Source of the DNA: Promethearchaeota archaeon
GTDB lineage: Archaea > Asgardarchaeota > Lokiarchaeia > Sigyniarchaeales > SOKP01
Direction: 5' to 3'
Assembly: GCA_030603385.1 (NCBI GenBank)
Contig: JAUVXW010000010.1
Coordinates: forward strand, 1-64,000
Length of the DNA: 64,000 nt
Below are positions 1 through 64,000 of this stretch, one piece after another (within the stretch, counting starts at the first letter, position 1; each line of letters begins with the position of its first letter). Made by a program: the position numbers and the translations under genes. The notes beneath the pieces were generated by a model, which had not been told where the DNA came from, made no database searches, and saw only the letters and a list, made by a program, of their open reading frames with translations.

Positions 1-1217
1 TCGATTATAGCTCTTATATTTCCTGCTAAATCATTTTCTTCCAATCCAAACCTATACACTTTAGGCTCTAGAACCAATGGCACTATTTCGGGATAAAAAT
101 AAGGTAAAATTATTTTACCGTAATTACCCGGAGGTATTGTGTTTAAAATCTCTGAAAACTGAGCCCAACTTAGACTGAATTTTTCCCTAATTTTTTCTCT
201 CGCCAATGAGCCATTTTTATAACATATCAAACTCATGTAATCTCCTGTTGGAGCACCAAAAACATGCCCTTCTCCATTTAAATCTAGTAAAAGTCTTTTC
301 AAATAGCCAAAATATGTATCGCTTGTTCCTAAACTAATAGCAACTTTACCTTTTCCAATGATTCCAGTGCCTATTAAACTATTTGGATTATCTCCAGACC
401 ATGCGACTAGAAGTGTTTCCGGATTAAACCCATATTTCTCAATAAAGTAAGTTGAAATTTTACCAATAACATCATATGAGTTAGAAAGGCTAGGAAGTTT
501 TTCTTTTAACGAGGGTGCTGTAGCTTTTAATGCCCTATTATCCCATTGTTTAGTTTCAATATTCATTAAATTCATCCCTGATCCATCACCGTGATCTATA
601 GGAGCATTTTTTCCCAGTAAAATTGAAGCCAAATAAGAACTTACTAAATGTATTATTGAGGTTTTTTTATATTCTTCAGTATGTTCTTGATAAAATTTAC
701 GTATTTGTGGACCTGAAAAACGCTCAAATGTATTTGATCCAGTTAGTTTTATAGTCTCTCTCATACCGCCCAATGTATTGCGAATTTCTTCACATTGTTT
801 TGAAGCGCTTGAATCCATCCATATTGGAGATGATTTACGTGTAAAACAATCATTAATTTGATCAACGATAAATTCATTAGGGCTTAGGTTTTGAAGTTTT
901 TTCTCGAATTTATCGTTTAAATACACAGTACCATGTTGTTGTCCGGAACCAGAAATTGCTTTTATCTCTTGTAATTGGATTTCTTTTTTCTTCATTATTC
1001 CAAAGAGAATATCTAATGCTTCAACCCACATTAAAGGATATGAATGTATTACTTTATTATCGTTAGATATTATAATGCCATTTTTCGTATGATAATGAGG
1101 TAAATCTCTATCGTAATTAATACTGTGTCTATAGATGATCTTCTTAGAATTAAAATTTATTATAAAAGCAGTTAAACTCTGCGTTGAGCAATCCAATCCG
1201 AGAAAATAATCGAACAT
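1..1217 (-). CDS. FGGY-family carbohydrate kinase, xylulokinase-like (partial, 3' end outside window)
   Basis: The gene reads leftward from ATG at 1217 and is still open at the window edge, so about 405 codons are visible and the C-terminus is missing. The N-terminus MFDYFLGLDCSTQSLTAF is the FGGY phosphate-binding strand. GSGQQHGTVYL, WMDSSASKQC and a GDGSGMNLMN segment follow, all typical of the xylulokinase branch, and a later AISLGTSDTYFGY segment matches the ATPase core. The family phosphorylates D-xylulose or a related ketose with ATP in the cytoplasm. The exact sugar cannot be read from the sequence. No other pentose-pathway gene is adjacent. Confidence 0.82.
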   Translation of the reverse strand, partial: MFDYFLGLDCSTQSLTAFIINFNSKKIIYRHSINYDRDLPHYHTKNGIIISNDNKVIHSYPLMWVEALDILFGIMKKKEIQLQEIKAISGSGQQHGTVYLNDKFEKKLQNLSPNEFIVDQINDCFTRKSSPIWMDSSASKQCEEIRNTLGGMRETIKLTGSNTFERFSGPQIRKFYQEHTEEYKKTSIIHLVSSYLASILLGKNAPIDHGDGSGMNLMNIETKQWDNRALKATAPSLKEKLPSLSNSYDVIGKISTYFIEKYGFNPETLLVAWSGDNPNSLIGTGIIGKGKVAISLGTSDTYFGYLKRLLLDLNGEGHVFGAPTGDYMSLICYKNGSLAREKIREKFSLSWAQFSEILNTIPPGNYGKIILPYFYPEIVPLVLEPKVYRFGLEENDLAGNIRAII

Positions 1218-1341
1218 GATTTTTCTATGTTTTTAATATTAATGAATCTTTTTATAATATTTTTTACCAAGATTTCTGAAAAATTTAAAACAAGCTAAAT
1301 TATAAATCTACATAAAAAACGAATTATCTCGAAAAACTTTT

Positions 1342-1680
1342 TTAATCCGGAATTAATAATTCCGATAAATCTTTACCTATCAATTCTCTTCCTTTTTTGC
1401 TTGTAACTGAAGCTGCTATCTCAAACCTATACCCCTCAATAGCTTCAGCATACATAGTTAAGCGTCTAACGAAATAATTTATTGCTTCTTCAAAATCTTC
1501 TGGTTTTGCTTCAAATATACCTGAACCCTTTAATCCACTTTTAGTTGCCCATGTTTCCCATGCTATTGCTGGTTTTATTACAGGAGGAAATGGAAATACC
1601 TGCTCAACTTCAAGATATTTTTTCCCCACAGCATCACTTTTTTCGACAGGATACCATACATTGATTAAAATTCTTATCAT
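1342..1680 (-). CDS. Conserved-looking hypothetical protein (112 aa)
   Basis: A small soluble protein starting MIRILINVWYPVEKSDAVGK. It has no cysteine and no signal or membrane segment. An N-terminal beta strand, a long amphipathic middle helix and a final EIAASVTSKKG strand would suit a ferredoxin-like alpha+beta dimer, but that is inference only. It lies between the aminotransferase and the sugar kinase on the same strand, with gaps of about 100 bp on both sides, so membership of one operon is uncertain. I do not recognise the family. Confidence 0.55.
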   Translation of the reverse strand: MIRILINVWYPVEKSDAVGKKYLEVEQVFPFPPVIKPAIAWETWATKSGLKGSGIFEAKPEDFEEAINYFVRRLTMYAEAIEGYRFEIAASVTSKKGRELIGKDLSELLIPD

Positions 1681-1784
1681 TGTTTTACTAATCTTTTTAC
1701 TTTGTAATTGAAAAATAGAAAATGGGGAACCTTATAAATTTTGTTTGAAGCTTTAGATTATTTAAAAATCTAATTTTGTTTAGG

Positions 1785-2936
1785 CTATAAAGATTTAACG
1801 AATTTTTCAATTCTGTCCATGGCCTCTTTAAGTTTCTCCATTTCTGTTGCATATGAAATTCTAATCATATGATCTGAAAATGTCCCAAAAATCGAACCGG
1901 GTACTATTGCAACAGCATGTTCTTTCATAATATCTCTTGAAAATCTTACTCCAGTTATATTAAACTTCTTAGTTGAGGGCATAATATAAAAAGCTCCAAG
2001 AGGTTTGACAATATCAAACCCGATTTCTTGTAATCTATTATAAACAAATAATCGTCTTTTTTCAAAACTTTCCCAAATCTTATCAAAAAACTTAATATCC
2101 ATCTTTAAAGCTTCAATAAAGCCATATTGAGCTGCATGATTAGTACCAGCAACCGTATATTGATGATATTTTTCCATAAGATCAATTAATTCTTTAGAAG
2201 CAACAACATAACCTAGTCTAAATCCTGTAGCTGAAAACAATTTTGACATAGCATTTACAGTTATTGTACGTTCGAACATTTCATTTAAAGATGCCGGACT
2301 TGTATGTTTTAAATCTTCATATATGTAATTTTCGTATACTTCATCCGAAATCAGATATAAATCGTTTTTTATTGCTATATCAACAATTTCTTTTAATTCT
2401 TTTAATCTTAAGGCATAACCGGTAGGGTTGTTTGGAGAACTGATAAGAATTGCTTTAGTTTTATCTGTAATTGAATTTTTAATCCCCTCAATATTGGTGC
2501 TGAAATCATCTTTTCTTTCAACTTCTATCACTTTTACTCCAAAAAATAGGGCACAATAGAAATAAGATACAAAATTTGGAGAAGAAATGATTAATTCGTC
2601 GCCAGGATTAAAAATTGAAGCATATGCTAGAGTAATCGCTTGACTTCCCCCATTTGAAACTATGATATTTTCGTTCCAATTAGATTTAATATTATTTACT
2701 TTGATCAATTTATGTTCTAATTGCTGCAATAGCTCGGGCACTCCTCTTGTAGGAGCATACATTGTAATATTCTTCTTTAAAGCATTAATATTTCCTTGTA
2801 TAACAGGTTTTGGTGTTTGAAAATCTGGTTGACCAATCCCTAAACTTATTACATCGGTACGCCCCAAAGCAAGATCAAACAATTCTCGAATAGCTGATTT
2901 AGGAGCCTTTGATACTCTATGAGACACTTCTTTCAT
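1785..2936 (-). CDS. PLP-dependent class I/II aminotransferase (AspC-like)
   Basis: A fold-type I aminotransferase of normal length (383 aa). Visible landmarks are the N-terminal SLGIGQPDF motif, SSPNNPTG around N170-P171, D198 in SDEVYENY (binds the PLP pyridine nitrogen), K232 in NAMSKLFSATG (the Schiff-base lysine) and R240 in the following GFRLGY. The final RISYATEMEKL region contains the Arg expected to bind the substrate alpha-carboxylate. It transfers amino groups between an amino acid and a 2-oxo acid in the cytoplasm. Aspartate, alanine or aromatic substrates are all possible. The start MKEVSHRVSKAPKSAI fits the family. Confidence 0.9.
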   Translation of the reverse strand: MKEVSHRVSKAPKSAIRELFDLALGRTDVISLGIGQPDFQTPKPVIQGNINALKKNITMYAPTRGVPELLQQLEHKLIKVNNIKSNWNENIIVSNGGSQAITLAYASIFNPGDELIISSPNFVSYFYCALFFGVKVIEVERKDDFSTNIEGIKNSITDKTKAILISSPNNPTGYALRLKELKEIVDIAIKNDLYLISDEVYENYIYEDLKHTSPASLNEMFERTITVNAMSKLFSATGFRLGYVVASKELIDLMEKYHQYTVAGTNHAAQYGFIEALKMDIKFFDKIWESFEKRRLFVYNRLQEIGFDIVKPLGAFYIMPSTKKFNITGVRFSRDIMKEHAVAIVPGSIFGTFSDHMIRISYATEMEKLKEAMDRIEKFVKSL

Positions 2937-3024
2937 AACAAATACTCTTTATAAATAATTCTGAAATAATTTAGATCTAAATATAATAATACAAAAAAGA
3001 GTCTTTTCAAATTATTAAAATTTT

Positions 3025-3582
3025 TTAAACATTTACCCCGTGATTACTTAAAATCTGTTTCACTAAGAGCAAAAAGGCTTCCTCTATATTTTCTCCTAAT
3101 TTTGCACTAGTTTCGATAAAATGACTAGCTTTAATTTTTTCTGCTAAATCCTTTCCTTTTTCAGTAGGAACAACTCTATCATTTGTTAAATCAATTTTAT
3201 TTCCTATTAAAACATAAACTCCTTCTTTTCGAATATATTTCTTAAAATCCCGCAACCATCTAGATTTTATATTATCAAATGTATTATAGCGAGTAACGTC
3301 ATAGACAAGTAGAGCGCCTTCACATCCTTGAAAGTACATTGAGCGAATCACGTTATATTTCTCTTGTCCGGCTAAATCCCACATTATTAGTCGTACTTTA
3401 GTACTTTCCTCTATGTTAACATCTTTTCTTATAATATTTGCGCCTAGTGTTGGCTTATAATCATCTTGAAAGCTGTCCTCACAAAACCGGTTAAGAAGTG
3501 AGGTTTTGCCAACGGCAGCTTCACCCAAAACCGTGATTTTAAATACAAATTCTCGAATTTCCTTAGTTTCTTCCATATTCAT
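3025..3582 (-). CDS. Ras/Rab-like small GTPase
   Basis: A 185-aa single G domain. G1 is GEAAVGKTS (20-28), the switch I threonine lies in YKPTLGANI, G3 is DLAGQE, G4 is NKID and G5 is ETSAK, so all five motifs are intact and GTP hydrolysis is expected. There is no C-terminal cysteine for prenylation, as is usual for archaeal GTPases, so membrane contact would need a partner. It is one of two similar GTPases flanking a V4R/TRAPP-like gene on the same strand. Asgard genomes carry many such genes, and the specific role is unknown. Confidence 0.92.
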   Translation of the reverse strand: MNMEETKEIREFVFKITVLGEAAVGKTSLLNRFCEDSFQDDYKPTLGANIIRKDVNIEESTKVRLIMWDLAGQEKYNVIRSMYFQGCEGALLVYDVTRYNTFDNIKSRWLRDFKKYIRKEGVYVLIGNKIDLTNDRVVPTEKGKDLAEKIKASHFIETSAKLGENIEEAFLLLVKQILSNHGVNV

Positions 3583-3781
3583 TTTGCATTTAATATATTA
3601 TCTTTAGTATATTTAAGACTATCAACAAATCTTGATCTTAAATGTTCGCTTAAGTGGATTTATTTATATTAATTTGTATTTTAACTTCCAACTATTTAAT
3701 ATTTTCCTCATTTAATTATAACAAAAAATTTAACTAGGTCTTTATAATATTTCAGATCTTACATTGGTACTTTTATTACTT

Positions 3782-4345
3782 TTAATACTTTTTTTCCATT
3801 TTTAATTTTAGAATAAAAGTATTGTGATTTGGATCATCTAAGTCTTCTTTATCTCCAAAATGAGTTATTCTGTATTCTGAGGGGAGTGACTTTTCTAAAG
3901 AATTTACTAAAAATCCTTTGAACATATCACATGGTACTCCAATTTCAGAGCAAAAAATACATTTTTGAACCAATACAACAATAAGGTCTTTGTCACTTTT
4001 TATAATTTCAACTTTCCAATCAGTAATTATAATTGAATTTATTTCTGAGATAATTTCCTCGAAGTTTTTTCCATAGGGAAACAAATAAAAGGAGAATTTC
4101 TTCCCAATTTCAAAAAGAAGCATAGAAGAATCATATAATAAACAATTTTGAGCAGCAATAATTTTTTTAAAAGAGAAAAAATCTAAATAGCGATTTTGAT
4201 CTTTATCTCTTATGTTTTTTAAATGGAGCATTTCGGCTTCTTTCAAAATGGATTTCATTCCATCATAATCAAGTATATCGTGATAAGCCTGAAGAAGCGC
4301 GGTTACAACTTTATACTTTACTTCTCCTTTATAATCTCCAATCAT
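3782..4345 (-). CDS. V4R / TRAPP (Bet3)-like domain protein
   Basis: A 187-aa soluble protein I assign to the V4R/TRAPP superfamily from its layout. An N-terminal helical region (10-60) is followed by a helix with LLFEIGKKFSFYLFP (76-90), a long helix, a beta strand (LIVVLVQKC) and a cysteine cluster C129-x2-C132-x6-C139 followed by GFLVNSL. V4R proteins of archaea bind small hydrophobic ligands. In eukaryotes the related TRAPP subunits form a Rab exchange factor. Here it lies between two Rab-like GTPases, 61 bp downstream of one and about 200 bp upstream of the other, all on one strand. That suggests a regulator of those GTPases, which is inference. Confidence 0.6.
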   Translation of the reverse strand: MIGDYKGEVKYKVVTALLQAYHDILDYDGMKSILKEAEMLHLKNIRDKDQNRYLDFFSFKKIIAAQNCLLYDSSMLLFEIGKKFSFYLFPYGKNFEEIISEINSIIITDWKVEIIKSDKDLIVVLVQKCIFCSEIGVPCDMFKGFLVNSLEKSLPSEYRITHFGDKEDLDDPNHNTFILKLKMEKKY

Positions 4346-4406
4346 CTTTTCTTAAATTTTATAAATTTTATTTTAAAAATTGATAATATCTATAGATCAT
4401 ATATTT

Positions 4407-4952
4407 TTAGTTGAATTTAATATTAATACCAAAATTGCTTAATGCTTGAGCTACCAATCTTCTAAATGCTATTTCAACATTATTGCCAAATTTTGCACTT
4501 GTCTCAATAAAATCGCTTGTTTGAATTTCTTCAGCTAAACTTTGACCCTTTTCTGTAGATACTGTATGTGATTCTTTTAAATCAACTTTATTTCCAATTA
4601 AAATATAAACTCCATCTGAGCGTGCAAATTTTCTGAAATCTTCGAGCCATTTTGATTGAATTCGATCAAAGGTAGCAGGTCTAGTAATATCATATACAAG
4701 AAGGCTTCCAACACATCCTTCAAAAAACATCTTTCGGGTTAAATCGTATTTATCTTGACCAGCAATATCCCAAATAGCAAGTTGAATTTCATATTCTTCG
4801 ATTTTCAACTTCTTCATTACTATATTAACTCCTAAAGTCGGTTGATAGTTCTCTTTAAAACCTTCTTCAGTATAACGGTTTATCAAGGAAGTTTTACCTA
4901 CGGCTGGATCTCCGAGTAAAGCCAATTTCATTATGATTTTCTTATCAGTCAT
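4407..4952 (-). CDS. Ras/Rab-like small GTPase
   Basis: A 181-aa G domain close in sequence to the GTPase at 3025-3582. G1 is GDPAVGKTS (14-22), the switch I threonine is in YQPTLGVNI, G3 is DIAGQD, G4 is NKVD and G5 is ETSAK. Both share the segment GVYVLIGNK/GVYILIGNK and the ending LSNxGxN, so they are paralogues. There is no lipidation cysteine. It starts 17 bp downstream of the PPC-domain gene and is probably cotranscribed with it and with the V4R gene that follows. Confidence 0.92.
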   Translation of the reverse strand: MTDKKIIMKLALLGDPAVGKTSLINRYTEEGFKENYQPTLGVNIVMKKLKIEEYEIQLAIWDIAGQDKYDLTRKMFFEGCVGSLLVYDITRPATFDRIQSKWLEDFRKFARSDGVYILIGNKVDLKESHTVSTEKGQSLAEEIQTSDFIETSAKFGNNVEIAFRRLVAQALSNFGINIKFN

Positions 4953-4969
4953 TTTATACCATCTAATTT

Positions 4970-5398
4970 CTAGATATCTAGCAAGGATAAATCAAATCGA
5001 GGATCAATTACCCGATTTAGCTTTTTATCAATTTCAAAGATGTACACCTCACCTGTTATTGAGACTATACTTGGTTGAAATAAATGACCTCCAAATATAT
5101 TATAGTCTTTAGTTCCTATAGAAATATGAAGGTGAACTATTGGTTCTCCATCTTTAAATGATATATTACCCATACATGAAACTAATTCAACATACTCATC
5201 AAATGTCTTTTTCAAATATTCTTTTGAATCAATGTCTAAATATCCTAAAGTGTATTTCTTCAAAGCTCCTATACAATTAATTAAACCCGATTTGAGATTA
5301 TGGATTTTTATCATTTGGATTATTGAATCAATTAAATCTTCATCTGGCTCAACTTTACCAACTATTACCCGTTTAATATTAGTTTGGATACTTTTCAA
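4970..5398 (-). CDS. PPC (DUF296)-domain protein
   Basis: A 142-aa single-domain protein. The features of the PPC/DUF296 fold are visible: an N-terminal strand leading to EPDEDLIDSI, then SGLINCIGALKKYTLGYLD, the conserved acidic/histidine part PIVHLHISIGTKDYNIFGGHL and a final strand SITGEVYIFEI. Stand-alone prokaryotic members form trimers. In plants the domain is joined to AT-hooks, but no AT-hook is present here. The molecular role is unknown, and DNA binding cannot be assumed. It is the first gene of the leftward GTPase cluster. Confidence 0.8.
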   Translation of the reverse strand: MKSIQTNIKRVIVGKVEPDEDLIDSIIQMIKIHNLKSGLINCIGALKKYTLGYLDIDSKEYLKKTFDEYVELVSCMGNISFKDGEPIVHLHISIGTKDYNIFGGHLFQPSIVSITGEVYIFEIDKKLNRVIDPRFDLSLLDI

Positions 5399-5799
5399 GT
5401 TTATTCATCTATATGAGTTATTTATACATATCTGATAGATTCAGATTTTTTATATTTGAGCTAAAAAGGTAATTGTTATTCTTTGGTATAAAACAACCAT
5501 AATTAAAATACCATCACATTTTTAAAATTAATTAACCTTATTTATAATATAAACGTGGATGTGGATGTTATGAATAAAAACACTAATTTCTTGAAATCAA
5601 TACAAAATATGATTATTATCACATCCCAAATTATTATTAGTTAAATTCTTTTCTTTATAAAGCGAATTTTAATAACTCTTACTCCACATCCTGCTTCATA
5701 AACAAAGAGAATGGTAATTTAAATCCTAAAATTTCGAATAAATATTTTTTTTTATTAATTAGTTTAATGAACGAAAAAGTTACAAATATGGTGTAAAAT
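5399..5799. promoter_or_regulatory. Divergent spacer between PPC and ileS genes with repeated ACATCC motif
   Basis: A 400-bp gene-free, AT-rich stretch. The only GC-richer parts are three related words: GGATGTGG at 5557-5564, CACATCCC near 5620-5627 and CCACATCC at 5684-5691. The first and last are exact reverse complements (8 bp, 119-nt loop), and the middle one could form an alternative 7-bp stem with the first. This could be repeated protein-binding sites or the stem of a small RNA. No tRNA and no full C/D box pair was found. Confidence 0.35.
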
Positions 5800-8655
5800 A
5801 TGTCGTATAATGAAAAAGAAATAGAACTCATCCAATTTTGGAAGGATAATAAAATTTTTGAAAAAAGTGTTGAGCAAAGACCTGAGAAAAATCCATATAT
5901 ATTCTATGATGGTCCCCCGTTTGCAACAGGATTACCGCATTACGGTCATATATTAAGTTTTGTTTCCAAAGATGTATTTCCAAGATACTGGACGATGAGA
6001 GGGTACCGTTGTGAGAGAAAGTGGGGTTGGGATTGTCATGGTCTTCCAATAGAAAGCATTTGTGAAAAAGCTCTAAATTTAAAGCGAAAGAATGAAATAT
6101 ATGAGATGGGTATATCAAATTTCAATGAATTTTGTCGATCAAAAGTACTATGGTACACTAATGAATGGAAAAATACTGTTGAACGAATGGGTAAATGGAT
6201 AGAGTTTGATAATTCCTATAAAACCATGGATAATACATATATGGAAACTGTGTGGTATATTTTTAAGAAAATCTATAATGAAGGATTTGTATATAAGGGT
6301 AAAAAAGTATTGTTTTATTGTCCTCGGTGTGAAACTCCACTTTCTAATTTCGAAATTTCTATGGATAACAGCTATAAGGATATTACTGAAGAATCTATAA
6401 CAGCAAAATTTAAGTTGAAAGAAGAACCAAGAACATTTCTTCTAGCTTGGACTACAACACCCTGGACTTTAATAGGAAATGTGGCTTTAGCCATAAATAG
6501 TGAACTGAAATATGTTAAAATAAAAGTTGATGATGAATTTTTAATTTTGATTAAAAACAAATTGGATATTATCAAAGATGAATATGAAATCATTGAAGAA
6601 TTTAAGGGAAAAGAGCTAATAAATAAAAATTATGACCCCTTATATCAGATCTCCTCCAATAGCAACGGAAATGGTCATATTGTTATTGATGGTGGTGAGG
6701 ATGTACTATCTGATGAAGGAACAGGAATTATACATCTAGCAATATACGGAGAATTTGATTATGAGATGATAAAAAAGTATGATTTGCCCATAATTCAACA
6801 TATTGATGAACATGGTGAGTTGACAAGTGGTCCGAAAGATTGGATTGGGATGTGGTTTAAAGATGTAGACGAAGAAGTCTTGGAGGACTTGAAACAGAGG
6901 AATCTTTTATTCAATTCGGAAGATTACACACATTCTTATCCATTTTGTTATAGATGTGATACCCCATTAATTTACAACGCTCTTGATGCGTGGTTTATAA
7001 ATATTCAACGAATAAAACCGCGACTCCTGGAAACCATTGAAAAAATCAAGTGGTATCCTAAAGCGATTTCTAACAGATATCAAAACATAGTTGAAACGGC
7101 TCCTGACTGGTGTATTTCTAGAAATCGGTTTTGGGCTACGGCTATACCAATTTGGTTGTGTGAGGAATGTAACGAAATTAAAGTGATTGGTTCTATTAAA
7201 GAATTACAAGAGAACGCGGTCGAAGAAGTTCCTGACAATTTAGATCTACACAGACATATAGTTGATGAGATACATATTAGATGCCCAAGTTGTAAAAAAG
7301 TCATGAATCGTATCTCCGAAGTATTTGATTGCTGGTTGGAATCAGGATCAATGCCATATGCCGCAAAACATTATCCATTTGAAAATGTGGAATGGTTTAA
7401 AACCAATTTTCCTAGCGATTTTGTTTCAGAATATATTGGACAGGTTAGAGCATGGTTCTACTATATGCATGTAATTTCAATCCTTTTATTTAACGAAATT
7501 CCTTTTAAAAATGTCGTTGTAAATGGCAATATCCTCGCTGAGGACGGAACTAAAATGTCAAAGTCAAAGAGAAATTTCCCAGATCCGAATCTAATTGTTG
7601 AAAAATATGGGGCTGATGCTTTAAGGATCTATCTTTTATCTTCGCAGTTAATGAGGGCTCAGGACTTAAACTTTAAAGAAGAGATAGTTAAGCAAGTTTA
7701 TCGAAGATTTAATTTATTGTTAATAAATGTACTAAAATTCTATTCAATGATTGAAAACAACGATCTGGCTATTAATCTAACCAGTTCAGATAATATCTTA
7801 GATAAATGGATTATTAGTATGCTTAATGTCCTAATTCGTGATGTTACTCAACGAATGGATGACTACGATACTTCAGAAGCAAGTAGGTTATTCTTTAATT
7901 TTATCGAAGATCTCTCTACCTGGTATATTAAAAACAGCAGAGATCGGTTTAAAAGTGAGAATGAAAATATAAAACTATCCGCGATGAATACATTATCGTA
8001 TATACTTTCTAATCTATCAAAACTCCTAGCTCCTCTTACTCCATTTATTTCTGAGATGATCTACCAAAAAATGAAAAAAGAAGGAATAGTTCATTTAAAT
8101 TCTGTCCATTTGGAACCTTGGCCCGTATTTAATGAAAAATTGATTAATCTTAAAATACATGAGAAAATGGTACTAACAAGAGAAATTGTAAAGAAATCAT
8201 TAGAATTAAGAGAAAATTCTAAAATTCCTGTTAGGCAGATTCTACAGAAAATAATATTAAAGGGAGGAAGTCTTAAAAATGAGTATTTAGATGTGATTGC
8301 AAGAGCTATTAATGTGAGAAATGTTATAATTGAAACGGGAGAAGAAAAGGAGCTCTTAGTTGATTTAGATACAGAAATTACATCAGAATTAAAGCTTGAA
8401 GGTATTGCGAGAAATCTAATTAGGCATTTGAATAATTATAGAAAAAAATTGAATCTATCAACAAAAAATAGAATTGATCTCTACATAACAACAAATAATA
8501 AAGAAGTCATAGAAGCACTTGAAACGCACGAGGAAAGAATTAAAAAATTGATACAGGCAGATAACATTATTAGAAATGTTGAAGATAAGATGAAAGGGAA
8601 AAAATTCAAAATAGACAACAACATAATTGAAGCATATATAGAGGTAAAAAATTAG
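5800..8655 (+). CDS. ileS: Isoleucyl-tRNA synthetase
   Basis: Class Ia synthetase that charges tRNA-Ile. The N-terminal catalytic domain shows PPFATGLPHYGHI (the HIGH signature) and WGWDCHGLPIE, both typical of archaeal/eukaryotic-type IleRS. The CP1 editing domain contains AWTTTPWTLIGN. KMSKSKRNFPDPN near residue 590 is the second ATP-binding signature. Zinc-type CxxC pairs occur in CPRCETP, CYRCDTP, CEEC and CPSCKK. At 951 aa it is somewhat shorter than many archaeal IleRS, mainly in the C-terminal region. It is followed after 75 bp by cysS on the same strand. Confidence 0.95.
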   Translation: MSYNEKEIELIQFWKDNKIFEKSVEQRPEKNPYIFYDGPPFATGLPHYGHILSFVSKDVFPRYWTMRGYRCERKWGWDCHGLPIESICEKALNLKRKNEIYEMGISNFNEFCRSKVLWYTNEWKNTVERMGKWIEFDNSYKTMDNTYMETVWYIFKKIYNEGFVYKGKKVLFYCPRCETPLSNFEISMDNSYKDITEESITAKFKLKEEPRTFLLAWTTTPWTLIGNVALAINSELKYVKIKVDDEFLILIKNKLDIIKDEYEIIEEFKGKELINKNYDPLYQISSNSNGNGHIVIDGGEDVLSDEGTGIIHLAIYGEFDYEMIKKYDLPIIQHIDEHGELTSGPKDWIGMWFKDVDEEVLEDLKQRNLLFNSEDYTHSYPFCYRCDTPLIYNALDAWFINIQRIKPRLLETIEKIKWYPKAISNRYQNIVETAPDWCISRNRFWATAIPIWLCEECNEIKVIGSIKELQENAVEEVPDNLDLHRHIVDEIHIRCPSCKKVMNRISEVFDCWLESGSMPYAAKHYPFENVEWFKTNFPSDFVSEYIGQVRAWFYYMHVISILLFNEIPFKNVVVNGNILAEDGTKMSKSKRNFPDPNLIVEKYGADALRIYLLSSQLMRAQDLNFKEEIVKQVYRRFNLLLINVLKFYSMIENNDLAINLTSSDNILDKWIISMLNVLIRDVTQRMDDYDTSEASRLFFNFIEDLSTWYIKNSRDRFKSENENIKLSAMNTLSYILSNLSKLLAPLTPFISEMIYQKMKKEGIVHLNSVHLEPWPVFNEKLINLKIHEKMVLTREIVKKSLELRENSKIPVRQILQKIILKGGSLKNEYLDVIARAINVRNVIIETGEEKELLVDLDTEITSELKLEGIARNLIRHLNNYRKKLNLSTKNRIDLYITTNNKEVIEALETHEERIKKLIQADNIIRNVEDKMKGKKFKIDNNIIEAYIEVKN

Positions 8656-8730
8656 TTTCTTTATTTTTCAATATCAAAATAAAATTACAACTCCGTAAAA
8701 TTATTATATTTTTTTATGCTTTTCTTAGTT

Positions 8731-10155
8731 ATGCTCAAAATCTATAATACAATGACAAGAGAGAAAGAAGTTTTTACACCTCTCGAAGAAGGTCATGTGA
8801 AGATCTACACTTGTGGGCAAACGGTTTACGAAAAGTGCCACATTGGCAATGCAAGAACTTACAGTGCATGGGATGTAGTAATTCGTTATTTGAGGTATAA
8901 GGGATATAAAGTACTTCATGTACAAAATTTTACAGATGTAGGTCACTTAACTGATGATGCAGATCAAGGAGAAGATAAGATTGAAAAAAGAGCTCGTGAG
9001 GAAAAAATTAATCCTTGGGAGTTAGTGGAAAGAGAGATTGAAGAATACTGGCACGTTATTGATGATTTGAATATTAATAGACCAAATATTTCTCCAAGAG
9101 CAACCTCGCTTATACCTGAGATGATTATCCTAATTAAAATTCTTTTAGATAAAGGATATGCTTATGAAGTGCAAGGAAATGTTTACTATGATATTACCAA
9201 ATTCAAGGAGTATGGGAAGCTTGCTAGATTAAAACTTGATGAAGAACAAGCAAAAGCCCGAGTTGCCCAAGACCCTCTAAAGAAAAACTATTTTGATTTT
9301 GCTCTGTGGTTGAATGCGAGAAAAGGCGATCAGGTTCATATAATGCGATGGAACTCTCCATGGGGTGAAGGTTACCCTGGTTGGCATCTTGAATGTTCTA
9401 TTATGGCTATGAAATATTTAGGAGAAACTATAGATATCCATGGCGGTGGAATTGATCATATTCCTACCCATCACCCAAATGAGATCGCTCAAGCTGAAGC
9501 TGCAACAGGTAAACAGTTTGTTCGCAATTGGATGCACGCTGAATTTATAACTTTAAATGGTAAAAAAATGAGTAAAAGCCTTGGAAATTATTTAACTGCC
9601 CGTGAACTAATTGATGAACACGGAGGGTTAGTCGTACGCATGGGGTTGGTATCTGGTCATTATAGATCAACTGTTGACTGGAATCCAGATGTTTTAGCAA
9701 ATGCAAAGAAGAATATTGAAAGAATTCAAAATAGTCTAAGTTTAATAAAAGACTCACCTGGGGGCACTAAGACTAATCTAAATCAAGCTACAGAAGAGGT
9801 AAAACAATCATTTGAAGAAGCTATGGATGATGATTTCAACATTCCAAAAGCGCTTGCTGCAATTCACGAATTTATTCGACAAATTAACTCATCACTAGAT
9901 AATAAAAAAGAAATTCTCAATAGAGCAGGTGAAACACTTACTGAATTGCTGGGAGTTTTAGGACTTGATTTCACTAAAAGGAAAGGAATGGACGATGCAA
10001 AAATAAATGAACTAATGGAACTCATAATTACTATTAGAGAAAATGCAAGAAAGGGAAAGAACTATGAATTGAGTGATCAAATTAGAGAAAAATTGCGAGC
10101 TGTAGGCATTCAAATAGAGGATGCTGAAAATGGACCACGTTGGAAAATGATTTAG
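8731..10155 (+). CDS. cysS: Cysteinyl-tRNA synthetase
   Basis: Class Ia synthetase charging tRNA-Cys. CGQTVYEKCHIGNART holds the zinc cysteine and the HIGH signature. GWHLECS and GGGIDHIPTHHPNE supply the other zinc ligands, and KKMSKSLGN is the second signature. The family normally begins at MLKIYNT, so I choose ATG at 8731 over the upstream in-frame ATG at 8716, which would add five hydrophobic residues. The C-terminal DALR-type helical region is present. It sits just after ileS. Confidence 0.95.
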   Translation: MLKIYNTMTREKEVFTPLEEGHVKIYTCGQTVYEKCHIGNARTYSAWDVVIRYLRYKGYKVLHVQNFTDVGHLTDDADQGEDKIEKRAREEKINPWELVEREIEEYWHVIDDLNINRPNISPRATSLIPEMIILIKILLDKGYAYEVQGNVYYDITKFKEYGKLARLKLDEEQAKARVAQDPLKKNYFDFALWLNARKGDQVHIMRWNSPWGEGYPGWHLECSIMAMKYLGETIDIHGGGIDHIPTHHPNEIAQAEAATGKQFVRNWMHAEFITLNGKKMSKSLGNYLTARELIDEHGGLVVRMGLVSGHYRSTVDWNPDVLANAKKNIERIQNSLSLIKDSPGGTKTNLNQATEEVKQSFEEAMDDDFNIPKALAAIHEFIRQINSSLDNKKEILNRAGETLTELLGVLGLDFTKRKGMDDAKINELMELIITIRENARKGKNYELSDQIREKLRAVGIQIEDAENGPRWKMI

Positions 10156-10323
10156 ATATAACAAGTTTATACATTTGTATAGAACAGATTTATATCACTA
10201 CTCTTTAGAAAGTATTTAAATTTAATTTTAAAACATTAATAAGAAAAAGAAAGTTATATTTTTATTAATTTAAATATCGAAAATTGAATTAAAATAATTG
10301 AATTTAACTTAGGTTGAAAATAA

Positions 10324-11079
10324 ATGGAATTAAGTTCTATGACCGTTTGTATAACGGGTGCTGCAAGTGGCATTGGGCATGCATTGAGCTTAGGATTTCT
10401 TGAAGATGGTGCTAAAGTTGTAGCTGTGGACATTAATAGTGAGGGGCTAGAACCTCTTGAAAATAAAGGTGCGATAACTAAAATTGTCGATGTTACCGAG
10501 TTTAAACAAGTAAATTCAATGGTTCAAACAGCTATTGATGAAACAGGACGTCTAGATGTGTTATTTAATAATGCAGGCATTAGTTTAGTAAGAAACGTTC
10601 ACAATTTCAAGGATGATAATTTTGAAAAAGTAATTCGAGTAAATCTCTTTGGTTCTGTATATGGTATACGCGCTGCTATTCCTGTCATGAGGTCTCAGAA
10701 CTTTGGACGTATAATAAACCTTCTGTCCCGAAGTGCTGAAACAGGAACCAATAGTATGACACCCTATGCTTCCTCTAAAGCAGCTCTTTGGGTAATTACG
10801 AGAATGACGGCAGTCGAAAATATAGATTATGATATTTTAGTTAATGGTATGATTCCTGGACCCTCAAAAACAGGGATGAATCCACGAGGACAAGATCCTA
10901 ACCTTGTTTATCCTTCTGCACGATGGATGGCAACACTACCTTCAGGGGGACCCTCTGGAAAAGTCTTCTGGAACAAAAAAGAATATGTAATGTTTAAAGA
11001 AGGAAATAATACTTTTGCTTTCTATAAAACTGACTGGAAAAATGCGAAATATACGCCATTAGATTTGAAGGAGAGATGA
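10324..11079 (+). CDS. Short-chain dehydrogenase/reductase (SDR)
   Basis: A 251-aa classical SDR. TGAASGIG is the nucleotide-binding glycine motif, with VVAVDINS after beta-2 suggesting NAD preference. NNAG is present, and YASSK holds the catalytic Tyr and Lys. The catalytic Ser position reads LLSRSAETG. It oxidises or reduces an unidentified alcohol/ketone. The C-terminal third (from about WMATLPSGGPSGK) is less typical. It is followed 6 bp later by an alpha/beta hydrolase, so the two are almost certainly cotranscribed. Confidence 0.88.
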   Translation: MELSSMTVCITGAASGIGHALSLGFLEDGAKVVAVDINSEGLEPLENKGAITKIVDVTEFKQVNSMVQTAIDETGRLDVLFNNAGISLVRNVHNFKDDNFEKVIRVNLFGSVYGIRAAIPVMRSQNFGRIINLLSRSAETGTNSMTPYASSKAALWVITRMTAVENIDYDILVNGMIPGPSKTGMNPRGQDPNLVYPSARWMATLPSGGPSGKVFWNKKEYVMFKEGNNTFAFYKTDWKNAKYTPLDLKER

Positions 11080-11085
11080 TATTGT

Positions 11086-11874
11086 ATGGGTATCGAAAAG
11101 TTTTCTTTAGGAAATATTCAGATCGAAGCTATCGTTAATGGATCAGGTGAAACTATAGTTTTACTGCCTGGTTTAGGAGGAGAAGCTTCATCGTTTGATG
11201 ATTTTACTCCTCTTCTTAACAATGCAGGATATAGGACAGCAACTATTAACCTACGGGGAATTGCTGGAAGTAAAGGACCGTTAGAAAATCTTACTTTACA
11301 TAATCTTGCGAATGACGTAGCTGGTGTAATAGAACTACTCGAAGAAATCCCTATTCATATATTGGGTTGGGCATTTGGAAATCGTGTCGCTCGATGTCTG
11401 GCTGAAAATCACCCAAATCTCGTTAAAAGTGTTATCTTGCTAGCTGCAGGAGGTAAAGTTCCACCGGATCCAGAAGTCCTAAAGAATCTTTCAAAACTAT
11501 ACAACCCTAATTTTTCTGGTGAGGAAAGATTAGAAGCTGCGAAACTATCGCTTTTCTCGCCCTTTACAGATTCAGAAACCGTATCTAAATCAATGAGACG
11601 CGGTAGAAGTTGGCCAAAAGCAACTGCTGCTCATTCAAAAGCAAATCAAATCACACCAATCATGGAATGGTGGAATGGTGGACAAGCTCCTATGCTAGTC
11701 ATTCAGGGTCTAGATGACCGCATCGCTCTTCCCAAAAATGGTGAGATCTTGAAAAAAGATTTTGGAGAAAGAGTACAATTAGTAAATATCGAAAAAGCAG
11801 GTCATCATATGCACACCGAACAACCAAAATTGATAACTGAAAAAATAATATCTTTTCTTTCAAGTATTAAATAA
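11086..11874 (+). CDS. Alpha/beta hydrolase
   Basis: A 262-aa alpha/beta hydrolase-fold protein. LLPGLGGEASSFDDF is the oxyanion-hole strand and GLDDR and GHHMHTEQP carry the usual acid and histidine. The nucleophile elbow reads LGWAFGNRVA, where the expected Ser is replaced by Ala (G-W-A-F-G). Unless another residue serves, ester hydrolysis by the normal mechanism looks impossible, so a non-hydrolytic or altered activity is possible. It is paired with the SDR upstream. Confidence 0.82.
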   Translation: MGIEKFSLGNIQIEAIVNGSGETIVLLPGLGGEASSFDDFTPLLNNAGYRTATINLRGIAGSKGPLENLTLHNLANDVAGVIELLEEIPIHILGWAFGNRVARCLAENHPNLVKSVILLAAGGKVPPDPEVLKNLSKLYNPNFSGEERLEAAKLSLFSPFTDSETVSKSMRRGRSWPKATAAHSKANQITPIMEWWNGGQAPMLVIQGLDDRIALPKNGEILKKDFGERVQLVNIEKAGHHMHTEQPKLITEKIISFLSSIK

Positions 11875-11978
11875 AAACCATTAAGATCAAGTTATTCAAT
11901 TTCCATGTAGTTGAAAGAGAAAAGAAATGAATCTACCGAAACAAATACATATCTTATTTTTTCTTTAACTAAAGAAGA

Positions 11979-12023
11979 TTAAGCACTAGGTCGGTGGAAC
12001 GCATTCATGGCACAGAATGGTAT
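11979..12023 (-). pseudogene. Relic of a second Tes-like gene (C-terminal fragment)
   Basis: Read on the minus strand, 12023 to 11979 gives IPFCAMNAFHRPSA and a stop. The intact radical SAM gene just upstream contains IPFCAMNTLHRP near its C-terminus, and the match is also visible in the DNA (TTCATxGCACAGAATGG in both on the plus strand). Upstream codons of the relic show no further similarity. It looks like the surviving end of a tandem duplicate or a deletion scar. Confidence 0.55.
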
Positions 12024-12060
12024 CAAAATATAAATTAAAAGAAAATTAAAAGAAAAGAAA

Positions 12061-13809
12061 TTACTCTTGGAATTTTACTAAAAGCTCCTCGATTTCCGCT
12101 TGAATTTCTTCTGGTTTTCTTGCCGTTTTGCCAGCTATCGCGAGTTTCCGCTCTATGATTGGTCTGTGAAGTGTGTTCATAGCACAGAATGGAATTTCAG
12201 CGACTTTACTAGGATCGTCAGGATCTATTACGCCATAATGGACGAGACACCTGCATACTCTTTCGAGGTCGAAGTTGTAAGCATCTTGAAAATGCATACT
12301 ACTTATCATTAAATTACGGTCGTTGAAGAATTTCCCCGCAGATTTTAAGTTTGGAGCCATAACTAAACGAGCAAAAGCTTGATATGTTTTACTTGTAAGA
12401 ATTTTGCCAGGATCCTTGATATAACGTGCTGCTCCGGCAAAATAATATGCTTTAATAGCTTGCCGGTATCCTAGGCTGGTTATATCATCAACAAAGTTTC
12501 CAATTTTGGAAGCAAGCTGCCCAAAATCACCTAGGTTGATACCTTTCAATAATCCAGTAGGTTTTGGGACTTCTTGTTTTTCAACCATATCCCAAACTCG
12601 ATTAGACCATCGCATCAATCCTTCAGCGTCAAAAAAGTTTTCGATGGGCTCCCACTCATCCTTATCATTAATCACGCATATGGTAGCGAAGCCACAATCA
12701 GCGTGGCTGGTCATACTGAAGGGTGGCATATCGTCAAACCAAGCTAGCAATTTTGTAAACTTCGCTGTGTATGCAATAGGGTAAAACTTGGTAACTGAAC
12801 CATTTGTATATTTATTAATTGCGTCTTTTAAATCAGAAGTAGTATATCTAATATCCATTAATTCTTCGAAGCTAATACGTCCAGTTAATGAAACTGGTTG
12901 GAAGATAATACCTGATACGACATCACAATTATTTTTTGCAAAATCCAAAATGTTTCCAATTTCATGATCATTTACCCCTTTAGCGATAACTGGGACTAAC
13001 ATAATGCCATAAAATCCAACCTTTCGAGAATTTTCAATAACTCTCTTTTTAAGAGGCCATAAGTTAACTCCTCTGATCTTTTTCCATGCTTCTGGGTCAT
13101 CAGTAGCATCGAATTGCAGGTACATCGCATCCATTCCAGCATCCACGCATTTTTTCATAAATTCTGGTGATTTCGCAAATCGAACACCGTTGGTGGTTAC
13201 TAAGATTTCTGTAAAACCCAATTCATGTCCTTTACGAATAATTTCTGGTAGATCATCTCTAACTGTAGGTTCTCCTCCAGATAGCTGGAGTAAAACCGCA
13301 GGAATAGGTTCCATAGATCTGAAATGTTCCATAATTCGGACGAGTTCTTCGAATGTAGGTTCTACTACATAACCTTTTGCGCTTGCATTGGCAAAACAAA
13401 TAGGACAAGCCAGATTACAGCGATTTGTGATATCAATTAAACAAATATTTGGAGCGCTTTTATGATTGGAGCATAAACCACAGTCATATGGACACCCCTT
13501 ATTTATTTCTTTAATTCCAGAGGAAGTATATTCGGGTTGAGTAGAATTATTTACAGTAGAACCAATATCGTCTGTAATAGTCTGTTGCCATTTGTAATCG
13601 TCAGGGTTAATTGACAGTTTGTCTTTAAATTCCCCATGATCTTTGCAGTTCTTAACCATCATTACCCAGTTGGTTTCAGGATCAACAATTATTTCAGCTG
13701 GAACATGTTTCATACATTCTGGGCAAAGAGATATCGTAGTTCGTATTATTTCGTACTTACTTTTTTCCTTTTTAGTACTTTGAGTCTCAAGTTCTGTCAT
13801 ATGAATCAA
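12061..13809 (-). CDS. tes: Radical SAM protein, tetraether lipid synthase (Tes)-like
   Basis: A 582-aa radical SAM enzyme. Cysteines C29/C32 (CPEC), C55, then C106, C110 and C113 in GCPYDCGLC form extra metal sites. The SAM cluster is C131-x3-C135-x2-C138 in DITNRCNLACPICFANA. LSGGEPTVRDDLPE is the SAM-binding segment. This Cys-rich N-terminus and length match the MJ0619-like family that includes Tes, which couples phytanyl chains of archaeal diether lipids into GDGT tetraethers at the membrane. Relatives in the family do other chemistry, so the substrate is inferred. Start ATG at 13809; an in-frame ATG lies three codons later. Confidence 0.75.
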   Translation of the reverse strand: MIHMTELETQSTKKEKSKYEIIRTTISLCPECMKHVPAEIIVDPETNWVMMVKNCKDHGEFKDKLSINPDDYKWQQTITDDIGSTVNNSTQPEYTSSGIKEINKGCPYDCGLCSNHKSAPNICLIDITNRCNLACPICFANASAKGYVVEPTFEELVRIMEHFRSMEPIPAVLLQLSGGEPTVRDDLPEIIRKGHELGFTEILVTTNGVRFAKSPEFMKKCVDAGMDAMYLQFDATDDPEAWKKIRGVNLWPLKKRVIENSRKVGFYGIMLVPVIAKGVNDHEIGNILDFAKNNCDVVSGIIFQPVSLTGRISFEELMDIRYTTSDLKDAINKYTNGSVTKFYPIAYTAKFTKLLAWFDDMPPFSMTSHADCGFATICVINDKDEWEPIENFFDAEGLMRWSNRVWDMVEKQEVPKPTGLLKGINLGDFGQLASKIGNFVDDITSLGYRQAIKAYYFAGAARYIKDPGKILTSKTYQAFARLVMAPNLKSAGKFFNDRNLMISSMHFQDAYNFDLERVCRCLVHYGVIDPDDPSKVAEIPFCAMNTLHRPIIERKLAIAGKTARKPEEIQAEIEELLVKFQE

Positions 13810-14092
13810 TAATATATTATATTATTTAATTAAACTAGTATTTTAATAAATATTGAAATCTTTTAAACTTAATAATATCTATAGTATTATCATTAATATT
13901 ATTAAAAAAGCTTCAAATTCTTAATAAAATTTAAGGTCTGTACATGAATTTTTGTTTATGATTAGATGCTTATAAATTAAATCGATGATCTTAATAAGTA
14001 TTCATTTAAATTGAAGAAGAATGATAGTTAATAGTATTAATTGTATAATGAATTATTTCAGTTTAAAGATTGAAAAGTGGTGACTTGAATTC

Positions 14093-14479
14093 ATGTCGAG
14101 TAAAAGAAAAGAACAAACCGTAGGACGACCAGAACCAGAATTTAAATTTACTATTGTTACAGTAATCTGGATTGTTATTGGATTTATTTCTTCTTGGATA
14201 AACATGATAGTTATTTTAGATTCTATGGAGATTTGGTCATACTTATCAATAATTTTCGCAACAATTATCCCGGGAGTAATTATTGGTTTAAAAGATAGAT
14301 ACTGGGGTTATGGTTATATGCTTGGGTTTTCGATTGCTGGTATTCCTTTTTTAATCATAGTTGATCTCTTTATCGGAGGCTATGTATTTGCCACCACATT
14401 ATTTATTTTTATCATAATAATGCTAATTTTTTGGTTAGGTTGGAGATCTATTGGTGCAATTAAACAGGTAGAAGGATAA
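14093..14479 (+). CDS. Small four-helix membrane protein of unknown function
   Basis: A 128-aa protein with a short charged N-terminus (MSSKRKEQTVGRPEPE) and about four hydrophobic segments, near residues 19-42, 46-64, 74-92 and 97-121. One loop holds LKDRYWGYGY. No catalytic motif is visible. The gene stands alone between long AT-rich spacers; the 280 bp upstream hold only A/T-rich inverted repeats. I do not recognise a family. Confidence 0.6.
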   Translation: MSSKRKEQTVGRPEPEFKFTIVTVIWIVIGFISSWINMIVILDSMEIWSYLSIIFATIIPGVIIGLKDRYWGYGYMLGFSIAGIPFLIIVDLFIGGYVFATTLFIFIIIMLIFWLGWRSIGAIKQVEG

Positions 14480-14501
14480 GAAAGAATTCCTTTCTTTAAT
14501 T

Positions 14502-14714
14502 TTATATTAAAATTAAGTGTTTGCATTTTACACAAAGTTTTGCTTCATCCTTTGCTTTTTCAGCACATTTCATGCAATATTTTGTTTTACAGCCAGGACA
14601 AGTATAAATTTCACCTTGAATATCACCCTTATGCAGAATACAGAAGTTTTCATTAATTTTGATTGAGGGTGGGAGAACTGGAGGTGGAGGAAGGGGTGTT
14701 TTTTTATTATTCAT
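14502..14714 (-). CDS. Small cross-brace zinc-finger protein with proline-rich N-terminus
   Basis: A 70-aa protein. Residues 7-16 are proline-rich (PLPPPPVLPP). The rest is a possible two-zinc unit with C25, H28, C39, C42, C47, C50, C61 and C64, spaced like a B-box/RING-type cross-brace (CxxH, CxxC, YCxxC, CxxC). Such modules mediate protein contacts, and RING types serve ubiquitin ligases. Nothing here proves E3 activity. Polyproline plus zinc finger suggests an adaptor. No ubiquitin-system gene is nearby. Confidence 0.6.
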   Translation of the reverse strand: MNNKKTPLPPPPVLPPSIKINENFCILHKGDIQGEIYTCPGCKTKYCMKCAEKAKDEAKLCVKCKHLILI

Positions 14715-14799
14715 TAAATCACGAGTTGAGTATTTTTCAAGTTATGATTATTGATAGATAATAACAAAAAATAAGGTGTTTATTAAAGAAACAATAAAA

Positions 14800-15270
14800 C
14801 TATGATAGGGAAGGGACATCTTCAATATGTACGCTTATTACGTTCGAAACCGCCATGAATTTATTTTGAATATCATCGACGGATAAATCCCCTGAATCAA
14901 TTCTATCTCCGATTAAATAAGTCTCATAAAAACATTTCTCCATTTCGTAGCAGAGACCAGTGGTATGCAATATTTCATTACTTAAATTAAGCTCATTTAA
15001 TACATTTGATATCCCTTTCACGAGATCGGGGGAGAATTCTTTTAATTTTATAAGAATTTTTTTAATGTTTTTTTTCTGTGTTGGAAAGCAACTAATTTTA
15101 ACCACATCTTCCCTTGAGATAAAAATTAGCAAATAATAAGGAGAATCTAAAATTTCTGCTTTAATTTCAGAGGGAAAAATCGGGTTGTTATTTAATTCAT
15201 TATTATTCAAAATTATACCTACTGAAATCTTATTTTTTTGTACTGCCTTGTTGGTTTCCATAATAATCAA
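14800..15270 (-). CDS. Hypothetical protein, possibly ACT-like
   Basis: A 156-aa soluble protein. The C-terminal half (FSPDLVKGISNVLNELNL, then a strand around ILHTTG and a final VISVHIEDV) resembles the beta-alpha-beta order of an ACT-type ligand-binding domain. The first half gives no recognisable motif. It is divergent from the longin-domain gene at 15465, with about 195 bp between. The assignment rests on secondary-structure impression only. Confidence 0.45.
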   Translation of the reverse strand: MIIMETNKAVQKNKISVGIILNNNELNNNPIFPSEIKAEILDSPYYLLIFISREDVVKISCFPTQKKNIKKILIKLKEFSPDLVKGISNVLNELNLSNEILHTTGLCYEMEKCFYETYLIGDRIDSGDLSVDDIQNKFMAVSNVISVHIEDVPSLS

Positions 15271-15464
15271 AAACTTTAGGGTAATTAAGGGTTATATTTC
15301 AGAAAACTATATAAATTTTTATGATTTTTTTGGTTTTTTTTTTTAGGTATTTTTCAAGTAATATGAAGATATTATTTGTATTTTATATCTAAGTTAATTT
15401 TTGGTTATTTGATATTTCCTTCTAATAAAATGCATTCATAAGGTTTTTAATTCGAGTTTTTAAC

Positions 15465-15953
15465 ATGTCTTTCCATAACAAAATAAATAGAAATTATGGT
15501 TTTAGTTCAGAAAAAATTAATTCTCAAGAAAATCTCTTTCATGCTATCTACTTCTTGGATTATGAAACAGGTGCTCTGCTGGTTAGTAATAGGTTTTCTA
15601 ATAACTTGAGTTTTTTAAAAGATGATTTAATTTGTAGCTTTTTAAACGCAATAAATTTGTTCATTAATGAATTGAAAGAAGGAGGGAATGAAGAACTACA
15701 AGAAATTAATTTTAGGGATACCAGAATATTATATGAAAGGGAAGGCCGTTTATTAGTAATAGCAATTACTAAAAAGAATGATCTTCAAATGGAAAGAGGC
15801 CTTATTAGAGAAATACTTGAAGATTTCTATTATCGGTTCAAGAATTATATTAATAATTTCAACGGTTCAATATCTCCTGCCATAATAGAATATAAAAAAA
15901 GACTAGAATGCATGAATTTAAACTCAGTATTCAAATTCAATACAAGATTTTAA
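15465..15953 (+). CDS. Longin-like domain protein
   Basis: A 162-aa protein. After a 25-residue polar leader, the segment HAIYFLDYETGALLVSNRF begins a longin/roadblock-type sheet. A helix (DDLICSFLNAINLFINEL), two strands (TRILYEREGRLLVIAIT) and a helix (LIREILEDFYYRFKNYI) follow, the order expected for a longin fold. In eukaryotes longin proteins belong to vesicle SNAREs, adaptors and GTPase regulators, and Asgard archaea carry many stand-alone ones. Partner GTPases are not adjacent. Confidence 0.55.
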   Translation: MSFHNKINRNYGFSSEKINSQENLFHAIYFLDYETGALLVSNRFSNNLSFLKDDLICSFLNAINLFINELKEGGNEELQEINFRDTRILYEREGRLLVIAITKKNDLQMERGLIREILEDFYYRFKNYINNFNGSISPAIIEYKKRLECMNLNSVFKFNTRF

Positions 15954-15969
15954 ACTCTAAATTTTGAGA

Positions 15970-17319
15970 TTAGTTTTCTTCGTCATCTTTTTTAAACTTT
16001 TCAACTTCGGTTTCGAATTTTTCAACAATATCTTTCGCATCATGTTTTATCTCTATTTGTTTCTCTACGACCTCTTTTTGTTCTTCAATTTCTTTTGCTC
16101 TTTTTTCAATTGTGCTATAGATTTTTTCAGCAGTGCTAGATATGTCAGGATGTAGCTCCTTTAATTGGGCAGCGGTATCTTTCTGACGATCTATCATGAA
16201 TGCTTTTTCTTCAATAGATTTTTCTATTTTTTCTGCTGTTCCCTGTATGTCAGTATGTATTCCTACTCGTTTAGCAAGACTTTCTTTTTGTCTATCCACC
16301 ATAAATGCCTTTTCTTCGATTGTTTTACTTATCGCTCCAGCAGATTTTTCTGTGTCTGATTGAACATCGATATGTTTATCCCTTTCACGGGCTATCATGA
16401 AGGCTTTTTGTCCAACCGATTTCTCTATTTTTTCTGCCGTTTCTTCTATATTTGGATGAATGTCCAGACGTTTTTCTTCTAATTCTTTTTTCCTTTCCAC
16501 CATAAATGCCTTTTCTTCGATTGTTTTACTTATCGCTCCAGCAGATTTTTCTATGTCTGATTGAACATCGATACGTTTATCCCTTTCACGGGCTATCATG
16601 AAGGCTTTTTGTCCAACCGATTTCTCTATTTTTTCTGCCGTTTCTTCTATATTTGGATGAATGTCCAGACGTTTTTCATCTAATTCTTTTTTCCTTTCCA
16701 TCATAAACGCTTTTTCACCGACAGACTTCTCAATCTTTTCTGCTGTATCATCTATATTAGGATGGATTCCTGCTCGTAGAGCGAGATCTTCTTTTTTCCG
16801 ATCTATCATGAATGCTTTTTCAGAAACAGACCCCTCGATAGCTTCACTAACTTTATCAATATCGGGATGCAATTCTTTTAGTTGAGCTACACTTTCTTTT
16901 TGTCTATCTATCATGAAAGCCTTTTCAGAAACTGACTTCTCAATCTTTTCTGCTGTTTCCTCTATGTTAGGATGAAAACTCATACGTTGTTCATCTATTT
17001 CTCTTTGTTTCTCAATTCTAAAAGCTTTCTCAGATATAGTATCTTTGATAGATTCTGCCACTTTGTCCTTATCTGGATTTAATTCTTTCAATTGAGCTGT
17101 AGTTTCTTTATGACGATCAATCATAAATGCTTTTTCATCTATTAAATCCGAAATTAGTTTGGTGCTTTCCTCAAAAGCTTGTTTCCTTTCATCTTCAGTA
17201 ATTTTTAGGTAAGACTCTCTTTCTTCTTTTTCTTTTTCATAGAGGTCATCTACCATTTTTTTATCTGCTTCAATTTCTTCCTTAGTTGGAGGTTTTTCAT
17301 TCTCACTCAATATACTCAC
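15970..17319 (-). CDS. Repeat-rich coiled-coil protein
   Basis: A 449-aa, highly charged helical protein made of about ten units of roughly 30-35 residues with the signature SxxEKAFMIDRxKE followed by HPNIEETAEKIEKSV. Each unit looks like a long amphipathic helix. There is no signal peptide or membrane segment, so a cytoplasmic rod, scaffold or filament-associated role is possible. Two internal units are almost identical at the DNA level (see the repeat entry). The gene is convergent with the longin gene, with 16 bp between stops. I do not recognise a family. Confidence 0.6.
   Translation of the reverse strand: MSILSENEKPPTKEEIEADKKMVDDLYEKEKEERESYLKITEDERKQAFEESTKLISDLIDEKAFMIDRHKETTAQLKELNPDKDKVAESIKDTISEKAFRIEKQREIDEQRMSFHPNIEETAEKIEKSVSEKAFMIDRQKESVAQLKELHPDIDKVSEAIEGSVSEKAFMIDRKKEDLALRAGIHPNIDDTAEKIEKSVGEKAFMMERKKELDEKRLDIHPNIEETAEKIEKSVGQKAFMIARERDKRIDVQSDIEKSAGAISKTIEEKAFMVERKKELEEKRLDIHPNIEETAEKIEKSVGQKAFMIARERDKHIDVQSDTEKSAGAISKTIEEKAFMVDRQKESLAKRVGIHTDIQGTAEKIEKSIEEKAFMIDRQKDTAAQLKELHPDISSTAEKIYSTIEKRAKEIEEQKEVVEKQIEIKHDAKDIVEKFETEVEKFKKDDEEN
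16296..16697 (-). repeat. Tandem 201-bp near-identical duplication inside the coiled-coil gene
   Basis: The 201-bp block from 16296 to 16496 recurs directly at 16497 with about three substitutions that I could count (for example ctgtgt/ctatgt and atatg/atacg). The period is 67 codons, so the reading frame is kept. Neighbouring units are much more diverged, so this is a recent in-frame duplication. Confidence 0.8.
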
Positions 17320-17456
17320 TTTCTAAAGTTTAAGAAACATTTTCTAATATAATAGTAGAATTGGTATTTAATTTTTTTTAGATTTGAATATGGAAAAAAT
17401 TTTCAATTAACCAATAAATAACAATATTCAATCCTTATTATTCAATCTTATTAGGA

Positions 17457-18206
17457 TTATTTAATAGGTATTGGTTCGAATGAATCATCTGAAATATGTT
17501 CCATTAAGCTTAGCATTGTTAGCTTCATATTGAGCATTTCTACTGCTTCCATATGTAATTTCTTGGATTTTTCTGAAGTTTTCGATAAGTTATATTTAAC
17601 AAAGATTTTATCTAACTCCTCTGATAAATCCTTTTGAAGTTGTTCTTGTCTCTCTAACTTGATCTCTTGGCCTTTAAGCCAATTGTCTATTTCACTTTTA
17701 ATTTGAATTTCAGTACCATTAATCAGATTGTAACTAACTTCAACTTCTTTAATATTATTTAAATTAGAGATGTAGCTTTGGTCTTGATACATTGGCTTAA
17801 TTAATAATCCTAAATTCATGATTAAGGGTTGAATTTCGAGTTTTTCCAATGAATCTGTTAGATATTCTAATACTTGATTTTCCTGAGTAATTTTTGAATA
17901 GTGAATATGTTCTTGAACAAAGTGCATTATTGCGTTTTTTACTAATAATTCCTCGAAATCATAAACCGAATCTGGTTTAATTTCAAGAGTCTTAGTAATA
18001 CATGTATAAAGAGAATTCATGAATGGCTTAATATCTTTAAACATTGTAAATTTAGTAATAAAGTGTAGAATATCGCCGATAATTTCTAGTTTATTCTCAT
18101 CGGGTTCAGTATTAAAATGGCGATTAATATATTGTTCTAAATCGAAACTTTCATCTGAGATTGATAAAAGTTGCTTTATCTCAGAATAAACAGAACTTAA
18201 GTTCAC
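17457..18206 (-). CDS. Hypothetical helical protein (249 aa)
   Basis: A soluble, acidic, mostly alpha-helical protein starting MNLSSVYSEIKQLLS. The C-terminal 80 residues (around LKGQEIKLERQEQLQKDL) look like a coiled coil. It has no zinc ligands, no nucleotide-binding motif and no membrane segment. It lies downstream of a DUF362 gene on the same strand, 68 bp away, and upstream of the repeat coiled-coil gene. I do not recognise the family. Confidence 0.5.
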   Translation of the reverse strand: MNLSSVYSEIKQLLSISDESFDLEQYINRHFNTEPDENKLEIIGDILHFITKFTMFKDIKPFMNSLYTCITKTLEIKPDSVYDFEELLVKNAIMHFVQEHIHYSKITQENQVLEYLTDSLEKLEIQPLIMNLGLLIKPMYQDQSYISNLNNIKEVEVSYNLINGTEIQIKSEIDNWLKGQEIKLERQEQLQKDLSEELDKIFVKYNLSKTSEKSKKLHMEAVEMLNMKLTMLSLMEHISDDSFEPIPIK

Positions 18207-18274
18207 AATAATTTTATTTGTTAATATTCTTTATAAAAATTTCTAATTTTATGAAAAAAGTAAAGGATTAGATT

Positions 18275-19612
18275 TTAAAAAGCGGTTGTGATTAAAGCTT
18301 TAGTACCATGCTTTTGTGCTTCTTGGATTATTTCCATTAATTCATCAAATGAAAAGGGTATTAAATCTAAGGCACTCATACCTGACAGCTTCAGAATCGC
18401 GGTAACTGTGTCTGCTAAGTTATTACAATCCCCTGAGAAAAACACATTCCTTCTACCAAATTCCTTTCTTATTTGTTTGCCAACTTCATCGATGGCGCAA
18501 TATCCTGCTATGAGTCCTCTGGTATAATCCTCGTCTTTTAATTGCTCAACGAGATTTTCATCATGACCTTTTCCCATTATTAAAAACCAACCACCCTTAA
18601 ACTTATCTTTATAATCATTAGCGAAAACTTGCAATGCTGCTAGTGGATTATTCTGGCAACCCTCTCTGCATAAAAGTTTTTTACCTTTAACGATTTTAAT
18701 ATCATCAGGGAATTCTTGCAATAGATCCCATTCATATCTCTCCTTATATTCTTCTAAGTCTTTACCGATTACAGTAATCTTCTTTAAATCTCCCTCTCCT
18801 AAACCTCTTTCATATGCAATTTTTAAATGAGGAATCTCATCTAAGGATAAACCAAAAATTCTTGCACCTACAGTGTCTACCGCTAATGTATCTTTTCCGC
18901 CAATCAAAATATTAAATTGCTTTACAAGTCGATCTTCCCATGCTGTCGGGGGATAATGACCATGAATTGTTCCTTCAAGTCCGTCTATGATTGTAATATC
19001 GGGTTTAATTATTTCATATAAATCGACTAATTTCGAATGTAAATTAAAATTATGATCTTTTCCTCGATCTGCATGTTGAGGGTATCCCCATTGGTTTTTC
19101 ATACCTAGTGTCACTCCTGTCATTGAATGAGTTTTTAGTTTTGGTATATTGATATAGGTTACTGCGTCTCGATTTTCGATAATTTTAACTATTGTTGATG
19201 GCAACCGGAAAGTCTTTAAATTGTATCCATTGGGATCTTCTTCTACTGAAGGTTTCCCAGTGAATTCAAAAGTGGTTGTATCTTCCTCATCTAAATATAA
19301 AATTTCTGCTCCTAATTTCTCACATATTTCCTTATAACCAGTAATAGTAAAAACAATCCTCGTTAAATTTGCTTGAGTGGAATTCTCCATAACATATACT
19401 TTTGCATTGATCGATTGTAGATACTTGATTACAGCTTCTAGTACTTCGGGAGAAGTAAAAGTGTGTTTCTTAAAGTCAATTCCATTAACTTTAATATATA
19501 CCTCATTTGAACTTTTAAGAATTGGAATCTTTGATTTCTCTAAGTATGAAAACATCTTTATAACTGCTTGATCTATTGATTCTGAAGTATCAGTAATATA
19601 AACCTCTGTCAT
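18275..19612 (-). CDS. DUF362-domain protein
   Basis: A 445-aa protein of the DUF362 family. Visible family features are KVNGIDFKKHTFTSPEVL, the NIPKLKTHSMTGVTLGMKN segment, TIIDGLEGTIHG and the AVDTVGARIFGL region. Many DUF362 proteins carry ferredoxin-like iron-sulfur clusters. Here only scattered cysteines remain (for example in LCREGCQNN), so a classical 2[4Fe-4S] ferredoxin domain is not present. The function is unknown. It is divergent from the padR regulator, with about 137 bp of AT-rich spacer. Confidence 0.8.
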   Translation of the reverse strand: MTEVYITDTSESIDQAVIKMFSYLEKSKIPILKSSNEVYIKVNGIDFKKHTFTSPEVLEAVIKYLQSINAKVYVMENSTQANLTRIVFTITGYKEICEKLGAEILYLDEEDTTTFEFTGKPSVEEDPNGYNLKTFRLPSTIVKIIENRDAVTYINIPKLKTHSMTGVTLGMKNQWGYPQHADRGKDHNFNLHSKLVDLYEIIKPDITIIDGLEGTIHGHYPPTAWEDRLVKQFNILIGGKDTLAVDTVGARIFGLSLDEIPHLKIAYERGLGEGDLKKITVIGKDLEEYKERYEWDLLQEFPDDIKIVKGKKLLCREGCQNNPLAALQVFANDYKDKFKGGWFLIMGKGHDENLVEQLKDEDYTRGLIAGYCAIDEVGKQIRKEFGRRNVFFSGDCNNLADTVTAILKLSGMSALDLIPFSFDELMEIIQEAQKHGTKALITTAF

Positions 19613-19683
19613 ATAATAACACCATTTTTAATTAATTATTATAAGCAAGGACAGATTATAACACTTTTTTATGAAAAAGTTTT

Positions 19684-19730
19684 TTAAATATATATTATTA
19701 ACAAATATATATCAATATATGAGATATTCT
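19684..19730. promoter_or_regulatory. Possible PadR operator / promoter region
   Basis: The spacer upstream of the padR start contains two related AT words, AAATATATATT and AAATATATATC, followed by CAATATATGA. PadR proteins usually bind short inverted AT-rich repeats in their own promoters, and the region also could hold the TATA box. This is position-based inference. Confidence 0.3.
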
Positions 19731-19749
19731 AGAAATTAAGGGAAAGGTC

Positions 19750-20310
19750 ATGGCAGAGAAAATAGCTGAAAAATTCGAAACTGCCATGAAAACCGGATTT
19801 ATCAGCGCTCTAATATTAATTGTCCTCGAAAAAAATCCTTCTTACGGTTATAAGATCGGTAAAGAAATAGAGAAACGAACCCTAGGGATATGGGATCCTC
19901 CATCATCAACCATGTATACTGTACTGAAAGGTATGACGGATAAAGGTTTGATTACATATACAGAGGAACAAGTAGAGGGGAGAAACAGGAAAATTTATCA
20001 GGTTACACCTAAAGGTAACGTAACATTAAAATTAATGCTCGAAAAACAAAATATTATTGAGGAATCAATTGAAACTTTAAAAATTGCGATGCTCGGTAAC
20101 GAAAAAGGTGAAATCCCAAAAGGATTTCATAAACATGGTCCTTTTAATATTATTCTTGACAGATTAGATGAAAAATCTGATGAAGAGAAATTGGAATTTT
20201 TGAAACTTCAAAAAATGAGAATTTCTCAAGATATAATAAGATTAAATACCAGATTAAAAAAAATTGAAGATTCTATTATACAATTAAGAGAAAAGTTAAA
20301 GATTAAATAA
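19750..20310 (+). CDS. PadR-family transcriptional regulator
   Basis: A 186-aa PadR-type regulator. The winged helix spans about residues 17-100, with ILIVLEKNPSYGYKIGKEIEKR followed by SSTMYTVLKGMTDKGLI and the wing with GRNRKIYQVTPKG. The C-terminal helices (from about 130) would form the dimer coiled coil. The gene is 21 bp upstream of two ABC exporter genes on the same strand. PadR repressors commonly control adjacent multidrug exporters in response to a ligand, so local control of that operon is likely. Start ATG at 19750 is preceded by a GGAAAGG ribosome site. Confidence 0.9.
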   Translation: MAEKIAEKFETAMKTGFISALILIVLEKNPSYGYKIGKEIEKRTLGIWDPPSSTMYTVLKGMTDKGLITYTEEQVEGRNRKIYQVTPKGNVTLKLMLEKQNIIEESIETLKIAMLGNEKGEIPKGFHKHGPFNIILDRLDEKSDEEKLEFLKLQKMRISQDIIRLNTRLKKIEDSIIQLREKLKIK

Positions 20311-20331
20311 ATAAAAAGAGAGGTTATATTT

Positions 20332-22098
20332 TTGAATTCTTTTCGGATGATTTTTAAATATTGGTTGAAATCGAGGAAGTTTTTCATTCTCGAATTTACA
20401 TATTTAGTGGTTTCAACAGTTTTTTACATGCTCATACCCATTTTTATTGGGAGGATGGTTGGGGGATTTCAATCAAGCGCACCTGTCAGAGCGTTTATAA
20501 TTAATTTTAGTATGATTTTATTATTTGCTTCCTTGCGGTACATCTCAAACAGAGCGGCAAGACTTAGAGGAGCGGAAGTTTCTTCTAGAGCTGTTTATCA
20601 TCTTCGTACAGATATAAGTAATGCTATTTACCGACAGTCTTTTTCTTATTTTGATAAAACTGAGACAGGACAACTAATATCTAGAGCCACAAGCGACATA
20701 GAAGAAACTCAAATGATTTTTGGGATGGGATTAACTTTAGGAATTCAATCCACACTTCAAATAGGAGGTGTTATTATTGGATTTTTATTTTTTAGTGTCC
20801 CATTATCCTTAATATTAATACCCTCAATAGGTTCTTCACTTCTTCTCTCATACTATATTGCAAAGAAGTTGAAGCCCATTTTTTTAGACACAAGGGAAAG
20901 TTTTGGTGATTTAACAAATACAATACGAGAGAATATTGTTGGTGCTCAGGTGGTACGCATGTTTAGTACTCAAAATAAGGAACGACAAAAATTTTTGACA
21001 AACAATAAAAGGTTTTATGATGCTAGTGTTTCCTCAGTGAAATACAATTCCCTATACTTACCCGCAATTTACATAATTATGGGTGTTATGACCATAAGTA
21101 ATCTAGTAATCGGTGGTATTCGGTTTATTGAAGATCCAACGGTGTTTGGAACTATTATTACGCTTCAAGCCTATATAACTGCTCTTGGTTTTCCATTAAT
21201 GATGTTTGGTCATATAATGTTATCTTATATTCAAGCAGATGCGGCACTCACTCGTGTCAGAGAGGTCTTGGAATCAACTCCAGATATAAATGACCTTCCT
21301 GACGCTATTCCAATTGGAGATGATGTATCCTTGAACGGGGATATTATATTCGACAATGTATCTTTTGGATATACACCAGATCATAGAACCTTAAAAAATG
21401 TGTCGTTTAATGTACCTGGTGGGAAAACTATAGCAATATTGGGAACAACAGGATCAGGAAAATCTACAATTATCAACTTAATACCACGTTTTTACGAAGT
21501 TAATGAAGGTAGTATAAAAATTGATAACAGAGACATTCGTGAATACATAGTAAAGGATCTGCGTAAAAATATAGGTATTGTATCTCAAGAAACCTATCTT
21601 TTCAATAAAAGTATAGCAAAAAATATTGCCTATGGGAAAGATGATGCATCTGACGAAGAAATAATAGAAGCATCAAAAATTGCTAATCTACATGATTTTA
21701 TTGTAACTTTACCTAAAGGTTACGATTCTATTGTAGGGGAAAGGGGAACAAGACTATCAGGAGGTCAAAAGCAACGCTTATCAATAGCGCGTGCTTTGTT
21801 AATAAAACCAAAAATCTTAATTCTTGATGATTCTACAAGCTCTGTTGATGTTGAGACTGAATATCAGATTCAAAAGGAATTATTAAGAATTATGAAAGAT
21901 ACTACCACGATTATAATCACTCAGCGAATTTCTACAATTCGTGGAGCTGATTATATATTAATTTTAGACAAGGGAAGAGTTGTCGGATTTGGAGATCATG
22001 ATGAATTAATTGAATCAAACGTTTTATATAAACAAATTTACCAAACACTTTACATAAAACAAAAATCAAAAATTCAAGCAGATGAGGAAACCAATTAA
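20332..22098 (+). CDS. ABC exporter half-transporter, degenerate-site subunit
   Basis: A 588-aa half-transporter: six membrane helices in the first 310 residues, then a nucleotide-binding domain. Walker A is GTTGSGKST (371-379) and the signature is LSGGQ (475-479). Walker B ends D499-D500, so the catalytic glutamate is replaced by aspartate. That is the hallmark of the non-catalytic site in heterodimeric exporters such as TM287/288 or LmrCD. It starts at TTG 20332, after an AGAGGT ribosome site, and its stop overlaps the ribosome site of its partner. Likely exports lipophilic compounds. Confidence 0.92.
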   Translation: MNSFRMIFKYWLKSRKFFILEFTYLVVSTVFYMLIPIFIGRMVGGFQSSAPVRAFIINFSMILLFASLRYISNRAARLRGAEVSSRAVYHLRTDISNAIYRQSFSYFDKTETGQLISRATSDIEETQMIFGMGLTLGIQSTLQIGGVIIGFLFFSVPLSLILIPSIGSSLLLSYYIAKKLKPIFLDTRESFGDLTNTIRENIVGAQVVRMFSTQNKERQKFLTNNKRFYDASVSSVKYNSLYLPAIYIIMGVMTISNLVIGGIRFIEDPTVFGTIITLQAYITALGFPLMMFGHIMLSYIQADAALTRVREVLESTPDINDLPDAIPIGDDVSLNGDIIFDNVSFGYTPDHRTLKNVSFNVPGGKTIAILGTTGSGKSTIINLIPRFYEVNEGSIKIDNRDIREYIVKDLRKNIGIVSQETYLFNKSIAKNIAYGKDDASDEEIIEASKIANLHDFIVTLPKGYDSIVGERGTRLSGGQKQRLSIARALLIKPKILILDDSTSSVDVETEYQIQKELLRIMKDTTTIIITQRISTIRGADYILILDKGRVVGFGDHDELIESNVLYKQIYQTLYIKQKSKIQADEETN

Positions 22099-22104
22099 GG
22101 AGGG
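22097..22104 (+). promoter_or_regulatory. Strong Shine-Dalgarno fixing the TTG start at 22111
   Basis: AAGGAGGG begins inside the stop codon of the upstream exporter gene and ends six bases before TTG at 22111. This is the clearest ribosome site noticed in the window. It decides the start of the second half-transporter and implies translational coupling. Confidence 0.8.
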
Positions 22105-22110
22105 AAAAAA

Positions 22111-24639
22111 TTGGAAAATAATAACAAACAAGAAAAAGAAGAGGAAGAACAACAAGAAATTATCCAACCAAGTGCAGGTGGTGGCCATAAATTTATGATG
22201 GATTTTGAATCATCAGAATTAGAACATTCACGAAGAGAATTATGGAGATGGCTATTTTCCTATTTAAAACCATTTCGAGGGAAATTTTCTCTTTATCTTA
22301 TCTTTTTACTAATGGGTACGATAATAACTGCAGCTACACCATTGATTACAGCTAGCATTATTGATAAAGGGATCATTACTGGAAATATTCAATTCATCTT
22401 AATGATGAGTGTCACATACTTTTCCTTATTATTATTTATGGCAATTACAACTTTCTTCTCACAATATGGCATGGGAAAGATGTCTCAAAGAATAACTTAT
22501 GATATACGAAATGATCTTTTCTATAAACTACAAGACATGTCTCTAGCTTATTTTGACCAAAGATCCTCAGGGGATATTATGTCTATAACAACTAATGATG
22601 TTACTTTACTTAACCAATTAGTGGGAGGTCAATTTGTTGGAATAATAACAAGTATTGTTTCAATTGCTATTACTGTGCTTTTTATGTTTTTCCTCAACCC
22701 ATTCTTAGCTTTAATTAGTTTGCCTGTTTTCCCCATATTCCTCCTTTTAATATTTTTTTTTAGAAAAATGGCAATTGGATTTTTTAAGGAATCCAGGAAG
22801 ACAATTGGAAAAGTTACATCCTCTATACAGGAAAATATTGCCGGAGCAAAAGTAGTCCAAGCTTATGGCCAAGAAAAAAAAGCATCTTCGGAATTTGATA
22901 AAGCAAATAAAGCAAACTATAATGCAATGATGAAAATACGGAGATACATGGCAACAATATTTCCATTAATAAACTTAATAACTACAGCCCTTACCGCGTG
23001 TATTTTATTAGCTGGTGGCTTTGTAATGCTAGGTAATGTTTCAATTTTCGGTAAAACGGTTACAGTAGGTATATTAAGTGCATATATTGGGATTTTAGGC
23101 CAATTCTTCAAACCTTTTATGATGTTAATGCAAATTCAACAAGTAATAAACTCCGCAATGGCATCAAGCGATCGTATCTATTCTTTATTAGAAGAAAAAG
23201 TTGAAATTCCAGATGATGAAAATCCATTACAATTTAATGAAGTAAAAGGCACGATAGAATTCGAAAATGCGAGTTTCGGATATGTTTTAAATAATGAAAC
23301 TGTTAACAAAAGTGAGGAATCAAAAAAACCAATGATGTCTGGCCATGCAAGCATGGAACAACATCCGATGATGAAACGAGCCTTGGAATTTATAAATACT
23401 TTTCCTGAACCTTATTCATCATTTATTATGAAGAACATGATGCAAATGCCACCAGATTTAACACGAAAACTGATGTTTAGCTTAATGAGTTCAAAGCCAG
23501 AAGAAATTCCAGATAAAATTGACATTTTCCTTGGGGAGTTTAAATATGCTGTACCTAATACTGAATATGCTAAGATGCATCCTGAATATAAAACTTCCTT
23601 TCAACATGAAGAGAGTCTACCAATGAGAGAAGAAATGAAAAAACCTTCATTTTCTTTTGAGAGTATGATCCCCCCAGAAGCCATATCCATGATGGTTAAG
23701 TTTTTGGAAAGATCACTTGGTTCTAAAACGGGTATACAACAAAGCAGTGGGATGGGTGGAGAAGCAGGAGGAATGATGGGCGGTAGGATGAGTCAAATGA
23801 CACCTCAGTCTATACTCCAAATGCTTGCAACCATAACAATTCCTCCAGAAGTGTATGAGGGAATTCCAAAAATTGTTAAAGATGCTATTATTGAACAGAA
23901 AACACTCATCCAACATAAGCAATCTACGGGATATGTTTTAAAAGATCTTTCAATTAATATACCCGCAGGAATTACGGTGGCTATTGTTGGGAAGACTGGG
24001 GCTGGTAAGACAACATTAATTAAATTAATTGCTCGATTTTACGATACTAATAATGGAAATGTACTGATTGATAATATTAATATTAAAAATGTTCGTAAGA
24101 AGGATTTAAGAGATTTAATTGGGATTGTTCCCCAAGACGCCTTTCTTTTTACAGGTTCTATTAAGGATAGTCTTCTCTATGCCTTTGATAACCCAACTGA
24201 GGCAGAAGAAGAAAAAATGATCGAAGTGTCAAAATTCTTAGGATTGCATAATTTTATAGAAACTCTACATAAGAAATATGATACAAAGTTAAAAGAAAAT
24301 GCATCTAATATCTCAATTGGTCAAAGACAATTAATTGCTTTTGCTCGAGCATTGATTACCGATCCTAAAATCCTAATATTGGATGAAGCTACATCCTCTG
24401 TTGACCCCTATACTGAAACCTTGATTCAAGATGCTTTAAACAAAGCGCGTGAAGGAAGAACAACAATTATTATAGCTCATCGACTTTCAACTATAAAGAA
24501 TGCTAATCTCATACTAGTTCTGGATTCTAATAAGAAAGGTATAGTAGAACAAGGAAAGCATGAGAGTTTGTTAGCATTGAATGGAAAATATAAGCGGCTA
24601 TTAGAAATGCAACACCGTGATATTGACGTAGAGAATTGA
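22111..24639 (+). CDS. ABC exporter half-transporter with large Met-rich insertion in the NBD
   Basis: An 842-aa partner of the preceding gene, about 220 aa longer than usual. Membrane domain is at about 45-355. The NBD begins at FENASFGY (to Y391), is then interrupted by about 216 residues rich in Met and Gly (for example GMGGEAGGMMGGRMSQM), and resumes at GYVLKDLS (607). Walker A is GKTGAGKTT (627-635), Walker B is D758-E759 (intact), but the signature is ISIGQ (734-738) instead of LSGGQ. The altered signature would face the altered Walker B of the partner, giving one degenerate and one working ATP site. The insertion lies next to the A-loop Tyr. Confidence 0.9.
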   Translation: MENNNKQEKEEEEQQEIIQPSAGGGHKFMMDFESSELEHSRRELWRWLFSYLKPFRGKFSLYLIFLLMGTIITAATPLITASIIDKGIITGNIQFILMMSVTYFSLLLFMAITTFFSQYGMGKMSQRITYDIRNDLFYKLQDMSLAYFDQRSSGDIMSITTNDVTLLNQLVGGQFVGIITSIVSIAITVLFMFFLNPFLALISLPVFPIFLLLIFFFRKMAIGFFKESRKTIGKVTSSIQENIAGAKVVQAYGQEKKASSEFDKANKANYNAMMKIRRYMATIFPLINLITTALTACILLAGGFVMLGNVSIFGKTVTVGILSAYIGILGQFFKPFMMLMQIQQVINSAMASSDRIYSLLEEKVEIPDDENPLQFNEVKGTIEFENASFGYVLNNETVNKSEESKKPMMSGHASMEQHPMMKRALEFINTFPEPYSSFIMKNMMQMPPDLTRKLMFSLMSSKPEEIPDKIDIFLGEFKYAVPNTEYAKMHPEYKTSFQHEESLPMREEMKKPSFSFESMIPPEAISMMVKFLERSLGSKTGIQQSSGMGGEAGGMMGGRMSQMTPQSILQMLATITIPPEVYEGIPKIVKDAIIEQKTLIQHKQSTGYVLKDLSINIPAGITVAIVGKTGAGKTTLIKLIARFYDTNNGNVLIDNINIKNVRKKDLRDLIGIVPQDAFLFTGSIKDSLLYAFDNPTEAEEEKMIEVSKFLGLHNFIETLHKKYDTKLKENASNISIGQRQLIAFARALITDPKILILDEATSSVDPYTETLIQDALNKAREGRTTIIIAHRLSTIKNANLILVLDSNKKGIVEQGKHESLLALNGKYKRLLEMQHRDIDVEN

Positions 24640-24729
24640 TATAATTTTACTACTTATTTTCAAATCTTTACACTAAATTTTTTCAAAAACCTAAATTATA
24701 ATCTAATTTTAATTATAGTATTAAATGAT

Positions 24730-25470
24730 TTGTTAGGTGAAAGATTAATTCCGTATTTCGATTATTCTGGAAAAAAGATTTTTTATCAAGTCAAAGATAA
24801 TAATTCTCAAAATGCACTCATTTTTTTTCATGGATCTGGGGGGAATTCAAATATTTGGAAGGAACAATTTAATCTAAATATTGATTATAACATCTATGCT
24901 CTTGATTTACCCTCTCACAATAATTCTGATGAGTTTTTAGAACACTCTCTTGAATTATATGTAGATGTAGTTAGAATGTTTATAGAAACTTTAGATCTAA
25001 AAAAGGTTATTTTAGGTGGTCATTCCTTAGGGGGAGCAGTAATACAATCATACTATTTTAAGTATCAAAGCGATATCATCGCATTAATTTTAATTGGAAC
25101 TGGAGGGAGATTGCGAGTTATGCCCTCAATCTTAGAAACTGTGAAAAATAACTTTCAAATGTTTATAGATGGTATGGATGATGATCTTAAAAAGGTATAT
25201 TTGAAAACAGCCCCGAACGTTATATATGATGATTTTAAAATTTGTGATGGATTTGATACACTTGATAAGACTGCCTTAATCAATATCCCTTGTTTAATAT
25301 TAGTTGGTAAAGAAGATATTATGACTCCTGTAAAATATTCCGAATTTTTTCACAAAAAGATTAACATCTCTGAACTTGTAATAATTGAGAAGGCAGGGCA
25401 TTTGGTAATGTTAGAACAGCCAAAAAAAATGAATCATGCAATAGAAAATTTTATTAATAATTATTTTTAA
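24730..25470 (+). CDS. Alpha/beta hydrolase
   Basis: A 246-aa alpha/beta hydrolase. FFHGSGGNSNIW forms the oxyanion region, the nucleophile elbow is GGHSLGGAV (Ser), the acid lies in VGKEDIMTP and the histidine in KAGHLVMLEQP. The triad is therefore complete, in contrast to the hydrolase at 11086. The nearest upstream ATG (24723) hits a stop after three codons, so TTG at 24730 is the probable start. Substrate unknown. It is 11 bp upstream of a radical SAM gene and probably cotranscribed. Confidence 0.85.
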   Translation: MLGERLIPYFDYSGKKIFYQVKDNNSQNALIFFHGSGGNSNIWKEQFNLNIDYNIYALDLPSHNNSDEFLEHSLELYVDVVRMFIETLDLKKVILGGHSLGGAVIQSYYFKYQSDIIALILIGTGGRLRVMPSILETVKNNFQMFIDGMDDDLKKVYLKTAPNVIYDDFKICDGFDTLDKTALINIPCLILVGKEDIMTPVKYSEFFHKKINISELVIIEKAGHLVMLEQPKKMNHAIENFINNYF

Positions 25471-25481
25471 ACCTTGAATAG

Positions 25482-26282
25482 ATGCCAAGAGAATATACTT
25501 ATGGTCCTTTTCAATCAAGACGATTAGGTCTATCCTTAGGAATAAATGTATTACCTAATTATAAATTATGCACTTTTAATTGTGTATATTGCGAAATCGG
25601 TATTACTGACAAGGATGGTTTGGTATCTCCTGAGTTTAGAGTCAAATTACCTCCTTCTGCTAGTTTTAGAAAAGAACTAATTTCAATCTTAACTCATGTC
25701 CCTCATTTGGATTCAATTACCTTTGGTTACAATGGTGAGCCGACTCTAAATGAAAACCTATTGGATTTCCTAAAAATAGCTATAGATGTAAGGAAAAAAC
25801 TTAATTGGACCAAACAAAAACCTAAACTCACTCTTTTTACTAATTCTAGTACGCTCCATTTCGATGAAATTAGAGAGAGAGTTAAACAATTTGAGTTTGT
25901 ATTGGCTAAATTGGATGTGGCTACTAATGAAGATTTCAAAAGATCAAATCGTCCTCATATTAATTCACCAGATATCGAAGCTGTTATAGATTCACTCGTG
26001 AAATTACGACATGAAATGCCTGAAAACCATGAACTAGCAATTCAAACCTTAGTTTTTAATTCATACAAAGATGATTTTATACCAAATAATAATCTAAAGA
26101 ACTTAAATAAGTTGGGACATGCTATAAAACGAATCAAACCAAATTTTGTACAAATTTATTCAATAGCGAGAATTCCAGCAGAATATTTTGTATATGCAAT
26201 AGATGATAAAAGAAAAAGTGAAATAGTTAATTATATTGAAGAAGTTGTCCAAGATAATGATGTTCAAATCAATTTCTATTAA
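25482..26282 (+). CDS. Radical SAM protein (COG0731-like)
   Basis: A 266-aa radical SAM protein. YGPFQSRRLGLSLGINVLP and the cluster motif C-x3-C-x2-C in KLCTFNCVYCEIG match the group of short archaeal radical SAM proteins related to wybutosine-type Fe-S oxidoreductases. FGYNGEPTLNENL is the SAM-binding GEPT segment. No second cluster domain is visible. The reaction is unknown; the family name only says that a 5'-deoxyadenosyl radical is probably made. Confidence 0.85.
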   Translation: MPREYTYGPFQSRRLGLSLGINVLPNYKLCTFNCVYCEIGITDKDGLVSPEFRVKLPPSASFRKELISILTHVPHLDSITFGYNGEPTLNENLLDFLKIAIDVRKKLNWTKQKPKLTLFTNSSTLHFDEIRERVKQFEFVLAKLDVATNEDFKRSNRPHINSPDIEAVIDSLVKLRHEMPENHELAIQTLVFNSYKDDFIPNNNLKNLNKLGHAIKRIKPNFVQIYSIARIPAEYFVYAIDDKRKSEIVNYIEEVVQDNDVQINFY

Positions 26283-26359
26283 ATAATTTACAAATATTTT
26301 AATATTGCTTTAATGAGAATTTATTATTATTCAAGATTAATTCATCAATTATTTTTAAT

Positions 26360-27382
26360 TTGTATTTGGTGAGGAAAATAAAAGAGGAATATATTGCTGG
26401 AGTTGATATCGGGGGTACTTGGATTCGAGTTGCTATATGTACTATAGATCTAAAAGAAGAGAATATTAAGATAGAAAAATCTCGAACGTTAAAAGAAACT
26501 AAGTTTTCAATTGGTAATTCTATTTGCGAAATTTTATCAGAATTATTAAAGGAAAATCAAGTAAGGAAGGAGCACCTTATTGGAATAGGTATAGCTTCAG
26601 CTGGTCCTTTAAATATAGATACAGGAATAGTTTTTAATAACGCAAATCTTGGATTTAGAGTAATTCCTTTAAAAGAACCAATAGTAGAAAGGTTTCCTGG
26701 AATACCATTATATTTTATAAATGACTGTATTGGTGCTGTGTTAGGTGTGCATTATTTCGAAGCAGATGATGAGGAAAAAGATAATTTAGTATATATTACA
26801 ATTTCAACAGGAATAGGTGGCGGCGCTATTTGCAATGGGCATTTATTATTAGGAAAAGAAGGTAACGCGGCGGAAATAGGTCACGGATTAGTTGAGCCAA
26901 GGAGTACCGTTAAATGTAATTGTGGAGCATATGGGTGTTGGGAAGCATATAGTTCTGGAACAGGCGTACAATCAAGAACCATAGATGCATTAAATGAAGG
27001 GAAATGTAATGCAGAAATATTATTGGAAATAGTAGAGAAAGATATATCTAAAATTACTGCTAAAGAAATCTTCCGAGCTGCAAGAGAAGGTGATGTTTTG
27101 TCCAGTAAAATAGTTGATGATTGTGTTTTTTATACAAAAGTAGGAGTAGGATTAGTAAATAATTATTATGATTGTTCATCAATTTACTTTGGGGGAGCAA
27201 TGATGAAAGATAAGGATCAGATAATTCCTCAATTAATTGAACAATTTGAAAAAGATTCTCTTAAATTTACAATTAATCACCCTCCAAAAATTAAATTAAC
27301 AAAATACGAGGATGAAATTGGTTTAAGGGGAGCATTAACACTTGTAAAATACAAAATAGAGAAAAATCAGGTAGTCACTTAA
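26360..27382 (+). CDS. ROK-family sugar kinase
   Basis: A 340-aa ROK protein without a DNA-binding domain, so a kinase and not a repressor. GVDIGGTWIRVAI is the phosphate-binding motif. FINDCIGAVLG carries the catalytic Asp, and EIGHGLVEP followed by CNCGAYGCWEAYSSG supplies the zinc histidine and cysteines. Glucose, N-acetylglucosamine or N-acetylmannosamine are typical substrates. The start is TTG 26360 or GTG 26369, as no ATG is available. A phosphohexomutase follows after 27 bp, suggesting a route from free (amino)sugar to a 1-phosphate. Confidence 0.88.
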   Translation: MYLVRKIKEEYIAGVDIGGTWIRVAICTIDLKEENIKIEKSRTLKETKFSIGNSICEILSELLKENQVRKEHLIGIGIASAGPLNIDTGIVFNNANLGFRVIPLKEPIVERFPGIPLYFINDCIGAVLGVHYFEADDEEKDNLVYITISTGIGGGAICNGHLLLGKEGNAAEIGHGLVEPRSTVKCNCGAYGCWEAYSSGTGVQSRTIDALNEGKCNAEILLEIVEKDISKITAKEIFRAAREGDVLSSKIVDDCVFYTKVGVGLVNNYYDCSSIYFGGAMMKDKDQIIPQLIEQFEKDSLKFTINHPPKIKLTKYEDEIGLRGALTLVKYKIEKNQVVT

Positions 27383-27409
27383 GAATAAATTAATAATTAA
27401 GAGAAACAA

Positions 27410-28849
27410 ATGGGAAGGGAAAATTTAATCTTTACTTTGAGTGGAATACGAGGCATTACTGGCAAAGATTTTAATTTTAATATTATAAAGAAAATCGCAA
27501 TCGCTTATGGTTTATGGCTTAATGGTAAAGATAAAAAAGTTATAATAGGTAAAGATACTCGGCCAAGTGGAAATAAGATTGAAAAAGCTGTTATCGAGGG
27601 GTTAATTGGAACAGGTATTAAGGTAATTAATCTTGGAATATGTCCCTCACCTATAATTATTTATGCTAAAAAAAAGTACGACGTACCAGGAGGCATTATA
27701 ATTACTGGTTCTCATAATCCTCAGGAGTGGAATGGTTTAAAACTGCTTTCAACAAAAAATTTCCTTGATAAATCTGATTTAGAGCAAATATCAAATAAAT
27801 TAAACAAAATTGATCTAGATTCTTATCCGATAGAAAAGTCAATGATACACAAACATATTGAAATTTTGAATCCAATTCCAGATTATATTCAAGGTCTATA
27901 TAAATATATTGACTATAAAAGAGTTAAAAAAAGAAATAATCTTCGAGTAGTAGTTGATACTGGAGCAGGAGCAGGAAAATTCGCTACACCTCAAATTCTT
28001 AAAGGAATGGGATGTGAGGTAAAATTACTTAACAACAATTTGCTAGTTAATGATATATTTCCTAGAGAAATTGAACCTATAGAGAAGAATCTTAGAGATT
28101 TGAGAATGGAAGTATGGCAGGGTAAATATGATATAGGGTTTGCCCATGATTCTGATGCAGATAGATTAGCTATAATTGGTGAAAATGGAATTTGTTATCC
28201 TGAAGACATTGGGTTAGCTCTGATTACTGAATATTATTTAAAGAATAATTATAATCCAGAAATAGAAATAATTATTGTTACAAATTTAGCTTCTTCTTTA
28301 AGATTTGAAGCGATCGCTGAAAAATATAATGCTAAAGTAATTAGAACTCCTGTAGGAGAGAGATTTTTAACAGATAAAATAGATTCTTTGATTGTAAAAG
28401 AGGCTACAAAATCTAGAAAGCGCTTAGTTTTTGGGGGAGAGGGTTCATGTGGAGGTTTTATTTCCCCTTATTTCAACAATACTCGAGATGGAATTTTTGC
28501 AGCTGCTAAGATTATAGAAATTTTGGTAAGTACTGAAAGAAAAATCTCAGATTTGGTTTCTAATCTCCCTAGATTTTATTCAAATAGAGAAAAGATTAAT
28601 ATTAAAAGTAAGGATATTAAACTGATTATTGAACTAGTAAAAAAAGAGTTAAGTGAAGAGGGAGAAGAAGTAAATCAAATTGATCTTGATCTCCGATTTG
28701 GTAAAGGCAAAGAATGGTTTGTTTTAATTCACCCTTCAAACACAGAACCAATAATTAGAGTTATCAGTGAGGCAAAAAGAGAATCTTTAGCAAGAGTCTA
28801 TTGTGAAGCCACAGCTGAACTCATAAGGTTAATCATTTCAAGGATGTAA
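27410..28849 (+). CDS. Phosphoglucosamine mutase / phosphohexomutase
   Basis: A 479-aa alpha-D-phosphohexomutase. GIRGITGKDFN starts domain 1, TGSHNPQEWNG contains the catalytic phosphoserine, DSDADRLAI is the metal loop, GEGSCGGF is the sugar-binding loop and SNTEPIIRV in domain 4 binds the phosphate. It interconverts the 6- and 1-phosphates of glucosamine, glucose or mannose. The archaeal GlmM/ManB group fits best. It is downstream of the ROK kinase and probably in one operon with it, feeding nucleotide-sugar and glycan synthesis. Confidence 0.88.
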   Translation: MGRENLIFTLSGIRGITGKDFNFNIIKKIAIAYGLWLNGKDKKVIIGKDTRPSGNKIEKAVIEGLIGTGIKVINLGICPSPIIIYAKKKYDVPGGIIITGSHNPQEWNGLKLLSTKNFLDKSDLEQISNKLNKIDLDSYPIEKSMIHKHIEILNPIPDYIQGLYKYIDYKRVKKRNNLRVVVDTGAGAGKFATPQILKGMGCEVKLLNNNLLVNDIFPREIEPIEKNLRDLRMEVWQGKYDIGFAHDSDADRLAIIGENGICYPEDIGLALITEYYLKNNYNPEIEIIIVTNLASSLRFEAIAEKYNAKVIRTPVGERFLTDKIDSLIVKEATKSRKRLVFGGEGSCGGFISPYFNNTRDGIFAAAKIIEILVSTERKISDLVSNLPRFYSNREKINIKSKDIKLIIELVKKELSEEGEEVNQIDLDLRFGKGKEWFVLIHPSNTEPIIRVISEAKRESLARVYCEATAELIRLIISRM

Positions 28850-28874
28850 TATTTTAATAGTTCTTTAAATCTAA

Positions 28875-29564
28875 GTTGTTTTTTCAATACCCATTATTTT
28901 CCCATTCTTCATAGCAACATTGATATCTTTAACACTAAGAGAACCAAATCATGATTTAGTGAAAAAGAAAACTGATAATTATTTAACTGTAATAAAATCC
29001 GGATTTAAAGAGCTCAGGAGAAACAATATACTAAGAATATTAGCTTTTGAGATGATAATAACCGAATCTATGGTATTCTTCTTAATATGGACATATCAGA
29101 TATATCTAGATGCATTGAATTTTCAGTTGGTTTTCTTTGGATTAGTGAGTGCATCAATGACTATTATACAAATAATCTTTAACAATCTAGTTCCAAAGAT
29201 TGCCACCAGGTTAAAAAATAAGAGAGGGTTTCTGCAGGTGTATACAGTAATACCAGGAATAGGGTTTATTCTTATGGCGTTGATATTCTATATTCCAATT
29301 AGTATTCCTTTAATTCTAGCGATAATTGGCTTCGGTTTCTCACGGAGCATAATATTCGTTAAGGGAATTAACAAACAAATTAAAAAACAGAATAGAGCTA
29401 CTGTTTTAAGCACAATCAACATGGCAGCAAGTCTCATCAGAACAATTCTTTACCCTTTCATTGGATACCTTGTAATGTGGAATTTAAGCACAACATTTAT
29501 TCTGTTAGGTGCGGTAATAATCATCTTTGCAATACTTTCGAAAATTAAAAGTGAATATTTATAA
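28875..29564 (+). pseudogene. C-terminal half of an MFS transporter (truncated)
   Basis: The open frame after the stop at 28872 reads FPFFIATLISLTLREPNHDLVKK. This looks like the end of MFS helix 6 and the central cytoplasmic loop, followed by the six C-terminal membrane helices ending at 29564. No N-terminal half is present, because the phosphohexomutase ends at 28849. A TTG at 28920 could start a 214-aa product, but half an MFS protein is unlikely to transport alone. I read it as a remnant left by deletion or recombination, though expression as a half-protein is possible. Confidence 0.65.
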
Positions 29565-29601
29565 CCAAATCAATTTTTTTTATACTCTAAAATATTCAAA
29601 T

Positions 29602-31428
29602 CTATTTGTTTAATTCTTCTAATATTAATTTAGCTAATTTTTTTCCTACAATTTGAGATATTTCTTCTTGAGTAGCTTTTTTAATATTAGCAACACTTCC
29701 AAAGTGATTAAGTAATTTATTGCGTGTAATTGGACCTACCCCTTCAATATCATCTAATATAGAGCGAGTTATACGTTTTTTCCTTTGCTTTTTATGAAGT
29801 CTGACAGCGAAGCGATGAGCCTCGTCTCTAACTCGTTGGAATAATTTTAAAAGAGGTGAATTTTTAGGAAGTATAATTGGATCTTTCTTATTGGGAATAT
29901 AGATTTCCTCATATTTTTTAGCTAATCCAATTATTGGTATTTCAAGACCTAGCTCTTGTAACACAGAAACCCCTGCATTCAATTGACCTTTTCCCCCATC
30001 AACTACTATTAAATCGGGAAGCTCTAAATTTCTCTTTAAAACCATCGTATATCTTCTTTTTAACACTTCTCTAATCATTGCTACATCATCAGGTGTCGAT
30101 TTGGTTCTAATTTTAAAATGTCTATAATTTTTATTATAAGGTCTTGCTTCTAAAAAATAAACCATTGAACCAGTTGCATCCTTACCTTCAATATTAGAGA
30201 TATCAAAACCTTCAATAATCCGAGGTTCTTTTGGGAGGTTCAGTATTTCTTTTGCTTCTTTTAAGACTACTTCTCTGAAATCCGTCTCATCCATTCTAAT
30301 ATGCTCCATTTGTAATTGCTGTTGAACTATAACCCTGGCGTTTTTATTTGCAATTCTAATTAAGCTTGTTTCATAATCATCGATTGGAGCTCTAATCTGT
30401 ATCTCCTTTTTTGTATCCTTTAAATAATTGATTAGAACATTAAGCTTTTCCTTTATTTCAGGAACTATTATTGCTTCAGGCAATTGTGTTTTAAAATCTT
30501 GATAATATTGTTCTAAAATTGAAGTAAAAATCTCGCCTTTTTGCCCTACTTTTTCTCTTAAATCAAAATCAAAAGATTTTTTGTTTATTATTCTACCTTC
30601 CCTAATGTGAATTATAACCATTGCCAAAAAGTTTTCCTCACTACTATATCCAATAATATCCTTATTAGATTCATAGTCTAGAAAAACATGTTGTTCATCG
30701 GTTGCATGATCAATATCATCTAGTTTATCTCTCCAAAAAGCTGCTACTTCATATTCTTGTTCTCTTACGGCTTTACTCATTTTTTCTTCAATTTCGTTTT
30801 TTAATTGACCTGTTTCTCCTTTTAAAAACAATTCGATTTTTTTAATATTATCTCGATATTCCTCTTTAGTAATTTCAGTGAAACATGGGCCCGGACAGAG
30901 TTTTAATTGGTAATATAAGCATGGTCTTCTTCTTTTTTTAATCGGTTTTTTACATGAACAATAGGGAAAAATCTTTCTTAAATCTCTTAGTATTCTAATA
31001 ATCTCCTTTTTATCTGTGTATGGTCCTAAAAATAAATTTTCCTTAGAAAATTTTTCAGGATTTCTTATTACTCTTATTCGAGGAAAGTCTTCACTGTAAA
31101 AGATTCCCACCCAGGGATAAGATTTAGAATCCCTCATAATTACATTATATCGGGGAAGGTGTTTTTTAATCTGAATATGTTCTAAGAGCAGCGCTTCTTT
31201 TTCATTTTCGGTGACTATATATTCAATAGAGTTAATCTTACTTACTAATTCTTTAATTTTTTCTTCATAGTAGGGATCATTAAAACTCGTTTTTAAAAAA
31301 TATTGATTGACCCTTTTTCTCAAATTGATAGCTTTGCCAATGTATATTATAGAACCCTCTTTATCTGCGAATAGATAAACTCCGGGTTCATTTGGTAAAC
31401 TCTTTCTCTGCAGTTCTAAATCCTTCAT
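29602..31428 (-). CDS. uvrC: Excinuclease ABC subunit C
   Basis: A 608-aa UvrC of normal length. The GIY-YIG nuclease is at about 13-90 (EPGVYLFADKEGSIIYIGKA), a Cys-rich patch CSCKKPIKKRRRPCLYYQLKLC style region follows in separate pieces, then the UVR motif (KAVREQEYEVAAFWRDKL), the RNase H-like nuclease (GFDISNIEG, VVDGGKGQLNAG) and C-terminal HhH repeats (DDIEGVGPITRNKLLNHFG). It makes both incisions in bacterial-type nucleotide excision repair with UvrA/UvrB, which are not in this window. UvrABC genes in archaea are considered acquisitions from bacteria. Confidence 0.95.
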   Translation of the reverse strand: MKDLELQRKSLPNEPGVYLFADKEGSIIYIGKAINLRKRVNQYFLKTSFNDPYYEEKIKELVSKINSIEYIVTENEKEALLLEHIQIKKHLPRYNVIMRDSKSYPWVGIFYSEDFPRIRVIRNPEKFSKENLFLGPYTDKKEIIRILRDLRKIFPYCSCKKPIKKRRRPCLYYQLKLCPGPCFTEITKEEYRDNIKKIELFLKGETGQLKNEIEEKMSKAVREQEYEVAAFWRDKLDDIDHATDEQHVFLDYESNKDIIGYSSEENFLAMVIIHIREGRIINKKSFDFDLREKVGQKGEIFTSILEQYYQDFKTQLPEAIIVPEIKEKLNVLINYLKDTKKEIQIRAPIDDYETSLIRIANKNARVIVQQQLQMEHIRMDETDFREVVLKEAKEILNLPKEPRIIEGFDISNIEGKDATGSMVYFLEARPYNKNYRHFKIRTKSTPDDVAMIREVLKRRYTMVLKRNLELPDLIVVDGGKGQLNAGVSVLQELGLEIPIIGLAKKYEEIYIPNKKDPIILPKNSPLLKLFQRVRDEAHRFAVRLHKKQRKKRITRSILDDIEGVGPITRNKLLNHFGSVANIKKATQEEISQIVGKKLAKLILEELNK

Positions 31429-31687
31429 ATAAGGGAAAAAATTCTAGAATATCATTCTATTAAATTATCTATATTCAACAACAAGTAGAATGTACTGTTA
31501 TTAAATAGTAAGAGAGGATAAATTTAATTTGTTGTTATAAAATTGAAATAATTTCCTTATAGAGCCGATATTATGCTATAATTAGATCTTAATTATAATT
31601 TTAGTATTTCCTAATTAAAAATTTATAAAAAGATAATTATACTTAATATGTAATTGTTCTTAAGGAGAAAAATTTTAATTAAAAATT

Positions 31688-31873
31688 ATGGTAAACATTA
31701 GAATTTGTCCAAAATGTAAAGAACCATCATTAAAAAGTGCTGTTAATGTCTCGGGGTGGTTAGCACCTAACATGTTGGAATGCACTAAATGCGGTTATAT
31801 CGGATATTTTTATATTGAGATTGATCCTGAGGATTTTCAATTGGATCAGGAAGATCCTACTGACGATAAATAA
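31688..31873 (+). CDS. Small zinc-ribbon protein
   Basis: A 61-aa protein with two CxxC knuckles, CPKC near residue 7 and CTKCGYIGYFY near residue 32, then an acidic tail. It is a single rubredoxin-like or ribbon zinc domain. Such proteins often bind nucleic acid or other proteins. It sits upstream of the ribose-1,5-bisphosphate isomerase gene with 75 bp between. The clear AGGAGAAAA ribosome site at about 31663-31671 supports translation. Confidence 0.65.
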   Translation: MVNIRICPKCKEPSLKSAVNVSGWLAPNMLECTKCGYIGYFYIEIDPEDFQLDQEDPTDDK

Positions 31874-31948
31874 GAAACTGAAGAATATTAAATTTTTTAA
31901 ATTATTATTTCTATAATCCTTAAAGAATAAAATAAAAAGTGCTTAAAA

Positions 31949-32881
31949 ATGGAGCAATTATTAAAAGATGCCGAAAGAATTAAGTCTTTAGAAATTCAAG
32001 GGGCGACAAATATAGCAATTAACGCGATTCAATTTTTAAGTGATTTTGCGAAAAGATTAAAATCTGACAATCTTGAGATGTGCTTTGAAAATCTGTACAA
32101 AGCAGTAGACATCTTAATTGATACAAGACCTACAGAACCTGCTATGAAAAACGGTTTGAAATATATTATGAGTAAACTAGAAAAAGAAAAAGAAAGTTGT
32201 TATGCAGAATTTATTTCAGATGTAATAGAAAAATACAAAAACCAATATTATGATATGCTTCAAACTGCAAAAAAAAGAATTGCTATAATAGGTGCTCGAC
32301 GAATTCCTGATGTTGATAAAAAATTCAATGTGATGACTCATTGTCACTCAAGTTTAGTTACAGCTATTTTCTTAAAAGCTAAAAGTCAAAATAAGAACTT
32401 CAAGGTAATTAATACAGAAACACAACCAAGATTACAAGGTAGGAAAACAGCAAACAAGTTAGTAGATGCGGGTATAGAGGTCACTCATGTTATTGATAGT
32501 GCTATGAGGTGGGCGGTAAGACATTTTGAAGTTAATTTAATTATAATTGGAGCGGATAGTATAACAAGTGAGGGAACTATAATCAATAAAATAGGCTCAA
32601 GGTTACTAGCATTAGTAGCCCATGAGGAACATGTTCCTTTTTATGTCGCTTCTCCACTATTAAAATACAATCCAGAAACAAATCTTGGAATTTTAGAAAC
32701 CATCGAAATGAGAGATCCAAAGGAGGTATGGGAAAAACCTCCTAAAGGAATTGAAGTTTTAAATCCAGCTTTCGAAACTGTATCTCGACGATATATAGAT
32801 GGATTAATCACTGAAGCTGGAATTTTTGCTTCGAGCCATATACCAAATTATTTTGAAAAATGGTATCCAGAAATGATATAA
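31949..32881 (+). CDS. Ribose-1,5-bisphosphate isomerase (eIF2B-alpha-like fold)
   Basis: A 310-aa member of the aIF2B/MtnA superfamily. An N-terminal helical domain is followed by a Rossmann-like domain with MTHCHSS (the catalytic Cys), NTETQPRLQGRKTA and GADSITSEGTIINKIG (the catalytic Asp). These match archaeal R15P isomerase, which converts ribose-1,5-bisphosphate to ribulose-1,5-bisphosphate. The next gene, convergent, encodes form III RuBisCO, the enzyme that uses this product. That context favours R15P isomerase over methylthioribose isomerase or a true eIF2B subunit. AMP phosphorylase, the first pathway step, is not in the window. Confidence 0.88.
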   Translation: MEQLLKDAERIKSLEIQGATNIAINAIQFLSDFAKRLKSDNLEMCFENLYKAVDILIDTRPTEPAMKNGLKYIMSKLEKEKESCYAEFISDVIEKYKNQYYDMLQTAKKRIAIIGARRIPDVDKKFNVMTHCHSSLVTAIFLKAKSQNKNFKVINTETQPRLQGRKTANKLVDAGIEVTHVIDSAMRWAVRHFEVNLIIIGADSITSEGTIINKIGSRLLALVAHEEHVPFYVASPLLKYNPETNLGILETIEMRDPKEVWEKPPKGIEVLNPAFETVSRRYIDGLITEAGIFASSHIPNYFEKWYPEMI

Positions 32882-32898
32882 TAATTTCTTATATACAT

Positions 32899-34173
32899 TC
32901 AACCCCATTTTTTAAGAGCTCTAGCTAATTCAATATGATCTTTTGCATACTCTGTTAAGTTATAACCTTTCAGAACAGAGGATAATGATTGTCTTATAGC
33001 ACGAGCTCCAGCTTCAGTTCCATCAGGATGACCATGACATCCTCCACCAAATTGATAAACCATATCTTTTCCTAATATTTCCATTAGTTCTGGAATATGC
33101 AGCGGACTTAAGCCCCCGGAAGCAACTGGTAATGTTGGTTTAATACTATACCAATCCTGATCAAGCATCGTTAAATTATTGCCCACAATTTTTTGTTCTG
33201 TAATAGTTTTATTGATTTCTACAACTTCTTGCCGTCCTCCTTCCATTTTTCCAACAACCGTTCCAGTATGTAATTGATCCATTCCTATTAATCTCATTAA
33301 TTTAGCTAAAGCTAACATTGTCATTCCATGTTTTTTATTTCTAGTAATAGCCGCATGCATTGCCCTATGTGCATGTATCACTACGTTCTTATCATCTAGA
33401 TATTCTCTAATTTCTTGGAGAGCTGAAAAACCGACAGTTAAAATATCTAACATAATATATTCTCCTCCATGTTCAATAACAAAATCAGCTCTTTTTTTCA
33501 TTGTAGTTAATGGTGCTGTTATATTGGGCATATATATCTTCTTTTCTCCGGTCTCGTTTTCTATATTATCTCGAATTTTTAGAGTCTCTTTAATTCTTTT
33601 CTCGAACTTATTAAAAGACATACTTGTTAAGTTTTCATCATCTTTAACAACATCTAAACCTCCGCTCCAAGCTTGGCCACATACATTTGCATGTTCAATT
33701 TCATTCAACCCAACCTTTGGTTTAACAATTGTTCCAAGGAGAGGCCGTTTTTCTATTTTTGTTAATTTTCTAATTCCCTCAATACCAAATTTTGGTCCTT
33801 TATAGGCAGAAACTATACTTTTAGGAAAAGATATATCTAACAATCTTAGATGCTTTAGTGCTTTCATTCCAAATATATTTCCTGCTATGGCACTTAAAAT
33901 TTGTGGTAAGTTATCCGCTTCAAATAGCTCCTTTGTGTAAGCAATTTTTACTACATTGTTTTCTGCATCAATGTAGAATGCTGATGGCTTAAGTCGTTTA
34001 GCAATATCTGCAGATAAAGTGGCAATTTCAGTCCATGTTCCAATTGAGCTTTCTTTAGCAATTTCTTCGCATGCCTGCTCTAAGTCTTTGCATTCAGATG
34101 ATTTTTCTACATAATACATAGCGATAAGGTCATCATTATTTGGTTTATAGTCTAAATTTACATAGTTCACCAA
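32899..34173 (-). CDS. rbcL: Form III ribulose-bisphosphate carboxylase large chain
   Basis: A 424-aa archaeal form III RuBisCO. The active-site set is complete: K151 in GTIVKPKVG, the carbamylated K177 with D179 and E180 in GGLDVVKDDEN, H267, H269 and R270 in HAHRAMHAA, K309 of loop 6 in VGKMEGG, and the SGG phosphate loop. It carboxylates ribulose-1,5-bisphosphate to two 3-phosphoglycerates. With R15P isomerase and AMP phosphorylase it channels nucleoside ribose into glycolysis. No phosphoribulokinase is nearby, so a Calvin cycle is not indicated. Its stop is 18 bp from the isomerase stop. Confidence 0.96.
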   Translation of the reverse strand: MVNYVNLDYKPNNDDLIAMYYVEKSSECKDLEQACEEIAKESSIGTWTEIATLSADIAKRLKPSAFYIDAENNVVKIAYTKELFEADNLPQILSAIAGNIFGMKALKHLRLLDISFPKSIVSAYKGPKFGIEGIRKLTKIEKRPLLGTIVKPKVGLNEIEHANVCGQAWSGGLDVVKDDENLTSMSFNKFEKRIKETLKIRDNIENETGEKKIYMPNITAPLTTMKKRADFVIEHGGEYIMLDILTVGFSALQEIREYLDDKNVVIHAHRAMHAAITRNKKHGMTMLALAKLMRLIGMDQLHTGTVVGKMEGGRQEVVEINKTITEQKIVGNNLTMLDQDWYSIKPTLPVASGGLSPLHIPELMEILGKDMVYQFGGGCHGHPDGTEAGARAIRQSLSSVLKGYNLTEYAKDHIELARALKKWG

Positions 34174-34281
34174 TTTATTTCACCACTACACATTTGAAAT
34201 TTAATTTATTACGACAAAATCGAAATTTCTCAAAAAAAAATTAGTATAATCATTTATGGTATATATTCAGAGGAATTTTAC

Positions 34282-34309
34282 TTATTTTTTTACCCATAAA
34301 AATTTTTTC
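34282..34309 (+). repeat. 28-bp direct repeat, copy 1
   Basis: The word begins TTATTTTTTTACCC and ends AAAAATTTTTTC, and is identical to the copy at 34528. Its ends are near-palindromic (A5T6 core). The copy distance is 246 bp. Confidence 0.8.
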
Positions 34310-34527
34310 TAAATTTAACTATAAAAATGATACAAAATCTTTAAATCTATGTGAGATTTGACTTTTTCCATAAAACCAAAAAAATCGTGAAATTCCAAAT
34401 TAAGAACGGGAAATTTAAGAGTTTTGTGTTTTGGATAAAATAATTGTAGTAATAGCATTTTACTTAATTTTTAGAAAAATCTTTATTTTTTATTAAAATC
34501 ATAGGTTTAGTTTTTTTAAAGTTAACT

Positions 34528-34555
34528 TTATTTTTTTACCCATAAAAATTTTTTC
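34528..34555 (+). repeat. 28-bp direct repeat, copy 2
   Basis: Exact second copy of the word at 34282. Both lie in the spacer upstream of the RuBisCO start, so paired regulator sites or recombination relics are possible. Confidence 0.8.
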
Positions 34556-34973
34556 AAGACTAAAAAACATACGTTTTAAAGCTAAATTAGAACCCTTTTT
34601 TCTTTTCTTAATTTCCATATTAAAACTAAATTAAAATCATCTTAAAACCCTATTAAATTAACCTATAGTATGTGCATTATATTGGTATATCATACAATAT
34701 TCCAGCTATATTATTAGTAAATCAATAGCTAATATATCTTTTATTATTTTTATCGGGATTTTATATCAATTAATTAGATTAGATTATACTAAGGTTGTAG
34801 TTAATTAAACTAAAATTGTAATTAATTAAACAAATTTGTTTATTTTCTTAAAAAAAACGTGTAGTTGATATAGTTCTTTTTAAAATAGGTTTTAGGTTAA
34901 ATATAAAAAAAAAATTAAAAAAAAAATTTTAAAAAAAAAAATTAAAAATTAAGAGAAAAGGAAGTAATATAAA

Positions 34974-35324
34974 ATGAGTAATCAGAAAAATGTATTAGAG
35001 ATATTGAAAGAGAATAAGGATGGTTTAACTATTCCCGATTTAGATACTTTATATGAATCAAAATACGGAAGAAGGCTTGGACACAGCCTTTATAGTTATC
35101 TTCACCGATTAATGCATATAGAAGTAGTAGAGCAATTTATACCAAAAATAAGAACGGGGAAGCTTATTGGATATAAAGCCACCGAAAAAGCGTGGGAAGA
35201 GGAACGTAGAGAGGAAGCATTGGAGTTATTAGAAATATTTAAAAATATGACAAACAGAGGAGCTATTAAGTATTATAAAGGTAAAATAACTCAAGATGAA
35301 ATAGATAAATTAGAGGGATTTTAA
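34974..35324 (+). CDS. Small winged-helix-like protein
   Basis: A 116-aa basic/acidic mixed protein. Residues 5-75 (VLEILKENKDGLTIPDLD, then LGHSLYSYLHRLMHIEVV) have the pattern of a winged helix: helix, helix, recognition helix, then a wing with IRTGKLIGYKAT. The C-terminus is helical. It could bind DNA or RNA. It ends directly at the TTG start of the next gene, so the two are translationally coupled. Context is an accessory-looking stretch. Confidence 0.55.
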   Translation: MSNQKNVLEILKENKDGLTIPDLDTLYESKYGRRLGHSLYSYLHRLMHIEVVEQFIPKIRTGKLIGYKATEKAWEEERREEALELLEIFKNMTNRGAIKYYKGKITQDEIDKLEGF

Positions 35325-35705
35325 TTGAAACTGCAATTTGTAGAAGATGAACAAAATGAAGCCTCAGAGCCTCTAATACCAAAAGAAAAAAGCACCGATT
35401 TTAAGACTATTTCAGAGCCTAAAGAAATCTTATCAGCTCACGATATTAAAGAATCACCAATCATTTCAAAACCGAATTTTGTCGGGCAAAATAATACAAA
35501 AACAAATCCAACTATTCCTAAAACTAATAATATATGTCCTAAGTGTAATAAAAGAATTAAAATAACTCAAGATAAAAGTATGAACAAGGATGAAATAATT
35601 CAATGGTTTACTACATTCATCAATAGAAATAAAGATAATTTCACATTAGATTGGCTTAGAGGGCAAAAGCTAACATTTGAGAGCATTTATGAAATGAGAA
35701 AATAA
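35325..35705 (+). CDS. Hypothetical protein with disordered N-terminus and CxxC knuckle
   Basis: A 126-aa protein starting at TTG immediately after the stop of the preceding gene, with no gap. Residues 1-68 are polar and low in complexity. CPKC near residue 71 is a single zinc-type knuckle without a clear partner pair. The last 45 residues (DEIIQWFTTFINRNKD, then LDWLRGQKLTFESIYE) look helical. It is probably a partner of the winged-helix-like protein upstream. Family not recognised. Confidence 0.5.
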   Translation: MKLQFVEDEQNEASEPLIPKEKSTDFKTISEPKEILSAHDIKESPIISKPNFVGQNNTKTNPTIPKTNNICPKCNKRIKITQDKSMNKDEIIQWFTTFINRNKDNFTLDWLRGQKLTFESIYEMRK

Positions 35706-35713
35706 TAGTATAA

Positions 35714-35751
35714 TTTTTTTTTACCAATCTAAGCCTAATCAGCAATAATGT
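35714..35751 (+). repeat. Imperfect direct repeat left of the beta-helix gene
   Basis: A T run, then ACC, TCT and CCTAATCA in fixed spacing, ending AATGT. The same arrangement with several substitutions recurs at 37833-37870, on the other side of the surface-protein gene. Confidence 0.4.
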
Positions 35752-35912
35752 GGATTCATAATAACTTTAAATGTGAGAGTTGTGAATTGTAATTTTTCTT
35801 TTAGCTCAATTGATAAATTTAAACTTTTAATGACAAATAAGTATAAATATTAGTCTTAAATAATAGATTATCGACAAATAATAAAATTTAATAAATTTTT
35901 GATGAAACTAAA

Positions 35913-37811
35913 ATGAAATCAAGTGCAAATTCAAAAATCATTATTTTAATCACTTTAGGAATCCTTTTCGCTTTCTCACCTATAATTACCACTAATCTTA
36001 GTTTAATAATGGGCAGTAGTACCAAAAGTTCGGACTATAATAAAAATCTACAAATCTCAGCAGTATCGGGAAAAATTCATATCATGAATAATTCAGGATG
36101 GGCTGCTTTTAGAAGTGATGGAAATTGTACGGGCAATGGTACTTATTCCGAACCTTATGTCATAGAAGATTTGGTAATAGATGGCGAAGGCTCGGGAAAT
36201 TGTATCGAGATTGAAAATTCCGATGTGTTCTTTAAGATTGAAAATTGCACCGTCTACAATTCAGGAGATTCACCTAATGCGGGAATTCGATTATCATATG
36301 TTAACAATTCCCAATTAATTAATAACAATTGTTCATCTAATTATTATGGGATACGGTTATCTTCTAGTAAGTATAACAACATTTCGGGAAACACTGCAAG
36401 GAACAACACTTTTTGTGGAATACTGTTATCTTCTAGTAATTATAACAACATATCGGGAAATAACGCAAGTTTCAACACTTATCATGGGATATGGTTACAT
36501 TATAGTCAATATAACGACATTTCGGGAAACACCGCAAATAACAACTATAGGAATGGGATATGGTTATTTGATAGTGATAATAACATCATTTCGGGAAATA
36601 ACGCAAGCTACAACACCAATAATGGGATATGGTTATCTTCTAGTAATTATAACAACATTTCGGGAAATAATGCAAGCTACAACACTTATCTTGGGATAGA
36701 GTTAACTTTTAGTAATTATAACGACATTTCGGGAAATAACGCAAGTTACAACACTTATTTTGGGATATATTTAAGATCTAGTGATAATAATATCATCGTA
36801 ATAAACACAATTAATAATAATTCGGTTGGTATTAAGCTATATCATTCTATGCACAATGAAGTCTTAAATAACAGTTTTAGCGGTAATGGAGAGGATATTC
36901 AAGAAGTTTCCAGTAATAGTAATGGAGATCAATTTCCTCTTGAAATTGCAATAATAATAGTAGTGATTCTCATTGTCATTACAATGTCCATAGCGGGGAT
37001 GCTTATTACAAGAAGAAGATTGTCTAGGGATAAAGTTATTTCAGATGAAGAATCAGGAGCAATTGAGATCACCGATGAGGGAATAATAAGCCTTTTCTAT
37101 AATTCTGTTACTTTGCTAATTATTGGATGTATATTATCTCTGGTCTCATTTCTTCATCTTCGTGATCTAGTATATCCTATCTCCTATGTAGGAGTTATAA
37201 TTGGTATCATTGGATTAGTAGGGATTATTGCATATAAACTCGACCCAGAAAAAATGAAAAAATATTATTATCTATCTCGTGCAATGCTTTGGATTGGATG
37301 GACATTATTCATTGTTTTCTATTTTGGTATTTATATTTTTTTTTGGATTTTATATTTTATTCCAATCGTGATTGGCGTCATTGGATTATGTGGTCTATTA
37401 CTGCTCATATTTAAACCAAAAAAGTATATCGAACTAAGGAAGAAACGGAAAAGGAAAGAAAAAATGGGAAGAAGAAATCTAAGCATTGGTTTTAGTTTGA
37501 TTGGTGGATTATTGGGTATAATTATAGGAATCTTTTTAGGATTGTGGGGGTGGGGGCATCCTATGTTCTATTATATGGCAGTAATCAGTATGGTCGCCAT
37601 AATTGGAGCGATTATTGAATCGATAAATCGAATTGTTGGAAGTATTATTTGCTTAATTTCAGGAATTACAATTTTAATTACTTTAAATATTTATATATTC
37701 CTTATTATAATAGCCCCTTTACCTCCCCTTTTAATCATAGTTGGTGGCGTACTCGGTATTTTGGAAGGCATACTCGGTATTTTGGAAGCAAGAAAAGCAA
37801 AAAAAAGTTGA
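35913..37811 (+). CDS. NosD-like right-handed beta-helix surface protein with membrane tail
   Basis: A 632-aa protein. A hydrophobic N-terminal segment (about 8-30) acts as signal or anchor. Residues 130-310 are beta-helix repeats of 23 residues, NNISGNNASYNT plus GIWLxxSNY, as in NosD/CASH-domain proteins, which bind carbohydrate or other extended ligands. Several NxS/NxT sequons could be glycosylated. From about 345 the protein has roughly eight membrane helices in two groups. It is probably displayed outside the cell. Orphan gene, flanked by imperfect direct repeats. Confidence 0.8.
   Translation: MKSSANSKIIILITLGILFAFSPIITTNLSLIMGSSTKSSDYNKNLQISAVSGKIHIMNNSGWAAFRSDGNCTGNGTYSEPYVIEDLVIDGEGSGNCIEIENSDVFFKIENCTVYNSGDSPNAGIRLSYVNNSQLINNNCSSNYYGIRLSSSKYNNISGNTARNNTFCGILLSSSNYNNISGNNASFNTYHGIWLHYSQYNDISGNTANNNYRNGIWLFDSDNNIISGNNASYNTNNGIWLSSSNYNNISGNNASYNTYLGIELTFSNYNDISGNNASYNTYFGIYLRSSDNNIIVINTINNNSVGIKLYHSMHNEVLNNSFSGNGEDIQEVSSNSNGDQFPLEIAIIIVVILIVITMSIAGMLITRRRLSRDKVISDEESGAIEITDEGIISLFYNSVTLLIIGCILSLVSFLHLRDLVYPISYVGVIIGIIGLVGIIAYKLDPEKMKKYYYLSRAMLWIGWTLFIVFYFGIYIFFWILYFIPIVIGVIGLCGLLLLIFKPKKYIELRKKRKRKEKMGRRNLSIGFSLIGGLLGIIIGIFLGLWGWGHPMFYYMAVISMVAIIGAIIESINRIVGSIICLISGITILITLNIYIFLIIIAPLPPLLIIVGGVLGILEGILGILEARKAKKS
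36366..36780 (+). repeat. 69-bp coding repeats of the beta-helix
   Basis: The word TCGGGAAA recurs at 36384, 36453, 36522, 36591, 36660 and 36729, an exact 69-bp period (23 codons). The units remain similar at DNA level, so the array has grown or been homogenised recently by in-frame duplication. Confidence 0.85.
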
Positions 37812-37832
37812 AAATAATTAAGAATTAAATCT

Positions 37833-37870
37833 ATTTTTTCACCCGTCTCAACCTAATCAATAAAAATGTT
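37833..37870 (+). repeat. Imperfect direct repeat right of the beta-helix gene
   Basis: Second copy of the element at 35714, about 75-80 percent identical by eye, sharing the CCTAATCA core. See the finding on this pair. Confidence 0.4.
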
Positions 37871-38048
37871 AAATATTTATCATAACCATTATTTACATAT
37901 TAGATTTTACCATTTTAGGGAAAATAATTATATCCATTATTGCAATCATTATAAGTAAAAAGCTGAGGAAATCTTAATTACTGCTTAATTTACTTTTTTA
38001 TTTCATTTTTTTAGAATATTTAGTTCTTAACCCTCTTTATTACTATTT

Positions 38049-38252
38049 TTAAGTATCCAAATCTAAAAGAAGTTCCTCTGCGAACTCTTCTAACCATTCT
38101 AATTGTCCTTTTCCTTTTTTACTTAGATTATATTCAAAGGGGTGTTTATAGGGACTATATTTCCGTCTTATTAATCCATTTTTGCGATAGTGTCGAATAG
38201 AACTATTTACAATTTTAATGTCTATATTGCTTCTACAAAGGATTGTTACTAA
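38049..38252 (-). pseudogene. Remnant of a winged-helix/HTH regulator gene
   Basis: Between in-frame stops, the minus strand reads 67 codons including IVNSSIRHYRKNGLIRRKYS and LSKKGKGQLEWLEEFAEEL. That is the recognition helix, wing and last helix of a small winged-helix protein. There is no ATG, GTG or TTG before the domain, and the first helices are missing, so it is probably a decayed gene. The rest of the 37812-38384 spacer shows no gene. Confidence 0.5.
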
Positions 38253-38384
38253 TCAATAAGGTATATGGTTTTATAAAATTAACTAAGAAAACTCTAAATA
38301 TATACTACAATTGAGTATAATGAATTATAATATTAAAAGCATAAAAAATTAATAATATTTTTAATTATATTACAGAGTGATTTA

Positions 38385-38699
38385 ATGATGAGTGAAGATG
38401 AAAGTAAAACAATTACTATAAATGTCAAGGATTTAAGTTTTAAAAGCGATCAACACGTAGAGGATTTGGTAAGATTTTTAGCAGAAGCACTTCCAAAAAT
38501 CAACCTCAACCGTGATGGGAATGAGATTACAATCTCAATGCCAGTAAAATTGTCTAAAAGAGCTTTAAAGCTTAGAATTAAAAAATTCTTATATAAAAAG
38601 GGATTAAATAATGATTTCAGACCAATTTCATTAAAATTAAGTGATAAAGAAGGATATACAGTAAAGGAAAAGAAAATTATTGAGTTAAGCTATTACTAA
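38385..38699 (+). CDS. rpl22e: Ribosomal protein eL22
   Basis: A 104-aa protein I assign to eL22. The second half, SMPVKLSKRALKLRIKKFL followed by YKKGLNNDFRPISLKL and GYTVKEKKI, matches the conserved eL22 block (SKRYLKYLTKKYLKK, LRDWLRV, YELRYF). The first half fits the eL22 fold with an acidic N-terminus. eL22 is a large-subunit protein typical of eukaryotes and reported from Lokiarchaeal genomes but absent from most archaea. Start ATG 38385, with a second ATG three bases on. A transcription factor TFS gene lies 1.1 kb downstream. Confidence 0.75.
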   Translation: MMSEDESKTITINVKDLSFKSDQHVEDLVRFLAEALPKINLNRDGNEITISMPVKLSKRALKLRIKKFLYKKGLNNDFRPISLKLSDKEGYTVKEKKIIELSYY

Positions 38700-38749
38700 T
38701 TCTTCTTCTTACTAAATATTATTATATAAAATAATAATTATATTTAGTT

Positions 38750-39724
38750 GTGTCTGTGAAAAAGACCAACCTCATATTATCCCTCGAATCAATAGATGAC
38801 TTGATGAGATGTATTAATTTAGCAAGTTTGTTGGAGGTAGCGGGTTGGCCTAAACCAGGGAATGTACATCGAACCAAAGACTTTGATAATACGAGATTTG
38901 AACATTTCTTAGGGGGAATAGCTGCTATTCAACCAACTTTTAGAAAATTTTGCGAAAAAATATTTCAATTATCATTTAACGATGATAAAAACTATAGATT
39001 TATAGAATTAGGGTTTTTCTTTAATGACGCTGCAGAACAGATGATAAAATGGCAAAGTGGAGGAAATGTTTTGCTTGGACACATTTTAATATTAGCGCCT
39101 CTTACTGCTGCGGCTATAATATGTCTAAAAACTAATAAAAATAATTTTTCCGATTTTAAATATTATTTAAATAAAATTATTGATGAAACCACGGTAGATG
39201 ATACAATTCATCTCTACAAAGCTATAAGAATATCTAATCCTGGAAGTTTAGGAAAGATCAAGAAGTATGATATCAATGATGAAAATTCACTTAGAGATAT
39301 TAGTGTAGACAAAATAAACTTAAAAAAAATTTTTGACCTATCCAAAGAATATGATTTAATTAGCTCTGAATATTCAACAGGATTCAGTATTATATTAAAC
39401 GAGGGATTACCTTACTTACTTAAAACTTTTAATCGATTTGGTGATCCAAATATAGCAACTGTAAATACTTTCTTAAAAATTCTTTCAGAGCATCCAGATA
39501 CACTCATAATAAGAAAATCAGGAATAGAATATGCACTTTATGTATCAAACTCTGCATCTAAAATATTACAAAATGGAGGAATTTCATCTGAAGAGGGTTT
39601 AGAACTAACTATTAAATTAGATAGAGAGCTACAAGAGAAAAAAGGGAAATCAAATCCAGGTACTACTGCAGATCTTATTGCGGGAGTTATTTTTTGTGCA
39701 TTGATCTTTGGACTAAGGTTATAG
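38750..39724 (+). CDS. CitG/MdcB-like triphosphoribosyl-dephospho-CoA synthase family protein
   Basis: A 324-aa member of the CitG family. EVAGWPKPGNVHRTKDFDNTR at the start, GGNVLLGHIL in the middle and KSNPGTTADLIAGV at the C-terminus are the family's conserved blocks. In bacteria the enzyme makes the prosthetic-group precursor of citrate lyase or malonate decarboxylase from ATP and dephospho-CoA. Neither enzyme is encoded here, so an archaeal member probably has a different ATP-using role. The start is GTG 38750. Confidence 0.82.
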   Translation: MSVKKTNLILSLESIDDLMRCINLASLLEVAGWPKPGNVHRTKDFDNTRFEHFLGGIAAIQPTFRKFCEKIFQLSFNDDKNYRFIELGFFFNDAAEQMIKWQSGGNVLLGHILILAPLTAAAIICLKTNKNNFSDFKYYLNKIIDETTVDDTIHLYKAIRISNPGSLGKIKKYDINDENSLRDISVDKINLKKIFDLSKEYDLISSEYSTGFSIILNEGLPYLLKTFNRFGDPNIATVNTFLKILSEHPDTLIIRKSGIEYALYVSNSASKILQNGGISSEEGLELTIKLDRELQEKKGKSNPGTTADLIAGVIFCALIFGLRL

Positions 39725-39798
39725 ATTCAAAAAAATTATTTGGTAGAATTAATTTATTTTATCTAGTTCTAAATCATATCTAGAAGGATCAAGACTTA

Positions 39799-40146
39799 AT
39801 GGAATTCTGTGAATGTGGAGGCATGATGCTCCCATCTACTGTAAACGGAAAAAAAGTATTTAAGTGTAAATGCGGAGCAATAAAAGATTTTTCTGAAGAA
39901 AAGTCGGGAGCATATAAATTAACTAAGAAAATTGAACACCCTGTCAGAAATGAGGTTATTAGCTTAACTGAAATTATGAATTGGAAAGAAGAATATTTAA
40001 GAAGTACTATTAAGGATTTTAAATGTCCTAGTTGCGGATATACAAAAGCACATCTGGAAACAAGGCAGACACGGAGTGCTGATGAAGGAATGACTCATTT
40101 TATAGTCTGTCTAAAATGTGGTCGCCATATAAAAATAGGGAGTTAG
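39799..40146 (+). CDS. tfs: Transcription cleavage factor TFS (TFIIS/Rpb9-like)
   Basis: A 115-aa protein with two zinc ribbons. The N-terminal one uses C4, C6, C23 and C25. The C-terminal one has C76, C79, C104 and C107 and contains QTRSADEGMTHF, whose D95-E96 pair reaches into the RNA polymerase active centre to stimulate transcript cleavage. This is the archaeal RNA polymerase rescue factor. Unusually, the N-terminal knuckles are CxC and not CxxC. Convergent with the DUF167 gene (12 bp apart). Confidence 0.92.
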   Translation: MEFCECGGMMLPSTVNGKKVFKCKCGAIKDFSEEKSGAYKLTKKIEHPVRNEVISLTEIMNWKEEYLRSTIKDFKCPSCGYTKAHLETRQTRSADEGMTHFIVCLKCGRHIKIGS

Positions 40147-40158
40147 TATTAAAGACTC

Positions 40159-40455
40159 TCAATCAAATAACTTGTTAATTAGTAATTGCTTTTTCTGTTT
40201 TTCTAGAAAATTTAATTTTACAGTCTTATTTGTACTTTTCAATCCTGATACTATCTTAATTTGATTTAACGTGATTTCTAGCTTAGTCTTTAGTAAATTT
40301 ATTAGTTCTTTATTTGCTTTATTTTTAATTGCCTTAGATCTAATATAAACCGTAAGATATTTATCATTTTCAATTAAATCTTGCCTTTTCGAATTTGGTT
40401 TAACATTGATGCGGAGAATGAAAGTATGATCATCCATTTTTTCGAGGAATCTCAT
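40159..40455 (-). CDS. DUF167 (YggU) family protein
   Basis: A 98-aa protein with the whole DUF167 pattern: RINVKPNSKRQDLIEND, then YIRSKAIKNKANKELINLL and KIVSGLKSTNKTVKL. The fold is a small alpha/beta unit of unknown biochemical role, widespread in all domains. It lies 34 bp downstream of the DHH-family gene on the same strand and is probably cotranscribed. Confidence 0.85.
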   Translation of the reverse strand: MRFLEKMDDHTFILRINVKPNSKRQDLIENDKYLTVYIRSKAIKNKANKELINLLKTKLEITLNQIKIVSGLKSTNKTVKLNFLEKQKKQLLINKLFD

Positions 40456-40489
40456 TATTTATTAAACAGAATAAATTTTTATATAAATA

Positions 40490-41869
40490 TTAAATAAACT
40501 CATCAATTCTAGTTTTTAGTCGATTATAAGAAGGTTTTGATAACCTAATACCCCCAGCAAGCTTATGTCCCCCGCCTACACCTCCTAATTCATTTTTTAT
40601 TCTAGAAATGATTTTGTTTACCCCATTTTCATTATTATTTTCAAGATATTTTCTTGAACATCGAATACTTAATTTAATTGTCCCAGATTTCATTTCTAAA
40701 CCACCTAGAAATAAAATTTTATTAGGATTAACAAGTTCATTAACTGCACTGAAACTAGCTGTATCTGACCAGTTGCTAGGAGGTATTTTTCCTTTTACTT
40801 CTATAAAAATTGCTTTTTCTGTTTCAGAAGTAGGTAATTCGTTAGAAACAGTTTTCAAATTATTTACCAGATTATTTATATAATTCATATATAAATTCTT
40901 GGCGTAACGAGTAATTGTTTTTAATTGTGTAATTGATATAGCTGCGCTAATATTTTTAAAACATAAGATATTCAATAACAGTGCGTGTTCAAATGCAAAT
41001 TTTAGCAATCCTGCTTTGTGTGGTAACAATGCATAATGACCATAGCTACCTATATTCACTTTTTGTTGAATTGCGTAAATTTCATCCTTATTTAGATCAA
41101 CAACTTTAGTCGTTGGATCTATTTGTATTGAGTTTAGAACAGATTTAATTTTGTTGTCAGATTCACCCCCAATTCCATTAATATAAGGTAAAATACTGTA
41201 TTTTAAACTGTTTTTGATGGATTCATGCATATTTCCAAATAATGTAAGCCCTTCTTTATCCTCAACAAGTTCTTCGCTTATTAGTTCTTCGTATACTTCT
41301 CGATTAAATGATTGAAGTTTATCCATTGACTTTAAAGAATCTCCAGCAATTCCTATTATTGTGAGCCATCCCTGCTTTATTATCGAGGGTTTTATTTGTT
41401 TAGCGAACATATAAGCAAGAGTTGCTCCAGAGATATGTTCAAGACCATCATAACCATGAATTGTAGGATTTACAAAAAACAAGTTTTCAGGTATATCACT
41501 AATTCTGATGTCATCTTCCACTTCATGATGATCAAGAATATAAAAATGTTCTTTTCTATTTCTTATAATAGGAATTAATTCTGCTAAATTAGAACCTAGA
41601 TCAGTAAAAATAAATGCAGTTTTTTCACTTTGCCTTTTAGATAAAATTCCTTTTAAATAATTTTCCCAAGAAACAGATCTATTATATATAAAGTAATCAT
41701 AATCTATTTTTAGTTGATGTAATAAATTCTGGATAATATGTAAGCTACTAATACCATCAGCATCATTATGAGAAATGGCTATAATTTTTGGATATGAATG
41801 ATCAACAAAATGATCTACGGCATTATTAAAATCTTCCAAAAATTTTGCTTTATCTGGTTTCTTGGTCAT
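40490..41869 (-). CDS. DHH-family phosphoesterase / RecJ-like nuclease
   Basis: A 459-aa DHH/DHHA1 protein. SHNDADGISS (motif I), FTDLGSN (II), LDHHEVED (the DHH motif) and GIAGDS (IV) bind two metal ions, and GVGGGHKLAGG is the DHHA1 substrate loop. Archaeal relatives are the RecJ/GAN exonucleases of the replisome, homologous to eukaryotic Cdc45. Because the catalytic motifs are intact it should be an active exonuclease or oligonucleotide phosphodiesterase. The exact substrate is open. Confidence 0.88.
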   Translation of the reverse strand: MTKKPDKAKFLEDFNNAVDHFVDHSYPKIIAISHNDADGISSLHIIQNLLHQLKIDYDYFIYNRSVSWENYLKGILSKRQSEKTAFIFTDLGSNLAELIPIIRNRKEHFYILDHHEVEDDIRISDIPENLFFVNPTIHGYDGLEHISGATLAYMFAKQIKPSIIKQGWLTIIGIAGDSLKSMDKLQSFNREVYEELISEELVEDKEGLTLFGNMHESIKNSLKYSILPYINGIGGESDNKIKSVLNSIQIDPTTKVVDLNKDEIYAIQQKVNIGSYGHYALLPHKAGLLKFAFEHALLLNILCFKNISAAISITQLKTITRYAKNLYMNYINNLVNNLKTVSNELPTSETEKAIFIEVKGKIPPSNWSDTASFSAVNELVNPNKILFLGGLEMKSGTIKLSIRCSRKYLENNNENGVNKIISRIKNELGGVGGGHKLAGGIRLSKPSYNRLKTRIDEFI

Positions 41870-42167
41870 TTATATCAATTAATTATTAAAATACAAGAAG
41901 TTTTAAAATATTTACTTATCATTAAGTAAATTATTAGATAATCATAAATCAAAAAATCCTAAATTATGAATGTTCTATTAGATAAATCTTCTATATTTTT
42001 ATTTTGAGCAAATTCTGATAAATTTCAAATAAATTCTACAATTATAAATATTCCGATTTGATTTTTGCTTTTTACTAGAAATCAAGGTAAAAATTAAAAT
42101 CTAAGGAAAAATTTTTTAATTCATTTTAAATTTCTGTCTTTAAGGTTTCACAAATAAAAGCACAATC

Positions 42168-43865
42168 ATGTCTAATAAAACTCGGAATAATACCATATTC
42201 TCTAAAAAGACTTTTCTTCTTATTTTGATGATTATGGCAATCTTTATTCCTGTAGTATTTACAAATTTTAAAATTTTTCCCAACTTCAGTTTAAATAAGA
42301 ATTATCTTCAAGAAAATGACCTTAATATGAATGAATTTACGAAAGACAATTACACTGAAATACTAACAACAGCTAAACATGGATTAGGTAATATAACAAT
42401 AGATGACATTAGTTTTAACTTTATTTTTCCAGGTTTTGTTAATGAAAATATTTATCATCCACTCGTTACCGAAGATCATATCAAGGGAGCTATAAGTATA
42501 GATGTAACACACATGGAGTTTATTGAAACTACAAGTCCAGCCTTAATAGACAATTTAAATAGTGAAACTGGTGATAGCGTTCTTGCCACTTACAAATTAA
42601 ATGAAACTATACAAGTAAATTATAATAAATCAGAAGCAAGATATTTAATCTATCATTCTCGTTTTACAGACACAAAGTTATTAGAATTTTATGTCAATAA
42701 TGGCACTATAATAACTGAGTTAACAGAAGGAGTTGACTATACCTTAGATGATCAAAATTTTCTGGTATTTTATTATGAGGATTACTTCCAAGAAGGTCGC
42801 ACTTTTAATTTTACTATGTACCTCATATGGGAACATCTATTAGTTTTTGGAGATTGGGAGATTGAACAAATGGAAGATCAGGTTTTAGAGATTAGTGAAG
42901 TAGAGCAAGAACTTACACCAGAATTCAATTATAATTTCTTTCTAATCGCGAGGGCATATGATCAGGATTTAGATGAGGTATTACCGATTTCTTTTTGGGA
43001 TGTTGCTTTAACGGTTAACCCATTAGATAAGGAGGAATTCAATAACCATAAATTAATGTTAAATGGAATTGAGGTGAATATTGGTGAACATTTAAATCCT
43101 GATAAGTCATTAAAAATAAAACTTTCTGATCATTTTACTCCAGATACAAACACTTTTTCACTAAATTTTACTAGTTCCTATTTGATAAGATTTGAAGAAC
43201 CCGTTGGAAATTTATGGGCTATCGACAGGCTTGTATCTCAGCGAGAAATAAGAGAAAGAATTTATTTTTGTAATTTAATATCAGGACCAAGGCATATCTA
43301 CTTAGAAAATGTATTATTTTATGAACCGGGTATTTATTTTGAAGAAGTGATAAATACATACTCATTGTTCAATAGAGATGTGTTATTTGTTGATGCTAAT
43401 AATTCCATTTCTAATCAACTGGGCCTGAACGTAACTATACCTTATTTATTTGTAGGAGAAACTTGTCCTTTTTCAATTGAATATTTCACATTTCAGAAGT
43501 TGAAAATTGTTATTACTGATAATATTAAAATGCCTTTAGTAGGAGTAAAAATCGAAGTCTTTTATTTTGGAGCGATCTATGGGACATATATTTCGAATAA
43601 AACTATTCAACCAATTATTCCACTTAAATCGGATGAAAATGGGCAAATTGTATTATATAATGTTCCTCGAGGAAATTATACAATAAGAGTATATTGGGAA
43701 GGAAGATTTGTAAAAAAGGCTTCCATTTCGACATTCAACGAGATTAACTATGTGAATACTAGTATTGTTCACTCTCCCCTCTGGATAATAATCTTTGGAG
43801 GAATAAACGGGATTATTCTAATTTTAGGTGCTATAATTTATCTAAAATATAAAAAATTACGATAA
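42168..43865 (+). CDS. Secreted/membrane-anchored surface protein of unknown function
   Basis: A 565-aa protein with an N-terminal hydrophobic segment (about 15-35), a long beta-rich extracellular part with many NxS/NxT sequons, and one C-terminal membrane helix (about 538-558) followed by KYKKLR. A region near 440-520 (KLKIVITDNIKMPLVGVKIEVF, then GQIVLYNVPRGNYTIRV) is a carboxypeptidase-regulatory or transthyretin-like beta sandwich. It is probably an envelope protein with its bulk outside. A 108-aa gene follows 6 bp later. Confidence 0.65.
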   Translation: MSNKTRNNTIFSKKTFLLILMIMAIFIPVVFTNFKIFPNFSLNKNYLQENDLNMNEFTKDNYTEILTTAKHGLGNITIDDISFNFIFPGFVNENIYHPLVTEDHIKGAISIDVTHMEFIETTSPALIDNLNSETGDSVLATYKLNETIQVNYNKSEARYLIYHSRFTDTKLLEFYVNNGTIITELTEGVDYTLDDQNFLVFYYEDYFQEGRTFNFTMYLIWEHLLVFGDWEIEQMEDQVLEISEVEQELTPEFNYNFFLIARAYDQDLDEVLPISFWDVALTVNPLDKEEFNNHKLMLNGIEVNIGEHLNPDKSLKIKLSDHFTPDTNTFSLNFTSSYLIRFEEPVGNLWAIDRLVSQREIRERIYFCNLISGPRHIYLENVLFYEPGIYFEEVINTYSLFNRDVLFVDANNSISNQLGLNVTIPYLFVGETCPFSIEYFTFQKLKIVITDNIKMPLVGVKIEVFYFGAIYGTYISNKTIQPIIPLKSDENGQIVLYNVPRGNYTIRVYWEGRFVKKASISTFNEINYVNTSIVHSPLWIIIFGGINGIILILGAIIYLKYKKLR

Positions 43866-43871
43866 TTAATT

Positions 43872-44198
43872 TTGATCGTTATTTTCTGTGATAATATTGA
43901 CGATTTTATTGGTTTTTTGGAAAAACGTGTAATGGGTGAAATATTTTACGAATTTAAAGAAATTACTAGTAATAGCTTATCCAGTAAAGTAGATATAGAA
44001 ATTGTACTCCACTTTTTAGCTAAAATCGAAGGTACTATGGCCCTGTATGAAACAAAGCAAAATATTACAAAATCAAGCAATTCTGATATCGATAAAGAGG
44101 TTGTAAAAACTTTAGAGAAAATATTTAGTAGTGTTGATCAATCATTAAGTCTAATCAAGGGAAAAATACGCGAAATTTTTCTTTCCTATTCATCATAG
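43872..44198 (+). CDS. Hypothetical helical protein
   Basis: A 108-aa soluble helical protein. If translated from TTG 43872 it begins MIVIFCDNIDDF. An ATG at 43932 (MGEIFYEFKEIT) is an equally good start and would give 88 aa. It has no motif I can name. The close spacing to the surface-protein gene suggests coexpression. Confidence 0.45.
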   Translation: MIVIFCDNIDDFIGFLEKRVMGEIFYEFKEITSNSLSSKVDIEIVLHFLAKIEGTMALYETKQNITKSSNSDIDKEVVKTLEKIFSSVDQSLSLIKGKIREIFLSYSS

Positions 44199-44234
44199 AC
44201 TAGTTCTATATGGATTTTGTATGGTTAAACTCAT

Positions 44235-45815
44235 TTAATTATGGTTTATTTCTTCTCCATATCCTATTAAGCGATAACGTCTATTAATTATACGAGAAAT
44301 GGCATAAATGAAATTTTTGGGGGGGCATATTGGTGGGGAAAGTTTTATTATAGTAGAGTTTTTTAATATTTTTGTTACAGTTCCTCCAGTCTTTTCTGTA
44401 CCAACAACTAATAACAATTTCTCACCATGTTTGAGTGGTTGAACCTTCATTTGAACTTCAGAACCAATCACTCGGTCTAAAAGATGGACGTCTAACTCGA
44501 CTTCTGTTAATATTTCTGGAAGAGTTCCAGGTCCTCCAACTAGATGTCCAATTAGATGATCACCTTTGGTTAAAGCAGGATCTAATTTTGTCCCTAAACC
44601 AATTAATCCACCAGGTTTAGCAGTTTTTAAAAGATTACTTCCTTGACTAATACTTACTACCATCGATTTTATTGGCATGTATTTATCCTTAATACGAATA
44701 CCAGGTTTAATTTCGATTTGATCTCCAACCTCAATTTTTCCTTTTAATACGGAACCCCCTATTACACCGCCTTTTAAATCGATAATCTCTTTCCCAGGTC
44801 GATTGATATCAAATGATCTTGCTACTAAAAATTGAAATGATTTTTCTTCTTTAAACTCTGGAGTCGGGATTATTTCTTCAAAAGCTTTCACAACAAGATC
44901 CAAATTCGCCTCAAAAACTGCCGATACAGGTATAATTGGGGCATTCTCAGCAACAGTACCTTTAACAAATTCTTTAATCTGTTGGTAATTCTCTAAAACT
45001 TGTTCTCGAGAAACAGCATCAATTTTATTTTGTAATATTATAATATTTTTAATCCCTGCTATGTTTAAAGCAGCTAAATGTTCCCGAGTTTGAGGTTGAG
45101 GACATTTCTCGTCAGCAGCAATTAAAAAACATGCCCCATCCATTAATGAGGCACCACTTAACATGGTTGCCATCAAAATCTCGTGGCCTGGGGCATCTAC
45201 AAAAGAAATATTGCGCTTAAATTCTAAATTTCCATTGCATTTTGAACATGCAAATCGAGGTTGTCCTTTCGCTCTGTTTTTTTCTGCAAGGTGGGCTGTT
45301 GTATATTCATCGCATTTAGGACAATAAAGAATTGTAGCATTGGAATATCCTAATTTTATCGAAATGCCTCTTTCTTGCTCTTCAGAATGTCGATCAGTCC
45401 AATCTCCTGTTAAAGATTTAACCAGCGTGGTTTTACCGTGGTCTACATGACCAACAAGGCCAATATTGCATTCTGCTTGTTGTTTAATTAATTCCTTTTT
45501 TATGGATCCTTTTACCTTAGAAACTTGTTTTGGTTTTGGTTTTGGTTTAGATTTAGATTTTGATGCTGTCTTTTCACCAGTTTTTTCTTTTATTGTTGCT
45601 GAAGATTTTATTTTTCCACCTATTTCTTCAAAAACCTTTTTAGCATTTGTAATAATTTTTTCTGCAGTTACTTTTCCCACGCCTTTTATTTTTAATTTTA
45701 CTAAATCATCAGGTTCTACAGCAACCAGTTTTTCAATTGAATCTATTCCTGCCGCTTTCATTTTTTCTGCGGTTGATTTGCCAATTCCCGAGATATCTTC
45801 TAATTCATAGGACAT
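44235..45815 (-). CDS. Translation initiation factor aIF2-gamma with N-terminal helix-hairpin-helix domain
   Basis: A 526-aa protein. Residues 113-526 are a complete aIF2-gamma: G1 VGHVDHGKT (121-129), G3 DAPGH (207-211), G4 NKID (263-266), a zinc knuckle with C165, C168, C190 and C193, then domains II and III. It carries initiator Met-tRNA to the small ribosomal subunit with aIF2-alpha and -beta. Residues 1-60 are an added tandem HhH (ISGIGKSTAEKMKAAG and IKGVGKVTAEKI), as in RadA, joined by a Lys/Ser/Pro linker (61-108). Normal archaeal proteins are about 410 aa and start just before G1. Confidence 0.93.
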   Translation of the reverse strand: MSYELEDISGIGKSTAEKMKAAGIDSIEKLVAVEPDDLVKLKIKGVGKVTAEKIITNAKKVFEEIGGKIKSSATIKEKTGEKTASKSKSKPKPKPKQVSKVKGSIKKELIKQQAECNIGLVGHVDHGKTTLVKSLTGDWTDRHSEEQERGISIKLGYSNATILYCPKCDEYTTAHLAEKNRAKGQPRFACSKCNGNLEFKRNISFVDAPGHEILMATMLSGASLMDGACFLIAADEKCPQPQTREHLAALNIAGIKNIIILQNKIDAVSREQVLENYQQIKEFVKGTVAENAPIIPVSAVFEANLDLVVKAFEEIIPTPEFKEEKSFQFLVARSFDINRPGKEIIDLKGGVIGGSVLKGKIEVGDQIEIKPGIRIKDKYMPIKSMVVSISQGSNLLKTAKPGGLIGLGTKLDPALTKGDHLIGHLVGGPGTLPEILTEVELDVHLLDRVIGSEVQMKVQPLKHGEKLLLVVGTEKTGGTVTKILKNSTIIKLSPPICPPKNFIYAISRIINRRYRLIGYGEEINHN

Positions 45816-45941
45816 GTTAGTATAAAATTTAGGTATTATAACTGCTGTATAAATATTTCCCTATGAAACATTAAGCAAAGATTTTTTATTAAATTAATCA
45901 ATAAACCTATTTCTTTTAAAAAAAATTGCTTAAAAAATCTT

Positions 45942-46160
45942 TTATTTGGTCTGAATTGTTGTTATACCACCAGGTTTTTTTTCGAGCTCTTTGTAAGATA
46001 TTCTCAATAGGCTATCTACATAGAAAGTAGATAATTTGGTACAAGATTTACAGATGATATAAACTGGAGAAGGATAATGGCTAGAATCAATATCATCTAT
46101 TTCAATTTTAAATATAATTTTCGAATTACAATGTGGACATGTGTTAAACCGAAGAGGCAT
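45942..46160 (-). CDS. Small zinc-ribbon protein
   Basis: A 72-aa protein with CPHC at residues 8-11 and CKSC near residue 37, forming one four-cysteine zinc ribbon. The middle strand is KIIFKIEIDD. The C-terminus is basic. No partner is evident; it stands between the aIF2-gamma gene and the divergent protease gene. Confidence 0.55.
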   Translation of the reverse strand: MPLRFNTCPHCNSKIIFKIEIDDIDSSHYPSPVYIICKSCTKLSTFYVDSLLRISYKELEKKPGGITTIQTK

Positions 46161-46263
46161 AATAGTAATAATCCAACAATTTATTTTTATAATAAATAGA
46201 TTCTTATTTCTATTTTATTATTTCTAAAATTAAATAAATAATAACAATTTTTATTGATACTAT

Positions 46264-48393
46264 ATGGTAGAGTTTTCGTCAAAGAGGTTAGGGTCATTTT
46301 CATTTATTTTAATAATAATTACCCTAGTATTGGGTGTTTTCTTTATCAATCCTTACGCACATTTAAAAAAATTGAATTACTCAGAAATTACTCTGTCTAC
46401 TAATGGGTATTCTGAAGTTGATTTATCATTTATACCCGAAATTGATTATGACTCATTAAATGACTCTTGGTATAACCCAAAAGTTAACATGTTAATTATC
46501 ACTAAAAATGATTCTAATTTTGTCAATGCCCTAAAACCTTTGATGGATTGGAAAAATGAGAAGGGTGTTAAAACGATTATATTAAGCAATTTTTCTGCTT
46601 ATGGAGGGATAGACGATGCAGAGCGTATCCGAAACATGATAAAAGCTTATTATGAAAATGAAAATATACAGTGGGTACTGTTGGCGGGAGATGCTCAAGA
46701 TGATTTAATCCCCATTAGAAATGTATATAATCCTGATGTATATCGTGTGACCGAGGGAATTAGATCTGAAACTGTCGGTGGAGAATTTTATAAGCCAACA
46801 GACTTTTATTATGCAGATCTTACTGGTATTTGGGATAGTGATGGGGATGGAAATTGGGGAGAAGCTCCTCAAGACAATTCTTTTGGATTTGACGAAATCT
46901 CATGGATACCAGAAGTATATGTCGGAAGACTTCCCGCAAATGATGCATATGAGTTGGGAATTATGGTAAATAAAACATTAAAATATGAAAAAGACCCAGA
47001 AATTGGCGATTGGATGAACAGAATGTTATTAGCAGGGGGAATATCCGATTTCCCCGTTGGTAGTGACACTGATGGGGAATATGAAAGTGTTTTAACAGAC
47101 TATATAATTCAAAATTATGCAAAATCAATTGTAAATTATACCCATTTAATCAGAGAAGAGGGAAATCTTACTCAACCAATTCTCAATTATTATTTTAATA
47201 GTGGATATTCAACAGTTATTATGGCGGGTCATGGAGATCCCACAACATATTATATAAGCGGGTCTACTCCGGGATATACTTCTAATGATGCTAAATCATG
47301 TTCAAATACTCACATGCCTTCTTTAGTTTATCTTGACACTTGTTCGACGTCTAGTTATGATTATAATGATAACAGCATAGGAGAAATCCTAATAAACAGG
47401 AAGGATGCAGGTGCTATAGGAGTAATTGGGGGATTAAGAGTTACCTGGTATTATACAAATGATGAAAATCTTGAGAAATTAAATCGTGGAAATGCAAAAT
47501 TATTTTGGGAAGAGTTTTTCGAACAAAAGAAATTTCAACAAGGACGGGCATTATACGATTCTAAAGTTGCGTATATAAACAGTGATTATTATACTAAAGG
47601 TTCTGGTTCAACAATTTATGATTTTGAACGCAAAAATATTCTAACATATAACCTTTTAGGGGATCCAGAAGTTGATATTTACACAAATAACCCGAAAAAC
47701 GCTATAAATCCATTTAACGAAATTTATTATGAGGGAGAATTCATATCTGTCATAATCAAAGATCTTAATAACTCAATAGTTCCATATGCGAGAGTTCATT
47801 TTAAAACTTCTGATGGTAAATATTATACTACATATGCGGATATTAATGGGATTGCTAAATTCCGATTACCTAAACAGGTCAGCGAAGTGTATAATGTAAC
47901 AATAACAGGTCATAACTTAATCCCTTCATACTTCAATTTTACCACTTCTATAGATAGTGTTAAACCAGGGTTTCATGAAATTTCTTATCTACCAAAAAAT
48001 CCGTCAACTGCAAATGTAATATCTTTTAATGTAGAGGTTTTTGATAATCGCTCGGGAATAGAAAGTGTATATTTATTCATTTCTAATAACAATTTCAAAG
48101 ATTATACCTATTTTACATCATCAAATGGTTTTTTAGATAATGAAAGTGTTTTCACATTTAATGTAGATAGATTACATCCAGGTGAATATTCTTATTTTAT
48201 TTTCGTCAGAGATTATGCAAACAATACAGACGTTTTTAATTACGAAATATTCAGATTTACTATTCCGAAACCTATCATTGATTATATACTTCCTGTTTCT
48301 TTAATTGTGATTATTGGAATTGCTGGAGTTTCTGCTTTTACAATTTACAAAGGAATAAAAAAGTATTCACGAGTAATTGAGAAATTAGAATAA
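46264..48393 (+). CDS. Gingipain-like C25 cysteine peptidase, membrane anchored
   Basis: A 709-aa secreted protease. A hydrophobic segment (12-29) leads to the exterior. The caspase-like C25 domain contains VLLAGDAQDDLIPIRN, TDFYYADLTGIWDSDGDGNWG and PEVYVGRLPAND, with catalytic H323 in MAGHGDP and C360 in LDTCSTSSY. Ig-like beta domains follow (about 480-670) and a C-terminal membrane helix (about 680-700) anchors it. It should cleave extracellular proteins, perhaps for peptide nutrition, as amino-acid-fermenting Asgards need. Confidence 0.85.
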   Translation: MVEFSSKRLGSFSFILIIITLVLGVFFINPYAHLKKLNYSEITLSTNGYSEVDLSFIPEIDYDSLNDSWYNPKVNMLIITKNDSNFVNALKPLMDWKNEKGVKTIILSNFSAYGGIDDAERIRNMIKAYYENENIQWVLLAGDAQDDLIPIRNVYNPDVYRVTEGIRSETVGGEFYKPTDFYYADLTGIWDSDGDGNWGEAPQDNSFGFDEISWIPEVYVGRLPANDAYELGIMVNKTLKYEKDPEIGDWMNRMLLAGGISDFPVGSDTDGEYESVLTDYIIQNYAKSIVNYTHLIREEGNLTQPILNYYFNSGYSTVIMAGHGDPTTYYISGSTPGYTSNDAKSCSNTHMPSLVYLDTCSTSSYDYNDNSIGEILINRKDAGAIGVIGGLRVTWYYTNDENLEKLNRGNAKLFWEEFFEQKKFQQGRALYDSKVAYINSDYYTKGSGSTIYDFERKNILTYNLLGDPEVDIYTNNPKNAINPFNEIYYEGEFISVIIKDLNNSIVPYARVHFKTSDGKYYTTYADINGIAKFRLPKQVSEVYNVTITGHNLIPSYFNFTTSIDSVKPGFHEISYLPKNPSTANVISFNVEVFDNRSGIESVYLFISNNNFKDYTYFTSSNGFLDNESVFTFNVDRLHPGEYSYFIFVRDYANNTDVFNYEIFRFTIPKPIIDYILPVSLIVIIGIAGVSAFTIYKGIKKYSRVIEKLE

Positions 48394-48404
48394 AATATTT
48401 TGTA

Positions 48405-48968
48405 TTAATCTAAATCATTATCTTCCAGAGGTTCACTTTTTTTCAAATTAAGAAGATAAGAAATTGAGCTAATTGCCCCAAAGATTCCTTGTATGATTAA
48501 GGCTAAACAAATCAAAAATACAGCCAATAAATCATTGTATATAAACAAGAAAATAATTATAAAAATCCCTGCTAATGAAAATTTTATGATATATGAAATT
48601 TCGCTGAATAGGATTTTCCATACAGTAGATTTCTTTACTCGAGACTCTAATTCTTTATGATATTTTGCTTCTCCAGCTTCTTTTATATACCAACTACCTT
48701 CTATATTATTGGCAAAAAGGAATACACTCCACCATAAAATAAAGAAGCTGAGATAGAAGTCTAATGCCCCTAAAACTACTAGGGGTATCTGCATTAAAAC
48801 CATTCCTTTCCATCCAATACGTTTAGCCAATTTATTTGTCTCTAATTTTAATTCTTTCGACACATACCGCGTACTAAGTAAATCAAGTAATCGCCCTATA
48901 ATTGTAATTAAAATATTTATTAAATACTGGTACCACTGAACTTCTTGGAGGATTAATTGAAATATCAT
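48405..48968 (-). CDS. Multi-pass membrane protein of unknown function
   Basis: A 187-aa protein with about four membrane helices: a pair near 10-35, 53-83 and a pair from about 125 to 170, ending in an acidic tail EPLEDNDLD. The segment NIEGSWYIKEAGEAKYHKEL lies between them. No enzyme motif is visible and the family is not recognised. It is convergent with the C25 protease gene (12 bp apart). Confidence 0.6.
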   Translation of the reverse strand: MIFQLILQEVQWYQYLINILITIIGRLLDLLSTRYVSKELKLETNKLAKRIGWKGMVLMQIPLVVLGALDFYLSFFILWWSVFLFANNIEGSWYIKEAGEAKYHKELESRVKKSTVWKILFSEISYIIKFSLAGIFIIIFLFIYNDLLAVFLICLALIIQGIFGAISSISYLLNLKKSEPLEDNDLD

Positions 48969-49065
48969 ATTCTAGAGCTTATCTTAGTTTACTCCTTTTA
49001 AATTTTGCCTTTTTCTATGAAAAAGTTTAATTACTAGTCTTTATTATTTCTCCTTACTCATTACC

Positions 49066-49106
49066 TAATAAGAAGGTATTTACGTTGTAAATAACCGTAC
49101 TTATTA
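49066..49106 (+). ncRNA. Hairpin leader of the 5S rRNA precursor
   Basis: TAATAAG (49066-49072) pairs with CTTATTA (49100-49106), GG with CC, and TATTTAC (49077-49083) with GTAAATA (49087-49093) around a GTT loop. It ends 22 bases before the permuted 5S and could be a processing signal or part of the primary transcript. A TATA-like AAAAAGTTTAAT lies near 49019-49030. Confidence 0.4.
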
Positions 49107-49128
49107 AATGGTAAACCCGTGGTTTTAA

Positions 49129-49336
49129 AACCACATAAATGTACAACATTCAGTAAAGCGCCGGAAGTTAAACTATTAAGCGTTGCAGGATAGTACTGCA
49201 GTAAATAGTCTGTGGGAAACCTCAAACTGTAAGTTCGCTTACGGTCATGGTTTATAAGGATAATACCCGGTCCCATCTGAAAATCCAGCTTGAATCAAGG
49301 TGGATCGGGAACCCGGAAACGCTTATTTATGTGGTT
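49129..49336 (+). rRNA. 5S ribosomal RNA, circularly permuted
   Basis: All parts of an archaeal 5S rRNA are present, in swapped order. The canonical 3' part (49161-49233) has CCGGAAGTTAAAC, AAGCGTT, GGATAGTACTGCAGT and CTGTGGGAAACCT. It ends in ACTGTAAG, which pairs through a TTCG loop (49234-49237) with CTTACGGT (49238-49245), i.e. helix I closed at the natural termini. The canonical 5' part follows: ACGGTCATGG, then AATACCCGGTCCCATCTGA and GGGAACCCGGAA, with an extra hairpin (49283-49305) in loop C. New ends form a perfect 12-bp helix, AACCACATAAAT (49129-49140) with ATTTATGTGGTT (49325-49336). Relative to the Haloarcula 5S, helix IV/V shows a compensatory G-C to C-G change. No 16S or 23S is linked. 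Confidence 0.85.
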
Positions 49337-49440
49337 AAACCTAATTTACTTCCCTTAAAGATATTAGATTTTGTTTAAAAATAATTTTTTTATGTGATCA
49401 ATTATAAGTATATCATAATTAACAGTGGTAAATTGGAAAA

Positions 49441-49983
49441 ATGCCAAAAAAATATATAGTTGTTTTTAAAAGTATTGGACGAAGATGGTTCTTAATCCTT
49501 GTAATAATAATTATTATTATAGCAATTTTTAATCCAATTGCAGCAATTTGGATGGCTGGAATAACATTAGTGATGTTTTTACTATCATATATTCCAAGAC
49601 TCTTTTTCAAAAATAAACTCCACAGATTTATGAAAAAATTTTACAAGATCGAAGATGAATTGATTGCTAGAAAGCTTAAAAAACCTATTAAGAAAATCAG
49701 AGATGAGATGTTTGAATTATCTCAAAATCAAGAGAAAAAAAAAATGTTGATAGTATTTTTAAACAAACAGTACGTCTGTTACCATCAAGATACCATTAAA
49801 GCATTCAAGGAAGTTTACAATGAAGGTTATAGTGAAAAGGAAATGCTTGATAATTTGAAAAATTATAAAATTAATACTAGGCTAGAAATTAAAGCAATTC
49901 AAGACACTTTAATCAAACTTGATAGACTTAGTGAACGGGAAATTTCCGTAAAAGAGCATAAAGAAAAACAAAGATTTGCATAA
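49441..49983 (+). CDS. Membrane protein with two N-terminal helices and helical cytoplasmic domain
   Basis: A 180-aa protein. Two closely spaced hydrophobic segments (about 17-34 and 36-53) are followed by a basic, helical soluble part of about 125 residues (from FKNKLHRFMKKFYK), rich in Lys and Glu. A tyrosine-rich NKQYVCYHQDTIKAF and NEGYSEKEMLDNL lie in the middle. No family recognised. The gene starts about 100 bp after the permuted 5S. Confidence 0.6.
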   Translation: MPKKYIVVFKSIGRRWFLILVIIIIIIAIFNPIAAIWMAGITLVMFLLSYIPRLFFKNKLHRFMKKFYKIEDELIARKLKKPIKKIRDEMFELSQNQEKKKMLIVFLNKQYVCYHQDTIKAFKEVYNEGYSEKEMLDNLKNYKINTRLEIKAIQDTLIKLDRLSEREISVKEHKEKQRFA

Positions 49984-50000
49984 AGTATTGAGATAGAAAC

Positions 50001-50474
50001 TTACCTTCTCCTTCTTCCTCTTTTTATTGCTGAAAATTCAAGAATAATTCCTAATAGGGCTTCAGTGTCCATATATACATATTTTAATCCCACTATTTTA
50101 CCACTTTGTGAAACATCAATGCCCTCTTCCTTAAATTTGTCAATAATTGCTTGGAGATCACTAACGTCATAGCGAACATGATGTAAACCTTCCTTTCCCT
50201 GATCTAAAAACTCTTTGTGAATACATTCTCCACTTTCATATTGTATTAATTCAACCTCAACGTTTTCAAAAAGCCGGCTAAATGCTCCATACGCAGTCCA
50301 TTTTGTCTCCTTCCCGTGATAATTTATTTCCATTTCAAGAGGACCAAGTATATTGAATTTGGAGATTCCAAAGAAAGTTTCCATTATTTTTGCTTGTTTT
50401 TTAATATCCTTATACACATAACCCAATTGGTCTACTTTAAAATTACTCAAATCAATAGGTATATTATTTTCCAT
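50001..50474 (-). CDS. VOC-family (glyoxalase-fold) protein
   Basis: A 157-aa protein with the two paired beta-alpha-beta-beta-beta units of the VOC superfamily. QLGYVYKDIKKQAKIMETFFG starts the first unit, VEVELIQYESGE carries a metal-type Glu, GLHHVRYDVSDL a metal-type His, and GIILEFSA the last Glu. Methylmalonyl-CoA epimerases and glyoxalase-like enzymes share this design. The short length and the RGRRRR tail do not decide the substrate. Confidence 0.8.
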   Translation of the reverse strand: MENNIPIDLSNFKVDQLGYVYKDIKKQAKIMETFFGISKFNILGPLEMEINYHGKETKWTAYGAFSRLFENVEVELIQYESGECIHKEFLDQGKEGLHHVRYDVSDLQAIIDKFKEEGIDVSQSGKIVGLKYVYMDTEALLGIILEFSAIKRGRRRR

Positions 50475-50585
50475 ATTAAATCAAAATAAAATTTAGTTTG
50501 TTATACATATTGATATTAATGCTATTTATAGATTTACTATCTCCTATTCATGAAAGAAGATAATCTAAAAAAAAAAGATTTGAAT

Positions 50586-50879
50586 TTAGTCTATATCTCC
50601 AAATTTCAAATCAAAATTAAAATATTTCCTAACTGGTTTTTTCACATTCCAAACGCATTTTAATCCTTTTTCAAATTGAACTAGATCGCCCTTAGAAAAT
50701 TGAATCTTCTCATTTGTTTCTGGATCAGTTACTTCTACTTCACCTTCAAGTATATAACACGTTTCTGTATCCCCATAAGACCAATCAAATTCACTCACTT
50801 CCTTGCTCCAAGTACCCCATGATTCTACTTCTAATCTTTTCAAATCAGCTTCTGTAGGTATTTTCTTTTTCATTTTCAT
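50586..50879 (-). CDS. Cupin-domain protein (DUF861-like)
   Basis: A 97-aa single cupin of the Cupin_3 type, with WGTWSKEVSEFDWSYGD, then CYILEGEVEVT and FSKGDLVQFEKGLKCVW. The first cupin motif has no histidine (TETCYILEG) and the second has CVW, so the usual three-His metal site is absent, as in several DUF861 proteins. Function unknown. Confidence 0.8.
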   Translation of the reverse strand: MKMKKKIPTEADLKRLEVESWGTWSKEVSEFDWSYGDTETCYILEGEVEVTDPETNEKIQFSKGDLVQFEKGLKCVWNVKKPVRKYFNFDLKFGDID

Positions 50880-51160
50880 TTTTAAATCACATTTTTAAAA
50901 GAGACTGGTAGAAAATATTATTCCTATATTAATAAAATTTATTTTGAAATTGTTTATTATTGAATTATATTTAGAAAAAAGGATAAAAATCAAAAATAAA
51001 AGAATATTTTTAAAATTAATTTTTAAATTTTCGATTAACTAAAGAATATTAATTCGTAAAGAGATTATAATTATAATAAAAAAAGTTTAATCTATTCAAG
51101 AACCTCTAAAAGATTAACTTTTTAAAAATTTCGTCCAACAAATAAAGAGAGATTGTAAGA

Positions 51161-51682
51161 ATGCCACAGAAGTTCATACTAAAAATCTTAACAGCCGGGG
51201 AAGGGGGAGTTGGAAAAACAACGCTCCTACATAGGTATGTGGAGGGGAAATTCTCAGCAGATACTCGAATGACGATAGGTGTCGAATTTTTTTTGAAAGA
51301 GACGGAGATCAATGGGAATCAATGCACCCTGCAGCTCTGGGATTTTGGAAGTCAAGAAAGGTTTAGATTTTTGCTTGAAAGCTATGTTCTAGGTGCAAAA
51401 GGTGCAATGCTTATGTTCGACCTCACACGTATGTCATCACTTGGAAACCTTGAACAGTGGCTTAACATCGTTCGCAAGGGAGATCCAAATCTTCCAATTC
51501 TTTTCCTTGGTACTAAATTAGATTTGGAGGATGAAATTCAAGTAGATGATGATTATGCCCAGTCATTTCTTAATGAATACAATTTAATTGACTTTCTTAA
51601 AATCTCATCAAAAACGGGTGAAAATGTAAGTCAAGCATTTGAATTATTAACACAAAAAATCTTAGAGCGACAGACTTATTGA
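51161..51682 (+). CDS. Small GTPase with altered G3 motif
   Basis: A 173-aa Rab-like G domain. G1 is GEGGVGKTT (13-21) and the switch I Thr is in MTIGVEF (T38). G3 reads D61-F-G-S64-Q65, so the glycine equivalent to Ras Gly60 is Ser. G4 is TKLD (118-121) instead of NKxD, and G5 is ISSKTG. Loss of Gly60 blocks the active switch II conformation in Ras, so this protein may hydrolyse GTP poorly or need a partner. There is no lipidation cysteine. Its stop overlaps the TTG start of the PIN gene by four bases (TTGA). Confidence 0.9.
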   Translation: MPQKFILKILTAGEGGVGKTTLLHRYVEGKFSADTRMTIGVEFFLKETEINGNQCTLQLWDFGSQERFRFLLESYVLGAKGAMLMFDLTRMSSLGNLEQWLNIVRKGDPNLPILFLGTKLDLEDEIQVDDDYAQSFLNEYNLIDFLKISSKTGENVSQAFELLTQKILERQTY

Positions 51683-52122
51683 AGTCTAATATTAACCTAA
51701 TAGTAATTGATTCAAATTTCATTTTACTTCCTTTTCAGTTTAAAATTGATTATTTAAATGAGATAAGGAATAATTTAGAAGGAAACCTTAAGTTTGTAAT
51801 TTTTCAACAAATTCTTAATGAACTTGAAGCAAAAAAGAAAAGGGAACCGAAATCAACAAAATTCATAAGGTTACTTAATTCTGGGTTATTGTATTTAGAA
51901 AAAAATAAAGGAAAGTATGAGATTGATATTGTTGACGATATCAAACAAGAAAACGAAACAACAGATGATTATTTACTTAGAAAAATAACTGAACTAAGGG
52001 AAGAATTTCAAACAGTTTTTCTTGCCACAAACGATTCTGAATTACGTAGGAAAGCAAGACTTTCAAGTATAAATACTATTTTTCTTCGACAAAAAAAATA
52101 CTTATCAATAGAAAGAGTTTAA
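51679..52122 (+). CDS. PIN-domain nuclease (FCF1/VapC9-like)
   Basis: A 147-aa PIN domain. IDSNFILLPFQFKIDYL with D11 begins the fold, ILNELEAKKKREPKSTKF holds the conserved Glu, TTDDYLL the third acid and FLATNDSELRRKA the last Asp. The N-terminal LLPFQF is characteristic of archaeal relatives of FCF1/Utp24, endonucleases acting on pre-rRNA. It is translationally coupled to the GTPase upstream and followed 155 bp later by a second GTPase. An rRNA-processing or RNA-cleaving role is inferred. Confidence 0.8.
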   Translation: MKSNINLIVIDSNFILLPFQFKIDYLNEIRNNLEGNLKFVIFQQILNELEAKKKREPKSTKFIRLLNSGLLYLEKNKGKYEIDIVDDIKQENETTDDYLLRKITELREEFQTVFLATNDSELRRKARLSSINTIFLRQKKYLSIERV

Positions 52123-52276
52123 TAAAGTATTTAAGAAAAAATACTACACAAAAATTTTAATCTAAATTCTTTATATATTAATAAAACAATTTATAATATT
52201 TTAATCCCAGAATAATCCATTTATTAAATTTTAAATATTAAATAATTGCATTAAATCGTTAATATGGTGGTATAGG

Positions 52277-52786
52277 ATGTCCAAACTTCTTAAAATAATA
52301 ACAGCCGGAGATGGAGGTGTAGGAAAAACAACACTCCTTTATCGATATGTGGAGAATAGATTCCTAGCAAACACCGCTATGACTCTAGGTGTAGAATTTT
52401 TCATCAAGGAAACTTATATTAAAGGAGAAACAATTAATTTACAAGTTTGGGATTTTGGTGGACAAGATCATTTCAGACCTTTATTAAAAGATTATTCTGT
52501 CGGTGCTAAAGGTGCTCTTTTACTTTTTGACCTTACGAGACCATCAAGCTTAGAAAATATTGAACAATGGGTTAATATTTGTAGAGGTGAAAATCCAGGA
52601 ATCCCGATAATTTTCTTAGGTACTAAATGGGATTTGACTGAATCAATTACTGTCGATGATAAATATGCGCGGAGTTTTCCAAAGGAGTATGGCTTTTTTA
52701 AATATTTAAAAATTTCTTCGAAAACTGGCGCAAACGTGAATTTGGCGTTTAGATTATTAGCAAAAGAAATTATTAAAAATCTTTAG
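52277..52786 (+). CDS. Rab-like small GTPase
   Basis: A 169-aa paralogue of the GTPase at 51161. G1 is GDGGVGKTT (11-19), the switch I Thr is in MTLGVEF, G3 is DFGGQ (59-63, Gly intact), G4 is TKWD (116-119) and G5 is ISSKTG. The TKxD form of G4 replaces the usual Asn with Thr in both paralogues, so they belong to one subfamily. It should be a functional GTPase, unlike its neighbour, whose Gly is lost. No lipidation cysteine. Confidence 0.92.
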   Translation: MSKLLKIITAGDGGVGKTTLLYRYVENRFLANTAMTLGVEFFIKETYIKGETINLQVWDFGGQDHFRPLLKDYSVGAKGALLLFDLTRPSSLENIEQWVNICRGENPGIPIIFLGTKWDLTESITVDDKYARSFPKEYGFFKYLKISSKTGANVNLAFRLLAKEIIKNL

Positions 52787-52802
52787 GAATTTATTTTTAT
52801 AT

Positions 52803-53999
52803 TTAAAGCCGATTTATCAAAATTGTTTTTATATCCTTTTTGTTTAAATTAACAGGGTTATTTTTTAATCCCGCTTTTTCTACGATTTTTTCTATATCTT
52901 TAATATTTATACCATATTTACCTAGTCGTTCCAGTTTTAAGTCTTGAGTCCATCCATCAAGAGTATAGCCTAAAATTGAACAATATTCATCAATTTTTCC
53001 TTGTTCTACAAATTTATTACCTAATAATAATACTCCAATATCTGCATATTTTCTTAGCCCTTCTTTTCCACTAGAGCCCAGCTCTTGTAGTTTTTCTATA
53101 TTTATTTTTGTAGCTTCTGCTAAAAGGGTACCACATATAACACCATGAGGAATATCGAATAATCCCCCAATAGGTCCAGCCAATCCATGGACAATTCCTA
53201 ATCCCGCATTTGCTAGAGTAATTCCAGACATAAGTGATGCATACGCCATTGCAGTTCGAACTTCGATATTAGATGCTCCACTTGAACATGCCGATAATAA
53301 ATTTTTATTTATATATTTCATACCACTAAAAGCTAAAGTATCTGTCATTGGGCTCCCTTTAGGTGATACATAGGCTTCGAGTAATTGAGTAAAAGCGTCC
53401 ATTCCACATGCTGCTGAAATTGATGAAGGACACGGAATCATAAGCTCCGGATCTATTAGTGCAACATTGGGAATTAAATTATCATGTCGTAAGGATTTTT
53501 TGAAGCCTTTAGGTCCAATCTCGCTAATGACTGCATTCTTGGTAGCCTCGCTTCCAGTACCAGAAGTTGTTGGAATTGCAATATAAGGAATTTTTTTCCC
53601 ATCATGAGTTTTACTACCAACGCCTTCTAAATAGTTTTTAATCGAATCTTCTTTTGGAATCATTGCTGAGATTGCTTTACCTGCATCAGTGACACTGCCA
53701 CCACCTATACCAACCACCAATTCAATATTTTTCTTCCGAAACTTCGTTGCAACTTCATCAATAATCGTTGGGGCTGGTTCATTAGAAATGGATATTAGTG
53801 AATAATTGAAAGATTTACTCTCTAAATTGGATGTAATTTCTTCCCATTTGCCAGATTTTTTTAGTGAATTCTCACCAATTACAAAAAGGATATTTTTTCC
53901 GAATTTTGGAATAATACCATATAGTTCATTTAACTTTCCAGCGCCAAAAATTATATTGGGAATTCTTGCAAAACTAAAAGAGGGGATCATTTCTTTCAC
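52803..53999 (-). CDS. Iron-containing alcohol dehydrogenase
   Basis: A 398-aa Fe-ADH family enzyme. FSFARIPNIIFGAGKLNEL is the family start, GGGSVTDAGKAISA binds the NAD(P) pyrophosphate, TTSGTGSEATKNAVIS is the substrate/cofactor loop, and GIVHGLAGPIGGLFDIPHG provides the metal histidines. It interconverts an alcohol and aldehyde or ketone with NAD(P). Butanol, lactaldehyde or 1,3-propanediol-type activity cannot be distinguished. Confidence 0.92.
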   Translation of the reverse strand: MKEMIPSFSFARIPNIIFGAGKLNELYGIIPKFGKNILFVIGENSLKKSGKWEEITSNLESKSFNYSLISISNEPAPTIIDEVATKFRKKNIELVVGIGGGSVTDAGKAISAMIPKEDSIKNYLEGVGSKTHDGKKIPYIAIPTTSGTGSEATKNAVISEIGPKGFKKSLRHDNLIPNVALIDPELMIPCPSSISAACGMDAFTQLLEAYVSPKGSPMTDTLAFSGMKYINKNLLSACSSGASNIEVRTAMAYASLMSGITLANAGLGIVHGLAGPIGGLFDIPHGVICGTLLAEATKINIEKLQELGSSGKEGLRKYADIGVLLLGNKFVEQGKIDEYCSILGYTLDGWTQDLKLERLGKYGINIKDIEKIVEKAGLKNNPVNLNKKDIKTILINRL

Positions 54000-54127
54000 C
54001 TTTTCTATTTTTCCAAAGTCGCGAAATTTATTATAATAAACTATGAATCTCTTTATAATAGGTAAGATTTATAATTTACTCTAGATAATTTTTTTTATGA
54101 CACTATTTACTCCATTGGTGATTTACA

Positions 54128-54463
54128 ATTAAAAAAGTTCATGAAACAGATTTTGAATATAGAGGTGGAGAATCTGGAGTAAAATATCTTATGCGGGGGC
54201 CCTCGATAGACTGGGGGATTATATTACTCAAACCCGGGGAATTGATGGGTGATAAAGCACATGGACATAAGATAATAGATGAAACATTTTACTTCGTTGA
54301 AGGGGATGGAATAATGATTATTGATGATAAGGAGTATCCCGCACCACAAGGGAGTGTGTTTTTATGCGAAGTTGAGGAAATGCATAATATTAGAAATGAT
54401 TCGGATAAACCTATAAAAATAATTTTTATTAAGGGAGAATATAAACCTGAAGATAAAATTTGA
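54128..54463 (+). CDS. Cupin-domain protein with possible non-ATG (ATT) start
   Basis: A single cupin. WGIILLKPGELMGDKAHGHKI and ETFYFVEGDGIMIID form motif 1 with His and Glu ligands, and GSVFLCEVEEMHNI forms motif 2 with a His. The first ATG (54191) begins MRGPSIDWG, but the frame reads KKVHETDFEYRGGESGV upstream, which is normal N-terminal cupin sequence. No ATG, GTG or TTG exists before the stop at 54119-54121. ATT at 54128, 7 bases after GGTG, is the only plausible start. The gene precedes aIF1A on the same strand. Confidence 0.7.
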   Translation: MKKVHETDFEYRGGESGVKYLMRGPSIDWGIILLKPGELMGDKAHGHKIIDETFYFVEGDGIMIIDDKEYPAPQGSVFLCEVEEMHNIRNDSDKPIKIIFIKGEYKPEDKI

Positions 54464-54505
54464 ATTTAAATTTCCAAATTAAAAATAATATATTAAAGAA
54501 TAATT

Positions 54506-54901
54506 ATGGCAAAAAAAAAAGGGAAACCAGCAAAAAGAGGAAAAGGAGGAAGAGGAGGAAAAGGATATGGAGCACCCGTTATAACAAGAGTTAAATTCCC
54601 GAGTAAAAGACTAGGTGAAATGTTCGCAATCGTTGTAGAAATCCTCGGTGGGGAGAGAATGCGAGTGTTTTGTGAAGACGGAAAGCATAGGATAGGTAGA
54701 ATTCGTGGTAAAATAAAAAAGCGAGTATGGGTTAGGCGTGGAGACTTAGTAATTGCAAATCCGTGGGAATGGGAGACTGAAGTTCAAGGTAAATTAGGTA
54801 AGTGCGAAATTTCATGGAGATATACAAGAGCAGAAATCTCTTGGCTTGAGCGTAATAGAAAGATTCCTCAGATATTAGATATTGATAATATTTCATTTTA
54901 G
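54506..54901 (+). CDS. eif1A: Translation initiation factor aIF1A
   Basis: A 131-aa aIF1A (eIF1A/IF1 homologue). A basic Gly/Lys N-terminal tail (MAKKKGKPAKRGKGGRGGK) leads to the OB fold with GEMFAIVVEILGGERMRVFCEDGKHRIGRIRGKIKKRVW in pieces and GDLVIANPWEW. A C-terminal part with WRYTRAEISWLERNRKIP follows. It binds the ribosomal A site during start-codon selection. The archaeal core is about 100 residues, and this one has slightly longer ends. It lies 42 bp after the cupin gene. Confidence 0.95.
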   Translation: MAKKKGKPAKRGKGGRGGKGYGAPVITRVKFPSKRLGEMFAIVVEILGGERMRVFCEDGKHRIGRIRGKIKKRVWVRRGDLVIANPWEWETEVQGKLGKCEISWRYTRAEISWLERNRKIPQILDIDNISF

Positions 54902-55084
54902 TTGACACTAATGTCTTTATAGAACAATTAGTTTAAAATTCTGCTTGCACAAGGTTCAAATGTCTAATAATGAGAAACTCGTTGAAAGCAAAATTTTATA
55001 ATTTAGTAATCCCATATTAGCATATACTAATTTTTCTTTATAATTTATTAAAAACCTAAATTCAAATGAGATTCGTGAAAAGAA

Positions 55085-55843
55085 TTGCCAGACCAAAGTG
55101 AAGAATTAAAAGAAAATGGTAATAAGGAACTTAAGATAGATGAAAGTTACTCAATGGAATCATTTGAAGATAAAGAAGAACTCACTACGTTATTCGCAGT
55201 CCGAACCACGATCAATCAAGAAAGCAATATTTTAAAGCAGATTTTTTATCGATTTAAGATCTTAGATGTAATACCTGATATCAGAGCTATGCTTGTTTCT
55301 CCTTTATTACCAGGGTATATATTCTTTGAGGCACCTCAGAAGCGTGATGTACAGATAGGTATTCAAGGTATTCCTCATATAAAAGGAAGAATCGTACAGA
55401 ATATTAAATTAATCGAACTTAAACATGTATTATTACCAAGGAGTGTAACAGAATATTTAGAAGGGGGAGATACTGTTGAAATAATAAGTGGAGTATTTGA
55501 AGGTGCAAGAGCACTTGTAATGCGTATGCCTCACGACTCGAGTGCAAGTGAAGAAGTCGTTGTCCGACTATTACAAGAAGAAACCCCTATAACTATCAAA
55601 ATTCATGGAGATTACCTAAAATTAGTGGAAAAGAAGAAACGTGTAGAAGCACCAGTACCTGAAATAAAAGTTTCAGCGGAAATTATAACCGATATAGGAA
55701 CATCGATTACTTTCGAGGAAGAATTTGATGAATTTGAGGAAGAATTTTCTGAAAGCTACAAAAGCGACGAAGTTGAAGAATATACCGATGATGAAGATGA
55801 GGCTGAAGAGGAAGATGAATGGGCTAAATTTGATGGATTTTAA
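55085..55843 (+). CDS. spt5: Spt5 (NusG-like) transcription elongation factor with acidic tail
   Basis: A 252-aa archaeal Spt5. The NGN domain (about 35-120) has TLFAVRTTINQESNIL, LLPGYIFFEAPQKRDV and IPHIKGRIV. The KOW domain (about 125-180) has GGDTVEIISGVFEGARALV. It binds RNA polymerase with Spt4 for processive elongation. Unlike most archaeal Spt5 (about 150 aa), it has a 30-residue acidic leader and a 60-residue acidic tail (many Glu/Asp, ending EWAKFDGF). The eukaryotic protein has an acidic N-terminus. The TTG start (55085) has no good alternative. Confidence 0.88.
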   Translation: MPDQSEELKENGNKELKIDESYSMESFEDKEELTTLFAVRTTINQESNILKQIFYRFKILDVIPDIRAMLVSPLLPGYIFFEAPQKRDVQIGIQGIPHIKGRIVQNIKLIELKHVLLPRSVTEYLEGGDTVEIISGVFEGARALVMRMPHDSSASEEVVVRLLQEETPITIKIHGDYLKLVEKKKRVEAPVPEIKVSAEIITDIGTSITFEEEFDEFEEEFSESYKSDEVEEYTDDEDEAEEEDEWAKFDGF

Positions 55844-56076
55844 TAAAGAAATATTTTAAGCTTGGCAATATCCGATGAAGAAAATCACAAATATAGTTTA
55901 AAATTCAATTAAAAAATCTTTCTCGATTATTTTTATAGGACTTAATTAACCTTTTTACAAATGTGTGTTGCGTTTACCTTAAGAAACTGATTAATAAGAG
56001 GATTTTTATATCTAAACTTTTATTACAAAAATATTAAGGCTATTTAAATTATTTATCGTCGAATCTATTGAGTTAA

Positions 56077-56829
56077 ATGATCAAAAATATCTTCATAATG
56101 AAAGGGAACACAGGCGAATTAATCTTTTATAAGGCTTACGAAGATGTTTTCAACGTAAAATTAACGAGCAGTTTTCTAAGTGCGATTTTTTCATTTGTAA
56201 AACAAACTCTAAAAACTGAAGAATTATCTGAAATAGAAGTAGGTCTTTTTCGATTTATTTTCGAAATTGAAAAAATAAAGCAGGATGAACTACTTTTTGC
56301 TTTATTTAGCGATAGAACAGATAATTTAGTTGAACTTAGAAATCAATTAAGAGAAATTAAAAATCAATTCCTTAATAAATTTGATTTAAATTTATTGACT
56401 GATAACTACGATGGCGAAATTTCTAAATTCTTAGATTTCGAAAAGAATATTGATAGCATAATGGAAAAGGGAAATCAACTGGTTTCAGATGATATTAAAA
56501 ATGATTTATTAAATATCTTTAATGAGTTGCATACATTTTCTTCTTTTGTTGTATCTTCTGCATTATTAACTCAAACTGGAAGAGTAATTGTATCTAATTT
56601 AGAGCAAGATATACTTCAAGAAATAGTTAGACTCTTAGAGGGAAGATTTCTTTCTGGAAACTATAGAGTAAATGAACTTATCTCTCTAGAGAAATTTGGG
56701 GTGCTCTCATTAATGGGAATTGATAAACATTTTATCTCGGTTATTTTATTTAAAAGTAATTGCCCATTTGAAACTGGCCTTGTAATCTCAAAACGGTTTT
56801 CAAATAGATTACAGAAGTTAATTTGTTGA
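56077..56829 (+). CDS. Longin-like plus roadblock-like two-domain protein
   Basis: A 250-aa protein. The N-terminal part (1-105) begins IKNIFIMKGNTGELIFYKAY, like the first hairpin of longin and adaptor sigma-type folds, then a helix and two strands (VGLFRFIFEIEKIKQDELLFALF) and a helix. The C-terminal part (about 145-250) reads SSFVVSSALLTQTGRVIVSNL and VLSLMGIDKHFISVILF, the pattern of a roadblock/LC7 unit. Both folds serve as GTPase regulators or scaffolds in eukaryotes (Ragulator, Mon1-Ccz1, MglB in bacteria). The domain pair is my reading from sequence order. Its start ATG 56077 is preceded by an AT-rich spacer. Confidence 0.55.
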   Translation: MIKNIFIMKGNTGELIFYKAYEDVFNVKLTSSFLSAIFSFVKQTLKTEELSEIEVGLFRFIFEIEKIKQDELLFALFSDRTDNLVELRNQLREIKNQFLNKFDLNLLTDNYDGEISKFLDFEKNIDSIMEKGNQLVSDDIKNDLLNIFNELHTFSSFVVSSALLTQTGRVIVSNLEQDILQEIVRLLEGRFLSGNYRVNELISLEKFGVLSLMGIDKHFISVILFKSNCPFETGLVISKRFSNRLQKLIC

Positions 56830-57025
56830 ATATTTTGAGTTTTTATGTTCGAAAAACGTATATTATTAACGATTTCATAAATACTTTTTTAACGAATCTC
56901 ATATCTTTTTGCAAAAATTAAAAAGTAATTTTACTTTTTTCACTATTGAAGTAATTATTTCATTAATAAAATTATTATTTATAAAAATTGATATTTCTTA
57001 ATTTAATTAATTAGTGGTTTAATTT

Positions 57026-58309
57026 ATGTCTAGATATATGAACCAAGTTATAAATGACGAAATTCTTGAAAAACTTAACCTGAAGAATCGATATAATTTC
57101 TTAAATAACAATTTAATGGCTATTCTAACACCAGGACAGTTCTCATATCTTAAAAAAGTTCAAAAATTTTGTATGAGGTTCGAAAAGAAGAATAATATTA
57201 CTCACGGGCCAGAAGAAGATGTATATGATTGGATTCCGGCATTCGGGGCTGAAGGATATGTAACGAGAGCCCATAACTTCGAGATAGTTGATGTAAACTA
57301 TGATTACTATGGTGCGGTGGCTGATTTTCTCAGATATTTAGCAATTGATATGTTTGATACTCAATTCGCAATGGGAAGCGGTGCAACAGCTTTAGCTATA
57401 AATCCAATAGTTGATCACCATGAAAATATTCCAGAGAGACTTGAAGCTTTAAAAGATTTGGTGACAGGAGAGGCCTGTGGATGCATATGTATAACAGAAC
57501 CAGAAAGAGGCTCAGATGCTGTCCATCAATTGACATTATGTGATGAACAGGAAGATGGAAGTTTTATTCTCAATGGTGAGAAGGTTTTTAACACCAATGC
57601 ACCCAAATCTAAATGGGCTGTAGCATATGCCACTGCTGAAAAAAATAATGGAAATCTCATGGCACAATTTTTAATTAATACAAATTGGGAAGGCTGGAAC
57701 TGTGAAAGAGTAAACATCCCATGGACACCTAAACTATATTTAGGACACGAGCATTTTGTGAACTTAAGAGTACCAAAAGAATATGTACTAGGTGGAATAG
57801 GTAAAGGTAGAGAACATTTATTCGAAGGTTTAGTCCTTGAAAGAATAGGGATTGCGTGTGGAGCTATATCCCAATGTTGGGGTGCTGTGACCCATGCTGC
57901 TATTTATGCTAATATGAGAAAGCAGTTTGATCAAGAGATTCTCAAATTCCAAGGTGTAGGATTCCTACTAACTGATCTTTGGGCACGAACAACTAACGTG
58001 ACTCTAGGTATATTAAAATTCTGCGAAGAATATGATAACAAGATGGAGAAATTTGGTGGTGAGATCCCCTCAAATATTAGCAGAGCAATGGTTGCAAGCG
58101 CTTCTCAATTTAAATATCATTGTACAAAACTTTCAAAAGAAGTATGTTATGAAGCCGCCAATCTAATGGGTGGCGCTGGGCTAAGTGACAATACAATGAT
58201 GCATGATTATATAAACATCTCAAGAATACAAGAGATTCTTGGAGGCAGTAGGCAAATACAGCAATATATTATGAGTCTAGCCTTAAGACAATTGTTTAAG
58301 ATGCTTTAA
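57026..58309 (+). CDS. Acyl-CoA dehydrogenase-like protein (paralogue 1)
   Basis: A 427-aa protein of the acyl-CoA dehydrogenase fold. CGCICITEPERGSDAVHQLT is the FAD/substrate motif of the middle beta domain, NGEKVFNTNAPKSKWAVAYA follows, and QFDQEILKFQGVGFLLTDL with ANLMGGAGLSDNTMMHDY and RIQEILGGSRQIQQYIM are the C-terminal helical-domain motifs. It should bind FAD. The family's catalytic Glu cannot be placed with certainty. An unusually long N-terminal part (VQKFCMRFEKKNNITHG) differs from standard enzymes. A close paralogue lies 2.4 kb on. Confidence 0.85.
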   Translation: MSRYMNQVINDEILEKLNLKNRYNFLNNNLMAILTPGQFSYLKKVQKFCMRFEKKNNITHGPEEDVYDWIPAFGAEGYVTRAHNFEIVDVNYDYYGAVADFLRYLAIDMFDTQFAMGSGATALAINPIVDHHENIPERLEALKDLVTGEACGCICITEPERGSDAVHQLTLCDEQEDGSFILNGEKVFNTNAPKSKWAVAYATAEKNNGNLMAQFLINTNWEGWNCERVNIPWTPKLYLGHEHFVNLRVPKEYVLGGIGKGREHLFEGLVLERIGIACGAISQCWGAVTHAAIYANMRKQFDQEILKFQGVGFLLTDLWARTTNVTLGILKFCEEYDNKMEKFGGEIPSNISRAMVASASQFKYHCTKLSKEVCYEAANLMGGAGLSDNTMMHDYINISRIQEILGGSRQIQQYIMSLALRQLFKML

Positions 58310-58440
58310 AATCCATTTTTTCATATTTTTTTCTTTTTTAAGTTGTTACTTTGAAATGAAATTATAACTCCTTTTAATTCATTTAATATTAATATAGAAT
58401 AATTTAGTTTTATCATTATACAATAATAGATGAATTGAGA

Positions 58441-60684
58441 ATGGAAGAATTACTTAACATTGCAAAAAAAGCGTTTCCACCCGTATCTGGTTCAGAAAAA
58501 GTAGAGGGAATTCAAGACGAGGTTGAAATTTTATGGGATAAATGGGGTATCCCACATATCTATGCAAATTCAGTTGATGATGCGTACTTTGCTCAAGGAT
58601 ATATTCATGCAAGTCATAGATTATGGCAATTAGAGTTTTTTAAGAGAGTTACATCAGGAAGTATATCTGAAATCGTTGGAGAAACTACAATTGATATGGA
58701 TAAGCATTATAGAATAATTGGTTTGCATCGAATCGCAAAAAAAAGTGTGGAAAATCTGAGGAAAGACCCAAATAATGAAACGTTGCAAGGTTTAAATTCA
58801 TATGTGGAAGGAATAAATGCTGGTATTGAAAAAGCAACTCAAAATCCACCTATCGAATTCACCATTCTAAATATTAAACTTCAAGAATGGAGCTTAGAAG
58901 ATTCTCTTCGAATTATGAGTTTTATAGAGTGGGGATTAGGTGGTTGGAGTTATACTCTAGAACTATTACGTGAACAATTGATTATGGATTTAGGTCTTGA
59001 GATGGCAGATAAGCTTATTCCACTTTATTCTGGAGCAAAAGTAGAAAAACCATTGGGTAGTAACGGTTGGGCTGTTAGCCCCCATAAATCAGAATCAGGA
59101 GCTGTTTTATTAGCGAATGACCCTCACTTACCACTTACACTTCCTGCGATTTGGATCCTTATGCATTTAAGTTGTCCGGGTTTGAATACTATTGGCTCAT
59201 CTTTCCCGGGAGTACCTAGTGTCGTGTTGGGACACAATGAAAACATTGCATGGGGAGCAACAACTGTAACATCGGATAATGTTGATCTCTTTAAATTAAA
59301 AATAAATCCTGAGAATGAAAACCAATACAAATACAATGGGAAATGGATTGATTTTGAGGTTATTGATGAACCGATAAGAATTCAAGATAATGTTGAACCG
59401 ATTGATTTTAAAGTGAAACTTTCTAAATTCGGACCAGTTGTAGAATATATTGAACTTCAGACAAACGTGCATAAAATTAATCTTCCTGAGAAATACGCTT
59501 TACACTGGACTAGTTATGATGTGAATTTAGAAGATACGATTGAAGGGTTTAGAACGATAAATTCTGCCTCTAATTGGCGTGAATTTCGTGAAGCTTTGAG
59601 TAAAATGACGATCACACCCCAAAATTTTATATATGGAGATATAGAGGGCAATATTGGTCATCAACATGGAGGAAAGCTTCCTTTACGAAAATATGGGGAT
59701 GGAGCAACAGTGACTCCTGGTACAGATGAGAAATTTAATTGGAGTGGATTAGTACCTTTTGAAAAAATGTTTTCAATATATAATCCCGAGCATGGATTCG
59801 TTTATACAGCTAACTATAATGAAGATAAAGCCCCCAATGACGTTTTAATAGCTCAAGATCGAGCTAAACCTTATCGCCAAAAAAGAATTAAAAACTTACT
59901 CCAATCAAAAGAAATTTTCTCAATTCAAGATTTTAAAAATTACCAACTCGATTATTTTACAGAAGAAGCACCAGAATTTCTACCTACGATGCTGAAATAT
60001 ATAAAGGCCAAAGCACATACAGAGGTTCATAAGGAACTTATTTCACTATTAGAAAATTGGGATTATTTTTTAACGAAAAATAGTGTTGCTGGTACGATTT
60101 ACAAAATTTGGTGTCAAGAAACCCTAAAAGCTATCTTAGTTCCTCTAATAGGAAAAGAACTTTTTGAAATTCATTTAACGTCCAACCCATTTGAGCTTGA
60201 TAGACTCTTTAAATTATATGATGAAAAAGTTGATGAGCTTGAACAAACTTTGTTTACAGCATTCGAAAAAACAATAGATTTCTTAACAGAAAAATTTTCT
60301 TCAGATTTTACTAAATGGAAATGGGGAAATTTACACAAAGTGGTTCTTACTCATCCGTTCTCTCAAGCTAATGAGGAAGCTAAAATGTTAAATATAGGCC
60401 CTTTTAAAATTGGTGGGGATGGAAACACGTTGAATAGTGGTTATTATGATCCAATCAATAACTATGAAGTTATTGCAGGGCCATCATATCGCCAAATACA
60501 TGATCTCTCGGATTGGGATAAGTCAATAGGAGTTATCCCTGGGGGTCAATTGGGATTACCTTTCCATAAGCATTACAACGATTTAATGAAATTATGGGTA
60601 AAAGGAAAATATGTCCCTTTATTATTTACTAGAGAAGAAATTTCTAAAAACCTCGAGGGAACATTTAAATTAATACCGAATTGA
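58441..60684 (+). CDS. Penicillin-acylase-family Ntn hydrolase
   Basis: A 747-aa S45-family protein (from ATG 58441; a TTG at 58435 is possible). The alpha-chain region starts VEILWDKWGIPHIYANSVDDAYFAQGY. The spacer ends near LGSNGWAVSPHKS, where Ser207 would be the N-terminal nucleophile after self-cleavage. NDPHLPLTLPAIW, LGHNENIAWGATTVTSDN (oxyanion and substrate residues) and HWTSYD follow. There is no signal peptide, whereas bacterial acylases are exported, so it acts inside the cell. It hydrolyses an amide of unknown acyl group. It is placed between two acyl-CoA-dehydrogenase-like genes. Confidence 0.88.
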   Translation: MEELLNIAKKAFPPVSGSEKVEGIQDEVEILWDKWGIPHIYANSVDDAYFAQGYIHASHRLWQLEFFKRVTSGSISEIVGETTIDMDKHYRIIGLHRIAKKSVENLRKDPNNETLQGLNSYVEGINAGIEKATQNPPIEFTILNIKLQEWSLEDSLRIMSFIEWGLGGWSYTLELLREQLIMDLGLEMADKLIPLYSGAKVEKPLGSNGWAVSPHKSESGAVLLANDPHLPLTLPAIWILMHLSCPGLNTIGSSFPGVPSVVLGHNENIAWGATTVTSDNVDLFKLKINPENENQYKYNGKWIDFEVIDEPIRIQDNVEPIDFKVKLSKFGPVVEYIELQTNVHKINLPEKYALHWTSYDVNLEDTIEGFRTINSASNWREFREALSKMTITPQNFIYGDIEGNIGHQHGGKLPLRKYGDGATVTPGTDEKFNWSGLVPFEKMFSIYNPEHGFVYTANYNEDKAPNDVLIAQDRAKPYRQKRIKNLLQSKEIFSIQDFKNYQLDYFTEEAPEFLPTMLKYIKAKAHTEVHKELISLLENWDYFLTKNSVAGTIYKIWCQETLKAILVPLIGKELFEIHLTSNPFELDRLFKLYDEKVDELEQTLFTAFEKTIDFLTEKFSSDFTKWKWGNLHKVVLTHPFSQANEEAKMLNIGPFKIGGDGNTLNSGYYDPINNYEVIAGPSYRQIHDLSDWDKSIGVIPGGQLGLPFHKHYNDLMKLWVKGKYVPLLFTREEISKNLEGTFKLIPN

Positions 60685-60733
60685 AAAAAATAATATTTCT
60701 ATCTAACATTTTAATAATTAAAAAATTGAAAAT

Positions 60734-62035
60734 ATGATTGAAATGAGTGAAAAAAAGCGATATAAAACTCAAGTAATAAATGATGAAATTTTAGAGAAAC
60801 TTAGTCTTGAAAATAGATATAAATTCGTAAGAGATAATCTAAGAGTAATTTTATCTGACCAACAATATAATTTTCTTGAGCAAGCTCAAAAATTCTGTTT
60901 AAATTATGAAACTAAAAATAAGATCACACATGGACCCGATGAGGATATTTACGATTGGGTTCCTGATTTTGGGAAAGAAGGATATATAACCCGTCAAACT
61001 CCATATGAATGTATCGATTTAAATTATGAAGATTTTGGAATTGCTATAGAATTTATGAGGATACTTGCTCTGGATAATTTCGATCCTCAATTTGCGATGA
61101 GTACTGGAGCAACAGTTATTTGTATCAATCCCATTTATGCGCATCATGAAAATGTTCCTGATAGACTAGAAGCATTAAAGGAACTCGTCACTGGTCAAGA
61201 AGTAGGATGTTTATTAATCACAGAACCGGAAAGAGGTTCGGATGCAGTACATCAATTAACCACTTGTGAAAAACAAGATGATGGGGGTTTTCTATTAAAT
61301 GGGGAAAAAATTTTTAATACAAATGCTCCCAAGTCGAAATGGGCTGTTGCTTACGCCACTGCTGAAGCAAATAATGGAAATCTCATGGCACAGTTTTTAA
61401 TTAATACAAATTGGGAAAACTGGGAATGTGAACGGGTGAATATTCCATGGACGCCTAAGCTATTTATAGGAAAGGAATATCTTAAGAATCTAAGAGTTCC
61501 AAAAGAATATGTGTTGGGAGAAATTGGAAAAGGAAGAGAGCATCTATTTGAGGGTTTGATTCCTGAAAGAATAGCAATCGCAGTGAGATGTATAAGTGCT
61601 TGCTGGGGGGCATTAGCGCATGCAGTTATTTACGCTAACATGAGAAGACAATTTGAAAAGGAAATATTACTTTTTCAAGGAGTTGGTTTTTCATTGGCAG
61701 ATTTATGGGCTAAGACAGCTGGTTTAACTCATGGTGTTCTAAAGTTCGCAGAAACTTATGATGAAAAACGTGAAAAATATGGAGGAAATCTGCCAGATCC
61801 AATAGCTCAATCAATGGTTTCTTCAGCAAGTCAGTATAAATATAATTGTGCTAACTTAGCCAAGATAGTATGCTTTGAAACGGCTAATTTGATGGGTGGA
61901 GCGGGTGTATGCGATAACACTTTAATGCATGATTATATTGGTGTATCAAGGATATTGGAGGTTGTCGGGGGCACGAAACAAATACAGCAGTTTATTATGT
62001 CGAGAAGTTTAAGGAGAATGTTCAAAAACTTATAG
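60734..62035 (+). CDS. Acyl-CoA dehydrogenase-like protein (paralogue 2)
   Basis: A 433-aa protein, visibly similar along its whole length to the protein at 57026: TQVINDEILEKLSLENRYKF at the start, LLITEPERGSDAVHQLT, FNTNAPKSKWAVAYATAE and ANLMGGAGVCDNTLMHDY. Both share the same altered N-terminal region. The two copies differ at the active-site surface (for example IPERIAIAVRCISACW against VLERIGIACGAISQCW), so they may form a heteromer or act on different acyl groups. Start ATG 60734; ATG 60743 is the alternative. Confidence 0.85.
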   Translation: MIEMSEKKRYKTQVINDEILEKLSLENRYKFVRDNLRVILSDQQYNFLEQAQKFCLNYETKNKITHGPDEDIYDWVPDFGKEGYITRQTPYECIDLNYEDFGIAIEFMRILALDNFDPQFAMSTGATVICINPIYAHHENVPDRLEALKELVTGQEVGCLLITEPERGSDAVHQLTTCEKQDDGGFLLNGEKIFNTNAPKSKWAVAYATAEANNGNLMAQFLINTNWENWECERVNIPWTPKLFIGKEYLKNLRVPKEYVLGEIGKGREHLFEGLIPERIAIAVRCISACWGALAHAVIYANMRRQFEKEILLFQGVGFSLADLWAKTAGLTHGVLKFAETYDEKREKYGGNLPDPIAQSMVSSASQYKYNCANLAKIVCFETANLMGGAGVCDNTLMHDYIGVSRILEVVGGTKQIQQFIMSRSLRRMFKNL

Positions 62036-62114
62036 TCTATCTAATTTTTTCATACTAAAGATATTAAATAAGAAAAGAAAATATAATTTTTATTAATTTT
62101 TTAATTTTAACTAC

Positions 62115-62348
62115 TTAATCTTCATCTTCATCTTCATCATCTTCTCCCAATAGCGCCTCGATTTTACCTTCTACTTCTTCCACCTTTGCAGAAAGTGATT
62201 CAATTTCTGTATAGTTTTCACATTTTTTACATCCATCATCCTGAAGGCATATATCTAATGTATCACATTTTTCTTCAAGAGCTTCTATTTTGTCTAATAA
62301 TTCTTCTTTTTGCACCTCAAGTTGTTCAATACTCATTTTTAACACCAA
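62115..62348 (-). CDS. Small acidic coiled-coil protein with cysteine cluster
   Basis: A 77-aa protein. Residues 4-30 (IEQLEVQKEELLDKIEALEEK) and 46-68 (ESLSAKVEEVEGKIEALLG) are coiled-coil helices. Between them CDTLDICLQDDGCKKC carries four cysteines (spacing Cx6Cx5Cx2C) able to bind a metal or form disulfides. The tail is pure Asp/Glu (DDEDEDED). It could be a helical-hairpin adaptor. Family not recognised. Confidence 0.55.
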   Translation of the reverse strand: MVLKMSIEQLEVQKEELLDKIEALEEKCDTLDICLQDDGCKKCENYTEIESLSAKVEEVEGKIEALLGEDDEDEDED

Positions 62349-62499
62349 ATAATATTAAATAAAATAGGATATGTTAATAAATTTTTATTCTTTAAAAGTT
62401 AGAATTTACAGAATACATAAATATACAATAATAAATAGAACTTTCGCATAAACTAATATCAATGGGTAAATAAAAAAAACCATTGTGAAATTGTGAAAT

Positions 62500-63165
62500 T
62501 TAGGGTGTGTCCATAGATGTCTCTTCTTTTTTTCGAATCTTCTTAATTATTTTCTTATAATTTTTAACTGAATTTTTAACTAAATAGTGTGTTTCTTTAG
62601 GGATATCCTCATCTTCAATTTCAAGGTCTTGAATTATAAAATCTAACCCTAAGGTTAATTTATAGGATTCTTCAAGTTCATTCTTGACAAATGAATCTAT
62701 TAATGAGGATTTTCCAACGGCAGCAGCACCTACAAGTAATATTTTGAACCTAAAGTGATTTGAATCAATAACTTCCCCTAACCTTGGTTTGAAATCTAAT
62801 AATGCAGTTAGAGCTAATCGATAAAACAATTTATTAACATTTTTGCTTTTTAATGCCGATGTTTCAATATATTCAAAAAGACTATATTGATTTACCATTT
62901 GTATTATTTTTTCACGAGGAAACGTTTCTCCAATGTCTTTTTTCAAATCATTTTTATTACCCACTAAAATAATTGGGATATTTCCAGACCGTTCGCGTAT
63001 GTCATCAAAATATTCTTCGATTGAATCAAAAGTATCAGGGCGAGATAAATCGAAAACTAAACCTACCGCTGCAACTCCACTAAAAAAACCTGTTTTAAAG
63101 AACTCAAATCGTTCTTGACCGGCTATATCCCACAGACTGAGAGTTAATTTCAAAAGAGATCTCAA
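62500..63165 (-). CDS. Ras-like GTPase with circularly permuted G motifs
   Basis: A 221-aa protein. The order of motifs is G3 DIAGQE (13-18), G4 NKND (70-73), G5 ETSALK (101-106), then an eight-residue linker, then G1 GAAAVGKSS (146-154), the switch I Thr in YKLTLGLDF (171) and strand beta-2, then a basic helical tail. Every strand and helix of one Ras domain appears once, with new termini in the beta-2/beta-3 turn. It starts at TTG 63165, four codons after a stop. The upstream gene ends at 63207, leaving no space for a missing G1. The alternative is a fragment of a tandem-GTPase gene. Confidence 0.75.
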   Translation of the reverse strand: MRSLLKLTLSLWDIAGQERFEFFKTGFFSGVAAVGLVFDLSRPDTFDSIEEYFDDIRERSGNIPIILVGNKNDLKKDIGETFPREKIIQMVNQYSLFEYIETSALKSKNVNKLFYRLALTALLDFKPRLGEVIDSNHFRFKILLVGAAAVGKSSLIDSFVKNELEESYKLTLGLDFIIQDLEIEDEDIPKETHYLVKNSVKNYKKIIKKIRKKEETSMDTP

Positions 63166-63206
63166 ATACTTTTGTTAATAATATAAATTAATTTATGTAT
63201 TTTATA

Positions 63207-63953
63207 TTATTTATTTGAAGTTTTTTCTAAATAAAGGGGAACTGATGATTCCCAAACTCCGATATATTCGTCTAATAAACAAAAACTTAGATTAAACCCC
63301 ATAGTTTTGTAAAATTCTTTAAGAGTCTTAAAATTAAAACTCCACTTATCTCTTTTATGATAGGGATTAATCCCATCATTATCCAGAAAGAGAAAATCAA
63401 TGATTTTTATGATAGATATTGGTAAAAATTTTCCAAAATAAATGATAATTTTAAATACTCTATCTCGAGCATTGATTTCTTTTGGCTTTACAGCGTACGG
63501 TTCGCATATAATTATTTTACGTGCGGACTCCTTAGCCATGTTAATTAATTCAACGTGTTTTGGGTAAACATGGTGCAAAACATCAGATATTACAATCACA
63601 TCGAATTTTTCCCTTAAATAATCTTGAAAATCGAAAATGTCTTTTTGTTTTAATACTATTTTTTTTAGTTTTATGTTCCGTTTTTTTAACTCTTTATTCT
63701 TAATTCGTTTTAAAAATCGATGATTTAGATCAACACCTTCATATTCAATCAAAGGATGCAAGAAACGCATCAAATATCCTGTACCACACGGCAAATCTAA
63801 AACTCTTTTTGGGCCTTTACCGATTAGTTTAGCAATTGTTAAAAACTTTTTATCTTGGTCATAAAGTCTTCTTGTTATAGCATTATAAAGCCAGCCACTA
63901 CGATATATTAGGCTTTTAAAACCATTCAAAACTGTTTTATCTCCTTTAATCAT
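63207..63953 (-). CDS. SAM-dependent methyltransferase (class I)
   Basis: A 248-aa class I methyltransferase. RVLDLPCGTGYLMRFL is motif I (SAM glycine loop), EYEGVDLNHRFL motif II (acidic residue for the ribose), FDVIVISDVLHHV motif IV and KIIICEPYA the following strand. A hydrophobic stretch near 170-190 (IIIYFGKFLPISIIKIIDFLF) may contact membrane or a lipophilic substrate, such as a quinone or lipid. The substrate is unknown. It is upstream of the permuted GTPase on the same strand (41 bp). Confidence 0.85.
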   Translation of the reverse strand: MIKGDKTVLNGFKSLIYRSGWLYNAITRRLYDQDKKFLTIAKLIGKGPKRVLDLPCGTGYLMRFLHPLIEYEGVDLNHRFLKRIKNKELKKRNIKLKKIVLKQKDIFDFQDYLREKFDVIVISDVLHHVYPKHVELINMAKESARKIIICEPYAVKPKEINARDRVFKIIIYFGKFLPISIIKIIDFLFLDNDGINPYHKRDKWSFNFKTLKEFYKTMGFNLSFCLLDEYIGVWESSVPLYLEKTSNK

Positions 63954-64000
63954 TGAAATATGTGAAAATTCGTCTTGTTAAATCTGAAAAATTAAGAGAT

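Follow-up and report, generated by a model that had tools for sequence, protein, structure and literature searches.

In the 64,000-nucleotide stretch of Lokiarchaeia DNA analysed here (the window), positions 49129-49336 of the forward strand hold a 5S rRNA gene whose two halves lie in permuted order. The 3′ half, comprising loop B through helices II, V and IV (49167-49225), is identified by its match to a covariance model (R1, described below) and by its fold, and it comes before the 5′ half. It runs into the natural 3′ end of the 5S sequence (49226-49233, ACTGTAAG), which a UUCG loop (49234-49237) joins to the natural 5′ end (49238-49245, CTTACGGT). These two fused ends, assigned from the sequence, R1 and the fold, form an 8-bp helix I with one G-U pair, capped by the UUCG, and the reading of 49226-49245 bears out what an earlier note on this DNA had claimed for them. 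Then comes the 5′ half, which according to the R1 match contains helix II and the 5′ strand of helix III and extends to loop C (49246-49281). An extra 30 nt in loop C (49282-49311) separates it from its last segment (49312-49318), which consists of the end of loop C, the 3′ strand of helix III and two A residues, as placed by the search for a splice motif and by the fold. The permutation break lies in loop B, directly after the helix III 3′ strand; in this detail the gene differs from the earlier note, which placed the new ends in the region of loop C, helix III and loop B.

The gene is flanked by a leader and a trailer, also on the forward strand, whose outermost parts (49129-49140 and 49325-49336) are perfectly complementary over 12 nt when the sequence is read directly and can form a clamp helix. 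The hexamer CCGGAA occurs twice, at 49161-49166 and at 49313-49318. A TATA-like box (TTATTAAA, 49101-49108) located about 26 nt upstream of the clamp is likely to be the promoter, and AT boxes (CTTATAAAATGG, CTTATTAAATGG) were seen by eye at a similar distance in relatives of the same genus. A run of T residues at 49385-49391 may act as a terminator. Farther along the window, two genes for Ras-like small GTPases, proteins that are common in Asgard archaea, were recognized by eye at 51161-51682 and 52277-52786.

Identification of the gene

So that the idea of a permuted 5S rRNA could be tested without circularity, the covariance model R1 was derived from 16 normal 5S genes belonging to other Asgard families (f2, f8, f21, f27 and f28). 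The halves of these genes were exchanged in silico and joined via TTCG, with nothing else altered. R1 matches the window at 49165-49288 (48.8 bits, E 3.8e-11), and when all 3.9 Mb of the genome are searched nothing else is credible (E 2.3e-9, the next match having E 7.8), which upholds the claim of a circularly permuted 5S gene in an Asgard archaeon. The swapped halves, a trait shared with the mitochondrial permuted 5S family mtPerm-5S, are evident both from the sequence and from R1. Rearranging them into the canonical order recovers 5S sequence and structure, as judged by R1 and by the fold of the spliced circle.

With the gathering score as threshold, the Rfam 5S model RF00001 reported nothing in the window. 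The earlier note had also raised the matter of a second, normal 5S gene, and RF00001 found none in the same genome at E up to 1e-3 (an assembly of 58 contigs that is 94% complete), while matching 11 of 14 control genomes. An Rfam search of the locus itself at E up to 10 returned no 5S family, RF00001 and the mtPerm-5S model RF02547 included.

Distribution in the Asgard phylum

A blastn search with the locus gave matches in 30 of 58 genomes, its own included, and all 30 belong to the window's family, f1. R1 reaches much farther: with a cut-off of E 1e-3 it has matches in 188 of the phylum's 227 genomes. By tally of these matches, full-length permuted 5S genes are present in 136 of the 227 genomes and in 21 of 29 families (f1, f4-f7, f9-f20, f22, f23, f25 and f26). 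The comparison with relatives that the earlier note had suggested thus shows the same order, with R1 matching 55 of 65 genomes in f1. These genome counts are lower bounds, because the stricter filters applied above 40 genomes lose weak matches. Another 52 of the 188 R1 matches fall in the five families with normal 5S order (f2, f8, f21, f27 and f28), an order established by RF00001 and, for the genes from which R1 was built, by reading. Among the matches listed, those in normal-order families score at most 47.1 bits, and the two that were read (G223 and G211) are half matches to normal 5S genes. Family f3 also looks permuted by eye (L009), and R1 gave no match in f24 or f29. The standard model RF00001 matches just 75 of the 227 genomes, a reach that the permuted order would explain.

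The R1 region of the window's sister locus (L017) is identical to a stretch in the Lokiarchaeia MAG ABR03, and that of L079/L080 (f9) is identical to a stretch in the Odinarchaeia MAG RPA3. An exact-pattern scan of a genome collection described as covering 84,980 species, using a pattern that recovers 31 of 137 known permuted loci, gave 29 matches, of which 28 are labelled Lokiarchaeota/Lokiarchaeia and one Odinarchaeia. When R1 was run at E up to 1e-9 on 165 genomes of other phyla in the same domain, the one match proved on reading to have the native order; this negative is soft, since R1 was trained on Asgard genes. Within the phylum, f2 is normal yet f1 and f4 of the same order are permuted, and the evolutionary direction would therefore appear to need either reversal or repeated origin.

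Several arrangements were observed alongside this distribution. One genome of f19 (G111) carries a tandem pair of permuted 5S genes with 157 nt between them (L118). The middle part of this locus can be read as a 5S in native order that contains a spacer, which may be a way for the normal order to return. Three normal 5S genes form a tandem array with a spacing of about 374 bp in a single-contig genome of f2 (L004, L013 and L015 in G042). A normal-order 5S of f8 (L124 in G211) has about 32 extra bases in the helix II 3′ strand, in which a simple bulge-helix-bulge (BHB) motif was sought and none found. The tmRNA model matched L075 at 1895-2067 and L084 at 326-498 with small E-values and with scores under the gathering cut-off.

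Native-order 5S in permuted families

RF00001 scored over its cut-off in five genomes of permuted families. As candidates for a native-order gene of the host, all five were rejected. The 5S genes in G013 (L001), G145 (L158) and G098 (L049) look bacterial by eye and are likely to lie on contaminating contigs. The 5S in G070 is archaeal, occurs on a foreign-looking contig with a fused RpoB-RpoA′ gene and is probably foreign, and the match in G087 is part of a permuted gene. Weaker RF00001 matches in permuted families overlap permuted genes where the two were compared, two matches of G089 falling outside this comparison.

The native-order archaeal 5S at G070:C117:8277-8414 (minus strand; L218) is interrupted, precisely where the permuted genes have their break, by a BHB intron of 23 nt. 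By analogy, a gene of this kind could be the step before permutation; the authors of the Thermoproteus study suggested an intron-bearing gene as a pre-permutation step for SRP RNA (PMC4731332). A native-order BHB intron of the G070 type was sought in 392 genomes and found in G070 alone.

The permutation break is a predicted splice motif

The sequence around the break can be drawn as a BHB, the motif recognized in archaeal RNA splicing, and we predict that it is one. In the window, AAGCG in the leader (49156-49160) pairs with CGCTT in the trailer (49320-49324) to form the flanking helix H2, and CCGG in the leader (49161-49164) pairs with the CCGG of the helix III 3′ strand (49313-49316) to form the central helix, leaving the bulges AAG (49165-49167) and AAA (49317-49319). 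Among five candidates in the stretch, this is the sole one that has no G-U pair and yields a canonical product. A BHB is cleaved after the second of its three bulge nucleotides, which would place the cuts at 49166/49167 and 49318/49319. The rule gives an exon of 49167-49318, and its joined ends, CCCGGAA-GTTAAAC, correspond to canonical 5S.

For comparison across loci, 137 of the 140 R1 matches were used (L093 duplicates L036 and was omitted, as were two L009 matches). Setting aside six loci with a moved break (type B, below) and four truncated ones, and merging identical flanks, gives 104 unique type A loci from 21 families, which are related rather than independent, with 35 in f1. To pass a strict test, a locus had to have at the predicted register a central helix of 4 bp, a trailer-side bulge of 3 nt and a flanking helix of at least 3 bp, and 67 of the 104 loci do. 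With lengths of 0, 1, 2, 4, 5, 6 and 7 nt for this bulge instead, the numbers passing are 0, 2, 4, 4, 1, 11 and 4. Trailers swapped between families pass in a mean of 1.2 loci (maximum 5) and shuffled leaders in a mean of 0.44 (maximum 4). When one mismatch is allowed, 80 of 104 loci pass, compared with 1, 2, 7, 9, 7, 19 and 5 for the other bulge lengths and a mean of 4.5 (maximum 11) after shuffling.

The central helix occurs in 17 forms, including CCGG/CCGG (21 loci), CGTG/CACG (9) and CTGG/CCAG (8), with CAGG/CCTG, CGGG/CCCG, CCAG/CTGG, CCGA/TCGG and CAAG/CTTG among the others, and the pairs of H2 vary across loci with compensation. These data bear on the repeated CCGGAA, which the earlier note had regarded as what a tandem duplication followed by loss of the outer halves would leave behind. 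The hexamer is indeed present twice, but a duplication is not the best account of it. Of the 67 loci that pass the strict test, 46 have tetranucleotides that pair with each other yet differ in sequence, as the helix of a BHB demands, and strands that are complements and not copies, as they are in every form save the palindromic CCGG/CCGG, argue against duplication remnants. The resemblance to a repeat in the window arises because CCGG is self-complementary.

The motif is not uniformly strong. The strict test is failed by 37 of the 104 loci, and 24 fail even the relaxed one. The largest group among the failures is f15, where 6 of 15 loci pass the strict test; none of three passes in f4, and the single loci of f5, f14 and f23 do not pass either. 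A few failures (L033, L107) stem from misplaced anchors. In addition, the loci show little or nothing of the third helix that a classical BHB has on its exon side, and in f17 the joined product is 1 nt longer than the canonical sequence.

Moved breaks and further predicted introns

In six loci, the break lies in loop C and not in loop B (type B: L027 and L029-L032 of genus g1, and L012 of g6). In all six, a script located a BHB that has a bulge of 3 nt and is formed against the helix III 5′ strand. The joined product of the five g1 loci, ACCCGGTC-CCATCCGAACCCGG, equals the canonical loop C found in their relatives, and that of L012, ACCCAGAA-ACATTCCGAACCTGG, has the same length as the g1 product. 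With bulges of 1, 2, 4 or 5 nt the script returned two solutions, which were unrelated and came from L012. These motifs have weaknesses, with one G-U pair in the central helix in five of the six loci and an H2 of just 3-4 bp. That a moved break should obey the same rule and lead to the same canonical outcome seems hard to explain without splicing.

The 30-nt insert in loop C of the window, which is absent from the sister locus L017, is likely to be a BHB intron in its own right. It can be written TCTG-AAA-ATCCA ... TGGAT-CGGG-AAC, and predicted cutting yields CCCATCTGAA-CCCGG. Among 13 unique loci with loop C inserts, eight fit a BHB intron with an H2 of at least 4 bp and the remaining five fit with an H2 of 3 bp, and all products have the canonical loop length. 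At most one insert fits when the first bulge is given another length, in a test that constrains the first bulge alone and leaves the second free. A different position is used in L023 (G011), where helix IV carries an insert that we predict to be a BHB intron of 30 nt, and whose removal gives GTTGCGATCTATGG, the sequence of the intronless L021. L033 (G009) has a helix IV insert like that of L023, unsolved by the script as the stretch examined began inside it. Four loci of genus g5 (L037, L043, L044 and L165) carry a long insert in the fused helix I hairpin, for which a BHB solution was sought and none found.

Proposed maturation

We consider it highly probable, on the strength of these sequence patterns, that the permuted 5S transcript is cut at the BHB by the tRNA-splicing endonuclease and joined by RtcB, giving a 5S rRNA that has the canonical sequence and is likely circular. 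In the window, EndA would cut after 49318 and before 49167, and RtcB would join the resulting ends to create the junction ...CCCGGAA-GTTAAAC..., while the 30-nt loop C insert would be spliced out by the same route. Helix III would be complete only after the leader is cut, because in the BHB the leader tetranucleotide holds its 3′ strand. The product would be 122 nt long and would fold as 5S rRNA. Folded as a circle, this 122-nt RNA has helix I with its UUCG loop, helix II and helix III, and the energy model splits the IV/V arm into two hairpins. We infer from the UNCG make-up of the loop that it is retained after splicing, and if it stays, the mature 5S would be a ring.

The genome encodes the enzymes that this pathway calls for. 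RtcB is present (E 1.3e-167), as are two EndA paralogues of 198 and 200 amino acids. One paralogue has, and the other lacks, a histidine that we take to be the catalytic residue, and its occurrence in just one of the two suggests a heteromeric enzyme.

Splicing would also change the role of the clamp. The earlier note was correct about the perfect 12-bp pairing, but its proposal that the clamp holds the ends of the RNA fares less well, since with a BHB splice motif at the break the clamp is more likely to be part of a removed leader and trailer than of the mature RNA. Were there no splicing, the mature 5S would be linear and permuted, and the clamp would keep its loop B ends together, an arrangement like that of the mitochondrial permuted 5S. 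The clamp helix is visible by eye in many loci, 24 of 104 loci show no BHB under the relaxed test either, and a mitochondrial permuted 5S has been published (cited in PMC10085705). Moreover, the minimum-energy fold of the window precursor keeps the clamp and does not form the BHB; the leader CCGG pairs there with the helix III 5′ strand, which is possible because CCGG is palindromic. However, an unspliced RNA gives no reason to expect that a 4-bp complement and a 3-nt bulge should keep a single register, as they do in 67 of 104 loci (against 0-11 at other bulge lengths). Nor does it predict the canonical sequence that emerges from the moved break in all six type B loci, or the BHB-type inserts in loop C and helix IV, and we regard it as unlikely.

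It is somewhat easier to imagine, though still doubtful, that the spliced circle is later cut at the UUCG loop and that the ribosome holds an ordinary linear 5S. Permuted tRNA genes mature in this manner (PMC10085705), and a UNCG loop is missing from 40 of 95 unique loci (38 have other loops, and in two no hairpin was found). By the same simple hairpin finder, however, 55 of the 95 do have a UNCG tetraloop (UUCG in 41), as expected for a loop that is retained, and a cut site is not recognizable by eye. Far less credible than either is a pseudogene or an assembly artefact, with a normal 5S gene in the missing part of the genome. An incomplete assembly in 58 contigs would allow for it, but the order is conserved through 21 families in which the helices vary and yet remain paired, and no credible native-order 5S is present in the five RF00001-positive genomes of permuted families. 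Single-contig assemblies also carry the permuted order (G004, G009, G056, G065, G106, G107 and G108), and it is this conservation across the phylum, such assemblies included, that excludes an artefact, which the earlier note had named as a possible refutation. Splicing at the BHB, with a retained loop, is the reading that we prefer.

We are evenly divided on a broader proposal, that the 5S rRNA of most Asgard ribosomes would be a covalently closed ring, which the tRNA-splicing enzymes produce from a permuted gene, often with further introns. The permutation would then have arisen early, been undone in few lineages, and been missed because standard 5S models are blind to the permuted form. 5S rRNA is nearly universal. 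If the splicing reading holds, Asgard ribosomes would be built with a ring-shaped or re-cut 5S, archaea regarded as standing near the origin of eukaryotes would depend on tRNA splicing for their 5S, and 5S gene order would become a character for Asgard phylogeny.

Relation to known systems

To our knowledge, no permuted 5S gene has been described outside organelles, and a literature search, preprints apart, found no archaeal one. One relative in kind is mtPerm-5S, the mitochondrial permuted 5S rRNA reportedly described by Valach in 2014. It shares the permuted 5S rRNA with the Asgard genes but is organellar, and we know of no BHB processing in its maturation. Its model, RF02547, which the earlier note had proposed to run, matches none of the 227 Asgard genomes, the control genomes likewise being without a match, and on ten permuted loci at E up to 0.1 none was among the matches listed.

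Other RNAs share elements of the scheme. Permuted tRNA genes also have swapped halves and a circularized precursor (PMC10085705), but the tRNA circle is cut open again, whereas in Asgard 5S the natural ends are closed by a tetraloop. Circular 16S and 23S pre-rRNAs are generated by EndA and RtcB acting on BHB motifs, in Asgard archaea as well, and that study states that 5S does not follow this route (PMC12918454). Those rRNAs have the ordinary gene order and are circularized after transcription, in contrast to the Asgard 5S, where the gene itself is permuted. Circular 5S RNA has been seen in archaea too, in reads from Halobacterium and Sulfolobales; unlike the product proposed here, these circles have variable ends and are suggested to be part of degradation (PMC12558985).

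A further close parallel is the SRP RNA of Thermoproteus tenax (PMC4731332). There, too, a universal RNA is permuted and its canonical gene is missing, and leader and trailer form a BHB at the break, with processing by the splicing endonuclease and RtcB proposed. Cutting of the Thermoproteus permuted SRP RNA by the splicing endonuclease is described, and the RNA was found to be circular. The two cases differ in scope and in kind of evidence. The SRP RNA example concerns one genus and comes with experiments, whereas the Asgard example concerns 5S rRNA in most families of a phylum and comes from sequence comparison. The Asgard genes also go beyond the Thermoproteus tenax case in having two break sites and further predicted BHB introns.
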